Of a stretch of DNA of 64,000 nucleotides, positions 1 to 64,000 are shown piece by piece. Numbering within the stretch: position 1 is the stretch's first letter; each line of letters begins with the position of its first letter. A program made the position numbers and the translations under genes. This DNA is from Nesterenkonia marinintestina (GTDB taxonomy: Bacteria; Actinomycetota; Actinomycetes; Actinomycetales; Micrococcaceae): assembly GCF_025420485.1 (NCBI RefSeq), contig NZ_JAOEFD010000002.1, positions 124,001-188,000 of the forward strand, written 5' to 3'. Under the pieces are notes generated by a model. It worked only from the letters and a program-made list of their open reading frames with translations, ran no database searches and was not told where the DNA came from.

Positions 1-194
1 GTGAGCGCGACTACCTCCGGCTGCGTGCCGGGGTCGGTCGGCCCTCCGGCCGCACGGACACCTCCGACCACGTGCTCGGCCGGTTCGCCTCCGCCGAGCG
101 GGAGCAGCTGCCCGAGTTCGTCTCACGCTGCGCCGATGCGGCCGAGAGCGTCGTGGTCGAAGGCCTCGTCGCCGCGCAGAACGCGGCCCACTGA
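1..194 (+). CDS. pth: Peptidyl-tRNA hydrolase, C-terminal part (5' end outside window)
   Basis: Only the last 64 codons are in the window, read in the frame starting at base 3 and ending at the TGA at 192-194. The visible protein contains YLRLRAGVGRP, then DHVLGRF and the ending GLVAAQNAAH, which match the C-terminal part of peptidyl-tRNA hydrolase (the conserved R(I/L)GVGRP, the YVLGxF segment and the terminal AQN). The family cleaves the ester bond of peptidyl-tRNAs released from stalled ribosomes, in the cytoplasm. The nearby mfd gene supports the call, since pth-mfd neighbourhoods are common in actinobacteria. The catalytic His and Asn lie upstream of the window and cannot be checked. Confidence 0.85.
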   Translation, partial: ERDYLRLRAGVGRPSGRTDTSDHVLGRFASAEREQLPEFVSRCADAAESVVVEGLVAAQNAAH

Positions 195-221
195 GGGCCG
201 CGCCCCGCGGCGTCGGGCGCG

Positions 222-722
222 TCAGCCGTCGCCGCGGATCCAGGCGTCGACCTCGCGGGACTGCAGCTCCACGAAGCGACGCATGTACGGCTCTGCCGCG
301 GACTTCAGCTTCTTGCCGATCAGCGGGATGGAGGTGTTGACCTCGCCGCGCACCGTGGCCCGGGTCTCCTCGCCGCGGGCGTGCAGGTTCTGCGTGGCCT
401 CGGCGCTGACCGGGGCGGAGTGGATCCTCACGGTCATGTCGGAACGGCGCGAGCCGTCCTCGTCCGGGGTGCTCCACTCCTCGGTGATGGTCACCGTGAC
501 CTGACCCTTAAGGAACTTCTGGGCGATGTCCGGCAGCTTGTCCGCCGACATGGCCTGCTCCGAGGTGATGGTGAACGCCTCCGAGGTCTCTCCGGAGACC
601 TCGAAGCTCTTCAGCTGGGAGCCCACCTTCGACGCCAGGTGCTCATGGAAGTCGCGCGCGGCGAAGGCCTCGATGATCTTCTCGGCGGGCTGGGGGATGA
701 CGGTCTCTGCTTCGAGGGCCAC
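222..722 (-). CDS. DUF2505 family protein
   Basis: A 166-residue cytoplasmic protein with no signal peptide or membrane segment. The sequence (AETVIPQPAEKIIEAFA at the start, then an alternating charged/hydrophobic beta pattern, SDMTVRIHSAP, and RGEVNTSIPLIGKKLKSAAEP near the end) fits the DUF2505 family, which resembles a START/SRPBCC-like lipid-binding fold; the ligand is unknown. The start chosen is GTG at 722, placed 7 bases after an AAGGAG Shine-Dalgarno; longer open frames continue far upstream but only as an antisense shadow of mfd. It is transcribed toward pth and divergently from mfd. Function not established. Confidence 0.75.
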   Translation of the reverse strand: MALEAETVIPQPAEKIIEAFAARDFHEHLASKVGSQLKSFEVSGETSEAFTITSEQAMSADKLPDIAQKFLKGQVTVTITEEWSTPDEDGSRRSDMTVRIHSAPVSAEATQNLHARGEETRATVRGEVNTSIPLIGKKLKSAAEPYMRRFVELQSREVDAWIRGDG

Positions 723-923
723 GGGCGTGCCTCCTTGGGACGTGAGCTGTGCTGATCGTTCCCCATCATAGGCCTCCTCCGTCGGCCTCCTCGAGACGGC
801 GCCGGGGGACGGCCGGAGGACGAGGGGAGTATCCTTGTGGGGTCCTGATCCGCACCCCCGCATCCCCGCATCCCGTGTGCACCGCGCGTGCACCGCTCGT
901 CGAATCGAGGCGTCCCCCCCTCC

Positions 924-3900
924 ATGGCACTGACCGGACTGCGCACCGCTCTGACCTCCGAAGCCTCCGTCCGCCGCATCCGGACGGCGGCCGGACACCG
1001 GGCCGCCGAACGGACCGACGAGCTGCGGATCGCGGCCTCGCAGGGTCTGCGCCCGGCGCTGCTCGCCGAGGTCGCCGAGGGGCTCAGAGAGGCCGAGGAG
1101 GACGCGGTGCTGCTGGTGGTCACCGCCACCGACCGCGAGGCCGACGCCCTCAGCGTCTCCCTGGGCGCCTTCGCCCCCGCGCTCCGCACCGCCCACTTCC
1201 CCTCCTGGGAGACCCTGCCGCACGAGCGGCTGTCCCCGCGCTCGGACACCGTCGGACGTCGGCTCGGAGTGCTGCGACGGCTGGCGCACCCGCAGCAGGC
1301 CGGGGGGCTCGACGTCGTCGTCGCTCCGGTGCGTGCGGTGGTCCAGCCGCTGGTCGACGGACTGGGGGACCTCGCACCGGTGCGCCTGGAGGTCGGTGAG
1401 GAGTACGACTTCGACGGGGTGGTCGCCGCCCTCGCGGCCGCGGCCTACTCCCGTGTGGACATGGTCACCCGGCGCGGCGAGTTCGCCGTGCGCGGCGGCA
1501 TCCTCGACGTCTTCCCGCCCACCGAGGCGCACCCGCTGCGTCTGGAGTTCTTCGGCGACGAGGTCGAGCGGATGCGATGGTTCTCCGTGGCCGACCAGCG
1601 CTCCCTGGACGAGGAGGAGGCGCCGACCGTCCTCGACGCCGCACCCTGCCGCGAGCTGCTCATCACCGAGGACGTGCGCGCCCGGGCCCGCGAGATGATG
1701 CCCCGGATGCCCCACGCCACGGACATACTCGCCAAGATCTCCGAAGGCCTGGCCGTGGAGGGCATGGAGTCCCTGGCCCCCGCCCTGGTGGAGCGGATGG
1801 TCCCGCTGGTCACCCAGCTGCCGGCAGGCTCCCTGACCCTGATCGTCGAGCCCGAGCGCACCCGCGGCCGCGCCCAGGACCTGGCCGCCACCAACGAGGA
1901 GTTCCTCGCCGCGGCCTGGTCGGCCGCTCCCGACGGCGGCGCGGCCCCGCTGGACGTCACCGCCTCCGAGACGCGCGACGGGTTCAGCGCCGAGGCCTCC
2001 CACCTGAGCGGCGGAGCCTTCGCCAGCCTCGCCGACACCCGGGAGGCCTCGCTGGAGGCCGGCTGCGGATGGTGGTCGGTCACCGCCCTGGGCCTCGACG
2101 AGGAGCTGGAGCAGGACGCCGACGTCGTCTCCGTCGACTCCCGGGAACCCATCGGATACCGGGGCAGCGTGGACGAGGTCATGCGGTTCCTCGCCTCCCG
2201 TGCCGCCGACCGCTGGTCGGTGGTGGTGACCACCGCAGGCTCCGGGTCGGCGGCCCGTGTGCTCGAGCTGCTGCAGGACAACGAGGTCCCCGCCGTCTCG
2301 ACGACCACACTCGACGAGGCCCCCGCACCGGGCCGCGTCACCGTGACCACCGCAGAGGTCGGCGAAGGCTTCGCCGTGGACCCCCTGCAGCTGGCCCTGC
2401 TCACCGAGTCCGAGATGCTCGGCCGCTCGATCCGCGAATCGTCCTCCCGCCGAGGCCGGATGCCGGCGCGACGCCGTCGGAACCAGGTCGACCCGCTGGC
2501 CCTGAAGAAGGGCGACTACGTCGTCCACGAACAGCACGGGATCGGACAGTTCGTCGAACTCGTCCAGCGGAGGGTCGGCTCGCCGCAGGCCGTGCGCGCC
2601 GGCACCGCCGGAGTCCGCGAATACCTGGTCGTCGAGTACGCCGCCTCCAAGCGCGGCGGACCGAAGGACCGGCTCATGGTCCCCACCGACCAGTTGGACC
2701 AGGTCTCGCAGTACGTCGGCGGCGACGCCCCCAGCCTGTCGAAGATGGGCGGCTCCGACTGGGCCCAGACCAAGCGGAAGGCCAAGAAGGCGGTCCGGGA
2801 GATCGCCGGCGAGCTCATCCGCCTCTACTCCGCCCGCATGGCCACCCGCGGCCACGCCTTCGGCCCCGACACCCCGTGGCAGGCCGAGCTGGAGGATGCG
2901 TTCCCCCACGCCGAGACCCCCGACCAGCTGACCACCATGGACGAGGTCAAGCGGGACATGGAGCGGGAGGTCCCCATGGACCGGCTCATCTCCGGCGACG
3001 TCGGCTACGGCAAGACCGAGATCGCGGTGCGTGCCGCCTTCAAGGCCGTCCAGGACGGCAAGCAGGTCGCCGTGCTCGTGCCCACCACGGTGCTCGCCTC
3101 CCAGCACCTGGAGACCTTCACCGAACGGTTCGCCGGATTCCCGGTCACCGTCCGAGCGCTCTCCCGGTTCCAGACGGCCAAGGAGTCGGCCGAGGTCACC
3201 GCCGCGCTCGCCGACGGCGGCCTCGACGTCGTCATCGGCACCCACCGGCTGCTCTCCAAGGAGGTCAGCTTCAAGGACCTGGGCCTGGTGATCGTCGACG
3301 AGGAGCAACGCTTCGGCGTCGAGCACAAGGAGGCGCTGAAGAAGATGCGCACCGACGTCGACGTGCTCGCCATGTCCGCCACGCCCATCCCGCGCACCCT
3401 GGAGATGTCCATGGCCGGGATCCGGGAGACCTCCACCCTGGCGACCCCGCCGGAGGAGCGCCACCCGGTGCTGACCTATGTGGGCCCGTACACGGACAAG
3501 CAGGTCTCAGCGGCGATCCGTCGAGAGCTCATGCGCGAGGGCCAGGTGTTCTTCGTCCACAACCGGGTGTCCTCCATCGACCGCACCGCGGCCCGCATCC
3601 GCGAGCTGGTGCCCGAGGCCCGGGTGGAGGTCGCCCACGGGCAGATGGGCGAGGCCCGGCTCGAGCAGATCATCCAGGACTTCTGGGAGAGGCGCTTCGA
3701 CGTGCTAGTCTCCACGACCATCATCGAGACCGGACTGGACATCTCCAACGCCAACACCCTGATCGTCGACCGCGCCTCGACCTACGGACTCAGCCAGCTC
3801 CACCAGCTGCGCGGCCGTGTGGGCCGGTCCCGCGAGCGGGCCTACGCGTACTTCCTCTACCCGGCGGAGAAGCCGCTCGGAGAGGTCGCGCTGGAGCGGC

Positions 3901-4610
3901 TGCGGGCTGTGGCGGCGAACAACGAGCTCGGCGCCGGACTGCAGCTGGCGATGAAGGATCTGGAGATCCGCGGAGCCGGGAACCTGCTCGGCGGCGAACA
4001 GTCCGGACACATCGCCGGGGTCGGCTTCGACCTGTACCTGCGCCTGGTGGGTGAGGCGGTGGCCGACTACCGCGGCGACACCGAGGCCAAGGTCCCCGAG
4101 GTGAAGATCGAGCTGCCCATCGACGCCCACCTGCCCGAGTCCTACGTCCCCGGGGAGCGGCTGCGCCTCGAGGGCTACCGGAAGATGGCCGCCGCCGACA
4201 CCGACGAGAAGATCGAAGAGGTCCTGGTCGAATGGCGGGACCGCTACGGGGAGCCGCCGGCGCCGGTGGTCAACCTGGAGCGGGTCGCCCGGCTGCGCAA
4301 CGCCGCCCGCGCCGCCGGAGTCACCGACATCGCCGTGCAGGGGAAGTGGATCCGCTTCTCCCCGGTGGAGGACCTGCCCGAGTCCCGCCAGCTGCGGCTG
4401 GACCGGATGTACCCCGGTGCGCAGACCAAGGCGGCGCTGAAGCAGCTGCTGGTGCCCAAGCCCATGACCTCCCGGGTGGGCGGGCAGGACCTCACCGACG
4501 GGCCGCTGCTGGACTGGCTCGCCCAGGTGTTCGAGGCGATCCTCAGCCCGGCCCCGACCGGGCCGGCCGCGGCAGCCCCGTCAGGTACGGAGACGCCCAC
4601 GTCCGATTGA
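924..4610 (+). CDS. mfd: Transcription-repair coupling factor Mfd
   Basis: A 1228-residue superfamily 2 DNA translocase that removes RNA polymerase stalled at lesions and recruits UvrA. Domains in order: N-terminal UvrB-like module (about 1-350), CarD-like RNA polymerase interaction domain beginning near residue 525 (KKGDYVVHEQHGIGQF at about 528-543), helicase lobe 1 with Walker A GDVGYGKTE at about 691-699 and DEEQ at about 792-795, lobe 2 with the QLRGRVGRS motif, and a C-terminal TRCF domain. The length is normal for the family. GTG 888 is an alternative start, but ATG 924 (MALTGLRTAL) fits the family N-terminus better; neither has a clear Shine-Dalgarno. A TATCCT box at 830-835 could be the -10. 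The last 68 bases overlap the convergent acyltransferase gene. Confidence 0.97.
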   Translation: MALTGLRTALTSEASVRRIRTAAGHRAAERTDELRIAASQGLRPALLAEVAEGLREAEEDAVLLVVTATDREADALSVSLGAFAPALRTAHFPSWETLPHERLSPRSDTVGRRLGVLRRLAHPQQAGGLDVVVAPVRAVVQPLVDGLGDLAPVRLEVGEEYDFDGVVAALAAAAYSRVDMVTRRGEFAVRGGILDVFPPTEAHPLRLEFFGDEVERMRWFSVADQRSLDEEEAPTVLDAAPCRELLITEDVRARAREMMPRMPHATDILAKISEGLAVEGMESLAPALVERMVPLVTQLPAGSLTLIVEPERTRGRAQDLAATNEEFLAAAWSAAPDGGAAPLDVTASETRDGFSAEASHLSGGAFASLADTREASLEAGCGWWSVTALGLDEELEQDADVVSVDSREPIGYRGSVDEVMRFLASRAADRWSVVVTTAGSGSAARVLELLQDNEVPAVSTTTLDEAPAPGRVTVTTAEVGEGFAVDPLQLALLTESEMLGRSIRESSSRRGRMPARRRRNQVDPLALKKGDYVVHEQHGIGQFVELVQRRVGSPQAVRAGTAGVREYLVVEYAASKRGGPKDRLMVPTDQLDQVSQYVGGDAPSLSKMGGSDWAQTKRKAKKAVREIAGELIRLYSARMATRGHAFGPDTPWQAELEDAFPHAETPDQLTTMDEVKRDMEREVPMDRLISGDVGYGKTEIAVRAAFKAVQDGKQVAVLVPTTVLASQHLETFTERFAGFPVTVRALSRFQTAKESAEVTAALADGGLDVVIGTHRLLSKEVSFKDLGLVIVDEEQRFGVEHKEALKKMRTDVDVLAMSATPIPRTLEMSMAGIRETSTLATPPEERHPVLTYVGPYTDKQVSAAIRRELMREGQVFFVHNRVSSIDRTAARIRELVPEARVEVAHGQMGEARLEQIIQDFWERRFDVLVSTTIIETGLDISNANTLIVDRASTYGLSQLHQLRGRVGRSRERAYAYFLYPAEKPLGEVALERLRAVAANNELGAGLQLAMKDLEIRGAGNLLGGEQSGHIAGVGFDLYLRLVGEAVADYRGDTEAKVPEVKIELPIDAHLPESYVPGERLRLEGYRKMAAADTDEKIEEVLVEWRDRYGEPPAPVVNLERVARLRNAARAAGVTDIAVQGKWIRFSPVEDLPESRQLRLDRMYPGAQTKAALKQLLVPKPMTSRVGGQDLTDGPLLDWLAQVFEAILSPAPTGPAAAAPSGTETPTSD

Positions 4611-5598
4611 CCCAGACCCCCAGCGGCCAACAGACCGCCAGAGCGAGGAGGACGGCGACCAGCGGGTGGGGGACTCCCAGGCCGCCGACCGCCCAGAGCA
4701 CCAGCGGGTGCAGGAACACGACCAGGGTCCCGGTGCGCACCAGCTCCGAGACCAGCCGCACCGCGCCGGGACTGCGGCGAAGACGGGCGTCCACCGTCGT
4801 GGAGAACAGCAGCACCGCCCCGCAGCAGATGAGTACGGCCAGCGCCGGGGACAGCAGGTAGGTGCCGAAGCCGGACCACTTCATGTTCATCGTCTCGGCC
4901 CCCAGGGCCACCGCACCGAGTCCGACGACCACCGCCGTGGCCCCCGTCGTCCGAGGGGCGGGCACCAGGTGCTGGAGGCGCCGGAACCACCAGCCGGCGA
5001 GCATATAGGCCATGCAGGCCGGCACCAGGCCCAGACCCAGGAAGGTGTAGGCCATCTGCGAATCGGGCAGCTCGGCCGCGGTCAGCCCGGCCACGGCCAC
5101 GAGCACCCCGACCCACCAGGGCAGGGCGACGACCAGGCGCAGCAGCAGCGCGGCGAAGAAGAGCACGGAGATGAACCAGAAGGCCAGGTACGGCATATCG
5201 GTCATGGCCCCGCCGTGCAGGGCTCCGAGGACGACGCCGTCGTCGAAGGCCGCCGGGGTGGGGGAAACCGCCAGGACCACGAGGCTCAGCAGGACCAGCC
5301 ACGTCAGATAGGGGACCCCCAGCGTGCGCCATCGGACCCGCAGCTCGCCGCCGAAGCTGCGCGACTCGGCGAGGAAATAGCCGGAGAGCAGGAAGAACAG
5401 CGGCATCCGCCAGATCTGGATGTACTCCTCACCCGGCATGTGCGGGTAGGCGTGCCCCAGGACGACGGCCACCACCGAGAGGATCCGCAGCAGGTCGACG
5501 CCGATGTTGCGCGGGGTCGGAGCGCCGCGGACATGACGAGGGCGCGGCGCCCGGCCGAAATGCCGGTCACCGCGCCCTGCGTCGGGGGATGGGGTCAG
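4543..5598 (-). CDS. Acyltransferase family 3 integral membrane protein (unusual start)
   Basis: About 350 residues with roughly ten hydrophobic segments. The N-terminal VDLLRILSVVAVVLGHAYPH carries the family His, and RMPLFFLLSGYFLA and AFWFISVLFF are typical of Acyl_transf_3/OafA-like membrane acyltransferases, which move acyl groups from acyl-CoA to sugars or lipids in the envelope. The acceptor is unknown. There is no ATG, GTG or TTG in frame close to the family N-terminus; the only nearby candidate is CTG at 5598, which overlaps the TGA of the upstream gene in a CTGA arrangement, so coupling is plausible. An in-frame start at 5943 would add about 115 residues that lie entirely in another frame of the upstream gene, so it is unlikely. 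A small frameshift is the other explanation. The 3' end overlaps mfd by 68 bases. Confidence 0.75.
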   Translation of the reverse strand: MTPSPDAGRGDRHFGRAPRPRHVRGAPTPRNIGVDLLRILSVVAVVLGHAYPHMPGEEYIQIWRMPLFFLLSGYFLAESRSFGGELRVRWRTLGVPYLTWLVLLSLVVLAVSPTPAAFDDGVVLGALHGGAMTDMPYLAFWFISVLFFAALLLRLVVALPWWVGVLVAVAGLTAAELPDSQMAYTFLGLGLVPACMAYMLAGWWFRRLQHLVPAPRTTGATAVVVGLGAVALGAETMNMKWSGFGTYLLSPALAVLICCGAVLLFSTTVDARLRRSPGAVRLVSELVRTGTLVVFLHPLVLWAVGGLGVPHPLVAVLLALAVCWPLGVWVNRTWASPYLTGLPRPARSGPG

Positions 5599-5873
5599 TG
5601 GGTCGACCTCGCGTGCTCGAGCGTCGCGTGCTCGCGGTGGAGGTCCTGCTGCTCCAGGGTGTCGGAGCGTCCCATGAACTCCTTGGCGATCAGGAAGGAG
5701 AGCGTGTACAGCACCAGGAAGGCCAGTCCGGGCCACCAGGCGTTCTCCAGAGTCCAGAAGGCGATGGCGACCATGGAGCCGATCAGCGCGCCGAAGACCA
5801 GGAGGAAGGCGATGAAGTTGCCCAGGAAGTTGCCCTGGCCGGAGTAGGCCTTGACCTTGCCGTTGCTGATCAT
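5595..5873 (-). CDS. Small two-helix membrane protein
   Basis: A 92-residue protein with two hydrophobic helices (about residues 18-40 and 46-64) separated by a short loop with ENAWW, followed by a charged, His-rich tail (LHREHATLEHARSTH). The ATG at 5873 has a GAGGGG Shine-Dalgarno five bases upstream. It directly precedes the acyltransferase gene, whose probable CTG start overlaps its stop, so the two are probably translated together. No known family was recognised. A role as a partner or membrane anchor of the acyltransferase is only inference from position. Confidence 0.7.
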   Translation of the reverse strand: MISNGKVKAYSGQGNFLGNFIAFLLVFGALIGSMVAIAFWTLENAWWPGLAFLVLYTLSFLIAKEFMGRSDTLEQQDLHREHATLEHARSTH

Positions 5874-5917
5874 ATGATCCCCTCGAAGACGTGGTGCGGG
5901 TGTCTGTCCGCCGTGCC

Positions 5918-6637
5918 TCAGTAGGCGCCGTCGGAGCCCGCACCGGGATCGGCGGACGACGGACGCTCTGCCGCTCCTACGATATCAAGCGACGAGCTGG
6001 CACCGAGCCGTGTTGCCCCTGCGGCGACGAACCTCTCGGCGTCCTCCCGGCTGCGCACCCCGCCGGAGGCCTTCACCCCGAGCCGCGGTGCGACGAGCCG
6101 GCTCATCAGCTCGACGTCCTCGACGGTGGCACCGCCCCCGGCGAAGCCGGTGGAGGTCTTCACGTAGTCGGCGCCGGCGGCCTCGGCGGCGCGGCAGGCG
6201 AGCTCCTTGGCCGGGTCGCTGAGCAGCGCCGTCTCGAGGATCACCTTCAGCAGCCCGCCGGCCTCATGGACGACGGCAGCGATCGCGCCGATCTGGGTCT
6301 CCAGCGCCTCACGGTGTCCGGCCTCGGCGTCGGCGATGTCGATGACCATGTCGATCTCCTCGGCGCCGGCGGCCGTCGCCTGCTCGGCCTCGGCGACCTT
6401 GGTCTCGGTGGTGGTCGCTCCCAGCGGGAAGCCGACCACCGCGCAGGTGCGGACCTCTGAGCCCACGAGTTCGGAGGCCACCAGGGGCACCCAGCGCGGG
6501 TTCACGCACACAGAGGCGAATCCGTGCTCACGGGCCTCGGCCACCACACGGCGGACGGTCTGCTCGTCGGTGTCGGGCTTGAGCACGGTGTGGTCGATGA
6601 TGGCCGCCAGCTCGGCGGGGGAGGGCGAAGCGCTCAC
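5918..6637 (-). CDS. deoC: Deoxyribose-phosphate aldolase
   Basis: A 239-residue class I aldolase that splits 2-deoxyribose 5-phosphate into acetaldehyde and glyceraldehyde 3-phosphate in deoxynucleoside catabolism. The Schiff-base lysine is Lys160 in YVKTSTGF, the proton-relay lysine is Lys189 in GVKASGGVR, and SVCVNPRWV and ETKVAEAE are conserved TIM-barrel segments. The start is GTG at 6637 with an AGGAG Shine-Dalgarno about 7 bases upstream. It lies in a minus-strand run with a phosphohexomutase and a purine nucleoside phosphorylase; together they convert nucleosides to free base, pentose 1-phosphate, pentose 5-phosphate and then triose phosphate. The C-terminal tail after residue 215 is low-complexity. 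Confidence 0.96.
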   Translation of the reverse strand: MSASPSPAELAAIIDHTVLKPDTDEQTVRRVVAEAREHGFASVCVNPRWVPLVASELVGSEVRTCAVVGFPLGATTTETKVAEAEQATAAGAEEIDMVIDIADAEAGHREALETQIGAIAAVVHEAGGLLKVILETALLSDPAKELACRAAEAAGADYVKTSTGFAGGGATVEDVELMSRLVAPRLGVKASGGVRSREDAERFVAAGATRLGASSSLDIVGAAERPSSADPGAGSDGAY

Positions 6638-6683
6638 GGAGTCTCCTGCTCGGTCGGGTGTCTGTGTGTACGGATGGGGCGTC

Positions 6684-8459
6684 TCAGCTGACGAGGGACT
6701 CGAGGGACCCGCGCAGCACCTCGAGCCTCGCCTCGGCCTCGTCCCGGGTGTCGCCCACGGCCTCCAGGTAGCACTTGACCTTGGGCTCGGTCCCGGAGGG
6801 CCGGACGATGACGCGGTCGCCGGCCTCGGTGTCGAAGATCAGCGCGTCGGTGACCGTGGCCTCCTCGAAGCGGCGGCCGGGCAGGGGATCCTTCTGCAGG
6901 TCCAGCGCCGCGGTGACCGGCGAGCCTGCGAGTTCGGCGGGCGGAGCATTCCTCAGCGCGGAGGTGATCTCGCCGAGCTGGGACAGCTCCTCCACCCGGA
7001 CGGTGATCTGCCCTGTGACGAAGTGACCCGTCTCCTCGGCGATCTCGGCCAGCCGGTCGAACAGCGTCCTGCCGTCGGCCCGGAGCTGGGCGGCGAGCTC
7101 CGCCAGGATCACCGCGGCGGAGACGCCGTCCTTGTCGCGCACCGAGTGCGGATCCACGCAGAAGCCGATGGCCTCTTCGTAGCCGAAGGTCAGCCCCCTG
7201 ACCCTGGCGAGCCACTTGAACCCCGTCAGCGTCTGATGGTGCTCGACGCCCCGCGCCCGGCACAGGGCTCCGAGCTGACGGGAGGACACCACGGAGTTGG
7301 CCATGACCACGGGTGCGCCCTCGGGCGCCTCCGGGCTGAGGGCTCCGCGTTCGAGGATGTGCGCGCCGAGCAGGACCCCCATCTCGTCGCCGCTGAGCTG
7401 CCGCCATGCTCCCCGGGCCGGGTCGAAGGCGGCGGCCGAGAGGCGGTCGGCGTCGGGGTCGTTTGCCAGGACCAGGTCGGCATCGTGCCGTTCCGCGGTC
7501 TTCAGTGCGAGGTCCAGGGCGCCGGGCTCCTCCGGGTTGGGGAACTCCACGGTCGGGAAGTCGGGGTCCGGACGGCACTGCTCCTCGACCTCGACGACGT
7601 CGCGGAACTTCGCATCCCTCAGTGCGGCCGCCACCATCTCCGCACCGACTCCGTGCATCGCGGTGTAGACGATGCGCAGATCACGGTGAGGGTGGCGACG
7701 TCGGTCGACCAGGGAGGCGGTGTTCCAGCGGTAGGCCGCCCGGGCCGTCCACCCGAGCTTCCACACCCGCGGGGGCATGGTCAGGCTCTGCTGCGCCGGA
7801 GGCTGCGGGTCAGCGGGAGCCGCGCTCATCGTGTCCTCGACGACGGCGTCGATCAGGCCCGCCACCTGCACGTCCGTCGGCGCGGTGATCTGGGCGCCGA
7901 CGCCGGCCCCGTCGGACTCGACCAGGCGGGCCAGCCGGCCGCCGAAGTACACCTTGTACCCGTTGTCCCTGGGCGGGTTGTGCGAGGCGGTGACCATGAT
8001 GCCGATGTCGGCGTCCTCGAACATCACCTGCTGAGCCAGCACCGGGGTGGGCATGGGGCGGTCGAACGCCCCGACCTGCCAACCGGCCTCGAGGAACACC
8101 CGGGCGGTCTCCACCGCGAAGTCGTGGGAGCCGTGACGGGCGTCGAAGCCGATGGCCACGCTGCCGGTCCCGTCCTCCTCGCCGGTGGTCATCCTGCCCC
8201 GGGCGAAGTGGACCAGACCCCAGGCGGTCTGCCGGACCACCAGACGGTTCATCCGCAGCGGGCCGGGACCCAGTGCGGCCCGGAGCCCGGCGGTGCCGAA
8301 GGTCAGGCGGCCGGCGAACAGTCCGCGCAGCTCCTCCAGGGCGGCCTCGTCGCCGGACTCGGCGGCGTCGCTCAGCGCCTGCAGCTCGTCACGTGTGGTG
8401 GGGTCGGGGTCGTGGGCGATCCATCGGCGCACCGTGGTCAGCAGCTGGTCATCGCTCAT
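6684..8459 (-). CDS. Phospho-sugar mutase (phosphoglucomutase/phosphomannomutase/phosphopentomutase type)
   Basis: A 591-residue alpha-D-phosphohexomutase. The catalytic phosphoserine is Ser159 in VTASHNPP, the metal loop is NDPDADRLS, and the C-terminal domain has the phosphate-binding RPSGTEPK. Length and motifs fit the PGM2/PMM actinobacterial subgroup, in which glucose, mannose or ribose phosphates can be substrates. Its position between deoC and a purine nucleoside phosphorylase suggests that it may interconvert pentose 1- and 5-phosphates in nucleoside salvage, but the sequence alone does not decide the sugar. ATG 8459 has a GGAG 6-7 bases upstream. Confidence 0.92.
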   Translation of the reverse strand: MSDDQLLTTVRRWIAHDPDPTTRDELQALSDAAESGDEAALEELRGLFAGRLTFGTAGLRAALGPGPLRMNRLVVRQTAWGLVHFARGRMTTGEEDGTGSVAIGFDARHGSHDFAVETARVFLEAGWQVGAFDRPMPTPVLAQQVMFEDADIGIMVTASHNPPRDNGYKVYFGGRLARLVESDGAGVGAQITAPTDVQVAGLIDAVVEDTMSAAPADPQPPAQQSLTMPPRVWKLGWTARAAYRWNTASLVDRRRHPHRDLRIVYTAMHGVGAEMVAAALRDAKFRDVVEVEEQCRPDPDFPTVEFPNPEEPGALDLALKTAERHDADLVLANDPDADRLSAAAFDPARGAWRQLSGDEMGVLLGAHILERGALSPEAPEGAPVVMANSVVSSRQLGALCRARGVEHHQTLTGFKWLARVRGLTFGYEEAIGFCVDPHSVRDKDGVSAAVILAELAAQLRADGRTLFDRLAEIAEETGHFVTGQITVRVEELSQLGEITSALRNAPPAELAGSPVTAALDLQKDPLPGRRFEEATVTDALIFDTEAGDRVIVRPSGTEPKVKCYLEAVGDTRDEAEARLEVLRGSLESLVS

Positions 8460-8480
8460 CGTCAGCTCCGGTTCTGTGGG

Positions 8481-9350
8481 TCAGCTTGTCACGGTCCGAG
8501 TGATGATCTCGGCCAGCAGGGTGGAGATCCGCGGGGCGGCCTCCCGACCGGCGTCGATGACCTCCTGGTGGCTCAGCGGCTGGGGGGAGATGCCGGCCGC
8601 CTGGTTGGTGACCAGGGAGATGCCGAAGACCTCCATCCCGGCCGCCCGTGCCGCTATGGCCTCCAGCGCGGTGGACATGCCGACCAGGTCCGCTCCGAGG
8701 GTGCCGGCCATCCGGACTTCGGCCGGGGTCTCGTAGTGCGGGCCGGGGAACTGGGCGTAGACGCCCTCCGGGAGCGAGGGGTCCACCTCGTGGGCGATCC
8801 CGCGGATACGGGCGGAGTAGAGGTCCGTCATATCGACGAAGTGGGCTCCGCGCAGGGAGGAGGTCGCCGTGAGGTTCAGGTGGTCGCTGATCAGGACCGC
8901 GGTGCCGGGCGCCCACTCCTCGCGCAGGCCGCCGCAGCCGTTGGTGAGGACCATGGTCTTCGCGCCGGCGGCCGCGGCGGTGCGCACTCCGTGGGCGACG
9001 GCGTCGACGCCGCGGCCCTCGTAGTAGTGGGTGCGTGCGGCGACCACGAGCACGTGATGGGCCGGCCCGTCGTCGTCGCCGGTGCGGACGATCCGCAGCG
9101 TGCCCGAGTGTCCGGAGACCGCGGAGGCGTGGAAGCCGGGGATCTCGGCCGCGTCGATCTCGCAGACGGTCTCGCCGAGCCGGTCGGCGGCCTGGCTCCA
9201 GCCGGAGCCCAGAGTGCAGGCGAGATCGATCGAGTCCACGCCGGCGCGCTCCAGCAGTGCGGAGGCGGCCTCTGCGGCCAGGCGGTTCGCCGGAGCCTCA
9301 GGGTCGTTGGTCGGGATCGTCTCGGGCGCGGCGGTGATGTGCTGGGACAT
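8481..9350 (-). CDS. Purine-nucleoside phosphorylase
   Basis: A 289-residue trimeric-type (PNP/MTAP superfamily) phosphorylase that splits purine (deoxy)nucleosides to base and (deoxy)ribose 1-phosphate. Visible motifs are the phosphate-binding TLGSGW, THYYEGRGVDAVAHGVR, NGCGGLREEW, FPGPHYETPAEVR and the GMSTALEAIAAR segment, which separate it from MTA phosphorylases. ATG 9350 was chosen because GGAGG lies 5 bases upstream; ATG 9383 and a start at 9443 are in frame but would add unconserved residues. Only 21 bases separate its stop from the mutase start, so the three salvage genes probably form an operon. A second PNP-superfamily gene at 46830-47645 is of the MTA type. Confidence 0.94.
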   Translation of the reverse strand: MSQHITAAPETIPTNDPEAPANRLAAEAASALLERAGVDSIDLACTLGSGWSQAADRLGETVCEIDAAEIPGFHASAVSGHSGTLRIVRTGDDDGPAHHVLVVAARTHYYEGRGVDAVAHGVRTAAAAGAKTMVLTNGCGGLREEWAPGTAVLISDHLNLTATSSLRGAHFVDMTDLYSARIRGIAHEVDPSLPEGVYAQFPGPHYETPAEVRMAGTLGADLVGMSTALEAIAARAAGMEVFGISLVTNQAAGISPQPLSHQEVIDAGREAAPRISTLLAEIITRTVTS

Positions 9351-9458
9351 CCCGCCTCCGGTGGGTGCGCTGTGCTCAGTCATCGCCTCCCAATGTACCC
9401 GGAACGCGCCCGGTCCTCTCCGGTCCCGCCCGCCCCGCGACACCCGACTCCCGCCCTA

Positions 9459-9525
9459 CCCGTCGATGGAGAGAAACTCGCCGCGCGTCACGGCATGTCG
9501 GCACGAACTTCTCTCCCTCGACGGG
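9459..9525. repeat. Long intergenic inverted repeat
   Basis: The left arm at 9459-9480 and right arm at 9504-9525 are inverted copies 22 bases long with three mismatches (core CCCGTCGATGGAGAGAA against CCCGTCGAGGGAGAGAA), with a 23-base loop. It sits between the divergent PNP and LpdA-like genes, so it is not a simple terminator for either. It could be a dispersed intergenic palindrome or a regulator site; there is no other copy in this window. Confidence 0.6.
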
Positions 9526-9595
9526 GTGGCGGGGACGTCGCGTGGGCGGGGTGCGGGCGGGATGCGGCTATGACTTGAGTGCCCCAGTGGGCAGA

Positions 9596-11050
9596 ATGGA
9601 GATCGTGACTTCTTCTGACACCGGGAACCCGTTCGCACCTGACCACATCGCCGTCCTCGGAGGGGGTCCCGGCGGCTACGAGGCCGCCTTGGCGGCCGCC
9701 GACGCCGGAGCCCGAGTCACGGTCGTCGAGGACAAGGGGCTCGGCGGCTCAGCGGTGCTGACCGACGTGGTCCCCTCCAAGACCCTGATCGCCACCGCCG
9801 ATGCGATGCGCCGGGTCAACGCCTCGGTGAACTTCGGAGTGCGGTTCGGTGAGCGCGGCGAGACCGACGACGACCAGTTCGAGACCGAGGCCTGGGCGGA
9901 CTTCTCCCGGGTCAATGAGCGTCTGCTCAAGCTCGCCCACGACCAGTCCCAGGACATCGAGGCTTCCGTGAAGCGCGCCGGGATCACCGTCATCAAGGGC
10001 CGCGGCCGGCTCGTCCCACCGCACAGCATCGAAGTCACCCCGCGCGACGGGGGCCGGTCCCAGCTCATCGAGGCCGACGCCGTCCTGGTGGCCACCGGCG
10101 CCAGCCCGCGGGAGCTGCCCACCGCGGTCCCCGACGGGGAGCGCATCCTCAACTGGACCCAGGCCTACATCCTCACCGAGGTGCCCGAGCACATGATCGT
10201 GGTCGGCTCGGGGGTCACCGGCGCGGAGTTCGCCTCCGCCTACCGCCGCCTCGGCGCCGAGGTCACCCTGGTCTCGTCGCGGGAGCGGGTCCTGCCCGGC
10301 GAGGACGCCGACGCCGCGGAGGTGCTGGAGCGGGCGTTCACCCGCGTGGGGACCCACGTGGCCTCGAAGTCTCGGGCCGAGTCGGTGGAGCGCGACGGGG
10401 ACGGCGTCCGCGTGACCCTGAACACCGGCGAGGTCCTCCACGGCTCCCACTGCCTGATGGCCGTCGGGGGAGTCCCCAACACCGAGGACGTCGGACTCGA
10501 GGACTGCGGCGTCCAGCTCACCGAGTCTGGGCACGTGCGCGTGGACTCGGTCTCCCGCACCACCGCCGCCGGCATCTACGCCGCCGGAGACTGCACCGGC
10601 AAGCTGCCCCTGGCCTCCGTGGCGGCCATGCAGGGTCGCGTCGCCGTCTCCCACATGCTCGGCGAGGCGGTCAGCCCGCTGAAGCTGCACCACGTGGCCT
10701 CCAACGTCTTCACCTCCCCGGAGATCGCCACCGTGGGCGTGACCCAGGCCCAGGTCGACTCCGGGGAGTACCAGGCCGACGTGGTGAAGCTGGACCTCTC
10801 CACGAACCCTCGGGCGAAGATGATGATGGTCCGCGACGGCTTCGTGAAGATCTTCGCCCGCAAGGGGTCCGGGACCACGATCGGCGCCGTCGTCGTCGCC
10901 CCCCGCGCCTCCGAGCTGATCTTCCCGCTGGCCCTGGCGGTGACGCAGAAGATCCACGTCGACGACGTCGCCAAGACCATCACCGTCTACCCCTCCCTGA
11001 CCGGGTCGATCTCCGAGGCGGCCCGGCGGCTCCACGCCTACGGCGGCTGA
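9596..11050 (+). CDS. lpdA: LpdA-like NAD(P)H quinone dehydrogenase (flavoprotein disulfide reductase fold, no disulfide)
   Basis: A 484-residue protein with the FAD-binding GGGPGGYEA near residue 22, a second NAD(P)-binding GSGVTGAEFAS, the FAD motif YAAGDCTG and a C-terminal dimerisation domain. In lipoamide dehydrogenases the segment after the first fold holds a CxxxxC redox pair; here it reads GGSAVLTDVVPSK (50-62) with both cysteines missing, and the C-terminal His-Glu active-site pair is not evident. This is the pattern of mycobacterial LpdA (Rv3303c), which reduces quinones with NAD(P)H and protects against oxidative stress. GTG 9605 is an alternative start, 7 bases after a CAGAAT box. 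It is not a subunit of a 2-oxoacid dehydrogenase complex. Confidence 0.88.
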   Translation: MEIVTSSDTGNPFAPDHIAVLGGGPGGYEAALAAADAGARVTVVEDKGLGGSAVLTDVVPSKTLIATADAMRRVNASVNFGVRFGERGETDDDQFETEAWADFSRVNERLLKLAHDQSQDIEASVKRAGITVIKGRGRLVPPHSIEVTPRDGGRSQLIEADAVLVATGASPRELPTAVPDGERILNWTQAYILTEVPEHMIVVGSGVTGAEFASAYRRLGAEVTLVSSRERVLPGEDADAAEVLERAFTRVGTHVASKSRAESVERDGDGVRVTLNTGEVLHGSHCLMAVGGVPNTEDVGLEDCGVQLTESGHVRVDSVSRTTAAGIYAAGDCTGKLPLASVAAMQGRVAVSHMLGEAVSPLKLHHVASNVFTSPEIATVGVTQAQVDSGEYQADVVKLDLSTNPRAKMMMVRDGFVKIFARKGSGTTIGAVVVAPRASELIFPLALAVTQKIHVDDVAKTITVYPSLTGSISEAARRLHAYGG

Positions 11051-11059
11051 GCCGGAGGC

Positions 11060-11065
11060 TACGAT
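11060..11065 (+). promoter_or_regulatory. -10 box of leaderless promoter
   Basis: TACGAT ends six bases before the ATG at 11072 of the DUF885 gene, so transcription would begin at about the start codon. It lies just after the stop of the lpdA-like gene. No clear -35 box is seen. Confidence 0.45.
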
Positions 11066-11071
11066 GACCGG

Positions 11072-12751
11072 ATGAGCTCCCACCCCGCCCAGCCCCGCAC
11101 CCCCACGGCCGTCGACGCCTTCGCCGAGGAGCACTTCGAGAAGCACCTCGCCCTCGATCCCGAGGAGGCCACCGTACTGGGCCGCACCGGAGTCGAGACC
11201 GAGTACGCCGACTATTCGCCCGCCGGCACCGAGGCGATGGCCCGGCTGAATCGGGAGACCCTGCGCGGGCTCGACGAGCTCACTCCGTCCGACCACACCG
11301 ATGAGGTCACCCTCCACGCGATGCGTGAGCGGCTCGGACTGGCGGTGGCGCAGCACGAGACCGGTCGCACGGAGCTGAACAACCTGGCCTCCGCTCCTCA
11401 GGGCGTCCGGATGGTGCTGGAGCTGATGCCGCAGTCCACCGACGCCGACTTCGAGCACATCGCCGGGCGCCTGCACAATCTGCCCGGGGCGCTGGAGGGC
11501 TATTGGGAGTCCCTGCGGGCCTCCGCCGCGCAGGGCCACGTGGCCGCCCGACGGCAGGTGAGCACCGTCGCCGGACAGTGCCGCGACTACGCGAAGGCCG
11601 ACGGGGCCCTGGCCTCCCTGCTGGCCTCCGCGAAGCGGGCCGGAGTCGACGACCAGGTGCGCGGACGTGTGGCCGACGGCGTCTCCGCCGCCGCAGGAGC
11701 CTATGAGCAGCTGGCCCAGCGGCTGAGCGAGGAGCTTCTGCCGCAGGCCCCGCAGACCGACGCCGTCGGCACCGATCTCTACCGCCTGGCCTCACAGACC
11801 TTCACCGGCACCGTGCTGGACCTCGAGGAGACCTATGCCTGGGGGCAGGAGGAGCTGGCGAGGCTGGTCGCCGAGCAGGAGCGGGTCGCCTCGCAGATCA
11901 GCCCCGGTGCCGACGTCGCCCAGGCCAAGGCGGTCCTGGATGCGGATCCGGCCCGTCAGATCGAGGGCACCGAGGCGCTGCGCGCATGGATGCAGGACCT
12001 CTCCGACCGGGCGGTCGCCGAGCTGAAGGGCACACACTTCGACATCCCGGCGCCCATGGACCGGCTCGAATGCCTGATCGCCCCCACCCAGGACGGCGGG
12101 GTCTACTACACCGGCCCCAGCGAGGACTTCTCCCGCCCGGGCCGGATGTGGTGGTCGGTGCCGCCGGGGGAGACCTCCTTCACCACCTGGTCCCAGACGA
12201 CCACCGTGTACCACGAGGGGGTGCCCGGTCATCACCTGCAGATCGCCACGGCGACGATGATCCGGGACCGGCTGAACTCCTGGCGCCGCAACGGCTGCAT
12301 GGTCTCCGGCTACGCCGAGGGCTGGGCGCTCTACGCCGAGAAGCTCATGGAGGAGCTCGGCCACCTGAAGGATCCCGGCGACGCGATGGGCATGCTGGAC
12401 ATGCAGCGGATGCGTGCGGCCCGCGTCGTCTTCGACATCGGGGTCCACTGCGGGTTCGCCGCACCGCAGGAGTGGGGCGGCGGGACCTGGACCCCGGAGA
12501 GGGGGTACGCCTTCCTCAAGCACCACCTGCCGGTCTCTCAGGGCGAGCTCGACTTCGAGTTCACCCGCTATCTGGGCTGGCCCGGCCAGGCGCCCTCCTA
12601 CAAGGTCGGCCAGCGGGTCTTCGAACAGCTGCGCGCCGAGCGGGAGGCCGACGACGGCGCAGACTTCGACCTGCGCGGCTTCCACACCGAGGTGCTGCAG
12701 CTGGGCATGCTCGGACTCGACACGCTCCGCTTCGCCGTGCAGAGGACCTGA
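11072..12751 (+). CDS. DUF885 family protein, putative metallopeptidase
   Basis: A 559-residue cytoplasmic protein. The DUF885 signature YHEGVPGHHLQIA is present, with His381, Glu382, His387 and His388, resembling a zinc-peptidase HExxxH-type site, and SGYAEGWALYAE follows with the expected downstream Glu residues. Family members are poorly characterised and are thought to be peptidases or hydrolases; no substrate can be named. A TACGAT box six bases before the ATG suggests its own leaderless promoter. The gene is followed after 11 bases by the acetyltransferase gene and the two are probably co-transcribed. Confidence 0.85.
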   Translation: MSSHPAQPRTPTAVDAFAEEHFEKHLALDPEEATVLGRTGVETEYADYSPAGTEAMARLNRETLRGLDELTPSDHTDEVTLHAMRERLGLAVAQHETGRTELNNLASAPQGVRMVLELMPQSTDADFEHIAGRLHNLPGALEGYWESLRASAAQGHVAARRQVSTVAGQCRDYAKADGALASLLASAKRAGVDDQVRGRVADGVSAAAGAYEQLAQRLSEELLPQAPQTDAVGTDLYRLASQTFTGTVLDLEETYAWGQEELARLVAEQERVASQISPGADVAQAKAVLDADPARQIEGTEALRAWMQDLSDRAVAELKGTHFDIPAPMDRLECLIAPTQDGGVYYTGPSEDFSRPGRMWWSVPPGETSFTTWSQTTTVYHEGVPGHHLQIATATMIRDRLNSWRRNGCMVSGYAEGWALYAEKLMEELGHLKDPGDAMGMLDMQRMRAARVVFDIGVHCGFAAPQEWGGGTWTPERGYAFLKHHLPVSQGELDFEFTRYLGWPGQAPSYKVGQRVFEQLRAEREADDGADFDLRGFHTEVLQLGMLGLDTLRFAVQRT

Positions 12752-12762
12752 GGAGCCCGCCG

Positions 12763-13455
12763 ATGCGGTTCCTCCCACACCGACACCGACGCCGGCGCCG
12801 AGGCTCGGGGCGGGGCTCGGCTCAGCCGCACTGGCCCGTGACTCTCACCGCCGAGGCCGGCGACGGCGCCGTGCTGCTGCGACCCATCAGCCTCGCCGAC
12901 GAGCACCGGTACCTCGCGCTGCAGCTCCGGAACCACGACTGGTTGGCCCCCTGGTCTGCGACGACGCCGGAACACCCGGGCACCGGCGTCACGTCGGCGG
13001 GGTTCCGAGCCGGCACCCGGGCGCTGCTGAAGCAGGCCCGACGCGGCGCCTCGATGCCGTGGCTCATCTGGTTCGCCCCGCGCGACGCCGGCCGGACCGG
13101 GGCCCCGCCGGAGTTCGGGCTGGTCGGGCAGCTGACCGTGGGCCCGATCATCGGGGGCTCCGCCCGATCGACGAGCATCGGCTACTGGATGGATGAGGCC
13201 CACGCCGGCCGCGGGATCATGACCGCCGCGGTGGCCGCCGCGGTGGACCACCTGCTCGACGTCCGGGGCCTGCATCGGGTGGAGATCGCCGTGCGTCCAG
13301 AGAACCTGCGCAGTCTGCGCGTGGTGGAGAAGCTGGGCCTGCGCGAGGAGGGTCTGCGCCTGCGGTTCCTCCACATCGGCGGCGCCTGGGCGGACCACCG
13401 GATCTTCGCGATCACCGCCGAGGAGCCGCGCGCCTGGGCCTCTCCGCGCGGCTGA
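12763..13455 (+). CDS. RimJ/RimL-like GNAT N-acetyltransferase
   Basis: A 230-residue GNAT-fold protein with a very basic N-terminus (HRHRRRRRG). The acetyl-CoA loop is recognisable in DEAHAGRGIMTAAVAAAV (the R/Q-x-x-G-x-G/A type), followed by HRVEIAVRPENLRSLRVVEKLGLR and the RFLHIGGAWADHRIFAI end that is typical of RimJ/RimL enzymes, which acetylate N-termini of ribosomal or other proteins. The next gene is a SepX/GLPR-like membrane protein; in mycobacteria, corynebacteria and streptomycetes a rimJ-type gene sits next to that gene (glp/moeA-rimJ-sepX). The glp/moeA gene itself is not in this window. Confidence 0.88.
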   Translation: MRFLPHRHRRRRRGSGRGSAQPHWPVTLTAEAGDGAVLLRPISLADEHRYLALQLRNHDWLAPWSATTPEHPGTGVTSAGFRAGTRALLKQARRGASMPWLIWFAPRDAGRTGAPPEFGLVGQLTVGPIIGGSARSTSIGYWMDEAHAGRGIMTAAVAAAVDHLLDVRGLHRVEIAVRPENLRSLRVVEKLGLREEGLRLRFLHIGGAWADHRIFAITAEEPRAWASPRG

Positions 13456-13618
13456 GCGGCCGCTGCTGACGGCCGGCGACACGCGCCCGTCTGCACATCG
13501 GCTGGGAAGTGGTGGGAGGACCCTGGGAATCGACTAGTATGGCTTCACGCCTACGATCAGCGGATCCCCCGGACGGTGGAGACGTGGGCGCCGAAGAGGG
13601 GCACGGAAGGGAGTCACG

Positions 13619-14791
13619 GTGGTACTGGGCGCATCTCGTCTCGAGACGATGGTGCTCACCGTGATCCCCGATCTGCCCATCCACTCCTCGGTGCTCTTCG
13701 CCTTCGCCGCCGGGCTCTTCCTGGCTGCGCTGATCCTCCGAGCCCAGCGGCTGCCCGAAGGGCCGACGTCCTCACGGACGGCGGTCCGACTCGGGCATCC
13801 CACGATCACCCGTCTCCGACGGCTCCGCACGGTGCGGGGTCCCCGGAGGGGACGAGCAGAACGAAGGGCATACATGTCAGAGAACACCCCACGCGGCGGA
13901 GCCGGCGCCGCGACCTCGCGACCCGCGACGGACTCCGGAGCCTCCGCAGCCCCGGCCGACGCGGGCCTCACCGTGCACTGGGGCCGCGCCGCGGTGGCCC
14001 TCGTCGGCGTGCTCGCACTGCTGGTCGCCCTGGTGACCGCGGTCGTCGCGGCGGTCGGACCGATGACCTTCGTGCCCCCGCTGCTGGCCCTGCTGGTCTT
14101 CGCCGCAGCCGTCGTCGCCCTGCGCGCCATGGCGGTCACCCGTCGGCGGGGCCGGCGCCGCGAAGACCTCGACGCCGCCATCGCCGAGGCCATGAACCCC
14201 ACTCTGACGACCGACGAAGCCGCCTCCCTGCGCCGTCCCCACGTGCCCACCACGGCGCACACCCTGACCGCGCACACCCTGCACGCCCAGCAGGTGAGCC
14301 CCTTCGACGCCATGGTCTCGGACGCCCGGGGGTCCGGCGGCCCGCGCTCGCTGCAGGAGATCGACGCAGACGGCCTGCCGGTCGACCTGGCCTCCACCTT
14401 CGACGAGTCCGACGCCCGCCCCGCGCCGGAGCACCGGCCGGCCGCACAGACCGCACAGACCGCTCCGGCCGCGCCGGCCGCACAGGCCGACCGGGCCGCA
14501 GAGAGCGCGGCCACACCGGAGACCGGGGCCCAGTGGCGCCCGCGCGAGGTGCCCCGTCCGAGGTACCTCGAGGCGGAGAAGGCCTCCCGCCCCCTTCCGG
14601 AGCCGCTGCGGACAGAGGATCCGAAGCCGACCGGCGACGTCCGACTCAACCGCGACTCCGCGCTCGCCGACTCCGGGGGCGACCTGCCCGCCGAGCAGTC
14701 GGAGATCCCAGCCTTCTCCACCGCCCCGCACAGCGGATCCGGACAGCAGGCGCTCGATCTCGATGCCGTGCTGAGGCGCCGCCGGGCCTGA
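13619..14791 (+). CDS. SepX/GLPR-like putative actinobacterial cell-division membrane protein
   Basis: A 390-residue protein with one hydrophobic helix near the N-terminus (about 24-41), a basic linker, a helical hairpin (about 124-147 and 151-170) and a long, Ala/Pro/Glu-rich, probably disordered C-terminus. This architecture, together with its place directly after a rimJ-type acetyltransferase, matches SepX (Streptomyces) and GLPR (Corynebacterium), membrane partners of the Glp/FtsZ division machinery. The call rests on layout and synteny, not on a motif. GTG 13619 has a GGAAGGGAG Shine-Dalgarno; ATG 13874 would remove the first helix. A TAGTAT box at 13535-13540 may be the promoter, leaving a leader of about 70 bases. 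Confidence 0.5.
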   Translation: MVLGASRLETMVLTVIPDLPIHSSVLFAFAAGLFLAALILRAQRLPEGPTSSRTAVRLGHPTITRLRRLRTVRGPRRGRAERRAYMSENTPRGGAGAATSRPATDSGASAAPADAGLTVHWGRAAVALVGVLALLVALVTAVVAAVGPMTFVPPLLALLVFAAAVVALRAMAVTRRRGRRREDLDAAIAEAMNPTLTTDEAASLRRPHVPTTAHTLTAHTLHAQQVSPFDAMVSDARGSGGPRSLQEIDADGLPVDLASTFDESDARPAPEHRPAAQTAQTAPAAPAAQADRAAESAATPETGAQWRPREVPRPRYLEAEKASRPLPEPLRTEDPKPTGDVRLNRDSALADSGGDLPAEQSEIPAFSTAPHSGSGQQALDLDAVLRRRRA

Positions 14792-14807
14792 TCCGACGGA
14801 CCACCAC

Positions 14808-16154
14808 GTGCTCGGACGAGACGTCTTCGACGACCCGCACTCCACCGCGCCGCAGCCCGATGACGACGACCCCGTCGGCGGTGCGGGAGACCCCGGCGTC
14901 GTCGCGGCTCTGGACAGGCGGCAGCTCGAGTCCGAGCAGCTCGCCCTCCTCCAGTCCTCCGCGGTCTTCGCTCCGGTCCGGACGGCCCTGAGGGACTTCG
15001 GCGTCGCCGCGGCCCAGCTGCAGGTCGAGAGCGTCCAGCACCGCCCGGGCGCCGGGGTCACCGGGATCTACCGCGTCGAGGCCGAGGGGGCCGAGGCCGA
15101 ACGACTCTTCCTGGGTGCCACGACCGAGCCGGTGGACGACCGTGCGGGCGGAGTCGTGGTGGTGGACTCTCCGGTCGGGCTGCTCAGCGTCTGGCGTCAC
15201 CCCGGGGACCCTGCTCTGCCCGGACTGCATCTGGCGGCCGACCCGGCCGCAGTCATCTCGGAGTGGGGCGAGGGTCGGGCGCTGCGACGGCTGGAGACGG
15301 TGAGCTACCGTCCGCTGCGCCGCGCGGTGATCCTCGCCGAGTTCGACGACGGGGATCGCCTCTATCTGAAGGCCCTGCGTCGCGGCGCGGCCGCCCGGCT
15401 CGACCACCGTCACCGCATGCTCGCCGCCGCCGGCCTGCCGGTTCCCGTCCCGGCCCGCGGGCCTCGGGCCGAGGTCGTCGCCCTGCCCGACGGCGGCGGC
15501 CTCCCCCTGGCGGAGGCCTTCCTCGCCGACGGTGCCGCCGGGGTGGATCCCGGGCTGTTCCTCGACCTGCTCGACGGCCTGCCCGCGGAGGTCATGGACC
15601 TCTCGGAGCGGCCCTCATGGACCGACCGGCTGCCCGCCTACGCGGCGGCGGCCTCCTCGGCCCTTCCGGAGTGCGCCGACCGGATCCGCGTGCTGGCCGG
15701 TCGGATCGCCGCCGAGCTCCCGCTCACCGAGGCGGGTCCGCTCGTGCCCACCCACGGAGACTTCTACGAGGCCAACATCCTCATGGAGGGGGAGGCGGTC
15801 GGCAGTCTGCTCGACGTCGACTCCCTGGGCCCCGGACGGAGGATCGACGACCTGGCCTGCTTCCTCGGTCACCTCGCCGTGCTCCCGGCCGTCGACGCCC
15901 GCTACATCCACGTGCCGGAGGCCTTCGCACGCTTCGCCGCGGCGTTCTCCGGGGCCGTCGACGCCCACGGACTGCGGCTGCGCTCCGCCGCCGTCGCCCT
16001 GTCCCTCGTCGCCGGCGCGCGCGACGGAGCCCGTCCCGGGTGGGCGCGGGAGGCCGAGCACCGCCTGGACTGTGCGGAGTCGATCCTGGGGCCGGTCAGC
16101 CGCGAGCCAGCTCCTCCGCAGTGGCCAGACGATACCCGGCCCCTCGGACGGTGA
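14808..16154 (+). CDS. Aminoglycoside phosphotransferase-fold protein (maltokinase-like)
   Basis: A 448-residue protein with an APH-type kinase C-terminus: the Brenner motif THGDFYEANIL (His316, Asp318, Asn323) and metal-binding LLDVDSLGPG (Asp336, Asp338), with a possible ATP lysine in LYLKALRR. The N-terminal 150 residues resemble a cap domain as in maltokinases. The substrate is unknown; small sugars or metabolites are more likely than antibiotics. The start is GTG 14808, 16 bases after the SepX-like gene, so the two may be co-transcribed. The 3' end overlaps the convergent response regulator gene by 59 bases. Confidence 0.75.
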   Translation: MLGRDVFDDPHSTAPQPDDDDPVGGAGDPGVVAALDRRQLESEQLALLQSSAVFAPVRTALRDFGVAAAQLQVESVQHRPGAGVTGIYRVEAEGAEAERLFLGATTEPVDDRAGGVVVVDSPVGLLSVWRHPGDPALPGLHLAADPAAVISEWGEGRALRRLETVSYRPLRRAVILAEFDDGDRLYLKALRRGAAARLDHRHRMLAAAGLPVPVPARGPRAEVVALPDGGGLPLAEAFLADGAAGVDPGLFLDLLDGLPAEVMDLSERPSWTDRLPAYAAAASSALPECADRIRVLAGRIAAELPLTEAGPLVPTHGDFYEANILMEGEAVGSLLDVDSLGPGRRIDDLACFLGHLAVLPAVDARYIHVPEAFARFAAAFSGAVDAHGLRLRSAAVALSLVAGARDGARPGWAREAEHRLDCAESILGPVSREPAPPQWPDDTRPLGR

Positions 16155-16812
16155 CGATGCGGTCGGCGCCCAGCTTGTTCCTGAGGTAGCGGATGTAGAC
16201 GTCGACGACGTTCGAGGAGGTCACCGCCGTGGACTCCCACACCAGGTCGAGGAGCTGGTCGCGGGAGAGCACCTGCCGGGGATGTTCGAGCAGCACCTCG
16301 GCGAGGGTGAACTCCCTGGCGGACAGCTCCACGGGAGCGTCGTCGACCCAGGCGCGCCGCAGCCGCAGGTCGAGGCGCACCCCCTCATGCTCCAGGGCTT
16401 CGGGGAGTTCGACGTCCCCACCGCGGCCGGTGCTCTCCGTGGTCGGAGCCTCCGGCTCCGGCAGGCGCAGCCGGACTCGGGCGACGAGCTCCTCGACCCG
16501 AAACGGCTTCGCCATGTAGTCCTGGGCGCCGGAGCTCAGGCCCGTGACGGTGTCCTCCACCGACGAGCGCGCGGTGAGGATGATGACCGGCATGCGGTCC
16601 CCGGAGGAGCGGACCCGCTCCAGGACCTGGTAGCCGTCCATGCCCGGCAGACCCAGGTCCAGGATCATCAGGTCGAAGCGATCGTTGGCCAGGGCGACGA
16701 CCGCCTCCGGTCCGGTCGCTGCGGTGTGCGGGTCGAAGCCGGCCGAGGTCAGTCCCTTGGCGACGAACGACGCGATGCGGGCCTCGTCCTCGACGATCAG
16801 GATCCGGTGCAT
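16096..16812 (-). CDS. OmpR-family response regulator
   Basis: A 238-residue regulator with an N-terminal receiver (VEDE at 8-10, phosphoacceptor Asp52 in LMILDLGLPGMDG, Lys in DYMAKPF) and a C-terminal winged helix (SAREFTLAEVLLEHP and VDVYIRYLRNKL with TVRGAGYRL). Its ATG at 16812 shares one base with the stop of the upstream kinase gene (TGATG), so the pair is translationally coupled. It presumably binds DNA when phosphorylated by the kinase. The gene's end overlaps the convergent phosphotransferase-fold gene. Confidence 0.95.
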   Translation of the reverse strand: MHRILIVEDEARIASFVAKGLTSAGFDPHTAATGPEAVVALANDRFDLMILDLGLPGMDGYQVLERVRSSGDRMPVIILTARSSVEDTVTGLSSGAQDYMAKPFRVEELVARVRLRLPEPEAPTTESTGRGGDVELPEALEHEGVRLDLRLRRAWVDDAPVELSAREFTLAEVLLEHPRQVLSRDQLLDLVWESTAVTSSNVVDVYIRYLRNKLGADRIVTVRGAGYRLATAEELARG

Positions 16813-18347
16813 CAGGGTTTCGCCCCCGTCGTGGTCGGATGTGCGGCGGCCCCGTCCTCGGTCGCCCCGTCCGTGCCCGTCCCGTCCTCGGTCGCGGCGG
16901 AGCCGTCGGGCAGCGGGATCTCCATGGTGAACCGGGAGCCCGCCTCCGGCACGGAGTCCAGACGCACACGGCCCCCGTGCCCCGCGACGATGGCGGAGAC
17001 GATGCTCAGCCCCAGCCCGGACCCTTCGGCCCGTGACGCGCCGGCGCCCCGGGCGAAGCGTGTGAAGATCCGCTCCTGATCGGCGGCGGGGATCCCGGTG
17101 CCGGCGTCCTGGACCCACAGGTGCAGGACCCGGGCGCCGGAGGGGTCCGCCTCTTCGGCGGAGCCGATCACCACGGTGGAGCCGTCGGGGGAGGACCGGA
17201 TCGCATTTTGGGCCAGCTGCAGCCAGGCCTGGGTGATGCGTTGGGAGTCGAGTGCGACCGTCGCCGCGGTGCCCACCTGAACGACCCAGTTCCGCGTCCC
17301 CAGACGTGCGGCGTTCTCGGCCACCTGCCGGGTCAGGGCCGCGACATCGGTGGGCTCCGGCGACAGGAAGTCGGTGCGTTCGGCCTTGGCGAGGGTGAGG
17401 ATGTCCTCGACGAGGCGTCCCATGCGGTCGAGCTCCTCCAGGGCCAGCTCGCGCACGGCGGCCACGTCGTCGGGATCCCGCGGGTCGACGAGTTCGAGAT
17501 GGCCGCGCACGATCGTCAGAGGAGTGCGCAGCTCGTGTCCGACGTCGTCGAGCAGCCGCCGCTGGGAGACCACCGCCGACTCCACCCGGTCCAGCATGGC
17601 GTTGACGGTCGTGGTCAGCTCGCCCAGGTCGTCGTGGGTGGTCACCTCGATCCGCCGGGAGACGTCGGACTCGGTGATCGACCGGGCGGTCTCACGCAGC
17701 CGCCGCACCGGGGTGAGCATCCGACCGACGGTCAGCCACCCGATGAGCGCGGCGAGCGCCAGCGCGGCCGCGCCGACGGCCGCATAGGTGCCGAACGTGC
17801 GGTTGAGGGGGACCATCGCCGCGTCGACGTCGGCGGCGACGACGAACAGGGTCTCCGCCTCGTCCTCGGGCATCAGCACCGGCAGGACCACCGCCCGGTA
17901 GGTCGTCTCGTCGGTCTGCACGGTGCGGATGCTCCGCTCGGTGATGGGAGTCTGCTCCTGGACCCACTCGAGCAGCTGCGGGTCCTCGTCGAGTCGGACG
18001 CGCTGGTCCCGATGCGGCGTCCAGGTGACCTCCCCCTCGCGCACGGCGATCATCGACTCGTCCTCGGCGAGCATGGTCTGCATCATCGCCGAGTAGATGA
18101 GTCGGTCGGCGGTGCTCCATGACTCGCCGGTCTGCGGGTCCGTGCCGGTCTCGGCGAGCTGGACGAACTCACCGGCCGTCCGCTGCAGGGAGCCGTCGAT
18201 GCCTCGTTGGGTGTCGACGCGCTGCAGCAGGTAGGCCGCACCGCCGGCCAGGATCAGCACCAGCAGGGACACCAGCACCATCGACGCCAGCACACGGGCC
18301 CGTACGGGCAGCCGACTGACCGCGCCCCGACGGAGCGGGCGGTCCAT
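16812..18347 (-). CDS. Membrane sensor histidine kinase
   Basis: A 511-residue kinase: membrane helix 1 (about 18-41), an extracytoplasmic acidic sensor region of about 140 residues, membrane helix 2 (about 187-206), a HAMP linker, a DHp domain with the phosphorylated His271 in DVGHELRTP, and an ATPase domain with QNAIRSS (N box), DAGTGIP (G1) and GSGLGLSIV (G2). ATG 18347 overlaps the TGA of the TPR gene in the same TGATG manner as the downstream regulator. The signal is unknown. This is an OmpR-partner type kinase. Confidence 0.95.
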   Translation of the reverse strand: MDRPLRRGAVSRLPVRARVLASMVLVSLLVLILAGGAAYLLQRVDTQRGIDGSLQRTAGEFVQLAETGTDPQTGESWSTADRLIYSAMMQTMLAEDESMIAVREGEVTWTPHRDQRVRLDEDPQLLEWVQEQTPITERSIRTVQTDETTYRAVVLPVLMPEDEAETLFVVAADVDAAMVPLNRTFGTYAAVGAAALALAALIGWLTVGRMLTPVRRLRETARSITESDVSRRIEVTTHDDLGELTTTVNAMLDRVESAVVSQRRLLDDVGHELRTPLTIVRGHLELVDPRDPDDVAAVRELALEELDRMGRLVEDILTLAKAERTDFLSPEPTDVAALTRQVAENAARLGTRNWVVQVGTAATVALDSQRITQAWLQLAQNAIRSSPDGSTVVIGSAEEADPSGARVLHLWVQDAGTGIPAADQERIFTRFARGAGASRAEGSGLGLSIVSAIVAGHGGRVRLDSVPEAGSRFTMEIPLPDGSAATEDGTGTDGATEDGAAAHPTTTGAKP

Positions 18348-20122
18348 CACGCCTCGCCGCGCCGCTTGAGCCGGGTGAGGTCACGCCGCAGGCGGGCCGC
18401 CTCCTCCGCCTTGTCCTGACGCATCAGGGCGTCGATCCGAGCCTCGAGGGCCTCGGCCACCAGATCGTGCTCACCGCCGACTTCGGAGACCGCCATCCGC
18501 AGGATCGCCTCGGCCTCGTCGGCGCGTCCCATCTGCAGCAGCACCTTGCCGGCGAAGATCTCCGAGTTCGCCCCGGAGCGGACGTCCTCGGCCGCACGGA
18601 AGAGGTCCGCGGCGTCCAGGGCGCGGGCCACCGCCTGGGTGCCGCTGCCCATGGCCACCAGTCCGCGGGCGATGGAGTCGGTGATGTCGGCGACCAGCCA
18701 GTCGGTGCCGTGGTCGCGGGCCAGCGACAGGGCCCGTTCCAGGTGCGGGGTACCTTCGGCCTCGCCCTCGCGGGTGAGCAGATGGCCCAGCGAGTGGAGG
18801 GCCTGCACGAGCACGGCCGGATCGTCGTCGGACTGTTCTGCCAGCTCGAGCCCCATCTCATAGTGCCGCCGTGCGGCGTCGAGCTTGTCCAACGACGCCG
18901 AGAGCGCCCCGGCCGCCAGATGCGCCCGGGCCGCCTCGTCGGGCTCGTCGTCGCCGAGGAAGATCTCCGCGGCCTCGCGCCAATGCTCGAGAGCCTCGGT
19001 GGGCCGCTTCTGCTGGGCCACAGCGTGGCCCAGCCCCATGAGCGCCTTCCCGCGGGTGGAGGCGTCATCCTGTCCGGCACCTCGGGAGGCGATGCGGTCC
19101 AGCACCTGCTCGGCCTCCCGGTACTCGTCGATCTCCAGCAGCTGCTGGCCCAGGGCCAGGGAGAGCACCGCGGCCTCGGGGAACTCGCCGAGCTCGGCCT
19201 GCTGCACCGCCACGCGCCAGGCGAGCACGGCCGCCTCGTCCTCATCGACCCCGGAGGCCAGTCCCGCCACGAGCGCGGCGGCCGACGCCGATCCGCGGCG
19301 CACGCCGCTGGCGGCGTACAGCTCGGCCGCGGCGACGGCCTCGTCGAGGGCCTCGAGCGTCCGGTCCTCACCATGGTGGACGGTGGCGCGCAGCATCTGC
19401 ATGGCACCGCGCACCGCACGGTTGGCCGGTCCGGCGAGCACCGACTCGGCGACGCTGAGCGACTCCTCGGACTCACCGGCCAGCAGCAGGGTGTGGGCCA
19501 GGAACATCCGTGCTCCGGCCAGCGCCTCCTGGCGTCGGTGGGCCTGCAGGATCTCGCAGCTCTCACGGACCAGAGGCAGCGTGGACTCCGGACCGGAGTC
19601 GTGCAGCGTGCGCACCGCCAGGGAGGACAGCACGTCGGCCAGCTCCAGGCTGCCGGAGGACCCGGTCTCGGCGTCCTCGCTCCGCAGCTCCTCGGCCACG
19701 CGGGCGAGGATCTCGCCCTCGACGGAGTCGGGCTCGCGCAGGAGCATCGATCCGAGGTCCTCCTCGACGCGTGCCTGGCGGGTGCGACCCATCTCGCGGA
19801 GCAGGGCCAGACGCTCGGTCAGCACCGGGGCCGCCGCCTCGGGGTCTCCGCGCATCTCGTGGACGCCGGAGAGCACACGCAGCAGCATCAGACGGTTCTC
19901 CGGATCCTGCGCGCCCGGGGCCCGCAGCCCGGCCCGCGCCGCATCGGCCGCGGCGGCGTAGCGCTCGCCGTAGGCCGCCTCATAGGCCAGATCGATCCAC
20001 CCGCGTGCGGTCTCGGCCGAGGCTTCGGTGACCTGCGGAGCGTGCAGCAGCGCCTTCAGACGTGTGGCCAGAGCCGCTGTGCCGGGCATCTCCACCTGGG
20101 GGTCTGCTGATTCACCGGTCAT
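18347..20122 (-). CDS. Tetratricopeptide-repeat protein, first gene of the two-component operon
   Basis: A 591-residue, acidic, almost entirely helical protein made of degenerate TPR-like repeats (for example the ALEHWREAAEIFL and RRHYEMGLELAEQ segments spaced about 34-40 residues apart) with no membrane segment. Such proteins usually act as scaffolds for protein contacts. It is the first gene of a three-gene operon with kinase and regulator, coupled through TGATG, and may tune that system; this is inference. ATG 20122 lies 7 bases after a TAGGCT box, implying a leaderless message, so the upstream in-frame start at 20152 is unlikely. Confidence 0.8.
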   Translation of the reverse strand: MTGESADPQVEMPGTAALATRLKALLHAPQVTEASAETARGWIDLAYEAAYGERYAAAADAARAGLRAPGAQDPENRLMLLRVLSGVHEMRGDPEAAAPVLTERLALLREMGRTRQARVEEDLGSMLLREPDSVEGEILARVAEELRSEDAETGSSGSLELADVLSSLAVRTLHDSGPESTLPLVRESCEILQAHRRQEALAGARMFLAHTLLLAGESEESLSVAESVLAGPANRAVRGAMQMLRATVHHGEDRTLEALDEAVAAAELYAASGVRRGSASAAALVAGLASGVDEDEAAVLAWRVAVQQAELGEFPEAAVLSLALGQQLLEIDEYREAEQVLDRIASRGAGQDDASTRGKALMGLGHAVAQQKRPTEALEHWREAAEIFLGDDEPDEAARAHLAAGALSASLDKLDAARRHYEMGLELAEQSDDDPAVLVQALHSLGHLLTREGEAEGTPHLERALSLARDHGTDWLVADITDSIARGLVAMGSGTQAVARALDAADLFRAAEDVRSGANSEIFAGKVLLQMGRADEAEAILRMAVSEVGGEHDLVAEALEARIDALMRQDKAEEAARLRRDLTRLKRRGEA

Positions 20123-20129
20123 CCTCACC

Positions 20130-20135
20130 AGCCTA
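20130..20135 (-). promoter_or_regulatory. -10 box of leaderless promoter for the TPR-kinase-regulator operon
   Basis: TAGGCT on the minus strand ends 7 bases before the ATG at 20122. It faces away from a second -10-like box at 20176-20181, so the two promoters share a short divergent control region. Confidence 0.5.
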
Positions 20136-20175
20136 CGGCACCGGCTGAGCATGTGAGGTCGCCGATTCGCGGCCG

Positions 20176-20181
20176 TAGAAT
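20176..20181 (+). promoter_or_regulatory. -10 box of leaderless promoter for the lipoprotein gene
   Basis: TAGAAT ends 7 bases before ATG 20189. This spacing places the transcription start at the ATG and argues for 20189 over the in-frame ATG at 20180, which overlaps the box itself. No obvious -35 hexamer. Confidence 0.5.
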
Positions 20182-20188
20182 GGCCGCC

Positions 20189-21190
20189 ATGACTTCTTCG
20201 GGCTCTGCGACCGTGCGGGCCGCGGCGGCGCGCACGGCGGGGGCCCTGTTCGTGTCCTCCTGCGTCCTCACCGCCTGCGGCGGACCACCGTCGGGGTCCG
20301 AGCCCACCGGTGACGAGGCGGAGGACGCCTGGCAGATCGGCGTGGGCTCCGATCCGGTCGACCAGGCTGTGGCCTACGCCTACTCCCTGGCGCTGAACTC
20401 GCGGGATTCGCCGTCGGTGGTCGAGGTGGATGAGGGCTCCTCGGCGGCGCTGGCCGCGGGTCTCGCCGACGGGTCTGAGGGCGCGGCCGACCTCGTCGTC
20501 TCCCGCACCCTCCCGCTGGCGGAGGAGGTCGCACCGGAGGACTTCGCCGATCTGGCCGAACCCGACGGCGGCACCGCGGCGGCGACGGTGACCTCGGAGG
20601 ACCTCACCACCCTGATCGACGACGCGCTGGACGGGGCGAGTCTGCTCGACCCCTCGGCCGGCCTGCTCGACAGCGCCCTGGTGATCACCGGCGTCGGCGC
20701 CGAGCTGCAGGGCGTGGACCCCTCCGGCGCGGAGGACGCGGAGTCCTTCGCCGATGCCTGCGACGGGCTGAGCATCGGGGTGGACGAGTCCCTGCCGGAC
20801 CTCGAGGAGCGGCTGGAGGAGGCCTACGGCTGCACCCCCTCCGAGCTCGTGACGGCCGAGCCGGACGACCTGATCGATCAGCTGATCACCGCGGAGCTCG
20901 ACGGCGTCGTGGTCTCCTCCTCGTCCCCGCAGATCGTCGACTACGCCCTCGTCGTGGTCGAGGACTCCCGCGGGGCGTTCCCCACCGAGCAGTACGTACC
21001 CGTCGCGGAGGACTCGATCGCCGAGGACGTCCCCGACGTCGCGTCCGAGGTGTCGGAGTCCCTCGACCAGGAGGCCCTCACCCTCATGAGGCGCCTGCTC
21101 GACGGACCTGACGGGCTGGCACCGGAGGAGGCCGCCGAGTACTGGCTCGTGGAGGAGGAGATCATCGCCGCTCCCGACGGGTGGGACTGA
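20189..21190 (+). CDS. Orphan substrate-binding lipoprotein of the OpuAC/ProX (osmoprotectant) type
   Basis: A 333-residue secreted lipoprotein: short basic N-terminus, hydrophobic stretch and lipobox LTAC with Cys30. The mature part is strongly acidic. The pattern of short beta strands, GLSIGVDESL, EEAYGCTPSE, the segment ending in IVDYALVVVEDSRGAFPTEQ and the closing EEAAEYWLVEE resemble binding proteins of glycine betaine/choline/carnitine ABC importers, where the equivalent of VVxED is a common feature of the second lobe. No permease or ATPase gene is adjacent, so it may be a stand-alone sensor or work with a distant importer. It diverges from the TPR-kinase-regulator operon. The ligand cannot be read from the sequence. 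Confidence 0.6.
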   Translation: MTSSGSATVRAAAARTAGALFVSSCVLTACGGPPSGSEPTGDEAEDAWQIGVGSDPVDQAVAYAYSLALNSRDSPSVVEVDEGSSAALAAGLADGSEGAADLVVSRTLPLAEEVAPEDFADLAEPDGGTAAATVTSEDLTTLIDDALDGASLLDPSAGLLDSALVITGVGAELQGVDPSGAEDAESFADACDGLSIGVDESLPDLEERLEEAYGCTPSELVTAEPDDLIDQLITAELDGVVVSSSSPQIVDYALVVVEDSRGAFPTEQYVPVAEDSIAEDVPDVASEVSESLDQEALTLMRRLLDGPDGLAPEEAAEYWLVEEEIIAAPDGWD

Positions 21191-21249
21191 TCCGGCGCGT
21201 CCGAGCGATGATGTTCCCCGCGGCCGAAGTCATGAGGCAGTATTGGGCC

Positions 21250-22494
21250 ATGGAACAATTCCGCGATTTCCTGCAGTCCGAGAAGCTGCGCGGCGTGCGC
21301 TACGACGTGCGGGGCCCCATCGCCGATGAGGCGGCTCGGATGGAGGCGGCCGGGCACAGGATCACCAAGCTGAACATCGGCAATCTGGCGCCCTTCGGCT
21401 TCGAGGCGCCCGACTCGATCCTGGTCGACATGATCAAGAATCTGCCCCAGGCGCAGGGGTACTCGGAGTCGCAGGGGATCTATACCGCCCGCACAGCGGT
21501 CGCCCAGTACTACCAGACCCGTGGGATGACCGACGCCGACGTCGAGGACGTGATCCTGGGCAACGGCGTCTCCGAACTCATCACCATGGTGCTGCAGGCC
21601 ATGCTCAACCCCGGCGACGAGGTCCTCATCCCGGCTCCGGACTATCCGCTGTGGACCGGGTCGACGACCTTCTGCGGCGGTCGTGCGGTCCACTACATCT
21701 GCGACGAGGAGAACCACTGGTACCCGGACCCGGAGGAGATCGAGTCGAAGGTCACCGACCGCACCAAGGCGCTGGTGATCATCAACCCGAACAACCCCAC
21801 CGGTGCGGTGTACCCCCGGCACATCCTGGAGGCGCTGGTCGACATCGCCCGCCGGCACAACCTCATCCTGCTCTCGGACGAGATCTACGAGAAGATCACC
21901 TACGACGACGCCGAGCACGTGAACGTCTGCACCCTCTCCGACGACGTGTTCACCATCACCTTCTCCGGACTCTCGAAGACCTGGCGGGTCGCCGGGTTCC
22001 GCTCCGGCTGGATCTACATGTCGGGGCCCAAGCAGCGCGCGAAGAACTACCTCGAGGGTCTGACCCTGCTGTCCAACATGCGGATGTGCCCGAACGTGCC
22101 GGCGCAGCACGCCATCCAGACCGCACTGGGCGGGTACCAGTCCATCAATGACTTCATCGAGCCCGGCGGTCGGCTCTACGAGCAGCGCAGCACGGCGTAC
22201 CACATGCTCTCCCAGATCGAGGGCGTGACCGTGGAGCAGGCCGACGGCGCCCTCTACCTGTTCCCCCGTCTCGACCCCGAGATCTACCCGATCCCCAACG
22301 ATGAGAAGTTCGTCATCGAGCTGCTCCGGCAGCAGAAGATCCTGGTCTCCCACGGACGGGCCTTCAACTGGATCGACGATCAGCACTTCCGCCTGGTCAC
22401 CCTCCCTGCGGTGGAGGAGCTCGAGATGGCCATCGAAGGCATCTCCGACTTCCTGGCCGCCTACCGCGACGCCCACGCCCGAGTCAGGGTCTGA
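21250..22494 (+). CDS. Pyridoxal phosphate-dependent aminotransferase (AlaA-like, class I/II)
   Basis: A 414-residue fold-type I aminotransferase. The PLP lysine is Lys243 in FSGLSKTWRVAGFRSGW, NPNNPTGAVYP is the conserved Asn-binding segment, LSDEIYEKI carries the pyridine Asp, and the C-terminus has the substrate Arg region FRLVTLP. The N-terminus (LQSEKLRGVRYDVRGP) and HxxLNIGN pattern match glutamate-pyruvate (alanine) aminotransferases such as AlaA. It probably interconverts alanine and pyruvate with glutamate. ATG 21250 was chosen over upstream ATG codons because family members begin at this point. Confidence 0.92.
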   Translation: MEQFRDFLQSEKLRGVRYDVRGPIADEAARMEAAGHRITKLNIGNLAPFGFEAPDSILVDMIKNLPQAQGYSESQGIYTARTAVAQYYQTRGMTDADVEDVILGNGVSELITMVLQAMLNPGDEVLIPAPDYPLWTGSTTFCGGRAVHYICDEENHWYPDPEEIESKVTDRTKALVIINPNNPTGAVYPRHILEALVDIARRHNLILLSDEIYEKITYDDAEHVNVCTLSDDVFTITFSGLSKTWRVAGFRSGWIYMSGPKQRAKNYLEGLTLLSNMRMCPNVPAQHAIQTALGGYQSINDFIEPGGRLYEQRSTAYHMLSQIEGVTVEQADGALYLFPRLDPEIYPIPNDEKFVIELLRQQKILVSHGRAFNWIDDQHFRLVTLPAVEELEMAIEGISDFLAAYRDAHARVRV

Positions 22495-22503
22495 GGTCCT
22501 CCG

Positions 22504-23529
22504 ATGAGCGCCGGGATCCATGCCGAGGCCGCTGAGGGGCTGCCCTTCGACGGAGATCCCCGACGGCTCTGGCGGGCCTCGCAGTCCGAACCGGAGGGGG
22601 AGGCCCCGGACCTCGATGCGATCTCCACACGTCGTCGCCGCGGTTTCGACGGCGGTCGCCGGAAGGGCCGGAAGCGGCTCGCCCGCCGTGCCGAGGTCCT
22701 GGCCGACCAGCAGGAGCTGCTGTGGGCCCATCGGGTCGCCGGAGACCCCGAGGCGGTGCGCGCGCTCGAGGTGGATCTGGCCGCCCGCGTGCCCCGGAGA
22801 TCACCGGGGGAGACCCGGCGGCTGGGCGAGCTGGTCGACGAGGAGGCGCTGTCACGGCTCTCGGCACTGGAGCGCGGCCCCCGCGTGCTGCTCGTCCTGC
22901 AGGGGATGGACGCCTCCGGCAAGGGCGGAGCGGTGAAGCACGTCGTCGGGTCCATGGACCCGCTCGGGATCGCCGTCACCGGCTTCGGCGCTCCGACCGC
23001 CCAGGAGCGGTCGGAGCACTATCTGCGACGGATCATGCGTCGTCTCCCGGCGGTGGGCGAGATCGGCGTCTTCGACCGGTCCCACTACGAGGATGTGCTG
23101 GTCCCGGCGGTGACCGGATCCCACCCGCAGGCCGAGGTCGAGCGCCGCACGGAGGCCCTCGGCCTGTTCGAGCGCGAGCTGGCGCGGCTCGGATTCGTCA
23201 TCGTCAAGGTCTTCCTGCACCTGTCGCCCGAGGAGCAGCTCGACCGGCTGGCCTCCCGGCTGGACCGTCCCGAGAAGCACTGGAAGTATCACCCCTCCGA
23301 CGCCGACGCGCGGGCGGACTTCGACGACTATCGCCGCGCCTATGCGCAGGTCATCGGTGCGACGGACGAGGACTGGGCACCCTGGCACATCGTCCCGGCG
23401 GACCGGAAGTGGTACTCCCGTCTGGCGATCCAGGAGCTGCTCATCGCCGCACTGACGGACCTCGGGCTCGAGTGGCCCGAGGCCGAGTTTGACGTCGAGA
23501 CCGAGCGGGAACGGCTGCTGAGCAGCTGA
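22504..23529 (+). CDS. ppk2: Polyphosphate kinase 2 family protein
   Basis: A 341-residue P-loop kinase. Walker A is GMDASGKGG (134-142) and the Walker B-like loop is FDRSHYEDVLV (190-200); SRLDRPEKHWKYHPSD is the lid segment. PPK2 enzymes transfer phosphate between polyphosphate and nucleoside mono- or diphosphates. The SHYEDVL form resembles class III-type members that can use AMP and ADP, but Asp191 replaces the more usual Asn. There is a basic N-terminal extension of about 60 residues. The start lies 9 bases after the aminotransferase stop, suggesting co-transcription. Convergent to xseB. Confidence 0.9.
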   Translation: MSAGIHAEAAEGLPFDGDPRRLWRASQSEPEGEAPDLDAISTRRRRGFDGGRRKGRKRLARRAEVLADQQELLWAHRVAGDPEAVRALEVDLAARVPRRSPGETRRLGELVDEEALSRLSALERGPRVLLVLQGMDASGKGGAVKHVVGSMDPLGIAVTGFGAPTAQERSEHYLRRIMRRLPAVGEIGVFDRSHYEDVLVPAVTGSHPQAEVERRTEALGLFERELARLGFVIVKVFLHLSPEEQLDRLASRLDRPEKHWKYHPSDADARADFDDYRRAYAQVIGATDEDWAPWHIVPADRKWYSRLAIQELLIAALTDLGLEWPEAEFDVETERERLLSS

Positions 23530-23531
23530 GG

Positions 23532-23825
23532 CTACTGCCCCGCCGACCCGCCCTCAGCCTCGTCGGCGTCGGAATCGGCGGAGTCCAGGTCACGGCGGAC
23601 CTCCTCGAGACGTGAGCGCGCCCCGTCGAGCCACCGTTCGCAGCGATCGGCCAGCGCTTCGCCGCGCTGCCACAGCGCCAGCGACCTCTCCAACGGCACG
23701 CCACCGGTCTCCAGCTGCTGCACCACGGTGACGAGCTCCTCACGCGCCTGCTCGTAGCTCATCGACTCGACGTCGTCGGTGCGCATCGGGGCGAATCCGG
23801 TCTCGTCGGGCTGGTCCTCGGTCAT
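23532..23825 (-). CDS. xseB: Exodeoxyribonuclease VII small subunit
   Basis: A 97-residue helical protein with the family core [18 protein letters not shown] and [19 protein letters not shown]. It binds several copies per XseA to form exonuclease VII, which degrades single-stranded DNA from both ends. GAGGAG lies just before ATG 23825. xseA ends 52 bases upstream; the two are an operon. Confidence 0.95.
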
Positions 23826-23877
23826 CGTTCTCCTCAGGTGGGGTCAGGTCGGGTTCGGTTCGGCGGCTCGGGGGCTC

Positions 23878-25263
23878 TCAGCCCTCGAGGGTCCGCAGCG
23901 CGCGTGCGGTCAGCTCGCCCTCGGCCACCATGATCCGCAGCGGTGCGCGGGCGGGGACCTCGTCGGCGTCCCGGACGATCTCCCAGCCGGTCCGCGTCCG
24001 CGGGGCGCCGTCGTCGTCGAGGGCGTCGCCCTGTCCGTGCTGCTGGACCACCGCGTAGCCCCGGTCGAGGGTCGACTGCGGCGACAGCGCGGTCACTCGG
24101 GCGCGCGCGGCCTCGACCCAGTCGTGGGCGCGGCTGAGCTGCGACTCCATGGAGATCAGGGCGCGTCGCCGCAGTCCGGCGAGTTCGTCGGCGCGGACGG
24201 TGACCATCGTCTCCGGACGGGCCATCACGGGCCGCGACCGCACCGAGTCCAGCCATTGGCGCTCCCGACCGATCAGCCGCTCCACGCCGGCCGACATCCG
24301 GGAGCGCGCCTGGGCGAGGGCCTCACGCTCCTGGGACTCCTCGACCACCAGCAGCTTCGCGGCACCGGTCGGGGTGGACGCGCGGACGTCGGCGACCTCG
24401 TCGAGCAGGGGCCTGTCGGCCTCATGGCCGATCGCCGAGACCACAGGGGTCGTCACCTCGGCGACCGCGCGGACGAGCCGCTCGTCGGAGAACGGCAGCA
24501 CGACCTCCTCCAGAGCCCCTCCGCCTCGGGCGACGACGATGACGTCCACCCCGGGGTCCGCATCGAGCTCCGTCAGCGCGGCGACGATCTCCTGGGGTGC
24601 GGAGACCCCTTGGACCGCGACCTCCCTGACCTCGAACTCGGCGGCGGCCCACCGGGCCCGGGTGTTGCGGAGGATGTCCTTCATCGCGTCGGAGGCGCGG
24701 CCGGTGATCAGCCCGATCCGCCCCGGCAGCACCGGCAGCGGCCGCTTGCGCTCCGGTGCGAAGAGCCCTTCCGCGGCGAGCTGCTTCTTCAGCTGCTCCA
24801 CACGGGCGAGCAGGTCGCCCAGGCCCACGGGGCGCATCTGCTCGGTCACCAGGGACAGACGGCCGGACTTCTCGTAGAGGTTGGGGCGGACCTGTGCGAC
24901 GACGCGCGAACCGGGTGCGACCAGCCCGTCGATGGCCGAGGCGGTACGGCGCCAGGCCACCGCGGTGAAGGAGACCTCCTGCTCCAGGTCCCGCAGGGTC
25001 ATCCAGGCGTTGCCGCGGCGCACCGTGAACTCCACGAGCTGCCCCTCGACCCAGGTGGCCGGGACCCTCTCGATGTGGGCCTTGAGCTTGCCGGAGAAGT
25101 GGCTCAGCGGCCAGGGGTTCTCAGCCGTGGTCTCGACGGAGGATCCGGGCAGGGCGGAGCGCGGCGGCTGGTGCGTCTCGGCGTCGTCCAACGGGGGTCC
25201 CTCCCACCGGCCGTACAGGTCGGCCCGGTATCCTCGGCTGCTGTCGCGGCCTCTGTCCGACAA
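23878..25263 (-). CDS. xseA: Exodeoxyribonuclease VII large subunit
   Basis: A 461-residue catalytic subunit with an N-terminal OB fold (WVEGQLVEF with VRRGNAWMTLRD), the conserved GLITGRASDAMKDIL, ARGGGALEEVVLPFSDE and SAIGHEADRPLLDEVADVRASTPTGAA blocks, a long coiled-coil and the C-terminal LDRGYAVV motif. The family cuts single-stranded DNA. The only start that keeps the whole N-terminus is TTG 25263, with a weak GAG upstream; the first 45 residues are not conserved, so the true start may differ. Divergent from the membrane protein gene at 25319. Confidence 0.95.
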   Translation of the reverse strand: MSDRGRDSSRGYRADLYGRWEGPPLDDAETHQPPRSALPGSSVETTAENPWPLSHFSGKLKAHIERVPATWVEGQLVEFTVRRGNAWMTLRDLEQEVSFTAVAWRRTASAIDGLVAPGSRVVAQVRPNLYEKSGRLSLVTEQMRPVGLGDLLARVEQLKKQLAAEGLFAPERKRPLPVLPGRIGLITGRASDAMKDILRNTRARWAAAEFEVREVAVQGVSAPQEIVAALTELDADPGVDVIVVARGGGALEEVVLPFSDERLVRAVAEVTTPVVSAIGHEADRPLLDEVADVRASTPTGAAKLLVVEESQEREALAQARSRMSAGVERLIGRERQWLDSVRSRPVMARPETMVTVRADELAGLRRRALISMESQLSRAHDWVEAARARVTALSPQSTLDRGYAVVQQHGQGDALDDDGAPRTRTGWEIVRDADEVPARAPLRIMVAEGELTARALRTLEG

Positions 25264-25318
25264 CTCTACTCATGACCGTCCGGCGCGGTCGGTGATCTCC
25301 ACAGGTAAGGACGGGTCC

Positions 25319-26281
25319 ATGCGCCACCTGCTCAGCGTCCTGAGTCTGCTCGCCGCCGCCGTGCTGGCCGCGGCCGCGCTGGCCGGACACCAGGTGGACG
25401 CCCTGCTGCACGACGAGGAGCCGATCCGTGAGATCGCCGGGGACATCCCCGCGCAGTCCGACTTCGGCGAGGCCGCCGGCGACCTCGTCGTCGAGGAGGT
25501 CGACGAGCAGCTGCCGGTCTCCCTGCCGGGCGGGATCGACGGGGCCGTGCGCAGCACGGTGGCCTCGATGCTGGACTCCGCCGAGACCGACGCCGCCTGG
25601 GACGAGGTGCTGCAGGACACCCGCGGCGACGTCGCCGTCCGGCTCGAGCGGATCTTCGCCGACGGCGGAGGGGCGCAGGACATGGACCTCCGGGTCGACC
25701 TGAGCCCCGTGGTGGAGGCGATGACCTCGCAGCTGCGCGAGGACCTCTCCTCGGGCTTGGGGTGGCTGCCGGGGGTGGATGAGTCCAGCTTCGACGGGCT
25801 GGCTCCCGAGGTGGTGGTGGACCTCGACGCCGGACTCGACGAGGACGCCGACCCCTACACCTGGGCGACGGTGGCCCAGCTGAGCGGGTTCTGGCCGGCC
25901 TACGCGCTCGGCTCCGCGGTCCTGCTGGTGCTCGGGGCGGTCGTCGGTCGGGGTCGCATCCGGTGGATCGGACTCACCTCAGCCGGCCTGCTGACCGCCG
26001 CCCTGGGCCTCTGGTTCGGCCTGGTGCCGGCCTCCCCGCAGTTCGACCGTCCGCCCGAGCTCTCTGAGGCGGCCGCGGCGATCCTCGGCCACGTCGAGAC
26101 CGGCTTCCGTCAGTGGGCACAGCCGGCCTGGTGGATCTTCCTGGGGACCGGGGCCGTCGTCGTGGTGGTGGGGCTGCTCGGTGCGGCGCTGAGCCCCGGA
26201 CGCGGGTCTGAGCGGCGTCGCCGTCGCCGGACGGCGCAGGTCCCCACCGACCCTGAGCACGCGCACCTGGCCAGGGTCTGA
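25319..26281 (+). CDS. Integral membrane protein with large extracytoplasmic domain, unknown function
   Basis: A 320-residue protein with a signal-anchor-like first helix (about 5-22), an acidic extracytoplasmic domain of about 165 residues (IREIAGDIP, EQLPVSLPGGIDGAVRSTV, FDGLAPEVVVDLDAG), then three membrane helices (roughly 190-290) and a basic tail (SERRRRRRTAQ). This layout is common in actinobacterial hypothetical proteins; no domain family was recognised. ATG 25319 was chosen because it opens directly into the signal sequence; GTG 25292 is a possible longer start. Confidence 0.7.
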   Translation: MRHLLSVLSLLAAAVLAAAALAGHQVDALLHDEEPIREIAGDIPAQSDFGEAAGDLVVEEVDEQLPVSLPGGIDGAVRSTVASMLDSAETDAAWDEVLQDTRGDVAVRLERIFADGGGAQDMDLRVDLSPVVEAMTSQLREDLSSGLGWLPGVDESSFDGLAPEVVVDLDAGLDEDADPYTWATVAQLSGFWPAYALGSAVLLVLGAVVGRGRIRWIGLTSAGLLTAALGLWFGLVPASPQFDRPPELSEAAAAILGHVETGFRQWAQPAWWIFLGTGAVVVVVGLLGAALSPGRGSERRRRRRTAQVPTDPEHAHLARV

Positions 26282-26290
26282 CCGGCGGTG

Positions 26291-26326
26291 CGCAGGGAGG
26301 TCCGCAGGGAGGTCCGCAGGGTGGTT
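26291..26326. repeat. Three tandem 12-base units upstream of ispH
   Basis: The unit CGCAGGGAGGTC occurs at 26291-26302 and 26303-26314, followed by a diverged third copy (CGCAGGGTGGTT) at 26315-26326, in the gap before the ispH promoter. It could be a slipped-strand product or a repeated regulator half-site. Confidence 0.6.
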
Positions 26327-26376
26327 CGCGGCGGGCCCGGTCTGCGGACGGCCTGCAGGCGACCCCGACCGGCCGG

Positions 26377-26382
26377 TAGAAT
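26377..26382 (+). promoter_or_regulatory. -10 box of leaderless promoter for ispH
   Basis: TAGAAT ends 7 bases before ATG 26390, the same box and spacing as at 20176-20181. There is no Shine-Dalgarno before the ATG, in line with a leaderless message. Confidence 0.5.
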
Positions 26383-26389
26383 CGGGCGC

Positions 26390-27502
26390 ATGACTACCCC
26401 TGCGACGTCGGACGCCCCCGCACGCCCCAAGCATGTGTCGATCCCGACGCCGATCGTCCCGCCGAAGCGACGCTCCCCCGAGGAGGTCGCCGCGGCCTCC
26501 ACGTTCTCCGGGGACCGGAAGGTCCTGCTGGCCGCGCCGCGGGGCTACTGCGCCGGTGTGGACCGGGCCGTCGTCGCGGTGGAGAAGGCCCTGGAGCGGT
26601 ACGGCCCGCCGGTCTACGTCCGCAAGGAGATCGTGCACAACCGCCACGTGGTGGAGACGCTGACCGAACGGGGCGTGGTCTTCGTCGAGGAGGCCGATGA
26701 GGTGCCCGAGGGCGCACTCGTCGTCTTCTCCGCCCACGGGGTCTCCCCGGCGGTGAAGGAGATCGCCGAGGAGCGCGGCCTGCAGACCATCGACGCCACC
26801 TGCCCCCTGGTGACGAAGGTCCACCGGGAGGCGGTGCGCTTCGCCAAGCAGGACTACGAGATCCTGCTCATCGGCCACGACGGCCACGAGGAGGTCGAGG
26901 GCACCTACGGTGAGGCTCCCGCGCACACCACGATCGTCAACGGCCCCTGGGAGGTCGACCAGATCGAGGTGAAGGACCCCGACCGCCTCGTCTGGCTCTC
27001 CCAGACCACCCTCTCGGTGGACGAAGCCATGGAGACGGTGACTCGGCTGAAGGAGCGGTTCCCCAACCTGCAGGATCCGCCCAGCGACGACATCTGCTAC
27101 GCCACCTCCAACCGTCAGGCCGCCATCAAGAAGGTCGCCCCGGGCTCTGACCTGGTCATCGTGGTCGGTTCGGCGAACTCGTCGAACTCGGTGCGGCTGA
27201 AGGAGGTCGCGCTGGAGTACGGAGCCGCACGCGCCGAGCGGGTGGACTTCGCCGCGCAGATCGACGAGGCGTGGTTCGAGGATGCGCAGACCATCGGCGT
27301 GACCTCCGGCGCCTCCGTGCCGGACGTGCTGGTCGCCGAGGTGCTGCGCCTGCTCGAGGAGTACGGCTACGGCGACGTCGAGGAGATCGTCACCGCCGAG
27401 GAGGACATCGTGTTCTCCCTGCCGAAGGAGATCCGCAAGGCCCTGCAGGAGGTCGAGGCGAACGACGACATCGGTCGGGGCGGACGGCGCTCCAGCCGCT
27501 GA
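26390..27502 (+). CDS. ispH: 4-hydroxy-3-methylbut-2-enyl diphosphate reductase (IspH/LytB)
   Basis: A 370-residue iron-sulfur enzyme that makes isopentenyl and dimethylallyl diphosphate at the end of the MEP isoprenoid pathway. The three cluster cysteines are Cys54 (RGYCAGV), Cys138 (DATCPLV) and Cys236 (DDICYATSN); VHNRHVV and SAHGVSP carry the substrate histidines, and SANSSNS binds diphosphate. It has an extra N-terminal segment of about 40 residues, common in actinobacteria. Its own promoter is implied by the TAGAAT box; it is followed by an SLC13-type transporter gene after 89 bases. Confidence 0.97.
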
Positions 27503-27591
27503 CCTGCGCGCTCCGCCACGCTCCCCGCGGTGGCCTCCCGTAGACTGTGCGCGGTATCACGTACCGAGGGAGCACTGCGAGGGGAGCAGAG

Positions 27592-29298
27592 ATGGCGCAG
27601 AGGAAGTCCAGGGTCACCGGTGACCACCTGAAGAAGTATGACCCGGGTCGGCGTGCGGCCGAGGACGAGCGGGAGCTCTCCGACGGCGCACGTTCCGAGC
27701 CCCCCGCCCGGACCACCCTGATCCGGCGGATCATCGGGCTGCTCGGCGGCGTGCTCGGCGCGCTGCTGATCTTCACCCTCATGCCGGGGGACCTCGACGT
27801 CTGGCCCCGGCTGACCGCCGCCACCGCAGTACTGATGGCCGTGTGGTGGATGACCGAAGCGATTCCGATCCCCGCCACGGCGCTGCTGCCGCTGGTCATC
27901 TTCCCGGTCTTAGTGCCGGCCGCAGAGACCGAGGAGGGGGCCGGCGTCGCCGTCGACGACATCGGGGCCTCCTACGGCAACAACATCATCTTCCTGTTCA
28001 TGGGCGGGTTCATGCTCGCCCTGGCCATGCAGCGCTGGAACCTGCACCGGCGGATCGCGCTGGGCACGCTGCGACTGATGGGATCGAAGCCGGTCAACCT
28101 CATCGCCGGGTTCATGATCGCCACCGGATTCATCTCCATGTGGGTCTCCAACACTGCCACTGCGGTGATGATGCTGCCCATCGGCGTCTCCGTCCTCATG
28201 CTGGTCAACCGGGTGATGAAGGAGGAGGGCCAGGACCTCGAAGGCGGGTCCGACGCTGATCGGAGCGTTGAGGACGGGGACGCGGAGACCGGCGACGCCG
28301 AAGCCTCCGGCGAAGAGGTCACCACCCAGCAGCCGGTGAAGTCGAACTTCGGCACCGCCCTGATGCTCGGCATCGCCTACGCCGCCTCCGTCGGCTCGGT
28401 CGGCACCATCATCGGCACGCCGCCCAACACGCTCCTGGCCGGTCACATGGCCTCGGAGCACGACATGAACATCGGCTTCGGCCAGTGGATGCTGGTCGGC
28501 GTGCCGATCGCGATCATCATGCTCATCGCGACCTGGTTCCTGCTCACCAAGGTCCTCTTCCGCCCGGAGATCAAGGAGGTCCCCGGCGGCGCGGACCTGA
28601 TCCGCGGCGAACTGGACAAGCTCGGCCCCATGAGCAGCGGCGAGAAGCGGGTGCTGGCCGTCTTCGTGCTGGCCGCGCTGTCCTGGGTGTTCATCCCGCT
28701 GATCTCCGAGTACCTGATGGGTCTCGAGGACCCGTTCATCTCCGACGCCGGAATCGCCATGGCCGTCGCGGCCCTTCTGTTCCTGCTCCCCGGCGGAGCC
28801 GCCAAGGGGGTCCGCCTGCTCGACTGGGAGACCGCGGCCAAGCTGCCCTGGGGCGTGCTGCTGCTCTTCGGCGGCGGGCTGGCGCTGTCCAGCCAGTTCT
28901 CCGGCTCGGGTCTGTCCGAGTGGCTCGGAACCCAGGTGGAGGGTCTGGCCGGCGTGCCGCTGTGGGTGCTGGTGCTCGTCGCCGCCGCAGGCATCCTGCT
29001 GCTGACCGAGATGACCTCGAACACGGCCACCGCCGCGACCTTCCTTCCGGTCGCCTCCGGTGTGGCGATGGGAACCGGAGTGGAGCCGCTGATGCTGGCG
29101 GCCCCCGTGGCGCTGGCCGCGACCTGCGCCTTCATGCTGCCGGTGGCGACCCCGCCGAACGCGATCGCCTACGGCTCCGGCTATGTGACCATCGGTCAGA
29201 TGGTGCGCGGCGGCATCTGGCTGAACCTCGTCGCCGTGGTTGTCATCACCATGGCTTCGATGACTCTGCTGGTGTGGGTGTTCGGTCTGAGCTTCTGA
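27592..29298 (+). CDS. DASS/SLC13-type divalent anion:sodium symporter
   Basis: A 568-residue transporter with about 11-12 membrane segments and the two SNT signature loops of this family at SNTATA 186-191 and SNTATA 476-481, plus TPPN-type motifs (IGTPPNTLLAG, VATPPNAIAYG). These loops bind sodium and the carboxylate in dicarboxylate symporters, so uptake of C4-dicarboxylates or a related anion is likely. It has a basic cytoplasmic N-terminus and an unusual acidic loop at about 211-245 (EEGQDLEGG, DAETGDAEASGEE) between helices. ATG 27592 has a strong GAGGGGAG Shine-Dalgarno. The 3' end overlaps rmuC by 53 bases. Confidence 0.9.
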   Translation: MAQRKSRVTGDHLKKYDPGRRAAEDERELSDGARSEPPARTTLIRRIIGLLGGVLGALLIFTLMPGDLDVWPRLTAATAVLMAVWWMTEAIPIPATALLPLVIFPVLVPAAETEEGAGVAVDDIGASYGNNIIFLFMGGFMLALAMQRWNLHRRIALGTLRLMGSKPVNLIAGFMIATGFISMWVSNTATAVMMLPIGVSVLMLVNRVMKEEGQDLEGGSDADRSVEDGDAETGDAEASGEEVTTQQPVKSNFGTALMLGIAYAASVGSVGTIIGTPPNTLLAGHMASEHDMNIGFGQWMLVGVPIAIIMLIATWFLLTKVLFRPEIKEVPGGADLIRGELDKLGPMSSGEKRVLAVFVLAALSWVFIPLISEYLMGLEDPFISDAGIAMAVAALLFLLPGGAAKGVRLLDWETAAKLPWGVLLLFGGGLALSSQFSGSGLSEWLGTQVEGLAGVPLWVLVLVAAAGILLLTEMTSNTATAATFLPVASGVAMGTGVEPLMLAAPVALAATCAFMLPVATPPNAIAYGSGYVTIGQMVRGGIWLNLVAVVVITMASMTLLVWVFGLSF

Positions 29299-30460
29299 CC
29301 GACAGCTCCTCACGGGTGAGGCCCCGCACCTCGGCGTCGATCAGGCGCGAGGGCGGGGCCTCACCCGTGTCGTCGTCGTCGGTGCTCTCGTCCTCACTCC
29401 CGTCGGACGCGGCGCGGACCTCGAGCGCACGCATCCGCTCCACCTGCGGGAAGACGCTGCGCTCCAGGGAGCCCACGAGCCTGTTGTACTGCTCCACCGA
29501 ACGGCCCAGGGCACGTCCCAGCTGGTCCAGATGCCCGCCGAGGGTGCTCAGACGCTGATGCAGCACCCGGGAGGCCTCCACCACCGCACCGGCGTTCTGC
29601 GCCATCCGTTCGTGCCGCCACGCCGCCGCCACCGCCTTGAGGGCGGCCAGCAGCGAAGCCGGCGAGACGAGGCTGACCCCGCGCGTCATGGCGTGGTCCA
29701 GCAGACCCGGATCCGCCTCCAGGGCCGAGGACAGCAGCGACTCGGCGGGAACGAAGCACAGCACCACCTCGGGAGACAGGTCGACCGCCTCCCAGTAGCG
29801 CTTCCGCGCCAGCTCCTCGACCCGGGACCGCAGGGCCTTCGCCTGGGCGAAGGCGTCGTCCGGTGCCAGCGGGGCCTTGGCGTCGAGCACCAGCTGGCGC
29901 TCCCCGGGGAGGTGGACCACCAGGTCCGGGCGCAGCGTGGCCCCGTCGACGTCGGTGCCCGTGTGCTGCTCGACGAAGTCGACGTGGGGGAGCATGCCGG
30001 CGGCTTCGACGACTCTGCGCAGCTGCACCTCGCCCCAGTGGCCGCGGGCGGAGGTCGAGTGTAGGCTGCCCATCAGGGCGCGGGTCGACTCGATGATCAG
30101 CTGGTCCGACTTCGCCGCGGTGCTCAGCTGCTCCGCCAGCGCGCTGTGCTGGGCGACCCGGTCCCGCTCCATGGACTGCATCTGCTGCTGCATCGTCGCC
30201 AGGGACTGACGCACCGGGATGAGCATCTCGATCAGCGATTCCCGCTCAGCGTCCCGCTCGGCCTCGGCCGCGTCCTCGGAGTCCCGCTGAGACGTCAGTA
30301 GCCGAACCTCCGCCTCCGAGGCGGCCAGCCGTTCGCGCAGTCCGGCCACCTCCTGCGGATCCGGACCCGCGGTCCGTGACCGTCGCAGGGCCAGCAGGGC
30401 GAGGGCCGCGCCGAGGATCAGGCCGATCAGAGCACCGAGGGCGAACGTCAAGAACTCCAT
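29246..30460 (-). CDS. rmuC: DNA recombination protein RmuC homologue
   Basis: A 404-residue protein with an N-terminal membrane anchor (about 5-25), a coiled coil up to about residue 120, then the RmuC nuclease-like core: GHWGEVQLRRVVE, RPDLVVHLPGERQLVLDAKAPL and ALKAVAAAWRHERMAQNA. RmuC limits inversions and rearrangements at DNA secondary structures; the mechanism is unclear. The acidic tail EDESTDDDDTGE is poorly conserved. Its 3' coding region contains a perfect 17-base stem that is also just downstream of the convergent transporter gene. Confidence 0.9.
   Translation of the reverse strand: MEFLTFALGALIGLILGAALALLALRRSRTAGPDPQEVAGLRERLAASEAEVRLLTSQRDSEDAAEAERDAERESLIEMLIPVRQSLATMQQQMQSMERDRVAQHSALAEQLSTAAKSDQLIIESTRALMGSLHSTSARGHWGEVQLRRVVEAAGMLPHVDFVEQHTGTDVDGATLRPDLVVHLPGERQLVLDAKAPLAPDDAFAQAKALRSRVEELARKRYWEAVDLSPEVVLCFVPAESLLSSALEADPGLLDHAMTRGVSLVSPASLLAALKAVAAAWRHERMAQNAGAVVEASRVLHQRLSTLGGHLDQLGRALGRSVEQYNRLVGSLERSVFPQVERMRALEVRAASDGSEDESTDDDDTGEAPPSRLIDAEVRGLTREELSVRSSDRTPTPAESSKPW
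29311..29369 (+). terminator. Strong stem-loop after the SLC13 gene, inside rmuC coding sequence
   Basis: CACGGGTGAGGCCCCGC at 29311-29327 pairs perfectly over 17 bases with 29353-29369, leaving a 25-base loop. It begins 12 bases after the transporter stop and could end that transcript, though no T-run follows. It lies within the codons for the C-terminal tail of rmuC. Confidence 0.5.
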
Positions 30461-30571
30461 GGGCCCAGCATGGCACCGGCCTGTGACACGATGAACTGCG
30501 ACACCCGTCCACCGTTCGTCCACCGTCCGTGCACCATCCGTGCGACCGCCCGTCGAAAGGGACCCCGGCCC

Positions 30572-31315
30572 ATGATCCGCGTGATTCTCTGCCGTCACGG
30601 CGAGACCGACTGGAACCGCGACCACCGGCTGCAGGGCCACTCGGACATCCCCCTGGCGGAGAGCGGGCGGCGCCAGGCCGCGGCCACGGGCGCCTTCGTC
30701 CGCGCGCAGAGCCCGCGGCTCGGTCACGTCTCCTCTCTGGTCCGCACCCAGCAGACCTATGAGGAGTTCGGTCTCGGGGCGGCGGGGTTGGAGACCCCGC
30801 CGCAGGTGTGGGACGAGCTGAGGGAGCAGAACCTCGGGGTCTGGGAGGGCGCCTACGCGGCCGAGGTCCGCGACGCCTCCCCGCAGAACTTCGCCGCCTG
30901 GCGCTCCGGCGGCTTCACCCCCGAAGGCGGAGAGACCCAGGAGGCCCTGGCCGAGCGGATGGGCCGGGCGTTCTGCGAGATCGTCCGGCAGACCGCCGCC
31001 GTCGAGCCGACCGAATCCCCGGACCTGAGCTTCGGGGTCCGCACCGCGGTGGCCGTGTCCCACGGTGCCGCGCTGCGCGTGCTCTTCGAGTCGATGGGGA
31101 TCATCGACCGCAGCCGGTTCATCCCGCTGACCCCGGCCTCGGTGACGATGATCGATGTGCCCCTCACCGACGGTCCGCTCTCCAGCTCGCTGCCTCGCGG
31201 AGGGGTGGAGTCCGAGGACCTCGCCGAGGCGGTGGCCGCGCTGAGCGATGAGGACATCCGGTCCCATGCACGGCTGCGCGTGCTGAACCTGTCACCGGAG
31301 CTGCTGGCCCCCTGA
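30572..31315 (+). CDS. Histidine phosphatase family protein (phosphoglycerate mutase-like)
   Basis: A 247-residue member of the histidine phosphatase superfamily. The RHG motif is CRHGETDWNRD with catalytic His9, followed by LQGHSDIPLAESGRRQA; the second catalytic His is in VAVSHGAALRV. These fit cofactor-dependent PGM-like or broad-range phosphatases such as GpgP-type; the substrate is unknown. ATG 30572 has GAAAGGGA upstream and was chosen over the upstream in-frame start at 30470, whose extension is not conserved. Divergent from rmuC. Confidence 0.9.
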   Translation: MIRVILCRHGETDWNRDHRLQGHSDIPLAESGRRQAAATGAFVRAQSPRLGHVSSLVRTQQTYEEFGLGAAGLETPPQVWDELREQNLGVWEGAYAAEVRDASPQNFAAWRSGGFTPEGGETQEALAERMGRAFCEIVRQTAAVEPTESPDLSFGVRTAVAVSHGAALRVLFESMGIIDRSRFIPLTPASVTMIDVPLTDGPLSSSLPRGGVESEDLAEAVAALSDEDIRSHARLRVLNLSPELLAP

Positions 31316-31383
31316 CATTCGTCATGGCCGTCCCGTGACACAGGGTATGGGGACGGGTCGACTCTGTGGCGGAGACTTGAGCC

Positions 31384-32322
31384 ATGGACATCACACCGCA
31401 CACCTCGGATCGTCCACCGATGGTCGCCGTCGACTCGGTCACCCGCAGCTTCCACGGGGCCGGGGGCCGGATCGTCGCCGTGGACGACGTCTCACTGACC
31501 GTGGAGCCGGGGGAGGTCGTCGCCGTCCTAGGACCGAACGGGGCGGGGAAGACCACCCTGCTGGACATGGTCCTGGGTCTCAACACCCCCGAGCGCGGCA
31601 GCATCCGCGTCGACGGGATCACTCCGAAGCGGGCCGTGCAGGGAAGCCGCGTCGGAGCTCTGCTCCAGACCGGGGGACTCCTGCCCGACCTCACCGTCGC
31701 CGAGACGGTCCGGATGATCGCCGCCCTGCACCGGCACCACACGCCGGTCGAGCAGGTCATGGACACGGCGGGGCTGACCGGCATCGCCGGCCGTCGTGTG
31801 GGCAAATGCTCGGGAGGTGAGCAGCAGCGGGTGAAGTTCGCGCTCGCCCTCCTGCCGGATCCCGCTCTGCTGATCCTCGATGAGCCGACCGCAGGCATGG
31901 ACGTCTCCGCCCGGCATGAGTTCTGGCAGCGCATGCACGCCCAGGCGGACGCCGGGACCACGGTCCTCTTCGCCACCCACTATCTGGAGGAGGCCGAGCA
32001 GTTCGCTCGGCGCACCGTGCTGATGGGTGCCGGTCGCATCATCGCCGACGGGCCGACGGACGAGGTGAGGGCGCAGGCCGCCTCGGCCCATGTCACCGTC
32101 ACCTGGTCTCCCACGGCGGAGCAGCTCGACGGACTTCCCGCAGTCGCCTCCTCCGAGGTGATCGGCACCCAGGTGCGGATGCGCACCGACGACGCCGACA
32201 CGCTGGCCCGGCACCTGCTGACCCGCACCGACGCCTACGGCATCACCGTGACCCAGGCATCCCTCGAAGAGGCGTTCATGACGCTGACCGGGGCTGAGAC
32301 GACGAAGGAGACCCAGCGATGA
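31384..32322 (+). CDS. ABC transporter ATP-binding protein
   Basis: A 312-residue ATPase with Walker A GPNGAGKTT (50-58), signature CSGGEQQR, Walker B LLILDEPTAGMD and a switch His in FATHYLEEAEQ. The C-terminal extension and the adjoining ABC-2 permease point to a DrrA/LnrL-type exporter of drugs or lipids. It is the first gene of a four-gene operon with permease, kinase and regulator; its stop overlaps the permease start by ATGA. Confidence 0.95.
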   Translation: MDITPHTSDRPPMVAVDSVTRSFHGAGGRIVAVDDVSLTVEPGEVVAVLGPNGAGKTTLLDMVLGLNTPERGSIRVDGITPKRAVQGSRVGALLQTGGLLPDLTVAETVRMIAALHRHHTPVEQVMDTAGLTGIAGRRVGKCSGGEQQRVKFALALLPDPALLILDEPTAGMDVSARHEFWQRMHAQADAGTTVLFATHYLEEAEQFARRTVLMGAGRIIADGPTDEVRAQAASAHVTVTWSPTAEQLDGLPAVASSEVIGTQVRMRTDDADTLARHLLTRTDAYGITVTQASLEEAFMTLTGAETTKETQR

Positions 32323-33080
32323 GCCTCATCACCTTCATGGCCATGGACTTCTGGCGGAACCTGCGGAACGTGGGCAACTCGTTCTTCGTGATCATGCTGC
32401 CCACCGCGCTCTACATCTTCTTCGGCGTGAACACCGGGTGGGCGGATGAGTCCATCGGAGACGGCAACGTCAGCGCGTGGACCATGATCGCCATGGCCTC
32501 CTACGGTGCGGCGATGGCGACGACGTCGCTGGCCGGCGCCGCCGCCGTCGAGCTGCAGCAGGGCTGGGGTCGTCAGCTGGCGATGACGTCGCTGCCGCAT
32601 GGGATGTACGTGGTCTCCAAGACGGTGACCGCGCTGATCATGGCCGCATGCGCGGTGCTCGTGCTCAACGTGGTTGGCCTGTTCACCACCGCGGAGATGT
32701 CCGCAGCGGTGTGGTGGCAGACCGCGGCCCTCACCGTGGTGGGGTCGCTGCCGTTCGCCCTCTACGGGCTGGTCGCCGGGCTGGCCTTCCGGTCCGACGC
32801 CGCCGTCGGTGCGGCCTCCGGGTTCCTGGTGATCCTCGGCTTCCTCGGCAACGCGTTCGCCCCCCTGGACGGTGCGCTGCTCGACTTCGCCCGCTTCACT
32901 CCGATGTACGGGACCGTTGCACTGGCCCGCTACCCGCTGACCGACGGGGACGGGGTCACGATGGCCGGTGCGCAGTACACCGATCCGCTCTGGGGCATCC
33001 TGCTCAACGTCGCCGCATGGGCGTTGGTCTTCGGAGTGCTGTGCCTGCTGCTGGGTCGCCGGGCCACCATGCGACGATGA
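32319..33080 (+). CDS. ABC-2 type transporter permease
   Basis: A 253-residue protein with six membrane helices and the ABC-2 pattern (LRNVGNSFFVIMLPTALYIF at the start, GFLVILGFLGNAFAPLDG late in the protein). It should form the membrane channel for the ATPase encoded just upstream. Start and stop overlap both neighbours. The transported compound is unknown; co-encoded DesK/NarL regulators suggest export of a membrane-active compound or antibiotic. Confidence 0.92.
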   Translation: MSLITFMAMDFWRNLRNVGNSFFVIMLPTALYIFFGVNTGWADESIGDGNVSAWTMIAMASYGAAMATTSLAGAAAVELQQGWGRQLAMTSLPHGMYVVSKTVTALIMAACAVLVLNVVGLFTTAEMSAAVWWQTAALTVVGSLPFALYGLVAGLAFRSDAAVGAASGFLVILGFLGNAFAPLDGALLDFARFTPMYGTVALARYPLTDGDGVTMAGAQYTDPLWGILLNVAAWALVFGVLCLLLGRRATMRR

Positions 33081-33109
33081 GAGCGGCGGCCGCAGACGAG
33101 GGGAGGGTC

Positions 33110-34219
33110 ATGAGCCCGACGACCGAGATCGATGAGGAGCCGCGCGCCGATCGGCTGGGCATGGTGTACGCCGCGGTCTGGCTGATCTTCCTGCTCCCGG
33201 TGGTGATCGGCATCCACTATGTCCAGGACGACTGGGGTCCCAGAGTCTACGGCTACCTGATGATGGCGGTCTTCGTCGCGGTCTATATGTCGCTCATGGC
33301 CCGGTGGGTTCCGATCGCCGAGAGGGGACGGTGGCCGAGGGCCTCGCGGCTCGCGGCGGGGGTGGCCGCGCTCCTGGTGCTCGTGGGACTCATAGGTCTC
33401 GTCGCAGAGGCCTATGTGGCCGGACTGACCCCGTACCTGGCCGCGCTGGTGGTCTTCACCCAGCGCCCGCGATCCGGGATCCCCGTCGGCGTGGCCCTGT
33501 GGCTGGTGCCGACGCTGTTCGTCGCCCTGGTCTGGGAGTTCCCCTCGTGGTGGCTCGTGGCCGGTCCCGGGATCGGAATCCTGTTCATCTGTGTGATCCG
33601 TATGACCGAGCACTACGCGGAGCGGGATCGACGGGTCGGTGATCAGCTGCGGCAGGCGCAGGAGCGAGACGCGATCGCCCGGGACGTGCACGACGTGCTG
33701 GGCCATTCCCTGACCGTCCTGTCCATCAAGGCCCAGCTGGCGAACCGGCTGATCGACATCGATCCCGATCGTGCCCGTGGGGAGCTGCGGCAGATCGACG
33801 AGCTCGCCCGTGAGGCGCTGAGCCAGGTCCGGAGCACGGTGACACGGCTGCGCACGCCTGAGCTGGAGACCGAGATCGAGTCGGTGCGTTCGGCTCTCGA
33901 CGCCGCCGGCGTGGATTTCGACCTGGACGCTGAGGCGGATCCGGCGGAGATCGCGGATCCGGACCGGATGCTCGCGTGGACGCTGCGCGAGGCGGTGACC
34001 AATGTGCTCCGTCATGCTCGGGCGCAGAGGTGCCGGGTGGAGCTGACGGCCGGACGGATCAGCATCAGCGACGACGGCGTCGGGCTGCCCGCCGATGCGG
34101 GGACGGCCGCGGGCAACGGGCTGCGCGGTCTGCGGGAGCGTGCCCAGGCCGCCGGTGCACGCCTCGAGGCCGGCCCCGGGAACGACGGGGCGGGGACGAG
34201 AGTCGAGGTACGGCTGTGA
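33110..34219 (+). CDS. DesK-type sensor histidine kinase
   Basis: A 369-residue kinase with five to six membrane helices in the first 165 residues and almost no external domain, typical of intramembrane-sensing kinases. The HisKA_3 box is RDAIARDVHDVLGHSLTVLS with His194, and the ATPase domain has EAVTNVLRHA and DDGVGLP. ATG 33110 has a GAGGGGAGGG Shine-Dalgarno; ATG 33077, which overlaps the permease stop, is the alternative. It likely senses the membrane state or the exporter's substrate. Confidence 0.93.
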   Translation: MSPTTEIDEEPRADRLGMVYAAVWLIFLLPVVIGIHYVQDDWGPRVYGYLMMAVFVAVYMSLMARWVPIAERGRWPRASRLAAGVAALLVLVGLIGLVAEAYVAGLTPYLAALVVFTQRPRSGIPVGVALWLVPTLFVALVWEFPSWWLVAGPGIGILFICVIRMTEHYAERDRRVGDQLRQAQERDAIARDVHDVLGHSLTVLSIKAQLANRLIDIDPDRARGELRQIDELAREALSQVRSTVTRLRTPELETEIESVRSALDAAGVDFDLDAEADPAEIADPDRMLAWTLREAVTNVLRHARAQRCRVELTAGRISISDDGVGLPADAGTAAGNGLRGLRERAQAAGARLEAGPGNDGAGTRVEVRL

Positions 34220-34851
34220 CGGTCCGGGACGGAAGGGAGGCCGGGACCATCCGGCTGCTGCTGGCCGACGATCAGGATCTGGTGCGCGGAGGGCTCGCGG
34301 CCCTGCTGTCGCTCGAGTCGGACCTGGAGGTCGTCGCGGAGGTCGGCCGCGGGGACGAGGTCCGGGACGCGGTGCGGGAGCATGCTCCGGATGTGGCCCT
34401 GCTGGACATCGAGATGCCCGGGCTCGACGGGATCGAGGTGGCCCGTGAGCTGAGCAGTTCGGGGTCGCCGTGTCGGAGTCTGATCGTGACCACCTTCGGA
34501 CGGCCGGGGTACCTGCGTCGTGCGATGGACGCCGGTGCCTGCGGCTTCGTCGTCAAGGACACTCCGGCCGCACAGCTGGCGCAGATGGTGCGGCGCGTGG
34601 CGGCGGGGGAGCGGGTCGTGGACCCGGCGCTCGCGGCCGACTCCCTGGCCGGCGGCATCAACCCGCTGACCGAGCGGGAGCGCGAGGTGCTGCGCGCGGC
34701 CCGCGAGGGCGGGACCACTCGGAAGCTCGCCCAGAGGCTGCACCTCTCGGACGGGACGGTGCGGAACCACCTGTCCTCGGCGATCGGCAAGACCGAGGCC
34801 GACAACCGTCACGACGCCGTGCGCATCGCGGTGGACCGCGGCTGGCTGTGA
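34216..34851 (+). CDS. NarL/LuxR-family response regulator
   Basis: A 211-residue regulator with receiver (ADDQ at 17-20, phosphoacceptor Asp64 in LLDIEMPGLDG, Lys in FVVKDTPAAQL) and LuxR-type helix-turn-helix (LTEREREVLRAAREGGTTRKLA, LSDGTVRNHLSSA). Its GTG overlaps the kinase TGA (GTGA). It probably activates its own operon, as in DesKR- or LnrJK-type systems that control the adjacent ABC exporter. Confidence 0.94.
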   Translation: MTVRDGREAGTIRLLLADDQDLVRGGLAALLSLESDLEVVAEVGRGDEVRDAVREHAPDVALLDIEMPGLDGIEVARELSSSGSPCRSLIVTTFGRPGYLRRAMDAGACGFVVKDTPAAQLAQMVRRVAAGERVVDPALAADSLAGGINPLTEREREVLRAAREGGTTRKLAQRLHLSDGTVRNHLSSAIGKTEADNRHDAVRIAVDRGWL

Positions 34852-34916
34852 CCCGACCCGCAAACTCCCCCGCGATGGCTCCCAGTCCGCCGCAGGTGAT
34901 CGACCCGGGCAGCGCG

Positions 34917-35537
34917 TCAGAGGAGCTCGTCGACGGCGTCGGCGAACGATCGCGGAGCATCCGTCATCAGTTCATGGCCGCCGCCACGGACCAGACGCAG
35001 CGTGGCTCGGGGAAGCGCGCGATACAGGGCCCGGCTGGCCGGAAGATTCGCAACGTCCCTGAGGCCGCAGAGGATCTGGGACGGGGCAGTGATCCTCGTC
35101 AGATCGTCCCGGAGATCTGATGCGGCGGCGATGCGGAGAAGCCGGAGCAGCGCAGCCTTGTCCACCGCGTCGGACAGTCCGAGCCACGGTTCCGGCACGA
35201 ACCGCTGAAGCGTCCGCTGCACGGCCATGATGCGAGGGTCGGGTCGGAACTGGCTGCCGCTGAGCAGCAGACCGTCGACCCGTTCGGGATGCTGCGCGGC
35301 GAACCGTGTGGCGATCATACCTCCCAGCGAGAGACCGACCAGCACGAACGTGTCTGCACCGGCCTCGTCGAGATGCGCCTCAAGCTGCTCAGCCGCGGCG
35401 TCGATGTCGTCGACCGTTCTGCACAGCTCCGCGGACGAGAACGGCAGGCAGCGGCGACCGGGCAGCAGTCTGATCACCTCGTCCCAGGCCGAGACGTCCT
35501 GTCCTGCTCCGGCGATGAGGACCACGGTCGAGCTCAC
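34917..35537 (-). CDS. Alpha/beta-fold hydrolase
   Basis: A 206-residue hydrolase of the short esterase type. The nucleophile elbow is GLSLGG with Ser70, the oxyanion region is LIAGAGQD near the start, and the catalytic His is in RGGGHELM near the end; the Asp is probably in ILCGLRDVA. The substrate is unknown. GTG 35537 opens directly into the first strand; a longer frame from 35573 is not supported. It lies downstream of the codA terminator-like hairpin, so it is probably transcribed separately. Confidence 0.82.
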   Translation of the reverse strand: MSSTVVLIAGAGQDVSAWDEVIRLLPGRRCLPFSSAELCRTVDDIDAAAEQLEAHLDEAGADTFVLVGLSLGGMIATRFAAQHPERVDGLLLSGSQFRPDPRIMAVQRTLQRFVPEPWLGLSDAVDKAALLRLLRIAAASDLRDDLTRITAPSQILCGLRDVANLPASRALYRALPRATLRLVRGGGHELMTDAPRSFADAVDELL

Positions 35538-35553
35538 AGTCTCATAGTGACAC

Positions 35554-35588
35554 GGCCGGTCCCCGCGGCACACCGCAGGGGACCAGCC
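35554..35588 (-). terminator. Terminator-like hairpin after codA
   Basis: The left arm at 35554-35568 (GGCCGGTCCCCGCGG) pairs with 35573-35588 with one mismatch and one bulge and a loop of about 4 bases. It is placed 33 bases after the codA stop in the direction of transcription and is likely to end the choline operon. Confidence 0.55.
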
Positions 35589-35620
35589 GTCTCAGCTGGG
35601 ACTCGGGGAGGGGGCTCCGC

Positions 35621-37180
35621 TCAGGTGCGGTCGGCCCTGATGAGGTCGGCGGCGCGCTCACCGATCATCATCGTGGTGATGTTCGGGTTCACCGTCACCA
35701 GCTCAGGCATGACCGAGGCGTCGGCCACGCGCAGCCCGGTGACGCCCTTGACCTTCAGTGTCGGGTCCAGCGGCGACATCACGTCGTCCTCGGCCCCCAT
35801 CTTCACCGTGCAGGCCGGGTGGTAGACGGTGTTGTGGGTCTTCTTCACGTACTCGCCCAGGGCTTCGTCGGAGGTGACCTCGGCGCCGGGGAACAGCTCG
35901 CGGCCGGCCCACTCGGACATCGCCGGCTGGGCGACGATCCTCCGCGCCAGTCTGATCCCCTCGACGGCGACCCGCAGGTCGTGGCCCTCGGAGTCGGTGA
36001 AGTACATCGGGTCCACCTTGGGCTTGTCGCGGTAGTCGACCGAGCTGAGCCGGACGGTGCCGCGGGCCTTCGAGTGGGTGATGTTCGGCGTCAGGGCGAA
36101 GCTGTTCTCCGAGGTGGGGTAGCCCTGACGCAGGGTGTGCATGTCGAAGGGCACGGCCCCGTAGTGCATCATCAGGTCGGGGCGGTCCAGCCCGTCTTCG
36201 GTGGGGGAGAAGATCCCGACCTCCCACCACTGGGTCGACTCGGTGGTCATCGGCTGCGCCGCCTCCCACCCGATGACGGCCTCCGGGTGGTCCTGGAGGT
36301 TCGAGCCCACGCCGGGGGAGTCGACGAGCACATCGATCCCGATCTCCTCCAGATGCTCGGCGGGGCCGATGCCGGAGAGCATGAGCAGCTTCGGGGAATC
36401 GATCGCACCGGCGGAGACGACGACCTCGCGGTTCGCCGACACGACGTGGCTGCGGCCGAAGGCGTCGTCCACGACCTCCACGCCGGTGGCCCGCGCGGAT
36501 TCGTCGATGATGATGCGCTTCACCCAGGAGTCGGTGAGGATGGTCAGGTTCTCGCGGTCGACCACCGGGTGCAGGTAGGACACCGACGACGAGGCCCGGG
36601 TCCCGTCCTCCCTCCGGCTGATCTGGAAGAAGTTGGCCCCGTTGACCACCGTCTCTCCGGAGTTGAACGGGGTGCGGGGGATGCCCGCCTCCTCGCAGGC
36701 CTCGAGCAGGGCCACACCGCACGGGTCGTTCGGCGGCACGTCCATCAGATGGACCGGGCCGGACCGGCCGTGGTGGTCCCCCTCGGCGGTGTTCGTCTCC
36801 AGCCGCCGGAACAGCGGGTAGCAGTTCTCGGCGTTCCAACCGGTCGCACCCATCTCCTCCCACTCGTCGAGGTCCTCCTTCGGCGCCCAGAAGGCGATGC
36901 AGGAGTTGTGGGAGGAGCATCCGCCGAGCACCTTGGCCCGTGCGTGGCGCATGAACGAGTTGCCGTTCTTCTGCGGCTCGATGGGGTAGTCCCAGTCGTA
37001 GCCCGACTCCAGCAGCTCGGGCCAGCGGTTGAGCGTGAGGACGACGTCCTTGTCGGCATCGGTGGGTCCGGCCTCCAACAGGGCCACCGTGACGTCGGCG
37101 TCCTCGCTCAGTCGGGCGGCGACGGCCGCGCCGGCGGACCCGCCGCCGACCACGACGTAGTCATAGGTGTGCTCGCTCAT
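35621..37180 (-). CDS. codA: Choline oxidase
   Basis: A 519-residue GMC flavoenzyme, strikingly similar to choline oxidase of Arthrobacter globiformis. It keeps the residues known to matter there, with an offset of 8 or 12: His91 (FAD-linked, GGCSSHNS), Ser93, His298 and Glu300 (DHPE), His339 (MMHYG), Val452 and His454 (VYHP) and Asn498 (VNPN). The N-terminus has GGGSAGAAVAARL. It would oxidise choline in two steps to glycine betaine using oxygen, giving hydrogen peroxide, rather than being a BetA-type dehydrogenase. Last gene of the betT-betB-codA operon; ATG 37180 has an AAGGAG upstream. Confidence 0.93.
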   Translation of the reverse strand: MSEHTYDYVVVGGGSAGAAVAARLSEDADVTVALLEAGPTDADKDVVLTLNRWPELLESGYDWDYPIEPQKNGNSFMRHARAKVLGGCSSHNSCIAFWAPKEDLDEWEEMGATGWNAENCYPLFRRLETNTAEGDHHGRSGPVHLMDVPPNDPCGVALLEACEEAGIPRTPFNSGETVVNGANFFQISRREDGTRASSSVSYLHPVVDRENLTILTDSWVKRIIIDESARATGVEVVDDAFGRSHVVSANREVVVSAGAIDSPKLLMLSGIGPAEHLEEIGIDVLVDSPGVGSNLQDHPEAVIGWEAAQPMTTESTQWWEVGIFSPTEDGLDRPDLMMHYGAVPFDMHTLRQGYPTSENSFALTPNITHSKARGTVRLSSVDYRDKPKVDPMYFTDSEGHDLRVAVEGIRLARRIVAQPAMSEWAGRELFPGAEVTSDEALGEYVKKTHNTVYHPACTVKMGAEDDVMSPLDPTLKVKGVTGLRVADASVMPELVTVNPNITTMMIGERAADLIRADRT

Positions 37181-37220
37181 ACGGTCTTCTCCTTCGTATG
37201 CGGTGTGCTGATCTGCGGGC

Positions 37221-37249
37221 GGGGCGGCGGGAATCTCCGCCGCCGCCCC
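37221..37249 (-). terminator. GC-rich hairpin between betB and codA
   Basis: GGGGCGGCGG at 37221-37230 pairs with CCGCCGCCCC at 37240-37249, directly after the betB stop and 41 bases before the codA start. It may weaken read-through or stabilise the upstream message so that codA is made at a different level. Confidence 0.4.
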
Positions 37250-37250
37250 C

Positions 37251-38732
37251 TCACGCCCGGGGGTCGGCGAAGTCGCCGGCCGGTGCAGGCTCGGTGTTCT
37301 CCCAGATGTGCTTGGTCTCGCGGTACTCCTCCAGCCCGGCCAGACCGAGCTCGCGGCCCACGCCGGACTGCTTGAATCCGCCCCACTCGGCCTGCGGCAC
37401 GTAGGGGTGGTAGTCGTTGATCCAGATCGTGCCGTGGCGCAGCCGCGAGGCCACCCGGTGGGCGGTGCCGCGGTCCGAGGACCACACAGCCCCGGCCAGC
37501 CCGTACTCGGTGTCGTTGGCCAGGGTGACGGCCTGCTCCTCGGTGGAGAACGTCTCGACGGTGATGATCGGACCGAAGCCCTCTTCGACGAGGACGCTCA
37601 TGCCACGCTCCACCTGGTCCAGCACGGTGGGGGCGTAGAAGTAGCCGCCGGAGTGCTCCTCGCCGCCCCAATGGCCTCCCGCGCGCAGGCGCGCGCCCTC
37701 TGCCACACCGTCCTCGACGTACTTCGTGATGAGGTCGCGGTGGGCCGCCGAGATGAGTGAGCCGGTCTCCGCGTCCTCGTCGAACGGTCCGCCCATCCGG
37801 ATGGCCTCGGCGCGGCGCACCAGCTCGTCGGTGAAGGCCTCGGCGATCGTGTCCTGGACGATCACGCGTCGACCCGCTGAGCACACCAGGCCCGCACCGA
37901 CGTAGCCGCCGGAGACCGCGTTGTCGACGGCGGCCTCGAAGTCGGCGTCGGCGAAGATGACGTTCGGGTTCTTGCCGCCGAGCTCCAGGGCGACCTTCTT
38001 CACCGTCTCCGCTGCCGCCGCGGCGATCTTCCGTCCGGTGACCACGCCGCCGGTGAAGGAGACGAGGTCGACGTCCGGGTGTGAGGACAGCGGCGCCCCG
38101 GCCTCCGCCCCGGCGCCGAGGACGAGGTTGCCGACGCCGGCGGGCAGGCCGAGCTCCTCGAGCATCTGCATGGTGAGGATCGCGGTGTGCGGGGTCAGCT
38201 CGGCCGGCTTCAGGACGAACGTGTTGCCCGCGGCCAGCGCGGGGGCGATCTTCCAGGCGGCCTGGAGCAGGGGAAAGTTCCACGGAGTGATCATTCCGCA
38301 GACGCCGACCGGCTCGTGGACGACCCTGGAGACGATCTTCGGGTCTCCGGCGTCGACCAGACGGCCCGGGTCGGCGTCGGCGAGCTTCCCGAAGTGCTGG
38401 AAGCAGCCGATGATGTCGTCCATGTCGAATTCGGCGTCGACCAGCCGCTTGCCGGTGTCCAGGGCCTCGGCGCGGGCGAACTCGTCCCTGCGCTCGGAGA
38501 TCCGGTCGGCGACCTTCAGCAGCAGGTCTCCGCGCTCACGGGCCGGGGTGTCGGACCAGACCCGCGACTCGAAGGCCCGCTTGGCGGCGGCGATGGCCTT
38601 CTCGGTGTCCTGGGCCGAGGCCTCGGCGACGACACCGACCTGACGGTCGAAGTCGGCCGGGCACCAGATCGTGCGGGTCTCGCCGGAGGCGGCGGGGACC
38701 CACTGACCGTCGATGTACAGCGTGGCGCTCAT
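37251..38732 (-). CDS. betB: Betaine aldehyde dehydrogenase-type aldehyde dehydrogenase
   Basis: A 493-residue NAD(P)-dependent aldehyde dehydrogenase. Catalytic residues are Cys284 (GLVCSAGRR), Glu250 (LELGGKNPN) and Asn152 (PWNFP). Context between a BCCT carrier and choline oxidase gives the substrate as betaine aldehyde, which it turns to glycine betaine. Because choline oxidase can do both steps, it may serve to remove free betaine aldehyde. ATG 38732 was chosen; GTG 38747 lies just upstream in frame. Confidence 0.92.
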   Translation of the reverse strand: MSATLYIDGQWVPAASGETRTIWCPADFDRQVGVVAEASAQDTEKAIAAAKRAFESRVWSDTPARERGDLLLKVADRISERRDEFARAEALDTGKRLVDAEFDMDDIIGCFQHFGKLADADPGRLVDAGDPKIVSRVVHEPVGVCGMITPWNFPLLQAAWKIAPALAAGNTFVLKPAELTPHTAILTMQMLEELGLPAGVGNLVLGAGAEAGAPLSSHPDVDLVSFTGGVVTGRKIAAAAAETVKKVALELGGKNPNVIFADADFEAAVDNAVSGGYVGAGLVCSAGRRVIVQDTIAEAFTDELVRRAEAIRMGGPFDEDAETGSLISAAHRDLITKYVEDGVAEGARLRAGGHWGGEEHSGGYFYAPTVLDQVERGMSVLVEEGFGPIITVETFSTEEQAVTLANDTEYGLAGAVWSSDRGTAHRVASRLRHGTIWINDYHPYVPQAEWGGFKQSGVGRELGLAGLEEYRETKHIWENTEPAPAGDFADPRA

Positions 38733-38766
38733 AGTTCGATTCCTCACTCCTCGTGTCAGGACTGTG

Positions 38767-40914
38767 TCAGGACTTCTTCTCGACCACGTCGGCGTCGTGC
38801 CACTCGTCGGGGACCTCGGCCTCGTCGCCGAGCGCCGCGCCGTCCTTCCCGGACATGGCCAGGAACCGCAGGTGGTGCTCGTAGTTGTCGAGGATGTCTG
38901 CGATGATCTGTTCCTTGGTGTAGCCCATGATGTCGTGACCGCGGGACCCTGTGGCGGAGAAGATCTCCACCCGATAGTAGACGTCTCCGACGGTGCCGAG
39001 GTTGGCCGCGAAGCTGGGCGGCGAGTACGCCACGGGGTATACCTGATACTTGAACTCCGTGGTCTCGTGGAAGTGCACGTGCAGGTCCGCGGTGGGGATC
39101 CCGGACTCGGGAGCGTGCCCGTGCGAGCAGCTGACGTCGGCGCCCTGGGCCTGCAGCTCGGCGGCGACCTCGTCCAGGGCGGGCGCGGCCACCTCTTCGA
39201 CGAACGTCTTCACCCTGGCGGCCGAGGGGAACTCCATGTGACGGGCCAGGCGCTGGCGCCAGCTGCCGCGGTCCCCGGGCTCCGGCATGCGGCCGGAGAG
39301 CAGGGTCGGAAGCACCGCATCGTGGGACTCCATGTTGAGCCGCTCGGCGCGCAGCACCTTCCACAGGCCGAACATGATCAGGTACACCACGACGGACAGC
39401 GGAAGTCCGACCATGACCGTGGCCGCCTGGAGCGTATAGACACCGTCGATGAACAGCATCGCCAACGTCAGTGCGCCGGTGAGGACCGCCCAGACGATGC
39501 GCAGCCAAGAGGGCCCGTCGGAGTCGGTCGTGGACGGCTTCGACGTCATGTTCGCCATGACCAGGGCGCCGGAGTCGGCGGAGGTCACGTAGAACAGCAT
39601 GCCGGTGATCACGGCCAGGCTGACGGTGAAGGTGGCCCCTGGGTACTGCAGCAGGAGGGTGTAGAAGCCGGACTCCGGTGCCTCGACGGCCTCGGTGAGG
39701 AAGGCTTCTTCACCGGCGCGGAAGAAGGTCAGCGCCCCGTTCCCGAAGATCGAGATCCACAGCAGGATGAAGGTGAACGGGATCAGCAGGACGCCGAAGA
39801 CGAACTGCCGCAGCGTGCGGCCGCGGGAGATGCGGGCCAGGAACAGGCTGACGAACGGGGCCCAGGCGATCCACCAGGCCCAGAAGAACAGGGTCCAGTC
39901 CGCCATCCATTGGTCGGACGGGTATCCCTCAGCCCCCTCGGTGTAGGCGAAGGTGTTCAGCATCATCGAAGGGAAGCGGGAGAAGAAGTCGCCGATGTTC
40001 TGGACCAGTGCGTTGAGCATGTGTGTGGTCTGGCCGGATAGCACGACCCACAGCATCAGGACCACGGCCAGGACGACGTTGAGCTCGGAGAGGCGACGGA
40101 TGCCCTTCTCGACTCCGGAGACCGTGGACAGGATGGCGATGAACACCGCGACGGCCATCAGCGCGACCTGCACGGCGGTCGACTGCGGGATGTCGAAGAT
40201 GGTGGAGAGTCCGTAGTTCAGGAAGACCACGCCGATGCCCAGTGAGACGGAGATGCCGAAGATGGTGCCGATCGTGGCCGCAATCTCCACTGTGTGCCCG
40301 ACTCCGCCGTGGATCCTGCGCCCGACGATGGGTGCCAGGGCCGAGCGGATGCTCAGCGGCAGGTGGTAGCGGTAGGCGAACAGCCCGAACGCCATCCCCA
40401 TCAGGGCGTACATGGCCCAGCCGGGGATCCCGTAGTGGAAGATCGTCCAGATCGGGGCCATACGGGCCGCCTCGTCCGAGAGCTCGGCCACGTCGGGAGG
40501 GGTGAGGAAGTTGGTCGCCGGTCCGGAGATCCCGAAGAACATCAGGTCGACACCGATGCCGGCGGCGAAGAGCATGGCCGCCCAGGTGAACAGGTTGAAC
40601 CGAGGTTTGGAGTGGTCCGGTCCCAGCTTGACCTGTCCGACCTTGGACGTCGCGACCACCAGGACGAAGACGACGACGATCCCTGCGGTGAGGACGTAGT
40701 ACCAGCCGAAGTGTTCGGCGACCCAGGCCATAGAGCCGAATATGACGGTCTCAGCCTGACTCGGGAAGATCATGGCCCAGGCGACGAACCCGACGATCAC
40801 AGCTGCCGAACCGATGAAGACCGGTGGGTTGATCGGGGAGCGGCGCGGCCCCGGCGCCGCCGTCGGCTCCGGTCCGTCAGACTCCTTCGTCGTGGGTTCG
40901 CTGGCCTCTGCCAT
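38767..40914 (-). CDS. betT: BCCT-family choline/betaine transporter with long C-terminal domain
   Basis: A 715-residue secondary transporter with 12 membrane helices. The BCCT signature is in FFWAWWIAWAPFVSLFLARISRGR, and the unwound substrate helix region is FAAGIGVDLMFFGISG with GIPGWAMYALMGM. The C-terminal domain of about 190 residues (HMEFPSAARVKTFVEE, HVHFHETTEFKYQVYPVAY) matches BetT-type carriers, where the tail regulates activity by osmotic stress. It is first in the operon that ends in codA, so choline is the likely substrate. ATG 40914 has GGAAGG upstream. Its promoter region (40915-41151) is shared with divergent ychF. Confidence 0.93.
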   Translation of the reverse strand: MAEASEPTTKESDGPEPTAAPGPRRSPINPPVFIGSAAVIVGFVAWAMIFPSQAETVIFGSMAWVAEHFGWYYVLTAGIVVVFVLVVATSKVGQVKLGPDHSKPRFNLFTWAAMLFAAGIGVDLMFFGISGPATNFLTPPDVAELSDEAARMAPIWTIFHYGIPGWAMYALMGMAFGLFAYRYHLPLSIRSALAPIVGRRIHGGVGHTVEIAATIGTIFGISVSLGIGVVFLNYGLSTIFDIPQSTAVQVALMAVAVFIAILSTVSGVEKGIRRLSELNVVLAVVLMLWVVLSGQTTHMLNALVQNIGDFFSRFPSMMLNTFAYTEGAEGYPSDQWMADWTLFFWAWWIAWAPFVSLFLARISRGRTLRQFVFGVLLIPFTFILLWISIFGNGALTFFRAGEEAFLTEAVEAPESGFYTLLLQYPGATFTVSLAVITGMLFYVTSADSGALVMANMTSKPSTTDSDGPSWLRIVWAVLTGALTLAMLFIDGVYTLQAATVMVGLPLSVVVYLIMFGLWKVLRAERLNMESHDAVLPTLLSGRMPEPGDRGSWRQRLARHMEFPSAARVKTFVEEVAAPALDEVAAELQAQGADVSCSHGHAPESGIPTADLHVHFHETTEFKYQVYPVAYSPPSFAANLGTVGDVYYRVEIFSATGSRGHDIMGYTKEQIIADILDNYEHHLRFLAMSGKDGAALGDEAEVPDEWHDADVVEKKS

Positions 40915-41137
40915 GGGACGTCCTTCCTGGCTCTCGATGCAGTTGGTGTGAAGTTCTGTGGTCACGGTGCTGCGTGGTCTCTCCCATGACGAGGCAGGGC
41001 GACGTCTCGGAGGGCGCAACACGTTCAGACTCTATGGAGTGTATGCCCTTGTACCTCCGCCCGCGACGCTGGGTGCCGCGTGCAACCGGGGGCTCGCACC
41101 CGAGGGCGTCGACTCGCATCCCTGCTCGGCACCGGGA

Positions 41138-41143
41138 TAGATT
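41138..41143 (+). promoter_or_regulatory. -10 box of leaderless promoter for ychF
   Basis: TAGATT ends 8 bases before the GTG start at 41152. The gap 40915-41151 also must hold the promoter for betT on the other strand; no clear BetI-like operator was found by eye. Confidence 0.45.
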
Positions 41144-41151
41144 GGTCGACT

Positions 41152-42237
41152 GTGGCACTGACGATCGGAATCGTGGGACTCCCCAATGTGGGCAAGTCGA
41201 CACTCTTCAACGCACTGACCAGGCAGACCATCCTCGCGGCGAACTACCCGTTCGCCACGATCGAGCCCAACGTGGGTGTGGTGAACCTTCCAGACGAGCG
41301 GCTGGGCGCACTGGCCGAGATCTTCGGCTCGGAGCGGATCCTGCCGGCGACGGTGTCGTTCGTGGACATCGCCGGCATCGTCAAGGGGGCCTCCGAGGGG
41401 GAGGGGCTGGGCAACCAGTTCCTGGCGAACATCCGCGAGGCCCACGCGGTGGCGCAGGTGGTGCGCGTCTTCGAGGACGGCAACGTCATCCACGTCGACG
41501 GCAAGGTCGATCCGGCCTCAGACATGGAGACCATCAACACCGAGCTGGTGCTGGCGGATCTGCAGACCCTGGAGAACGCGGTCCCGAAGCTGGAGAAGCA
41601 GGTCAAGGGTCGCAAGGCGGAGCAGGCGCAGCTGGACGCATATCTGGATGCGCAGAAGGTGCTGGAGCGCGGGGACACGATCTTCTCGTCCATCACCTCC
41701 GACGGCCTGGACATGGAGCAGCTGAACCAGTTGGGCCTGCTGACGGCCAAGCCGTTCATCTACGTGTTCAACTGCGACGACGGCGTCCTCGGCGACCCGG
41801 ACAAGCAGCGCCAGCTGGCCGAGTCGGTGGCGCCGGCCCAGGCGGTGTTCCTGGACGCGAAGCTCGAGGCGGATCTGGTGGAGCTCTCCGAGGAGGAGGC
41901 CCGCGAGATGCTGGAGATGAACGGGCAGGACGAGTCCGGACTGGACCAGCTCGCCCGCGTCGGCTTCGACACCCTCGGACTGCAGACCTACCTGACCGCC
42001 GGGCCGAAGGAGGCCCGCGCGTGGACGATCACCAAGGGTGACACCGCCCCGCAGGCCGCCGGTGTGATCCACACGGACTTCCAGAAGGGCTTCATCAAGG
42101 CCGAGATCGTCTCCTTCGACGACCTCACCGCGGCCGGCTCGATGAATGACGCCAAGGCCGCCGGCAAGGTCCGCATGGAGGGCAAGGACTACATCATGCG
42201 CGACGGCGACGTGGTGGAGTTCCGTTTCAACGTGTGA
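41152..42237 (+). CDS. ychF: Redox-regulated ATPase YchF (Obg-like)
   Basis: A 361-residue translation-factor-class P-loop protein. P-loop GLPNVGKST is at about 9-17, the switch region [22 protein letters not shown] is complete, the NCDD replaces the NKxD motif of GTPases, in line with ATP preference, and the C-terminal TGS-like domain ends [17 protein letters not shown]. YchF binds ribosomes and affects stress responses. GTG 41152 follows a -10 box by 8 bases; the frame continues upstream without conserved residues. Confidence 0.97.
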
Positions 42238-43028
42238 CGCCCCGAGCTGAGACCGGGCGGACCGGCGACCAGTCCGATGTGATGATCTTCGCCGGCATCG
42301 ACCTCGCCGCAGAGGCTCGACGCACCGGCGTCGCCGTCATCCGCGAGGACCGTCAGCCGGTCTTGGAACGCGTATGGGTCGGAGCTGATTACGAAGTACT
42401 CGTCGCGACCGTCGAGAGCGCGGACAAGACCGGGGTCGATGTGCCGCTCGGGTGGCCGGCGCGGTTCATCGACGTGGTCACGGCACACGCCGCCGGGACA
42501 CTCCCGCCACCTGATTCGACCGATTCCGACTGGCGTCGGGGTGTGGCTCTGCGAGCTACGGACTTCGAGGTTCACCGACTCACAGGCCTGACACCCCTGA
42601 GCGTCGCCGCCGACCGGATCGCATATCCCGCTCTGCGTTGGGCCGGGCTCGAAGCCCGCCTGCGGGAGCGCGGGTCGGACGTTCCCCGCGACGGTTCCGG
42701 GGTGATCGCTGAGGTGTATCCGGCCGCCGCACTGCACCGCTGGTCTCTGACGTCGCGCGGCTATAAGGGAGCGAGGAACGCCGACGTTCGGTCCGGGCTG
42801 GTCGCCGATCTCGTGGCGCGGACTCCCTGGCTGGACTGGAACGGCCACCAGCACCTGTGTGAGAGCGATGACGATGCGCTCGATGCTGTGGTGGCGGCGC
42901 TGATCGCCCGTGAGGTCGTCCTCGGAACCTGCGAGCCGCCGCCCGAACACGGCTCAGAACAGATCCGCAGGGAGGGGTGGATCTGGCTGCCGCGCAGACC
43001 TGGCCCCACACCGCCGTCTGAGATCTGA
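42234..43028 (+). CDS. DUF429 domain protein (predicted nuclease-like RNase H fold)
   Basis: A 264-residue protein with the DUF429 core FAGIDLAAEARRTGVAVI, TGVDVPLGWP, RATDFEVHRLTG and the C-terminal ESDDDALDAVVAALIAREV, where the acidic residues resemble an RNase H-like site. Function is unknown. GTG 42234 overlaps the ychF stop as GTGA; ATG 42282 just before the conserved GIDLAA would be a shorter start. Probably co-transcribed with ychF. Confidence 0.8.
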   Translation: MTPRAETGRTGDQSDVMIFAGIDLAAEARRTGVAVIREDRQPVLERVWVGADYEVLVATVESADKTGVDVPLGWPARFIDVVTAHAAGTLPPPDSTDSDWRRGVALRATDFEVHRLTGLTPLSVAADRIAYPALRWAGLEARLRERGSDVPRDGSGVIAEVYPAAALHRWSLTSRGYKGARNADVRSGLVADLVARTPWLDWNGHQHLCESDDDALDAVVAALIAREVVLGTCEPPPEHGSEQIRREGWIWLPRRPGPTPPSEI

Positions 43029-43052
43029 TTCCGACTTTGCCTGCATCAGTTC

Positions 43053-43832
43053 CTAGTCCTCGTCCGAGTGTCGATCGGACTGATCGGAGTCGTCGGCGTC
43101 CTCGTCCTGCTCGTCTTCGTCTTTCCTTCTGGGATCGCGGACGAGCAGGTACATGCCACCCATGGCGATGAGGCCGACAACGATCGAGGCGAGGATCGCA
43201 CCGTCCTCGCCCACCAGGTTCTCGAGCGTGCTGCGGGCCGGCGAGTCGGGATCGATGAGGGCGATGACGACGAAGACCCCCACCACCACCGTGGCCAGCA
43301 CCTTTCCCAGGAGCGCGCGCCACCACGTGCCCGCCTTACCGAGCGACTCGCCCGCGCGCGCAATCTGCTTGGCACGCAGGACGCGCAGCGCACCCACGCT
43401 GCGCAGCATCCGGAACAGCTGCAAGGGTCCGATGCTGAAGATGACTGCGAGGATGCTCCCGATCGTCAGTCCGACGAGCCACCAGTTCCGGCGCAGCCAC
43501 GCGATCTTCTCCGGTGAGACGAGGAAGAGGATGGTGGCCTCGAAGACCAGAACGGCGGACACCGCGTACAGGACGACATGACCGATCGCCTCCCACGGCT
43601 CGTCCAGCAGGGTCAGGAAGACCGCCGGCACTGAGAGCAGGGCGGCGATCAGCACCGGCCACGCGAGGCGCGTCTCCCACCGCTCCTGCACCTCGGTGAG
43701 CTTGTCCTCCCCGCCCCGCCCCAGCGCGGTGTCCTTGAGGTCCTTCGCCTCCTGAGGCGTCCTCTCGACGGCCTCCTTCGCGCGCGACCGCGCATCTCCG
43801 TCTCCGGACTGCCGAGAGCGGGATGGGGGCAT
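43053..43832 (-). CDS. Voltage-sensor-like membrane protein lacking a selectivity filter
   Basis: A 259-residue protein with a charged cytoplasmic N-terminus, five to six membrane helices (about 57-75, 86-104, 117-135, 139-158, 174-193, 211-231) and an acidic tail. The fourth helix has regularly placed basic residues (Arg141, Arg144, Arg150, Arg153, Lys155, Arg159) as in the S4 helix of voltage-gated channels. The next two helices resemble S5 and S6, but no GYG-like filter or pore helix is present between them. It may be a divergent channel or a voltage-sensing protein of other use. ATG 43832 follows a TATCGT box by 7 bases. Confidence 0.65.
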   Translation of the reverse strand: MPPSRSRQSGDGDARSRAKEAVERTPQEAKDLKDTALGRGGEDKLTEVQERWETRLAWPVLIAALLSVPAVFLTLLDEPWEAIGHVVLYAVSAVLVFEATILFLVSPEKIAWLRRNWWLVGLTIGSILAVIFSIGPLQLFRMLRSVGALRVLRAKQIARAGESLGKAGTWWRALLGKVLATVVVGVFVVIALIDPDSPARSTLENLVGEDGAILASIVVGLIAMGGMYLLVRDPRRKDEDEQDEDADDSDQSDRHSDED

Positions 43833-43839
43833 GCACCAT

Positions 43840-43845
43840 ACGATA
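43840..43845 (-). promoter_or_regulatory. -10 box of leaderless promoter for the voltage-sensor-like gene
   Basis: TATCGT on the minus strand ends 7 bases before ATG 43832. The palindromic repeat at 43903-43973 lies about 60 bases upstream. Confidence 0.4.
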
Positions 43846-43902
43846 GCCGGTGCTGCGACAGCTGCACCGCTCTGGGGAGCGCTCAGTACGGAGGTCGGCT
43901 CG

Positions 43903-43973
43903 GACCGTCATCTATGAGGGTGCGTCGGGCTTCCTCTAAGTCGAAGCCCGAACCACCCTCATAGATGACGGTC
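43903..43973. repeat. Palindromic intergenic repeat, copy 1
   Basis: Two 31-base arms (43903-43933 and 43943-43973) are inverted copies with only two mismatches around a 9-base loop. The right arm contains GAAGCCCGAACCACCCTCAT, which recurs exactly at 53882-53901. The element lies between two divergent genes, so it is not an ordinary terminator, and its right arm reaches the -35 region of the gene at 43999. Confidence 0.75.
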
Positions 43974-43986
43974 GCACAGCCTGTCG

Positions 43987-43992
43987 TAGACT
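43987..43992 (+). promoter_or_regulatory. -10 box of leaderless promoter
   Basis: TAGACT ends 6 bases before GTG 43999. A TGACGG at about 43966-43971, inside the repeat arm, lies at a suitable distance to be part of a -35. Confidence 0.45.
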
Positions 43993-43998
43993 GCCGCC

Positions 43999-44409
43999 GT
44001 GGAGGATGACCGGCAGACCGGCGGTGCACCGACCGGCTGGTGGAAGGAGCGACGCCAGGACCTCGGATACGCGCTCCTCGGGATCGTGTTCATCGGGGTC
44101 GGGGCGTGGCAGCTGGTCGACGGGGAGCACGTGATGGGGGCGATGACTGGCGCCTTCGGTGCCACGGTCACAATCGGCATGATCTCCCTGATGATCGGAT
44201 CCGACTCCCTGGTCTCGCGGCTCCTGATGATCACCGCCGCCGGCGGCTTCACCGCGACAGGTGCTCTGTTGGTGGGCGTGGGACTGTTCTCACCGGAGGC
44301 GCTCGGATGGCGAGGGGGAGCGAGCGCGATCGTGGTCGGGGTGGTCACTCTGGCCTTCTTCGGGACGCTCACCGTGGTCGTCATCATCAGGGAACTGCGT
44401 CAGAGGTGA
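43999..44409 (+). CDS. Small four-helix membrane protein, unknown function
   Basis: A 136-residue protein with a hydrophilic N-terminus (GWWKERRQD) and four predicted membrane helices from about residue 24 to 130 (LGYALLGIVFIGVGAWQL to LAFFGTLTVVVIIRE). No family recognised. The GTG start follows a TAGACT box by 6 bases, and the coding region keeps third-position GC bias, supporting a real gene. It is isolated between the repeat and a convergent small gene. Confidence 0.65.
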   Translation: MEDDRQTGGAPTGWWKERRQDLGYALLGIVFIGVGAWQLVDGEHVMGAMTGAFGATVTIGMISLMIGSDSLVSRLLMITAAGGFTATGALLVGVGLFSPEALGWRGGASAIVVGVVTLAFFGTLTVVVIIRELRQR

Positions 44410-44458
44410 GCCGGGTCGCGGGTCGGCATGACTCCGAGAGGGACCCCGCAGTCGGCCC

Positions 44459-44764
44459 TCAGCGGGTCTCCTCACCCTCAGGACGCTCGTGCCGCCGACT
44501 CCACGTGTCCCCAGGGCGCGCCTGCCGGCCCTCCGACGCATCCGGGTAGATGCTGCGGGTCTGAGACCGCTCGTACCGTCGGGGCATGTAGTCGCGGAGA
44601 TGGACCTTGGGCAGAGTCTGGACGAGGGCGAGGGACACGTACATCACCGTGTTGATCGCGACGAACACCGACAGCACGTCGAACCACCAGGTGTCCAGGA
44701 CGGACTCCGGCAGGAGCAGCCCGGCGAAGCGGACGGATGCGTCGAGGACGGAATCGAGTGTCAC
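44459..44764 (-). CDS. Small membrane-associated protein, unknown function
   Basis: A 101-residue protein with an amphipathic N-terminus, one clear membrane helix (WWFDVLSVFVAINTVMYVSL region) and a basic, polar tail (RDYMPRRYERSQTRSIYP). The paired GTG codons at 44767 and 44764 follow a GAGGAAGG Shine-Dalgarno. No homologue recognised. It diverges from the esterase gene at 44843. Confidence 0.55.
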   Translation of the reverse strand: MTLDSVLDASVRFAGLLLPESVLDTWWFDVLSVFVAINTVMYVSLALVQTLPKVHLRDYMPRRYERSQTRSIYPDASEGRQARPGDTWSRRHERPEGEETR

Positions 44765-44842
44765 CACTGCGCCTTCCTCGGGCTCCGATCTCGGCGGCGG
44801 AGTACGGTGGACGGGTGCCCGCGGGGTGCGGAGGAGGAGCTG

Positions 44843-45742
44843 GTGATTCTGCCGGAGAAGGTCGTGCGTGCGGCCGTACGGGCCCGCGGCTCGAACCGGT
44901 CGTTCCTCACCGCTGAGGCGGCCCGTGAACGCATGGAGGCACTGGCTCTGAGGCCGCGCAGCTGGGGCCCGCCCCGCGGACTGCGGTCCGACGTCGGGAT
45001 CACCGTCACCCGCCGTCGGGGCTGGCCCCTCTACACGGTGTCGCCCACGACCGCTCGGGCGCACGGTGCGGTGGTCTATGCCCACGGCGGCGGATGGATC
45101 AGTGAGATCATCGCCGAGCATTGGCGGCTGATCGCGCAGATCGCCGCCGAGGCCGGCACGACCGTGGTCGTCCCCATCTATCCGCTCGCCCCGTTTGGTG
45201 AGGCCGAGGAGGTGGTGGCCCAGTTCGTCGACATCCTCCGTGAGACGGCGGACCGGTTCGGATCCGCTCGGCTGGCCGGCGATTCCGCCGGCGGTCAGAT
45301 CGCCCTCTCGGCGGCTCTGGAGCTGCGTGATCGGCACGGCGCACGAGTGCCCCGCACCGTCCTCATCTCACCCGCCCTGGACCTGACCTGGTCGAACCCC
45401 AGGATCCCCGAGGTCCAACCAGACGACCCGTGGCTGGCCGTACCCGGCGGCCATGTGCGCACCGAGGCGTGGCGCGGTGACCTGGACGTCACCGACCAGC
45501 GGGTGAGTCCCCTCTTCGGCGATCCGACGGATCTCGGGCCGATCACGCTGTTCAGCGGCACCCACGACATCCTGAACCCCGACGCCCGTCTGCTTGCGGA
45601 ACGGGCGGACGAGGCCGGAGTCGACGTCGAGCTCCACGAGGGGGAGGGGCTCCTGCACGTGTACCCGCTCCTGCCCACGGCCAGCGGCGCCCGCGCTCGC
45701 CGGACCATCGTCGAGCGGCTCGTCGACGACGTCCGCCGATAG
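44843..45742 (+). CDS. Alpha/beta hydrolase of the hormone-sensitive lipase type
   Basis: A 299-residue esterase with the oxyanion motif HGGGW (82-86), nucleophile Ser149 in GDSAGG, acid Asp243 in GTHDIL and catalytic His273 in LLHVYP. This fits the HSL/steryl-acetyl hydrolase family (carboxylic ester hydrolases of broad specificity). The GTG start has GGAGGAGG at a good distance. A TACGGT box at 44803-44808 would give a short leader of about 28 bases. It is convergent with the methylthio-sugar-type operon. Confidence 0.88.
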   Translation: MILPEKVVRAAVRARGSNRSFLTAEAARERMEALALRPRSWGPPRGLRSDVGITVTRRRGWPLYTVSPTTARAHGAVVYAHGGGWISEIIAEHWRLIAQIAAEAGTTVVVPIYPLAPFGEAEEVVAQFVDILRETADRFGSARLAGDSAGGQIALSAALELRDRHGARVPRTVLISPALDLTWSNPRIPEVQPDDPWLAVPGGHVRTEAWRGDLDVTDQRVSPLFGDPTDLGPITLFSGTHDILNPDARLLAERADEAGVDVELHEGEGLLHVYPLLPTASGARARRTIVERLVDDVRR

Positions 45743-45789
45743 CCGGCGTCCCCATCGGTGCCGCCGCCTGTGCCGTGCTGCCTGGGCCG

Positions 45790-46833
45790 CTACCTGTGAC
45801 GCAGTGAGGCCGTCGCCAGCTCGCCGATGCCGACCTCGGGACCGACCGCGGCCTCGAACCCGAGCTCCTCGCGCGCGGCCTCGGGGCACGCCGCGACGTG
45901 CCGGACGTCGAAGGACCGGTGCTCGCCGGTGATCTCAGGCTCCGGGCCGCCCAGGACCTCGGACATCCGGGCCGCCATGTCACCGATGGTGAAGGTCCGT
46001 CCCGAGCAGACGTTGAACGCGCGAAGCCCGGGCGGTCCCGCGCCCACCGCCTCGACCGCAAGCACGTTCGCCCGGGCGATGTCGGCGACGTGGACGAAGT
46101 CGCGAAGCTGCCGTCCGTCCTCGAAGACCCGCGGTGCCTCGCCCCGCTCCAGCGCGGAGCGGAAGATGGCGGCCACCCCCGAATACGGGGTGTCCGCGGG
46201 CATTCCCGGACCGTAGGCGTTGTGGTACCGCAGGGCCACCGCGTGGGCCGACTCCAGGGTGCACCACGACGCGGTGTAGTGCTCCTGGGCGACCTTCGAG
46301 GCGGCATACCCGGATCGGGGCGCGAAGGGCGCGGACTCCTCGACCAGCCGCGGTGTGATCTCCCCGTCGCAGCGTGGGCAGCGGGGGTCGAAGCGGCCTC
46401 GGGCCAGATCGTCCGCCCGCCGGGGGGCCGGGGGTACGTCGCCGTCGCGGGGGCAGACGAATCGCCCCTCGCCGTAGACCACCACGGAGGAGGCCAGCAC
46501 CAGCCGCGACGTCCCGGCCCGGGCCATCGCAGCCAGAAGGGTCGCCGTCCCGTGGTCGTTGTGGGCGGCGTACCCCGGCAGATCCTGGGCGTCGACGCCG
46601 TTGCCCACCGACGCGGCCTGGTGGCAGACCACGTCGATGCCGCGGAGCAGCCGGTCCAGCAGAGCGGGGTCCCGGACGTCTCCTGCCACGACGCCCTCCG
46701 GCGACGTCGAGCCGTCGCCGTGGGCCTGGGGCAGCAGTGCGTCGACCCCCACGACCTCGTGCCCGGCCGTCCGCAGAGCACCGGCGATGTGGGACCCGAT
46801 GAAGCCGGCCGCCCCGGTCAGCAGCACCTTCAC
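45790..46833 (-). CDS. NAD-dependent epimerase/dehydratase (GalE3/Rv0536-like)
   Basis: A 347-residue extended SDR with the NAD motif GAAGFIGSH (7-15), catalytic Tyr176/Lys180 in SGYAASK and a Ser at 115-116. An inserted segment between the Rossmann and active-site parts carries a CPRC pair (152-155) that could bind zinc. It is the last gene of the minus-strand operon and its GTG overlaps the MTA phosphorylase stop (GTGA). In the mycobacterial methylthioxylose locus the matching gene is galE3 (Rv0536), expected to change the sugar configuration from ribo to xylo. The substrate here is inferred. Confidence 0.88.
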   Translation of the reverse strand: MKVLLTGAAGFIGSHIAGALRTAGHEVVGVDALLPQAHGDGSTSPEGVVAGDVRDPALLDRLLRGIDVVCHQAASVGNGVDAQDLPGYAAHNDHGTATLLAAMARAGTSRLVLASSVVVYGEGRFVCPRDGDVPPAPRRADDLARGRFDPRCPRCDGEITPRLVEESAPFAPRSGYAASKVAQEHYTASWCTLESAHAVALRYHNAYGPGMPADTPYSGVAAIFRSALERGEAPRVFEDGRQLRDFVHVADIARANVLAVEAVGAGPPGLRAFNVCSGRTFTIGDMAARMSEVLGGPEPEITGEHRSFDVRHVAACPEAAREELGFEAAVGPEVGIGELATASLRHR

Positions 46834-47645
46834 GGCAGCTCCAGCGGCAGGGACATGCCGGCCAGGGCCTCCGCGCAGGAGCAGCTGCGCTCGTCGGTGA
46901 GCGAGAGGACCACGGCGCTCAGACTCCGCTTCAGGTCCTCCGTGTGCTCGGAGAAGACCCGGAAGACCTCCGCCTGGTCCACCCCCTGCCCCGAGCTGAT
47001 GCCGGCGTCGAGGTCGGTGACCAGGGCCACGGCGGCGTAGCAGAGCTCGAGTTCGCGGGCCAAGGACGCCTCGGGCATCCCGGTCATGTTCACCAGGTCC
47101 CAGCCCTGACGGGCGTACCACCTCGACTCGGCACGGGTGGAGAACCTCGGGCCGTCGATCACCACCATGGTCCCGCCGTCCACCGGCGGGGTCCGCCCCT
47201 CGGCGAGACCCTCCAGCAGCGCGGTGCGCAGCCGCGGACAGTAGGGGTCGGCGAACGAGATGTGGCAGGCCCCGGCGTCGTAGTAGGTCTTCTCGCGCCC
47301 GGTGGTCCTGTCCACCAGCTGGTCCGGCACCACGAAGGAACCCGGACCCAGCCCGTCGTGCAGCCCGCCCACCGCGCACGGGGCCAGGACCTGGCGCACG
47401 CCCAGACTGCGAAGCGCCCACAGGTTGGCTCGGTGGTTGACCCGGTGCGCGGGGTGTTCGTGGCCCCGTCCGTGCCGGGGGAGGAACGCCACGGTGCGGC
47501 TGTCCCCTCCAGAGGTCAGCGTGCCCACGGCGATCGGCGCCGAGGGCCTGCCGTAGGGGGTCTCGAGGTCGAACTCCTGCGGATCCCGAAGGAACGTGTA
47601 GAAGCCGGAGCCGCCGATGACGGCGACCTCAGGCGTGGATGTCAT
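46830..47645 (-). CDS. mtnP: S-methyl-5'-thioadenosine phosphorylase
   Basis: A 271-residue PNP-superfamily enzyme with MTAP-type features: IGGSGFY, LPRHGRGHEHPAHRVNHRAN, PCAVGGL, DGPRFSTRAES and NMTGMPEASLARELELCYA, where the MTGMPEA form and following LVTDLDAG indicate MTA rather than general purine nucleosides. It would split methylthioadenosine to adenine and 5-methylthioribose 1-phosphate. Its ATG overlaps the methyltransferase stop (ATGA) and its stop overlaps the epimerase start. Its place inside a sugar-transfer operon suggests the methylthioribose 1-phosphate is kept for glycan synthesis. Mtb counterpart: Rv0535. Confidence 0.92.
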   Translation of the reverse strand: MTSTPEVAVIGGSGFYTFLRDPQEFDLETPYGRPSAPIAVGTLTSGGDSRTVAFLPRHGRGHEHPAHRVNHRANLWALRSLGVRQVLAPCAVGGLHDGLGPGSFVVPDQLVDRTTGREKTYYDAGACHISFADPYCPRLRTALLEGLAEGRTPPVDGGTMVVIDGPRFSTRAESRWYARQGWDLVNMTGMPEASLARELELCYAAVALVTDLDAGISSGQGVDQAEVFRVFSEHTEDLKRSLSAVVLSLTDERSCSCAEALAGMSLPLELP

Positions 47646-48295
47646 GATGCCTCCCTGCGGGTGAGCCGTGCCAGGTGCCGTCCCCCGAAACGGCGGATGT
47701 CGCAGCCGAGGAAGCCCGCCTCGGCCGCCACCGCGGCGACGGCGTCGACGCCCACCCAGGACCACGGAAGCGTCCCGGTGATCCGTCCCTGCACACGGAG
47801 TCTGATGACGTCGTGGACGACCCCGGTCCCGGGCCCGTCGACCTCGACCAGAGCCGTCCCCTCCGGACGCATGAGGTCGCGCAGCCGACGCAGCAGCCGG
47901 ACGGGGTCCCCGCCGATGCCGATGTTCCCGTCGGCCAGCAGCGTCTCCTGCCAGTCGCCCTCGGAGGGCACCTGACCGAAGACGTCCCGGCGGACCGCCG
48001 ACGCGCCGCGTTCCCGAGCCAGCCGCACGGCTTCGGGGGAGACGTCGAGGCCCAGCGCCGTGATGCCGCGGGTCGTCAGGGCTTCGGCGATGCGGCCGGC
48101 GCCGCAGCCGACGTCGAGGGTCGGGCCGGAGCAGGGGTCCACCAGCAGGTGGTGGTCGGCGGCATCGGGCATGCCGCTCCACCGCTGTATGTCCGCCGGG
48201 ACGAGGGAGCCGTCGGAGCGGAGGACTTCACAGGGCTGCCCGGCCAGGGCGGACTCCCAGGCGTCCAGGGGGCGCATACTGATCAGCTCGGTCAT
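47642..48295 (-). CDS. Class I SAM-dependent methyltransferase
   Basis: A 217-residue protein with the SAM motif LDVGCGAGRIAEAL (60-73), acidic loop LGLDVSPEAV and a middle segment ADGNIGIGGDPVRLLRRL, followed by LVEVDGPGTG and a WSWVGVDAV end. Methyltransferases of this type occur beside GT2 and DUF2064 genes in other actinobacteria. The substrate is not known; in this operon it could methylate a lipid-linked sugar or another group, and it makes no direct sense for making the methylthio group, which comes from MTA. It overlaps mtnP (ATGA) and is one base from the DUF2064 stop. Confidence 0.85.
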   Translation of the reverse strand: MTELISMRPLDAWESALAGQPCEVLRSDGSLVPADIQRWSGMPDAADHHLLVDPCSGPTLDVGCGAGRIAEALTTRGITALGLDVSPEAVRLARERGASAVRRDVFGQVPSEGDWQETLLADGNIGIGGDPVRLLRRLRDLMRPEGTALVEVDGPGTGVVHDVIRLRVQGRITGTLPWSWVGVDAVAAVAAEAGFLGCDIRRFGGRHLARLTRREAS

Positions 48296-48296
48296 G

Positions 48297-48968
48297 TCAG
48301 CCGGCCCACCTCTCGTGCTCGACGATGCGCAGCACCTCCGCGGCGAAGCGGCTCCGGGGGATGAGCTCCGCGACCGCGACCGCGTCCTCCCAGGTGTCGA
48401 CGTCGCGCAGGGCCGGCGCCGAACCGACGCTGGCACCCCGGCGGGCCAGCGCCTCGGAGGTCCGCGCGCCCGTCTCAGGATGAGACATGGGCACCGAGGT
48501 CAGACAGCGGGTCCACCCAGGCTCCCTGACGCCCAGGGCCCACCACCCGCCGTCCTCCGCGGGCCCGATCACGGCGTCGTGCGCCTCGAGCGACTCCGCC
48601 GTCGCCCGGAGGTGGGCGGTGGTGACCTGCGGTGTGTCCATCCCGATCTGCACCACTCCGCGGCCCTGGTCGGCATCGTGGTGGGCGGCGATCAGCCGGG
48701 CGGCGAAGTCTTCCCCGCGCTGGGAGATGACGCGGTGTCCTGCGCATGCGGTGATGAGCTCCTCGGCGCGTGCCCCGTCATGCAGATCCCCGGTGATCGC
48801 GACGACCACCGGCCATCCGAGCCCCTCGGCGACCTCTAGGGTGTCGAGCAGCGCCGCGGCGGCGAGCTGCGCGGCCGTCTCATCACCGACGGTCGCGGCG
48901 ACGCGAGACTTGGCCTGTCCGGGGATGGGCGCCTTGGCGACCACCAGCAGGCTGGCTGCGGCGCTCAT
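48297..48968 (-). CDS. DUF2064/TIGR04282 family protein (nucleotidyltransferase-like; Rv0540-like)
   Basis: A 223-residue GT-A-like fold protein: KAPIPGQAKSR (12-22) resembles the nucleotide-binding loop of sugar-phosphate nucleotidyltransferases such as CofC, GMDTPQV at 109-115 is the metal aspartate loop, and PAEDGGWWALGV follows. The family has unproven activity; activation of 5-methylthioribose 1-phosphate with NTP would suit its place. It overlaps the GT2 gene by ATGA. Mtb counterpart: Rv0540. Confidence 0.85.
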   Translation of the reverse strand: MSAAASLLVVAKAPIPGQAKSRVAATVGDETAAQLAAAALLDTLEVAEGLGWPVVVAITGDLHDGARAEELITACAGHRVISQRGEDFAARLIAAHHDADQGRGVVQIGMDTPQVTTAHLRATAESLEAHDAVIGPAEDGGWWALGVREPGWTRCLTSVPMSHPETGARTSEALARRGASVGSAPALRDVDTWEDAVAVAELIPRSRFAAEVLRIVEHERWAG

Positions 48969-49642
48969 CGCAGCACCTTGGCGAAGTCGATCAGCGTCCG
49001 GCAGGTCCCGCGGACCGAGCCCGAGACCTTGGAGCGGGTGCCGCGGGCACGTTCGGAGTAGACGACGTCGCGCTCGTGGACGGTCCATCCGGCGTCGGAG
49101 GCTTTGATCATCAGCTCCAGCGGGTAGCCGAAGCGTCGGTCGGCGACGCCGAGTGCCAGCAGGTCCTCACGCCGGCAGACGCGCATGGGTGCGAGGTCAT
49201 GGATGCCGAATCCGCTCCGGCGCCGGATCATCCAGGCCAGCGCCGCCGTCCCCGCCCGGGCGTGCCACGGCCAGACCCTGCTGTGCCGAGGTCTGCGGCG
49301 GCCGACCGCCATGGACGCCTCCCCGCGCGAGACCACTGCGACCAGTTCGCTGAGTTCGGCCGGATCCATCGACCCGTCGCCGTCGAGCACGGCGACCAGC
49401 GGGGCGGTCGCGGCGACCGTGCCGGCGTGGACCGCGGCCCCGTAGCCGGGCCGGGCCTCGAACACCACTTCGGCGCCCAGCTCCAGGGCGACGTCGGCGG
49501 TCCCGTCGGTGGAGCCGTTGTCCACCACGATCACGTGGAAGCCCTCCGGCATGGTGGCGAACACCGCAGGCAGGGCAGGTGCCTCATCGCGGCAGGGTAT
49601 GACCACATCACATGTCGGTCGGTCGCCGGGGGCACGGTACAT
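48965..49642 (-). CDS. Family 2 glycosyltransferase, polyprenyl-phosphate sugar synthase type (Rv0539/MtxS-like)
   Basis: A 225-residue soluble GT2 enzyme: VVIPCRDEAPALP, VVDNGSTDGT, a DGDGSMDP metal site (Asp87, Asp89) and the ending RRFGYPLELMIKA, with no C-terminal membrane helix. This is the dolichyl-phosphate mannose synthase-like class, which transfers a sugar to polyprenyl phosphate. In the mycobacterial methylthioxylose locus the equivalent Rv0539 (MtxS) makes the lipid-linked methylthioxylose donor. The ATG lies 6 bases after a TAGCAT box, so the operon message is probably leaderless. Confidence 0.85.
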   Translation of the reverse strand: MYRAPGDRPTCDVVIPCRDEAPALPAVFATMPEGFHVIVVDNGSTDGTADVALELGAEVVFEARPGYGAAVHAGTVAATAPLVAVLDGDGSMDPAELSELVAVVSRGEASMAVGRRRPRHSRVWPWHARAGTAALAWMIRRRSGFGIHDLAPMRVCRREDLLALGVADRRFGYPLELMIKASDAGWTVHERDVVYSERARGTRSKVSGSVRGTCRTLIDFAKVLR

Positions 49643-49648
49643 GGAGTG

Positions 49649-49654
49649 ATGCTA
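49649..49654 (-). promoter_or_regulatory. -10 box, leaderless promoter of the GT2-DUF2064-MTase-mtnP-epimerase operon
   Basis: TAGCAT on the minus strand ends 6 bases before ATG 49642. It is an exact mirror image of the box at 49664-49669; the two divergent promoters overlap in a 33-base intergenic gap and cannot be used by two polymerases at once. Confidence 0.6.
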
Positions 49655-49663
49655 CCAGCGGGA

Positions 49664-49669
49664 TAGCAT
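49664..49669 (+). promoter_or_regulatory. -10 box, leaderless promoter of the MtxT-like gene
   Basis: TAGCAT ends 6 bases before ATG 49676. Together with the opposite box it forms a palindrome (ATGCTA, 9 bases, TAGCAT) extended by TGGAG and TCCA on the sides. Confidence 0.6.
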
Positions 49670-49675
49670 GCTCCA

Positions 49676-51034
49676 ATGGGAGCCTCCACATCGCGGTCTC
49701 CGCGTCTGACCTGGGCGGCCGCATGGTCCGGTGTCCTCATCGGGGCGCTGCTGGTCGCCGCGGCGATCATCGTGCCGCGGGTGACGCCGATCGACGTGGC
49801 CATCGGCACCGGGGACTTCGACGACTGGAAGCCGCTGAAGGCCGCGTGGGAACCCGAGCTGACGCCCACGCTGCTGCTGCCGGTGGCGGTGGGTCTGCTG
49901 GGGTTCGTGCTGTGGCCCCGGCTCAGCCGCTCATCGACCTGGCCGCAGTTCCTCGCGCTGACCTTCGTCGGCTCCTGGCTGTGGACCGCCGCCCTGGGCC
50001 ACGTGGGAGGCGCCCAGGCCATCCGAAAGGTCTTCGACCGGGACAGCGAGTACTTCGTCGGCGCCAAAGAGGTCACCTCGATCCCGCAGTTCATGACCGA
50101 GTTCGTCGACCGCATCCCCAAGCACGTCGACGACAACTGGCCGATCCACATCGCCGGTCATCCCCCGGGCGCCACGCTGTTCTTCATCATGATGAACAGG
50201 ATGGGCGTCGAGGACCCGTACACGGCCGGCATGATCGTCATGACCCTGGGGTGCACGGCCGCCGTCGGCGTCGTCCTCACCGTCCGGACGCTGGCCTCGG
50301 AGCGGATGGCACGCCGCACCGCCCCCTGGGTGGTGGCCGCACCGTCCGCGATCTGGATGGGCGTCTCCGGAGATGCGCTCTTCACGGCCGTGGCGGCGTG
50401 GGGCCTGGCCCTGCTGGCCCTGTCGGCGACTGCGGAGCGACGGTCCCGACTGGTGGGCTTCGGACTGGGCTCCGGTCTGCTCCTGGGCCTCTGCGTCTAT
50501 CTCTCCTACGGGCTCGTGCTGCTGGGGGTGCTCGCGCTCGCCGTGCTCGTCCTGGGGCGCCGGTGGGCGGCCCTGCCGTGGGCGTTGGGCGGTGCGCTGC
50601 TGGTGGCCGCGGCGTTCACCCTGGCCGGATTCAGGTGGTGGGAGGCGTTCCCCGTCCTGGTGACCCGGTACTACGACGGGATCCAGAGCGACCGCCCGTA
50701 CGGCTACTGGGTGTGGGCGAACCTCGGGGTGTGGACCTTCAGCGCAGGGCTCGCCGTCTGGGCGGCCTTCGGCAGAGGTATCGCAGAGGTGCGGCGGCGT
50801 GCCGCGCCCGAGCGGTTCGCCCCGGCGGTCCTGGGATGGGCGGGCTTCGCCGCGATCCTGCTGGCCACGCTGTCCAGCATGAGCCAGGCGGAGATCGAAC
50901 GGATCTGGCTGCCCTTCACGATCTGGGTCCTGATCCTGCCGACCCTGTTGCCGGCCCACTGGCACAGACCGCTGATTGCCACCCAGATGGGGACGGCGAT
51001 CCTGATCGAACTGCTGTGGACCACGCAGTGGTGA
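49676..51034 (+). CDS. Polytopic membrane protein, putative methylthioxylose-type glycosyltransferase (Rv0541c/MtxT-like)
   Basis: A 452-residue protein with about 10-11 membrane helices and an external loop after the second helix region containing IGTGDFDDW, DRIPKHVDDNWPIHIAGHPP and a GATLFF helix start, a layout like GT-C glycosyltransferases that take sugars from polyprenyl phosphate outside the membrane. Late in the sequence, RIWLPFTIWVLILP and a Tyr/Arg loop (RYYDGIQSDRPYGYW) are conserved-looking. Length and synteny match Rv0541c (MtxT), which adds methylthioxylose to lipoarabinomannan in mycobacteria. Identity is inferred from context. Its stop overlaps the next GNAT gene (GTGA). Confidence 0.65.
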   Translation: MGASTSRSPRLTWAAAWSGVLIGALLVAAAIIVPRVTPIDVAIGTGDFDDWKPLKAAWEPELTPTLLLPVAVGLLGFVLWPRLSRSSTWPQFLALTFVGSWLWTAALGHVGGAQAIRKVFDRDSEYFVGAKEVTSIPQFMTEFVDRIPKHVDDNWPIHIAGHPPGATLFFIMMNRMGVEDPYTAGMIVMTLGCTAAVGVVLTVRTLASERMARRTAPWVVAAPSAIWMGVSGDALFTAVAAWGLALLALSATAERRSRLVGFGLGSGLLLGLCVYLSYGLVLLGVLALAVLVLGRRWAALPWALGGALLVAAAFTLAGFRWWEAFPVLVTRYYDGIQSDRPYGYWVWANLGVWTFSAGLAVWAAFGRGIAEVRRRAAPERFAPAVLGWAGFAAILLATLSSMSQAEIERIWLPFTIWVLILPTLLPAHWHRPLIATQMGTAILIELLWTTQW

Positions 51035-51468
51035 CCATCCGCTCGTCGCGCTTCGCCGACCTGGACCCCCGCACCGCCTACCGGCTGTGGCAGCTGCGCA
51101 TCGACGTCTTCGTCGTCGAGCAGGAGTGCCCGTACCCCGAACTGGACGGCCGCGACATGGAGTCCGACGCCCTGCACCTGTGGGTCGAGGACGACGGAGC
51201 GCCGGTGGGGTGCCTCAGGATCCTGGAGGACTCCGGTTCGGCCCGCATCGGACGCGTGGTCGTCGCCCGTACCCATCGCGGACGCGGGCTGGCGGCGGAG
51301 CTCATGCGGGCGACCCTCGAGCTGGTCGGGGAGCGGCGGTGCGTGCTCGACGCGCAGTCGCACCTGACCTGCTGGTACGCACGATTCGGCTTCGCCCCCT
51401 CCGGGCCGGAGTTCCTGGAGGACGGAATCCCCCACACACCCATGACACGCTCAGGAGATACGGCATGA
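51031..51468 (+). CDS. ElaA-like GNAT N-acetyltransferase
   Basis: A 145-residue GNAT protein with the ElaA-type start TAYRLWQLRIDVFVVEQECPYPE, DALHLWVED and the acetyl-CoA loop RTHRGRGLAAELMRATL, ending with QSHLTCWYARFGFAPSG. Substrate unknown. It is overlapped by both neighbours (GTGA before, ATGA after), so it is in the same transcript as the MtxT-like gene and the enoyl-reductase-like gene. Confidence 0.88.
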   Translation: MTIRSSRFADLDPRTAYRLWQLRIDVFVVEQECPYPELDGRDMESDALHLWVEDDGAPVGCLRILEDSGSARIGRVVVARTHRGRGLAAELMRATLELVGERRCVLDAQSHLTCWYARFGFAPSGPEFLEDGIPHTPMTRSGDTA

Positions 51469-52751
51469 CAGACGACCGCGAGTTCGACCTCGTCCTGTTC
51501 GGCGCCTCGGGCTTCGTCGGACGGCTCACCGCCGAGGATCTGGCCCGGCACGCTCCCGGAGATCTCCGCATCGCGCTCGCCGGCCGCAGCCGGGAGCGTC
51601 TCGAGGCCGCCCGAGCCGACCTCCCGGAGCCTGCCGACCGGTGGCCGGTGCTCGTCGTGGATGCGACGGACGAGGGCGACGTCGCCGATCTCGCCTCCCG
51701 CACCCGAACCGTCGTCACCACCGTGGGCCCCTATGTCCGTTACGGGCGACTGCTCCTGGGCGCCTGCGCCGCGGCGGGCACGCACTACTGCGACCTCACC
51801 GGAGAGGTGCTGTTCGTCCGTGAGGCGATCGACCGGCACCACACACGGGCCGAGTCGACCGGCGCCCGGATCGTGAACTCCTGCGGCTTCGACTCGGTCC
51901 CCTCGGACCTCGGCGTCCTGGTGACCGCCCGGCGGGCGGCCGCGGACGGCGAGGGGACGCTCACCGACACGCTGCTGCGTGTGCGCTCGCTGCGCGGCGG
52001 ACTCAGCGGAGGCACCATCGATTCGATGCGGCAGCAGATGGTCGACATGTCCCGGGACTCCGCCTGGCGGGAACAGGTGCGGGACCCCTACGGCCTGTCC
52101 CCGGACCGTCAGCAGGAACCCACCGACTTCGGCCGGATCTCGCTCGGCGGAGCCTCACTGCTCGACCAGCTCAGGGCCTCGTCGCCGGTCCGTCGTGACG
52201 AGGCGACCGGCCGCTGGTCGGCGCCCTTCGCGATGGCCCCGTTCAACACCCGCATCGTCCGGCGCAGCAACGCCCTGACCGGCTGGTCCTATGGGCGGGG
52301 CTTCCGCTACAACGAGGTCAGCGACACGGGCTCCGGGCTCCGAGGAGCCGGCCGTGCGGTCCTGGCAGGCGTCGCCCTGGGCGGTCTGGCGGCGGGGATG
52401 TCCCTCCGGCCCACCCGAGCCGTCCTGGACCGATTCCTGCCGGACCCCGGCGAGGGACCCTCCGAGGAGACCAGGGACGCGGGTCGCTTCGTCCTGGACA
52501 TCGAGGCGAGCACCACGAGCGGCGCGCGATACACCACCCGTGTGGCCGCAGACGCCGACCCCGGCTACTCGGGGACGGCGATCATGCTCGGGGAGGCCGC
52601 ACTGGCGGTCGCCGTCGACGGTGCGGCCGGTCGTCTCCCGCAGCGGGCCGGCGTGCTCACCCCGGCGACCGCACTGGGCGAGGTGCTGGTGGACCGTCTC
52701 AGAGCCCGGGGCTTCACCTTCGAGACGCGCCGCACAGACCGGGACGGATAG
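51465..52751 (+). CDS. Saccharopine dehydrogenase-like / trans-acting enoyl reductase family protein
   Basis: A 428-residue Rossmann protein: LVLFGASGFVGRLTAEDLA (9-27), TVGPYVRYGRLLLGACAAAGTHY and NSCGFDSVPSDLGV are the marks of the family that includes mycobacterial Rv2449c and the trans-acting enoyl reductase Rv2953. The actual substrate in non-mycobacterial actinobacteria is not known; a lipid enoyl group is possible. A helix at about 300-318 could touch the membrane. ATG 51465 overlaps the GNAT stop. Confidence 0.85.
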   Translation: MTDDREFDLVLFGASGFVGRLTAEDLARHAPGDLRIALAGRSRERLEAARADLPEPADRWPVLVVDATDEGDVADLASRTRTVVTTVGPYVRYGRLLLGACAAAGTHYCDLTGEVLFVREAIDRHHTRAESTGARIVNSCGFDSVPSDLGVLVTARRAAADGEGTLTDTLLRVRSLRGGLSGGTIDSMRQQMVDMSRDSAWREQVRDPYGLSPDRQQEPTDFGRISLGGASLLDQLRASSPVRRDEATGRWSAPFAMAPFNTRIVRRSNALTGWSYGRGFRYNEVSDTGSGLRGAGRAVLAGVALGGLAAGMSLRPTRAVLDRFLPDPGEGPSEETRDAGRFVLDIEASTTSGARYTTRVAADADPGYSGTAIMLGEAALAVAVDGAAGRLPQRAGVLTPATALGEVLVDRLRARGFTFETRRTDRDG

Positions 52752-52839
52752 CCCTGGAGACAGGACTCCCCAGTGCGGTCGTGCTCGTCTACGATGAGCT
52801 CGTGCCGGTCCGAATCCTGCGCCGCCCCGGGGCCCTCCG

Positions 52840-53784
52840 GTGAGCGGCGGTCTGGTCGCTCTGCTCGACGACGTCGCCGCACTGGCCCGCATGGCTGCGG
52901 CCAACGCCGACGATGTCGCCGCGGGCGCGGCCAAGGCGAGTGCGAAGGCCGCCGGGGTCGTGATCGACGATGCGGCGGTGACTCCCCAGTACGTCACCGG
53001 GGTCACCCCCGCCCGCGAGCTGCCGATCATCAGAAAGATCACCGTCGGCTCGCTGCGCAATAAGCTCATCATCATCCTTCCGGCGCTGCTGCTGCTCAGC
53101 GTCTTCGCCCCCTGGTCCCTGACGCCGATCCTCATGCTCGGCGGTCTCTACCTCAGCTATGAGGGCGCGCACAAGGTCTGGGAGAAGCTGCGCGGCAGGC
53201 ACGCGGACAAGGCTGAGCCCGCGGTGGCCCGGGGCGCGGAGGCGGAGAAGGTCGTCGTGAGAGGGGCGATCACCACCGACTTCATCCTCAGCTGCGAGAT
53301 CATGGTCATCGCCCTCAACGAGGTCAGCGACCAGACGCTGCCGACACGGGCGATGATCCTCGCCGTCGTCGCGGTCGGGATCACATCGGGGGTCTACGGC
53401 ACGGTGGCGCTGATCGTGAAGATGGACGACATCGGCCTGCATCTGAAGGAGCGGAACCGCAGCGCCGCCTCCGCCCGATTCGGCGGATTGCTGGTCGCCG
53501 CGATGCCTCGGGTCCTCCGGGTGATCTCGCTGGTGGGGACGTTCGCGATGCTGTGGGTGGGCGGGCACATCCTGCTCGTCGGTGCCTACGACCTCGGACT
53601 CACTCCGCTGTACGCGTTCGTCCACGGGCTGGCCCACCATGCCCATGCGGTCCCCGCCCTCGGCGGGCTCCTCGGCTGGCTGATCGAGACGGCCTTCTCC
53701 CTCGTGCTCGGATTCCTGGCGGGTTCGGCGGTGTTCGGAGCGGTGCGGCTGTTGCCGTTCGGGAACAGGGCCGGGGCACACTGA
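52840..53784 (+). CDS. DUF808 (YedI-like) inner membrane protein
   Basis: A 314-residue membrane protein with the DUF808 start SGGLVALLDDVAALARMAA and DDVAAGAAKASAKAAGVVIDD, then KITVGSLRNKLIIILPALLLL, GGLYLSYEGAHKVWEKL and further helices to the end. Function is unknown. The GTG start has a weak Shine-Dalgarno (CCTCCG region is on the other strand sense). It is followed by the second copy of the palindromic repeat. Confidence 0.88.
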   Translation: MSGGLVALLDDVAALARMAAANADDVAAGAAKASAKAAGVVIDDAAVTPQYVTGVTPARELPIIRKITVGSLRNKLIIILPALLLLSVFAPWSLTPILMLGGLYLSYEGAHKVWEKLRGRHADKAEPAVARGAEAEKVVVRGAITTDFILSCEIMVIALNEVSDQTLPTRAMILAVVAVGITSGVYGTVALIVKMDDIGLHLKERNRSAASARFGGLLVAAMPRVLRVISLVGTFAMLWVGGHILLVGAYDLGLTPLYAFVHGLAHHAHAVPALGGLLGWLIETAFSLVLGFLAGSAVFGAVRLLPFGNRAGAH

Positions 53785-53850
53785 CGGTCCGCCGCCCTGA
53801 CCCGGGGCCGAGGGTCGTGGCACCCGTGGAGCAGATCTGACGGGGCTCCT

Positions 53851-53903
53851 CTATGACTACGGTTCGGGCTTCGCCTATGACGAAGCCCGAACCACCCTCA
53901 TAG
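53851..53903. repeat. Palindromic intergenic repeat, copy 2
   Basis: The arms 53851-53873 and 53881-53903 pair as 6 outer and 13 inner base pairs with a 4-base internal mismatch and a 7-base loop. The right arm shares CGAAGCCCGAACCACCCTCA with copy 1 at 43942-43961. Here the hairpin follows the DUF808 gene and could act as a terminator; the same sequence is between divergent genes at copy 1, so it is likely a dispersed element. Confidence 0.7.
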
Positions 53904-54030
53904 AAGAAGGCCGGCTGCGGCCGATGAGCCGACGGGCGAGGCGGCGGGGAGGAGCGCCGCGCGTCATCCGGTGTCAGAATATGTCCATGGACGCCGCGAG
54001 GCTTCGGAGCTCGACCGGACGGGCCCTCCG

Positions 54031-54435
54031 ATGACGCACGAGGTCAGATACTCCGACGATGATCCGTACCTGAGGCGGGTGCGGGAACGTGCGCTCTCGT
54101 TCCCCGGCGCGGAGGAGAAGATCTCGTTCGGACGACCGGTCTTCTTCACCCGGAAGATCTTCGGTCTGTATGCCTGCCTGGAGAAGACCGACGACGGCCT
54201 GGTCGAGCATCAGCATTCCGTCGGCTTCCTGCCGGACGACTCTGAGAGACCGGCGCTGCTGGTCGACGCGCGCTTCTTCGTCCCCGCCTATTGGGGTCCC
54301 TGGGGGTGGCTGGCGGTCGACCTCGACGATCGTACCGACTGGGACGAGGTGCGGGAGCTGTTGGAGGACTCGTATCGCCTCACCGCACCGAAGTCATGGG
54401 CGACCAGGCACCAGGGGCCCGGCCGCCTCAGCTGA
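54031..54435 (+). CDS. MmcQ/YjbR family protein
   Basis: A 134-residue protein with the family pattern RVRERALSFPGAEEKISFGRP, VFFTRKIFGLYACLE and DWDEVRELLEDSYRLTAPKSW. MmcQ/YjbR domains have a CyaY-like fold and may bind DNA; no activity is established. ATG 54031 was chosen because the family begins close to this point; GTG 53971 would add 20 residues. Confidence 0.85.
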   Translation: MTHEVRYSDDDPYLRRVRERALSFPGAEEKISFGRPVFFTRKIFGLYACLEKTDDGLVEHQHSVGFLPDDSERPALLVDARFFVPAYWGPWGWLAVDLDDRTDWDEVRELLEDSYRLTAPKSWATRHQGPGRLS

Positions 54436-54538
54436 CGCTGCATCCTGTGGCCGGCCTCGGCCCATTCGTAGGCTGACCGGACTCGTCGACCGTCCACCTG
54501 CACTCGAGCTCGAGACCGCGCCGGACCCGATCGAGACC

Positions 54539-54955
54539 TCAGTCGTCGTCGCGGGCGCCGCCCAGCAGCAGCACGGCGGCGATGGCCGCCAGCCAGCTGT
54601 CCTTGGCCACGGGCGTGCCGTCCTGCGTCGGACGGATGCCGTCCTCTTCGGTCATCTCCGGAGAGTTGAAGTACATCGACAGCAGCGATCCGGAGAACGC
54701 GGCCAGGGCGGCCCCGGCGACCCGGTTGGGCACGAAGGGGGTGAGCAGCGCCGCACCGACGGTGATCTCCCCGTAGCTGATGAACTTGGCGAACTGCGCC
54801 GGGGTGAGCTTCTCCAGCGGGGGCACACCCTTGACCGCCATAGCCTGGAGGGACTCGGCCGCCTCCTCCGGCAGGTTCAGCTTGCCGATCCCGGCGTTGA
54901 GGATGAATGCGCCTGGCACGGCGCGGAGCACGGTGTTGCGGAGTGAGAAGCTCAT
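54539..54955 (-). CDS. DoxX-like membrane protein
   Basis: A 138-residue protein with four membrane helices, a DoxX-like start (LRAVPGAFILNAGIGKLNLP) and a middle EITVGAALLTPF; TEEDGIRPTQDGTPVAKD is an exposed loop. DoxX-type proteins are linked to thiol or redox balance in the membrane, but this member is divergent. GAAGGA lies before ATG 54955. Confidence 0.75.
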   Translation of the reverse strand: MSFSLRNTVLRAVPGAFILNAGIGKLNLPEEAAESLQAMAVKGVPPLEKLTPAQFAKFISYGEITVGAALLTPFVPNRVAGAALAAFSGSLLSMYFNSPEMTEEDGIRPTQDGTPVAKDSWLAAIAAVLLLGGARDDD

Positions 54956-55026
54956 CTGTGGTCCTTCTGTCTGCGGTGGTGGTCAGAATCAGCATGCCAC
55001 GACCTCGCACGGCCGAGACAGCCTCG

Positions 55027-55506
55027 TCAGAGGTCGACGCGCCCCTGGTCGCCCATGGTCGGCCGGTCGTCGCTGACTGCGGCGGCGGCCATCTTCACCA
55101 GGGCCGCGGCGCTCCCCGGCCCCTCCCAGTACTGGGCGGAGTCGGGTTCGACGCAGATCAGTGCCGCGTCCGAGTCCTCCGGCCCGTCGGCGAAGTAGGC
55201 CTTGGCGCCGAGCTGCCAGAGTTCGGACTTCTTCTGCTCGTCGGTGCTCACCGAGGCGGTGCCGGCCACGGAGACCCAGGTCTTGTCGTCCACGAACGCC
55301 AGGTTGACCCGGCCTTCGCCGACGACGTCGTCGACCTTCTCCGACTCCACGCGGGTGAAGAACCAGAGGCGGTGGTCCTCGTCGACGTGGGCGATCCCCA
55401 TCGGCCGGGACACCAGCCGACCCTCGGAGTCGACGGTGGTGAACATGCAGGTGCCTATGTCGTCCAGCAGCTCGATCAGCTCTGCGGGGCTCTTCGTCTC
55501 GGTCAT
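55027..55506 (-). CDS. Pyridoxamine 5'-phosphate oxidase-like general stress protein
   Basis: A 159-residue split-barrel flavin-binding protein: AELIELLDDIGTCMFTTVD, SRPMGIAHVDEDHRLWFFT, EGRVNLAFVDDKTWVSVAGTASV and ALICVEPDSAQYWEGPGS fit the 'general stress protein 26' type that binds FMN or FAD. Precise role unknown. ATG 55506 has GGAGG four bases upstream; the longer frame from 55596 is not supported. Confidence 0.88.
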   Translation of the reverse strand: MTETKSPAELIELLDDIGTCMFTTVDSEGRLVSRPMGIAHVDEDHRLWFFTRVESEKVDDVVGEGRVNLAFVDDKTWVSVAGTASVSTDEQKKSELWQLGAKAYFADGPEDSDAALICVEPDSAQYWEGPGSAAALVKMAAAAVSDDRPTMGDQGRVDL

Positions 55507-55613
55507 GACGCCTCCATCGAGATTCGGGTCGTGTCGTCCCAGGTCAGGGGCCTGCCGCGAGTCTACATGCGTCCCGGAGGCGTCCCCTGCGACCACATCG
55601 GCATCGGGGTCGA

Positions 55614-55619
55614 TAGGCT
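55614..55619 (+). promoter_or_regulatory. -10 box of leaderless promoter
   Basis: TAGGCT ends 6 bases before GTG 55626 of the hydrolase gene. Confidence 0.45.
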
Positions 55620-55625
55620 GGACCG

Positions 55626-56450
55626 GTGACCGACACAGACTCCTTCACCCTCCACACCACAGAGGTCTCCGACGACGAGGCCGCACCCCGGGGCACCGTC
55701 GTGTTCCTCCACGGCCTCTTCGGACAGGGCAGGAACTTCTCGCAGATCGCCAAGGCGCTGCAGCCCGAGCTGCGCAGCGTCCTGATGGACCTGCCCGACC
55801 ACGGAGCCTCGGCCTGGACGGAGTCATTCGACTACCTCCGGATCGCCGACCTCGTCGCCGAGGAGCTCCGCAGCGGGGCCGCGGCCGACGGTCCCGTCCA
55901 CGTGGTCGGCCACTCCATGGGCGGTAAGGTCGCCATGGTCCTCGCCCTGCGGCACCCCGAGCTGGTGGACCGGCTGGTCGTCGTCGACATCTCTCCGACC
56001 TCCGGCGGTGCGAACGGCGAGTTCGACCACCTGCTCGGCGCCCTTGCGGACCTGGACCTCTCAGCCCTCGAGCGTCGCAGGGACGCCGACGAGCTGCTCA
56101 GCGACCCCATCCCGAACCCCACCGTGCGCGGCTTCCTGCTGCAGAACCTCCGGAGCACCGACGAAGGCTTCCGGTGGCGCGCCAACCTGTCCATGCTGCA
56201 CCGTGACCTGGACGCGGTCGGCGGCTTCCCCGACGACGCCGATCTCGGCGACGCCGAGTTCGACGGCCCCGTGCTCTGGGTCGCGGGGTCCGAGTCCGAC
56301 TACGTGACCGAGGAGCACGACCCGGAGATGCGACGGCTCTTCCCGAACGCCCGGCTGATCTCCGTCAGGGACGCCGGACACTGGGTGCACTCCGAGAAGT
56401 CAGACGTGTTCATCGCCGCGCTGCGTCGCTTCCTCCGCCTCGACGGGTGA
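55626..56450 (+). CDS. Alpha/beta-fold hydrolase (YbfF-like esterase)
   Basis: A 274-residue hydrolase: oxyanion region FLHGLFGQGRNFSQIA, DLPDHGASAW, nucleophile in GHSMGGKVAM, acid probably in WVAGSESDYV, and catalytic His in DAGHWVHSEK. The LMDLPDHG and HSMGGK pattern resembles YbfF/acyl-CoA esterase-type proteins. Substrate unknown. Its 3' end overlaps the convergent YwaF-like gene by 41 bases. Confidence 0.88.
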   Translation: MTDTDSFTLHTTEVSDDEAAPRGTVVFLHGLFGQGRNFSQIAKALQPELRSVLMDLPDHGASAWTESFDYLRIADLVAEELRSGAAADGPVHVVGHSMGGKVAMVLALRHPELVDRLVVVDISPTSGGANGEFDHLLGALADLDLSALERRRDADELLSDPIPNPTVRGFLLQNLRSTDEGFRWRANLSMLHRDLDAVGGFPDDADLGDAEFDGPVLWVAGSESDYVTEEHDPEMRRLFPNARLISVRDAGHWVHSEKSDVFIAALRRFLRLDG

Positions 56451-57153
56451 CCCGCCTCGCGAAGGGCCAGGTCATCAGTGCCCACACCACGGCGACCAGC
56501 ACGGCCACCCACAGGATGTAGATCGGCCACGGTCCCAGCACGTCCAACAGCGAGGCGCTGTCCGGGGCGTTGTTGAGGTACCCGTAGTTCGTCTCGGCCG
56601 CGGCGTTGACCGTCATCGCCAGCGCCGCCCACCCCACGGTGATCGCGTAGGTGACGCCGAAGTCCCGCCACCTGGGCCGGTAGCCCAGGGCGCCGACGAA
56701 CACGACGGGGACGACGAAGACCCCGATGTGCAGCACCCAGAAGGCGGTGAAGCTCAGCAGCGGATACGCCCCGTAGGTGAGGTCCGGGGTCAGCAGCGAC
56801 TGCAGGTTCAGGGTCAGGCCCCAGTAGAAGCTCACCGCCGCCGCCCACCGAGCCCGGGTGATCAGGGCGATCGCGGCGAAGAACCGCAGCGCGTCCGAGA
56901 ACTGCAGCGGCAGGGACGAGCCCATGGAGAAGTTCTCCGGCAGCAGCCGCCAGCCGGCCCACAGCAGCGTGATGCCCAGGAACACCCATCCTGCGATCCT
57001 CATGGCTCGGTGCGCGGCCTCCGGTCCGCGATGACGGCGCAGGTGCCGCAGCCACCACACGCCGAGCACGCACACCGCGACGGTCAGCACGAGCATGGCC
57101 CAGTGGGCCGTCTCGTAGTTCGCCATCCGATCGGAGCCGATGAGCTCGGTCAT
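56410..57153 (-). CDS. TIGR02206/YwaF-like integral membrane protein
   Basis: A 247-residue protein with seven hydrophobic helices; LPLQFSDALRFFAAIALIT, WGLTLNLQSLLTPDL and the NYGYLNNAP motif near the last helix are family signatures. The function is not known; related eukaryotic TMEM164 acts in lipid acyl transfer. ATG 57153 lies 7 bases after a TAGACT box, so the upstream in-frame start at 57225 is not needed. Confidence 0.85.
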   Translation of the reverse strand: MTELIGSDRMANYETAHWAMLVLTVAVCVLGVWWLRHLRRHRGPEAAHRAMRIAGWVFLGITLLWAGWRLLPENFSMGSSLPLQFSDALRFFAAIALITRARWAAAVSFYWGLTLNLQSLLTPDLTYGAYPLLSFTAFWVLHIGVFVVPVVFVGALGYRPRWRDFGVTYAITVGWAALAMTVNAAAETNYGYLNNAPDSASLLDVLGPWPIYILWVAVLVAVVWALMTWPFARRVTRRGGGSDAARR

Positions 57154-57160
57154 GCTCGAC

Positions 57161-57166
57161 AGTCTA
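57161..57166 (-). promoter_or_regulatory. -10 box of leaderless promoter, overlapping an opposite box
   Basis: TAGACT on the minus strand ends 7 bases before ATG 57153. The same palindrome (AGTCTAGAGT) gives TAGAGT on the plus strand at 57165-57170, which could serve the pirin gene with a leader of about 40 bases and a GGAGG Shine-Dalgarno. Confidence 0.5.
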
Positions 57167-57214
57167 GAGTCGACGGGGGAGGGACGAGGGGGAGGACCAC
57201 GAGGAGGACCCGGG

Positions 57215-58285
57215 ATGAGCAACACGGAACGTCACCCGCAGGAGCACGTCTGTGAGAACCGCACCTATACCCGCGACGGGCTGAGTCCCGGCATCACCGT
57301 CGGGGAGAACACGGTGGAGGTCCTCGAGCCCCGGGAGGTCCCCCTGGGCGGTCCCCGGGCCATGGGAGTGCGCAGGACCCTGCCGCAGCGGGCCCGCTCG
57401 TTGGTCGGAGCCTGGTGCTTCCTGGACTTCTACGGACCCGACGACGTCGCCCGGACCGGCGGCATGGCGGTGCCTCGTCACCCGCACACGGGTCTGGCCA
57501 CGGTCTCCTGGCTGTTCTCCGGCGCCATCGACCACATCGATTCGGCCGGGAACTGGGCGCTGGTCCGTCCCGGCGACGCGGTGTTCATGAACGCCGGACG
57601 CGGCATCACCCACTCGGAGCACTCCACGGAGGAGACGACCGTGCTCCACGGGGCCCAGTTCTGGTACGCGCTGCCCCATGAGCATCGATTCGTCGCTCCT
57701 CACCTCGACATCCATCGTCCGGACCCCGTCGGCGGGGACGGATGGCAGGCGCGGGTGTTCGTCGGTGAGCTGCTCGGCGCCCGCTCCGAGATCCGCCCGT
57801 ACATCCCGCTCAGCGGCGCAGAGCTGAGGCTCGAGCCCGGCACCGTGCTGGACGTCGCGGTGCCCGCCGACCACGAGCACGCGCTGCTCCGCGTCGAGGG
57901 CGACGTCCGCTTCGAGGGGCAGCATCTGCCGGCCGACCACCTCGGCGTCGTCGACGTCGGACGGGACCGGCTGCGCATCGAGGCCGGGGACGAACCCGTC
58001 CTCGCGCTGCTCTTCGGCGGGGAGCCCCTCGACGAGCAGATCGTCATGTGGTGGAACTTCGTGGGCCGCAGCCACGAGGACATCGTCGCCTACAGGGCCG
58101 CCTACCAGGCCGAGATGGGGTTCGAGGCGCCGCTCGACGACCATGACGGCACAGCCGGCACAGCCGGCACGGCCGGCACAGCCGGCTCAGCCGCAGACCC
58201 ACAGTTCGGCGACTTCCCCTCCCACGCAGAGGCGCCGCTGCCCGCCCCGCAGATGCCCGGCACCCGGCTCAAGCCGCGGAGGTGA
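57215..58285 (+). CDS. Pirin family protein
   Basis: A 356-residue bicupin. The N-terminal cupin has PRHPHTGLATVSWLF with the usual iron histidines, GDAVFMNAGRGITHSEHS and a conserved Glu; the C-terminal cupin is PYIPLSGAELRLEPG to EPVLALLFGGEPLDE. Pirins may be quercetinases or regulators of metabolism; the role here is unknown. The tail contains four TAG repeats encoded by a 9-base tandem repeat. ATG 57215 has GAGGAGG upstream; the stop overlaps the TRIC-like start (GTGA). Confidence 0.92.
   Translation: MSNTERHPQEHVCENRTYTRDGLSPGITVGENTVEVLEPREVPLGGPRAMGVRRTLPQRARSLVGAWCFLDFYGPDDVARTGGMAVPRHPHTGLATVSWLFSGAIDHIDSAGNWALVRPGDAVFMNAGRGITHSEHSTEETTVLHGAQFWYALPHEHRFVAPHLDIHRPDPVGGDGWQARVFVGELLGARSEIRPYIPLSGAELRLEPGTVLDVAVPADHEHALLRVEGDVRFEGQHLPADHLGVVDVGRDRLRIEAGDEPVLALLFGGEPLDEQIVMWWNFVGRSHEDIVAYRAAYQAEMGFEAPLDDHDGTAGTAGTAGTAGSAADPQFGDFPSHAEAPLPAPQMPGTRLKPRR
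58151..58186. repeat. Four tandem 9-base units in the pirin gene
   Basis: The unit ACAGCCGGC is repeated four times (one unit has G for A) and encodes Thr-Ala-Gly four times. The frame is kept whatever the copy number, so length variation between strains would be tolerated. Confidence 0.75.
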
Positions 58286-58914
58286 CCTCGGCAGTGTCAC
58301 AGTTCGACATCGTCCTCACCCTGGAGCTCGTCGGCACCTTCGCCTTCGCCGTCTCCGGTGCCCTGCTCGCAGCCCGCAAGGGGTTCGACCTGGTCGGCTC
58401 GCTGCTGCTGGCCGGACTCGCCGGGCTCGGCGGGGGAGTGATCCGGGACCTCATCCTCGACTCCGGGGTCCCCAACGCCTTCGACACCCCGCTCTACCTG
58501 GTCCCGGTCCTCATCGCCGTGCTCGCGGTCTACGTCACCCTGATCCGCGAGAGCCGGCTGCGCCGCACCCTGCTCGTGTTCGACGCCCTGGGACTGTCCC
58601 TGTTCTGCGTGATGGGCGCCACGATCGCCCACGAGGTCGGTCTCAACCCGATCTCCTGCGTCCTCATGGGAGTCACCACCGCCGTCGGCGGAGGCACCCT
58701 GCGCGACGTGGTGGCCGACGAGATCCCACAGATCTTCAACCCGCAGGGGGTCTACGCCGCACCGGCCTTCCTGGGAGCAGCGCTGACCACAGCGGTCCTC
58801 GAACTGGACGTCTTCGGCGCCGTCGCCGGTACGGCGATCGTCGCCGTGGTCCTCACGCTGCGCCTGCTCGCTCTGAAGTTCGGGTGGCGGATCCCTCGGG
58901 CGGCGCACCGGTAG
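58282..58914 (+). CDS. TRIC-type cation channel / UPF0126 family protein
   Basis: A 210-residue membrane protein with seven helices in two similar halves, each with the family GGG motif: GLGGGVIRDLIL and AVGGGTLRDVVAD. Helix 1 has TFAFAVSGALLAARKGFD. Prokaryotic TRIC proteins form potassium-permeable channels. GTG 58282 overlaps the pirin stop. Confidence 0.92.
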   Translation: MTSAVSQFDIVLTLELVGTFAFAVSGALLAARKGFDLVGSLLLAGLAGLGGGVIRDLILDSGVPNAFDTPLYLVPVLIAVLAVYVTLIRESRLRRTLLVFDALGLSLFCVMGATIAHEVGLNPISCVLMGVTTAVGGGTLRDVVADEIPQIFNPQGVYAAPAFLGAALTTAVLELDVFGAVAGTAIVAVVLTLRLLALKFGWRIPRAAHR

Positions 58915-58957
58915 GCTGGAGGAGCGACGACGTCGACCGCACGGGAGTGCAGCTCGG

Positions 58958-59536
58958 ATGACACACGCCCCAGACGACGACCCCGTCACCCGCGCCCTGC
59001 GACGGGTGGACCGGACGGCTTTCCTGCCCGAGCACGCCCGGCGGGCGGCCGGGGCCGACCGTCCCATCGACATCGGCCACGGGCAGACGAACTCCCAGCC
59101 CACCACTGTGGAGCGCATGCTGCGACTGCTCGACGTCCGCGAGGGACAGCATGTGCTCGACGTCGGCACCGGGTCCGGCTGGACCGCCGCCCTGCTGGCG
59201 AGGCTCGTCGGACCCGCCGGCTCGGTCGTCGGAGTGGAGCGCGTCCCCGAGCTCGCCGGTTCCGCCCGGGCGGCCCTGCAGGGGACGACGAGCGTCGAGA
59301 TCCTCGATGCGAGTCCCGGCACCCTCGGGGTGCCGGACCGCGGACCCTATGATCGGATCCTCGTCTCCGCCGAGCCCCAGATCCTGCCCCAGCAGCTCGT
59401 CGACCAGCTCGACGAGGACGGCGTCATGGTCATCCCGGTTGCGGGGACCATGCACCGGGTCGCCCGCACCGGTGGCGGCGTGCGGACCACGACCCACGGG
59501 GCCTACCGCTTCGTGCCTCTCATCTCCGACTCCTGA
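58958..59536 (+). CDS. pcm: Protein-L-isoaspartate O-methyltransferase family protein
   Basis: A 192-residue methyltransferase: VDRTAFLPEHARRAAGADRP and GHGQTNSQPTTVERMLRLL are PCMT substrate-loop features, LDVGTGSGWTAALLARL binds SAM, and LPQQLVDQLDEDGVMVIPV closes the fold. It would repair isoaspartyl residues in damaged proteins, or act on another carboxyl group as some bacterial members do. ATG 58958 lies about 43 bases after a TAGGCT box at 58912-58917. Confidence 0.9.
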   Translation: MTHAPDDDPVTRALRRVDRTAFLPEHARRAAGADRPIDIGHGQTNSQPTTVERMLRLLDVREGQHVLDVGTGSGWTAALLARLVGPAGSVVGVERVPELAGSARAALQGTTSVEILDASPGTLGVPDRGPYDRILVSAEPQILPQQLVDQLDEDGVMVIPVAGTMHRVARTGGGVRTTTHGAYRFVPLISDS

Positions 59537-59583
59537 GGTCGCCCGCCTCCACCAGTGGTGTTCACAGCGTCCCAGGTCAGGCG

Positions 59584-59589
59584 TATGGT
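59584..59589 (+). promoter_or_regulatory. -10 box of leaderless promoter for the ChaB-domain gene
   Basis: TATGGT ends 7 bases before ATG 59597. Confidence 0.45.
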
Positions 59590-59596
59590 CAGAAGC

Positions 59597-59971
59597 ATGC
59601 CGAAGACCACCGCCCAGGGACGGCCGAAGCCCGGCGAGCTGCCGGACACCCTCCGCCGGTCGGAGGAGAAGGCCCAGCGCACCTTCACCAAGGCCTACGA
59701 CTCGGCCATGGACCGGTACGGGGACGAGGAGCGTGCTCGCCGGGTCGCCTACGACGCACTCAAGCACACCTTCGAGAAGGTCGGCGACCGCTGGCTGCCC
59801 AAGGAGCGCCGCGGCACACCGGATCCGCGGGGCGACGAGGGCGTCGACGCCGGAGCCACCAAGGAGCACCTGTATCGCCGCGCCCGGCGGCTGGGCATCG
59901 CCGGACGCTCCACCATGACCAAGCCCCAGCTCGTCGAGGCGCTCGAGAGGGAGAGCCGACGGCGGACCTGA
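59597..59971 (+). CDS. ChaB-domain protein with C-terminal Rho-N/SAP-like motif
   Basis: A 124-residue basic protein. Residues about 15-70 (ELPDTLRRSEEKAQRTFTKA, YDALKHTFEKVGDRW) form a ChaB domain; the last 35 residues (YRRARRLGIAGRSTMTKPQL, VEALERE) look like a Rho N-terminal or SAP-type helix-extended-helix motif that binds nucleic acid. ChaB was described as a regulator of the ChaA cation exchanger, but this combination suggests a nucleic-acid-associated small protein. Start at ATG 59597 is supported by a TATGGT box 7 bases upstream. Confidence 0.85.
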   Translation: MPKTTAQGRPKPGELPDTLRRSEEKAQRTFTKAYDSAMDRYGDEERARRVAYDALKHTFEKVGDRWLPKERRGTPDPRGDEGVDAGATKEHLYRRARRLGIAGRSTMTKPQLVEALERESRRRT

Positions 59972-59974
59972 GCG

Positions 59975-59980
59975 TAGACT
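59975..59980 (+). promoter_or_regulatory. -10 box of leaderless promoter for the PLP enzyme-oxidase pair
   Basis: TAGACT ends 7 bases before GTG 59988, immediately after the ChaB gene stop. Confidence 0.5.
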
Positions 59981-59987
59981 CGGCCGA

Positions 59988-61196
59988 GTGAGCATCGAGG
60001 CCGACGACCGCTGGGCCATGCTCAGCCGTGCCGCCGCGCACCTCGACGCCCCGGCGGCGGTGCTTGACCTCGACGCCTTCGACGCCAACGCCGAGGACCT
60101 CGTCGCCCGCGCCGACGGGCTCCCCATCCGTGTGGCCAGCAAGTCCGTCCGCTGTCGGGAGATGCTGCGCCGCGTCCTGGCCCGACCCGGATTCTCCGGG
60201 GTCTTGGCGTACACGCTCGGCGAGGCGATCTGGCTGGTGCGCACCGGCACCTGCGACGACGTCGTCGTCGGCTATCCCACCGCAGAGCCCGGCGCCCTGG
60301 CCCAGCTGTGCCGCGACCCGCAGCTGGCCGGAGCCGTCACCCTGATGATCGATTCCCCGGAGCAGCTGGATCTGGTCGACGCCGTCGTGCCCCCGCACCG
60401 CCGTCCGGACCTGCGGGTCAGTCTCGATCTGGACTGCAGTCTGCGGCTGGGTCCCGCCGTGCTGGGAGCCCGGCGCTCGCCGGTCCGCACCCCGGAGCAG
60501 GCTGAGGCGGCGGCCGAGCACATCGTCGCGCGGCCCGGCTTCCGACTCGTCGGAGTCATGGGCTACGAGGCGCAGATCGCCGGAGTGGCGGACAGGCGCC
60601 GGACGGGTCCCGCGGCCCGTCCGGGCGAGCTGATCGTCCGGGGCATGAAGGCCCTCTCCGTCCGAGACCTGCGGACACGTCGGCCCGCGATGGTCGAGGC
60701 GGTGCGTCGTCGGGCGGACCTCGAGTTCGTCAACGGCGGCGGCACCGGGTCCCTGGAGAGCACCGGCGCCGGCGGGGAGTGCACCGAGCTCGCCGCAGGC
60801 TCCGGCCTCTACGGCTCCCACCTGTTCGACGGCTATCGGGGATTCCGACCTCGTCCCGCCGCCGCCTTCTGCCTGCGCGTGGTGCGCCGCCCCGCCCATG
60901 ACGTCGTCACCGTCCAGGGCGGAGGGTGGATCGCCTCCGGCGCGGTGGGATCCGACCGGCAGCCGCTGCCCGTCTCGCCCCCGGGGATGCGACTGATGCC
61001 CGCCGAGGGCGCCGGCGAGGTCCAGACCCCGCTGCGCTGCACGGCCGAGGTGCCCCGGATCGGTGACCTGACCTGGTGGCGCCACGCCAAGGCCGGAGAG
61101 CTCTGCGAGCACGTCGACGAGCTCCACCTGTTCCACGACGGTCGGCTCGTCGGGGCAGTCCCCACCTACCGAGGAGAGTCGCAGGTGTTCCTATGA
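59988..61196 (+). CDS. Fold type III PLP enzyme (alanine racemase/D-threonine aldolase-like)
   Basis: A 402-residue protein with an N-terminal PLP TIM barrel (VLDLDAFDANAEDLVARA, PLP Lys52 in RVASKSVR) and a beta C-terminal domain (VVTVQGGGWIASGAVG, HVDELHLFHDGR). The D-threonine aldolase/D-serine dehydratase subgroup has the His and Cys metal site in the last part; GEVQTPLRCTAEVP and CEHVDELH could provide this, but it is not certain. It may act on a D-amino or 3-hydroxy amino acid. Its stop overlaps the oxidase start (ATGA), so the two are likely one pathway. Confidence 0.82.
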   Translation: MSIEADDRWAMLSRAAAHLDAPAAVLDLDAFDANAEDLVARADGLPIRVASKSVRCREMLRRVLARPGFSGVLAYTLGEAIWLVRTGTCDDVVVGYPTAEPGALAQLCRDPQLAGAVTLMIDSPEQLDLVDAVVPPHRRPDLRVSLDLDCSLRLGPAVLGARRSPVRTPEQAEAAAEHIVARPGFRLVGVMGYEAQIAGVADRRRTGPAARPGELIVRGMKALSVRDLRTRRPAMVEAVRRRADLEFVNGGGTGSLESTGAGGECTELAAGSGLYGSHLFDGYRGFRPRPAAAFCLRVVRRPAHDVVTVQGGGWIASGAVGSDRQPLPVSPPGMRLMPAEGAGEVQTPLRCTAEVPRIGDLTWWRHAKAGELCEHVDELHLFHDGRLVGAVPTYRGESQVFL

Positions 61197-62539
61197 GCAG
61201 ACCCGGGCGGCTGAGCAGGCCCGGGCGGCGCTCCTCGCCGCGGGAGTGGACCAACTGGGCCGGCCTGGTGCGTGCCAGACCCAGTCGGGTCCTCGTCCCG
61301 CACACCGAGGCCGCACTGATCCGCGAGGTCCGCGCGGCGCTCGGGGCGGGTGAGCGGATCAGGGCGGTCGGCTCCGGACACAGCTTCACCGGCATCGCCG
61401 TCGCGCCCGAGGTGCAGGTCGACCTGCGCAGCATGGACGGACTGATCGACGTCGACCCGCACTCCCGCCGGGTCCGACTGCGGGCCGGCACACCGCTGTG
61501 GCGCATCCCCGGCCTGCTGGAGCCCTTCGGTCTGGCCATGGAGAACCTCGGCGACATCGACCGGCAGACCATCGCCGGCGCGGTGTCCACCGGCACCCAC
61601 GGCACGGGTCTGGCCTACGGATCCGTCTCCTCGCAGGTGGTGGGCATGCGCCTGGTCACCGGCACCGGCGAGGTCCTCGACGTCGACGACACCGCACCCG
61701 AGCTGCTCGACGGACTCCGCGTCGGACTCGGAGCCTTCGGCATCATCACCGAGGTCACGCTGCAGTGCGTGGAGGCCTTCGACCTGCACATCGTCGAGAG
61801 GCTGGAGGACTTCGACGACGTCGTCGCCGGCTGGCCGGAGCGCATCCGGGCGGAGGACCACGTCGAGTTCTACTGGTTCGGTCACAGCGAGAAGGTCCTG
61901 ACCAAGACCACCCGGCGGCTCGAGCCGGGGCGGCGGGCGCGCACTCGGCGCTCGCAGTCGCGCCGGCTGATCGAGGACGAGGTGCTGGGCAACCTCGGTC
62001 TGGCCGCGACCTGCCGCATCGGCCGTCTCCTCCCCGGGACGGTGCCTCGGCTGAACCGCCTGTGCACCGCCGTGTGGGGAGGGCGGGACGAGGTGAGCGC
62101 CTCGCACGAGATCTTCGCCGCGTCCCGGCGGGTCCGCTTCACCGAGACCGAGCAGTCGATGCCGCTGGAGGAGACCGCCGGGGTCATGGCGGCGCTGCGC
62201 GACCTGTTCCGCGTGGAGGGGTGGGCCTCCATGTTTCCGCTGGAGATCCGCTGCGCGGCCGCGGACAGCGCCTGGCTGTCGACCTCGCACGGCCGGGAGA
62301 GCCTCTACGTCGCCGCGCATCAGCCCGCCGGGGAGGAGCACCGAGAGTACTTCGCGGCCGTCTCGGAGGTGCTCGCCGGATTCGGGGCCCGGCCGCATTG
62401 GGGGAAGCTGCACACCCTCGACGCCGAGGCGATGCGTCGGCTGTATCCGCGCTTCGACGACGCGGTGCGGCTGAGGGACCGGATCGACCCCGGACGGGCC
62501 TTCGCGAATCCCTACCTGGACCGCGTGCTGGGGGCCTGA
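61193..62539 (+). CDS. FAD-linked aldonolactone/gulonolactone oxidase family protein
   Basis: A 448-residue vanillyl-alcohol-oxidase-type flavoprotein. The PP loop is AVGSGHSFTGIAV with His63 in the position of covalent FAD attachment, followed by GTHGTGLAYGSVSSQVVGM; the C-terminal ALO domain has RPHWGKLHTLDAEAMRRLYP. Family members oxidise L-gulono- or D-arabino-lactones; mycobacterial Rv1771 is a related dehydrogenase. The real substrate is not known, and linkage to a PLP enzyme is unusual. ATG 61193 overlaps the upstream stop; hutH starts 104 bases later. Confidence 0.9.
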   Translation: MSRPGRLSRPGRRSSPREWTNWAGLVRARPSRVLVPHTEAALIREVRAALGAGERIRAVGSGHSFTGIAVAPEVQVDLRSMDGLIDVDPHSRRVRLRAGTPLWRIPGLLEPFGLAMENLGDIDRQTIAGAVSTGTHGTGLAYGSVSSQVVGMRLVTGTGEVLDVDDTAPELLDGLRVGLGAFGIITEVTLQCVEAFDLHIVERLEDFDDVVAGWPERIRAEDHVEFYWFGHSEKVLTKTTRRLEPGRRARTRRSQSRRLIEDEVLGNLGLAATCRIGRLLPGTVPRLNRLCTAVWGGRDEVSASHEIFAASRRVRFTETEQSMPLEETAGVMAALRDLFRVEGWASMFPLEIRCAAADSAWLSTSHGRESLYVAAHQPAGEEHREYFAAVSEVLAGFGARPHWGKLHTLDAEAMRRLYPRFDDAVRLRDRIDPGRAFANPYLDRVLGA

Positions 62540-62642
62540 GCCGCCTTGTCCTCCGTGCGCCGGTGTGGAAGAGTTCCCCGAGATGTGCCGCACAATGGCA
62601 TGAGATGATCATTCAGCGGAATACGTAGGAGGCATCCGTCGC

Positions 62643-64000
62643 ATGGTTGCAGGACAGGACTTCGGCCCCGGCCCCACCGTCGTGCTGGGCGAGCGCCCGC
62701 TGACTGCGGACGAGGTCGCCGCCGTGGCCCGGGACCGCACCCCCGTGGAGCTCGGCGACGCGGCTCGGGAGAACATCGCCCGGGCGCGCGCCGTCGTGGA
62801 GGACCACGCCGGATCGGACCGCGCCATCTACGGCGTGTCCACCGGCTTCGGCGCCCTGGCCCACACCTCCATCGACCCCGACTCGCGCGACGCCCTGCAG
62901 CTGTCGCTGGTGCGCTCCCACGCCGCCGGCACCGGCGACGAGGTCGAGACCGAGGTGGTGCGGGCCCTCATGCTGCTGCGCCTGCAGACCTTCACCACAG
63001 GACGCACCGGTGTCCGGCTGAGCACCGCCGAACGCTACGCCGCGCTGCTCAACCACGGCTTCACCCCGGTGGTCCGCGAATACGGATCCCTCGGATGCTC
63101 CGGTGATCTCGCCCCGCTGGCGCACTGCGCTCTGGCGGTCATCGGCGAGGGTCCCGTGAGGACGCCCGACGGGACGCTCATCGACTCCTCCGAGGCCTTC
63201 TCCCGCATCGGTCTGGATCCCACCTACGCCCTGGCGGCCAAGGAGGGGCTGGCGCTGATCAACGGCACCGACGGCATGCTGGGGATGCTCGCGCTGACCC
63301 TCGTCGACCTGGACCGGCTGCTGGCCACCGTCGACGTCGCCACCGCCATGAGCGTCGAGGCGCTGTTCGGCACCGACCGCGTCTTCGCCGACGACGTCCA
63401 GTCGGTGCGCGCCCACCGCGGTCAGGTCGCCTCGGCCGCCAACCTGCGCACGCTGCTGGGCGACTCGGAGATCGTCGCCAGCCACCGCGGGGAGGAGTGC
63501 TCCATCGTGCAGGACGCCTACTCGCTGCGCTGCGCGCCGCAGGTGGCCGGCGCCGTGCGGGACACCGTCGAGCACGCACGGCGAGTCGCCGAGGTGGAGC
63601 TCGGTTCGGCGATCGACAACCCGGTGGTCCTCGACGACGGCCGCATCGAATCCAACGGCAACTTCCACGGAGCGCCGGTCGGCTACGTCCTGGACTTCCT
63701 CGCCATCGCCGCCGCCGACCTCGCCTCCGTCTCCGAGCGCCGCAGCGACCGCATGCTGGATCCCTCCCGCTCGCACGGGCTCCCCGCATTCCTCGGTGAG
63801 GATCCCGGTCTGGACTCCGGATTCATGATCGCCCAGTACACCCAGGCGGCCATGGTCTCGGAGCTCAAGCGGCTCGCCGCGCCGGCGTCGGTGGACTCCA
63901 TCCCCTCCTCCGCCATGCAGGAGGACCACGTCTCCATGGGCTGGTCGGCGGGGCGGAAGCTGCGCCGCGCAGTGGACGCGCTGACGCGGGTGGTCGCCGT
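62643..64000 (+). CDS. hutH: Histidine ammonia-lyase (3' end outside window)
   Basis: The first 452 codons of a MIO-type ammonia-lyase that removes ammonia from histidine to give urocanate. YGVSTGFGAL (63-72) has the catalytic Tyr, the MIO prosthetic group would form from Cys152-Ser153-Gly154 in GCSGDLAPLAH, and IDNPVV, NGNFHG and QEDHVSMGW-type blocks follow. The first MIO residue is Cys where most bacterial enzymes have Ala; the Ser and Gly are kept, so MIO formation should be possible. ATG 62643 has an AGGAGG about 11 bases upstream. No other hut gene is visible. Confidence 0.95.
   Translation, partial: MVAGQDFGPGPTVVLGERPLTADEVAAVARDRTPVELGDAARENIARARAVVEDHAGSDRAIYGVSTGFGALAHTSIDPDSRDALQLSLVRSHAAGTGDEVETEVVRALMLLRLQTFTTGRTGVRLSTAERYAALLNHGFTPVVREYGSLGCSGDLAPLAHCALAVIGEGPVRTPDGTLIDSSEAFSRIGLDPTYALAAKEGLALINGTDGMLGMLALTLVDLDRLLATVDVATAMSVEALFGTDRVFADDVQSVRAHRGQVASAANLRTLLGDSEIVASHRGEECSIVQDAYSLRCAPQVAGAVRDTVEHARRVAEVELGSAIDNPVVLDDGRIESNGNFHGAPVGYVLDFLAIAAADLASVSERRSDRMLDPSRSHGLPAFLGEDPGLDSGFMIAQYTQAAMVSELKRLAAPASVDSIPSSAMQEDHVSMGWSAGRKLRRAVDALTRVVA

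What the first reader, a model, noticed from the sequence alone, without database searches (positions are those of the whole stretch)
45790..51034. Methylthiopentose (methylthioxylose-like) glycan locus outside mycobacteria
Seen: five overlapping minus-strand genes (GT2 polyprenyl-phosphate sugar synthase type, DUF2064, methyltransferase, MTA phosphorylase, NAD epimerase) diverge from a 452-residue polytopic membrane protein. Known (from memory): Mycobacterium tuberculosis caps lipoarabinomannan with 5-methylthio-D-xylose, using Rv0535 (MTA phosphorylase), Rv0536 (GalE3), Rv0539 (MtxS), Rv0540 (DUF2064) and Rv0541c (MtxT). All five types are here with similar lengths. Inference: this bacterium converts MTA to 5-methylthioribose 1-phosphate, activates and epimerises it, loads it on polyprenyl phosphate and transfers it to an envelope glycan such as lipomannan. 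MTA would be used for glycan decoration rather than only recycled.
Basis: partly seen in the sequence, partly recalled or inferred. Interest (0 to 1): 0.85.

Follow-up and report, generated by a model that had tools for sequence, protein, structure and literature searches.

The report
Actinobacterial methylthio-sugar envelope gene cassette
Six clustered genes in this bacterium include close relatives of the gene set with which slow-growing mycobacteria are thought to put a sulfur-bearing sugar on their surface; the set proves to be a widespread, sometimes plasmid-borne cassette of actinomycetes, often with an added methyltransferase and molybdenum enzyme.

Summary
In detail: five minus-strand genes (GT2, DUF2064, methyltransferase, MTA phosphorylase, epimerase) diverge from a 452-aa membrane protein whose model has a GT-C fold. 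The five types matched to Rv0535/0536/0539/0540/0541c are 36-60% identical to the corresponding locus of six named mycobacteria; M. tuberculosis itself could not be compared. 'Outside mycobacteria' undersells it: the membrane protein family has matches in 148 of 394 genomes of the class, GT2 accompanies it in most neighbourhoods fetched, and cassettes lie on Rhodococcus and Arthrobacter plasmids. Many carry a methyltransferase, a fused haem-molybdenum protein of Sco3746 type and a two-component system; the window has only the methyltransferase. In the window's genus MTA phosphorylase occurs only in the four cassette-bearing genomes of 30; MTR-1-P isomerase was not found. Best reading: MTA-derived 5-methylthiopentose is loaded on polyprenyl phosphate and transferred outside the membrane. 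Sugar, acceptor and methyltransferase role are unproven. Against literal MTX-on-LAM: the MTX epitope was undetectable in fast growers and other actinomycetes tested, and 8 of 80 genomes with a strong membrane-protein match lack the phosphorylase.

The parts
45790..46833 (-). NAD-dependent NDP-sugar epimerase (EPI), counterpart of the GalE3/Rv0536-type gene
   Evidence: PF01370 164 bits; 55-59% identity to the epimerase of the Mycobacterium loci; Y176/K180 among near-invariant residues
46830..47645 (-). S-methyl-5'-thioadenosine phosphorylase (MTAP), counterpart of Rv0535
   Evidence: NF005876 412 vs 306 bits, TIGR01694 295 vs 275; best PDB relatives are MTA phosphorylases, E 9e-64; D211/D213 near-invariant
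47642..48295 (-). class I SAM-dependent methyltransferase, extra to the slow-grower MTX-type locus
   Evidence: PF08241/PF13649 over cut-off; homologues in 32 of 37 chosen loci; found in 7 of 80 named mycobacterial loci
48297..48968 (-). DUF2064 / CofC-like predicted nucleotidyltransferase, counterpart of Rv0540
   Evidence: PF09837 100 bits; TIGR04282 128 vs cut-off 134; present in 37 of 37 chosen loci
48965..49642 (-). GT2 polyprenyl-phosphate sugar synthase type, counterpart of MtxS/Rv0539
   Evidence: PF00535 71 bits; D87/D89 near-invariant; 55-58% identity to the six named Mycobacterium loci; tree
49643..49675 (.). 33-nt divergent intergenic gap between the two transcription units
   Evidence: coordinates
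49676..51034 (+). polytopic GT-C glycosyltransferase, counterpart of MtxT/Rv0541c

Best explanation
The cassette diverts 5'-methylthioadenosine (MTA) into an envelope sugar. Inferred route: MTAP (46830-47645) phosphorolyses MTA to 5-methylthioribose-1-phosphate; DUF2064 (48297-48968) activates it to an NDP sugar; the epimerase (45790-46833) changes its configuration, probably ribo to xylo; the GT2 enzyme (48965-49642) moves it to polyprenyl phosphate; after flipping, the GT-C protein (49676-51034) transfers the 5-methylthiopentose to an extracytoplasmic glycan, possibly a lipomannan. The extra methyltransferase (47642-48295) probably methylates the sugar again, so the product is an MTX relative rather than MTX itself. 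Shown here: the genes, families, the GT-C fold of the model, homology and synteny with the mycobacterial MTX-type locus, co-occurrence with MTAP, and no match to the MTR-1-P isomerase family in this genome. Inferred: every catalytic step here, the sugar, the acceptor and the methyltransferase role. In many relatives the cassette also includes a fused cytochrome-b/molybdenum oxidoreductase that I propose acts on the methylthio/sulfoxide pair; the window genome has no close relative of it.
Against: 35 of 148 genomes with any membrane-protein match (E<=1e-3), and 8 of 80 with a strong one (E<=1e-60), have no MTAP at E<=1e-60; of those eight, L054, L062, L063 and L066 keep GT2, DUF2064 and EPI, so the sugar must come by another route there. 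S4-20 was not detectable in M. fortuitum, M. smegmatis, M. abscessus, M. chelonae, Gordonia, Nocardia, Rhodococcus or Tsukamurella. MtnA absence does not discriminate: MtnA in 35 of 107 membrane-protein+MTAP genomes and 27 of 67 with MTAP but no membrane protein. Rv0535-Rv0541c were not compared directly. I found no chemistry for this organism.
Confidence: 0.72

Rival explanations
1. The same pathway logic with a different sugar: the phosphorylase and DUF2064/GT2 pair handle another 5'-modified or O-methylated pentose, as in arsenosugar-type pathways, and the methyltransferase supplies the characteristic group.
For: DUF2064 scores just under TIGR04282, 'arsenosugar biosynthesis' (128 vs 134); 32 of 37 chosen loci have the methyltransferase; cassettes without MTAP exist; no MTX epitope in the fast growers and other actinomycetes tested.
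Against: The phosphorylase is squarely in the MTA family and is in the operon here; the five shared types match the locus of slow growers, several of which react with the MTX antibody.
Confidence: 0.2
2. The sugar is attached to something other than a lipomannan-type envelope glycan: a teichoic-type polymer, a glycoprotein or a secreted metabolite.
Against: The mycobacterial relative acts on lipoglycan mannose; the window genome has two MptB-family mannosyltransferases. A shared fold does not fix the acceptor.
Confidence: 0.25
3. Ordinary MTA disposal: MTAP only recycles adenine and sits beside unrelated glycosylation genes.
For: MTAP is common (180 of 394 genomes at E<=1e-60) and can lie on another contig than the membrane gene, as in G277.
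Against: 4-nt overlaps with both neighbours; presence tracks the cassette in this genus; MTAP lies within the cassette on Rhodococcus and Arthrobacter plasmids; no MtnA match.
Confidence: 0.06

Closest known systems
MTX pathway of M. tuberculosis LAM (Rv0535, Rv0536, Rv0539/MtxS, Rv0540, Rv0541c/MtxT; Angala et al. 2017, not held, seen only as cited)
   Same: All five types present, over most of their length, and in the recalled order in named mycobacteria; GT-C fold; MTA family phosphorylase.
   Different: Genes are in one operon plus a divergent gene, without the two interposed genes of the mycobacterial locus; an extra methyltransferase; sequence closest to the f45 lineage, not mycobacteria; product and acceptor unknown.
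Sco3746 family of fused haem b-molybdenum cofactor membrane proteins (Tooke et al. 2017, PMC5449189, passages seen)
   Same: The MoO protein of related cassettes has the described plan: twin arginine just before the last helix, three conserved histidines, SO-family domain, Tat domain over cut-off in the Arthrobacter protein.
   Different: The passages seen give no function; here it is linked to a methylthio-sugar cassette. The window genome has no close relative (best 67 bits vs 457 and 486 for the two clear members among 58 genomes).
MsrPQ periplasmic methionine sulfoxide reductase
   Same: Haem membrane part plus exported molybdenum domain acting on a sulfoxide, as an analogy.
   Different: MsrP model score 22 and 29 bits vs cut-off 207: not a member.
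Arsenosugar-type TIGR04282/TIGR04283 pathway
   Same: Nucleoside phosphorylase, DUF2064 and GT2 logic (pathway parallel recalled).
   Different: TIGR04282 just below cut-off, TIGR04283 38 vs 182 bits; no gene annotated for arsenic, apart from the TIGR04282 name itself, in the plasmid neighbourhoods.

Membership tests
MTX biosynthesis pathway | MTA phosphorylase | tested here: met
   NF005876 412 vs 306 bits; PDB best hits MTA phosphorylases
MTX biosynthesis pathway | GT2 polyprenyl-phosphate synthase orthologous to MtxS | tested here: met
   55-58% identity to the gene at the MtxS position in six named mycobacteria; tree. Rv0539 itself not compared; whole-genome reciprocal search not done
MTX biosynthesis pathway | GT-C transferase orthologous to MtxT | tested here: met
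   36-43% identity with shared signature; GT-C fold. Rv0541c itself not compared
MTX biosynthesis pathway | DUF2064 and GalE-type epimerase in the locus | tested here: met
MTX biosynthesis pathway | direct match to M. tuberculosis Rv0535-Rv0541c | tested here: inconclusive
MTX biosynthesis pathway | 5-methylthio-xylofuranose on a mannan in this organism | not testable with these tools
   needs NMR/LC-MS
GT-C superfamily | GT-C transmembrane fold | tested here: met
Pfam GT87 | score over the gathering threshold | tested here: not met
   22.8 vs 25 bits; the GT-C of the Arthrobacter plasmid scores 46
TIGR04282 arsenosugar-type nucleotidyltransferase | score over cut-off | tested here: not met
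   127.9 vs 134 bits
MsrP (for the MoO of relatives) | score over NF003767 cut-off | tested here: not met
   22 and 29 vs 207 bits for the two proteins scanned
Sco3746-type haem-Mo protein (for the MoO of relatives) | twin arginine before the last TM helix, conserved TM histidines, C-terminal Mo domain | tested here: met
   R210/R211, H75, H147, H161, C306 near-invariant in 22 rows; PF00174 86 bits; TIGR01409 20.6 vs 16.7. Not compared with the Sco3746 sequence itself

The most novel reading that the evidence does not exclude
The 'hallmark' methylthioxylose of tuberculosis-type LAM comes from a stripped branch of a widespread, mobile actinomycete cassette. The fuller cassette makes a further-methylated 5-methylthiopentose, controls it with its own two-component system, and keeps its sulfur reduced (or switches it) with a dedicated exported haem-molybdenum enzyme of the Sco3746 family, for which I saw no assigned function: a reversible redox decoration of the cell surface. 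The window's genus took the six-gene form horizontally from an f45-type lineage.
Probability: 0.4. Interest if true: 0.8.

Novelty: new variant of a known kind. Interest (0 to 1): 0.62.

Why it matters
MTX is used as a target for tuberculosis diagnosis (PMC6258851) and its biological significance is described as largely unknown (PMC9751131). If homologous cassettes with a methyltransferase and a molybdenum oxidoreductase are spread over soil actinomycetes and plasmids, the sugar's role can be studied in harmless laboratory species, the specificity of MTX-based diagnostics gets a genomic basis, and the Tat-exported Sco3746 family gets a first testable function. MTX sulfoxide (MSX) does occur beside MTX in LAM (PMC8531672), and the title of a cited paper names a carbohydrate substrate of M. 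tuberculosis MsrA (reference list), so a sulfoxide enzyme for this sugar is chemically reasonable.

Tried and rejected
Tried without result: viral-contig search for the membrane protein (none of 9 candidate stretches confirmed); Rfam and tRNA scans of the window (none); PDB profile search with the membrane protein alignment (none); Foldseek for it gave no E<=0.001, VIA-align did better. The MoO model was poor (pLDDT 58, pTM 0.41) and was not used for a fold search; only its five long helices and mixed C-terminal domain are noted. No fold job was run for the methyltransferase, the epimerase, DUF2064 or GT2.

Considered and rejected: MtnA absence as proof that MTA is routed to glycan (35 of 107 vs 27 of 67: not discriminating). 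Filing the MoO as MsrP (far under cut-off). Calling the locus exclusive to the window's genus or to mycobacteria. Distant membrane-protein hits, for example L079 in f36, are probably other GT-C proteins: that locus has no GT2, DUF2064, MT or MTAP match.

Limits: neighbourhood counts use my simple GC3-based gene caller and loci mostly chosen because the membrane protein is there, so they do not estimate prevalence; the regulator and kinase clusters may hold unrelated pairs (L068 has two). Absence of MT, MoO or regulators in mycobacterial loci refers to the stretches held, not to whole genomes. Which named mycobacteria are slow growers is my knowledge, except those flagged. The window's own genus was not named. 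Gene order Rv0535-Rv0541c is recalled, with rv0536/galE3 and its position confirmed in PMC9765663. The ACS Chem Biol 2017 paper was not held, so a statement there on wider distribution cannot be excluded; searches that could have shown such a statement were made, and of the papers they listed I saw passages of only some.
Full report
What is there. The window (G000:C12:124001-188000 of a 2.58-Mb, 37-contig genome) holds, at 45790-51034, five co-directional minus-strand genes and one divergent plus-strand gene, as reported. Three junctions overlap by 4 nt, one has a 1-nt gap, and the divergent gap is 33 nt. Families are clear for five of the six: GT2, DUF2064, class I methyltransferase, MTA phosphorylase (over its equivalog cut-off, 412 vs 306 bits) and NDP-sugar epimerase. 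The membrane protein is sub-threshold for GT87.

Relation to the MTX locus. Papers seen in passages state that MtxS (Rv0539) forms MTX-P-C50 and MtxT (Rv0541c) transfers it to mannoside caps (PMC8780516) and that the donor route starts from MTA and ends with a GT-C enzyme (PMC11127046). The genome-contig scan found 438 relatives of a mycobacterial query; the best 80 are Mycobacterium or Mycolicibacterium records. M. gastri, M. persicum, M. szulgai, M. gordonae, M. asiaticum and M. uberis carry MTAP, EPI, GT2, DUF2064 and the membrane protein in the recalled Rv0535-Rv0541c order; window identities are 57-60, 55-59, 55-58, 48-52 and 36-43%. M. gordonae, M. intracellulare, M. kansasii and, barely, M. 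avium react with the MTX-dependent antibody S4-20; M. fortuitum, M. smegmatis, M. abscessus, M. chelonae and four other actinomycete genera do not at the dilutions tested (PMC6258851 section 14).

Distribution. Within the genus the membrane protein is in 4 of 30 genomes, and MTAP tracks it: 3 of those 4 are over cut-off, the fourth (G026) is split over contig ends, and the other 26 give only 27-61-bit hits or, in G017, none. Over 394 genomes of the class, 148 have a membrane-protein match at E<=1e-3; 35 of these lack MTAP. At E<=1e-20, 107 genomes have it with MTAP, 17 without, 73 have MTAP only and 197 neither (relatedness not corrected). At E<=1e-60 eight of 80 lack MTAP, all in families f35 and f58. 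In a genus identified as Mycobacterium, 297 of 396 genomes have it, and two 3.3-Mb single-contig genomes have only decayed pieces with stops.

The cassette. In 43 neighbourhoods examined (chosen mostly for the membrane protein, which clusters in 41) my clustering counts GT2 in 36, EPI 32, DUF2064 32, MT 28, fused MoO 23, response regulator 21, histidine kinase cluster 20 and MTAP 17; split MoO genes, as in L048 and L068, are not counted. Named plasmids carry it: Mycobacteroides abscessus subsp. bolletii (kinase, regulator, GT2, DUF2064, MT, MoO, small protein, membrane protein; no MTAP or EPI there), Rhodococcus AQ5-07 (all genes but the regulators), Arthrobacter U41 conjugative plasmid, Kitasatospora NBC_00039 and an unannotated Streptomyces BHT-5-2 replicon (no MTAP seen in the stretch). 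On the Arthrobacter and Kitasatospora plasmids the window's membrane protein finds no match; Arthrobacter has a GT87 protein in its place (46 bits). On the Arthrobacter plasmid the eight genes lie between two 893-nt, 100% identical inverted repeats 7,632 nt apart. Of 84 named loci (80 and four plasmids), 11 have MT and 10 have MoO: all four plasmids have both, as do M. vinylchloridicum, M. wolinskyi and four further mycobacterial records; one MAG locus (L176) has MT only; the other 73 mycobacterial loci, among them M. gordonae and the M. kansasii-group species, show neither in the stretch held. L056-L058 of this type show no regulator pair either. So the pathogen-type MTX locus looks like a reduced form, although loss there versus gain elsewhere was not formally tested.

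The molybdenum protein. MoO has a C-terminal sulfite-oxidase-family domain (PF00174, 86 bits) and a cytochrome-b561-like N-terminal membrane part (the latter under cut-off), invariant CVEGWS, three conserved histidines and a twin arginine before the last helix, with a Tat domain over cut-off in the Arthrobacter protein. This is the plan described for Sco3746, shown to be Tat-dependent and noted as a distant fusion relative of MsrP/MsrQ, with no function given in the passages I saw (PMC5449189). SCO3740/SCO3741 are a kinase/regulator pair (PMC9739842); counting along the Streptomyces-like order kinase, regulator, GT2, DUF2064, MT, small membrane protein, MoO, membrane protein (L051) puts Sco3746 at the MoO position (inference by counting). 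Methylsulfoxyxylose occurs beside MTX in LAM (PMC8531672). Hence my proposal that MoO acts on the methylthio/sulfoxide pair. It is far below the MsrP cut-off, and reduction versus oxidation cannot be told. Among 58 relatives of the window, clear MoO occurs in two (486 and 457 bits), both beside cassette genes (L011, L111), and the window genome's best score is 67 bits.

Origin of the window cassette. GT2 (46 rows) and EPI (38 rows) trees both put the window genus next to f45 genomes of L042-L046 (GT2 support 91/82, below the 95/80 mark; EPI 100/99, without L042), while G035 of the window's own family groups with the Arthrobacter plasmid (GT2 87/85, EPI 100/91). With presence in 4 of 30 congeners this suggests horizontal gain, but loss cannot be excluded. 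In G008 and G025 a pirin gene lies next to the cassette; the window has the same family 6 kb away at 57215-58285, so the site may be shared.

Mechanism and doubt. The simplest reading is MTA to 5-methylthioribose-1-phosphate, activation by DUF2064, epimerisation, loading on polyprenyl phosphate and GT-C transfer outside. MtnA was not found here, but MtnA absence does not separate cassette genomes from others. Two MptB-type proteins leave lipomannan possible as acceptor. The methyltransferase, the MTAP-less cassettes and the negative antibody data together warn that the sugar need not be MTX itself.

Noticed in passing
L099:1691-2583 and L099:10216-11108: Two identical 893-nt inverted repeats, each with the same 228-aa hypothetical ORF, bracket the eight-gene cassette on the conjugative Arthrobacter U41 plasmid, with transposases on one side outside: a composite-element-like arrangement.
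   Followed up: partly
G505:C1:2456972-2457892 and G540:C1:2680324-2681225: Decayed copies of the membrane gene with several stops in two 3.3-Mb single-contig Mycobacterium genomes, reminiscent of leprosy-type genome reduction.
   Followed up: no
window 43903-43973 and 53847-53913: A strong 31-nt-arm palindrome and a 79%-identical copy 9.9 kb away, one on each side of the cassette region; perhaps an interspersed palindromic repeat or terminator of this genome.
   Followed up: no
L054, L062, L063, L066: Cassettes of families f35 and f58 keep GT2, DUF2064 and EPI while no MTAP is found in the genome at E<=1e-60: an unknown source of the sugar phosphate.
   Followed up: partly
L057:12042-15821: Loci of the MTX type have two extra genes between EPI and GT2: a 606-aa protein without a Pfam match and a DUF7937 protein, at the positions recalled for Rv0538 and Rv0537c.
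   Followed up: no
L197 and L198 (G000:C1:78219-81126): Two adjacent MptB-family mannosyltransferase genes (106 bits each, cut-off 40) in the window's genome.
   Followed up: no
L097:8547-9209: The DUF2064 gene of the cassette is annotated in a public record as an 'arsenosugar biosynthesis glycosyltransferase', probably a misleading transferred name.
   Followed up: no
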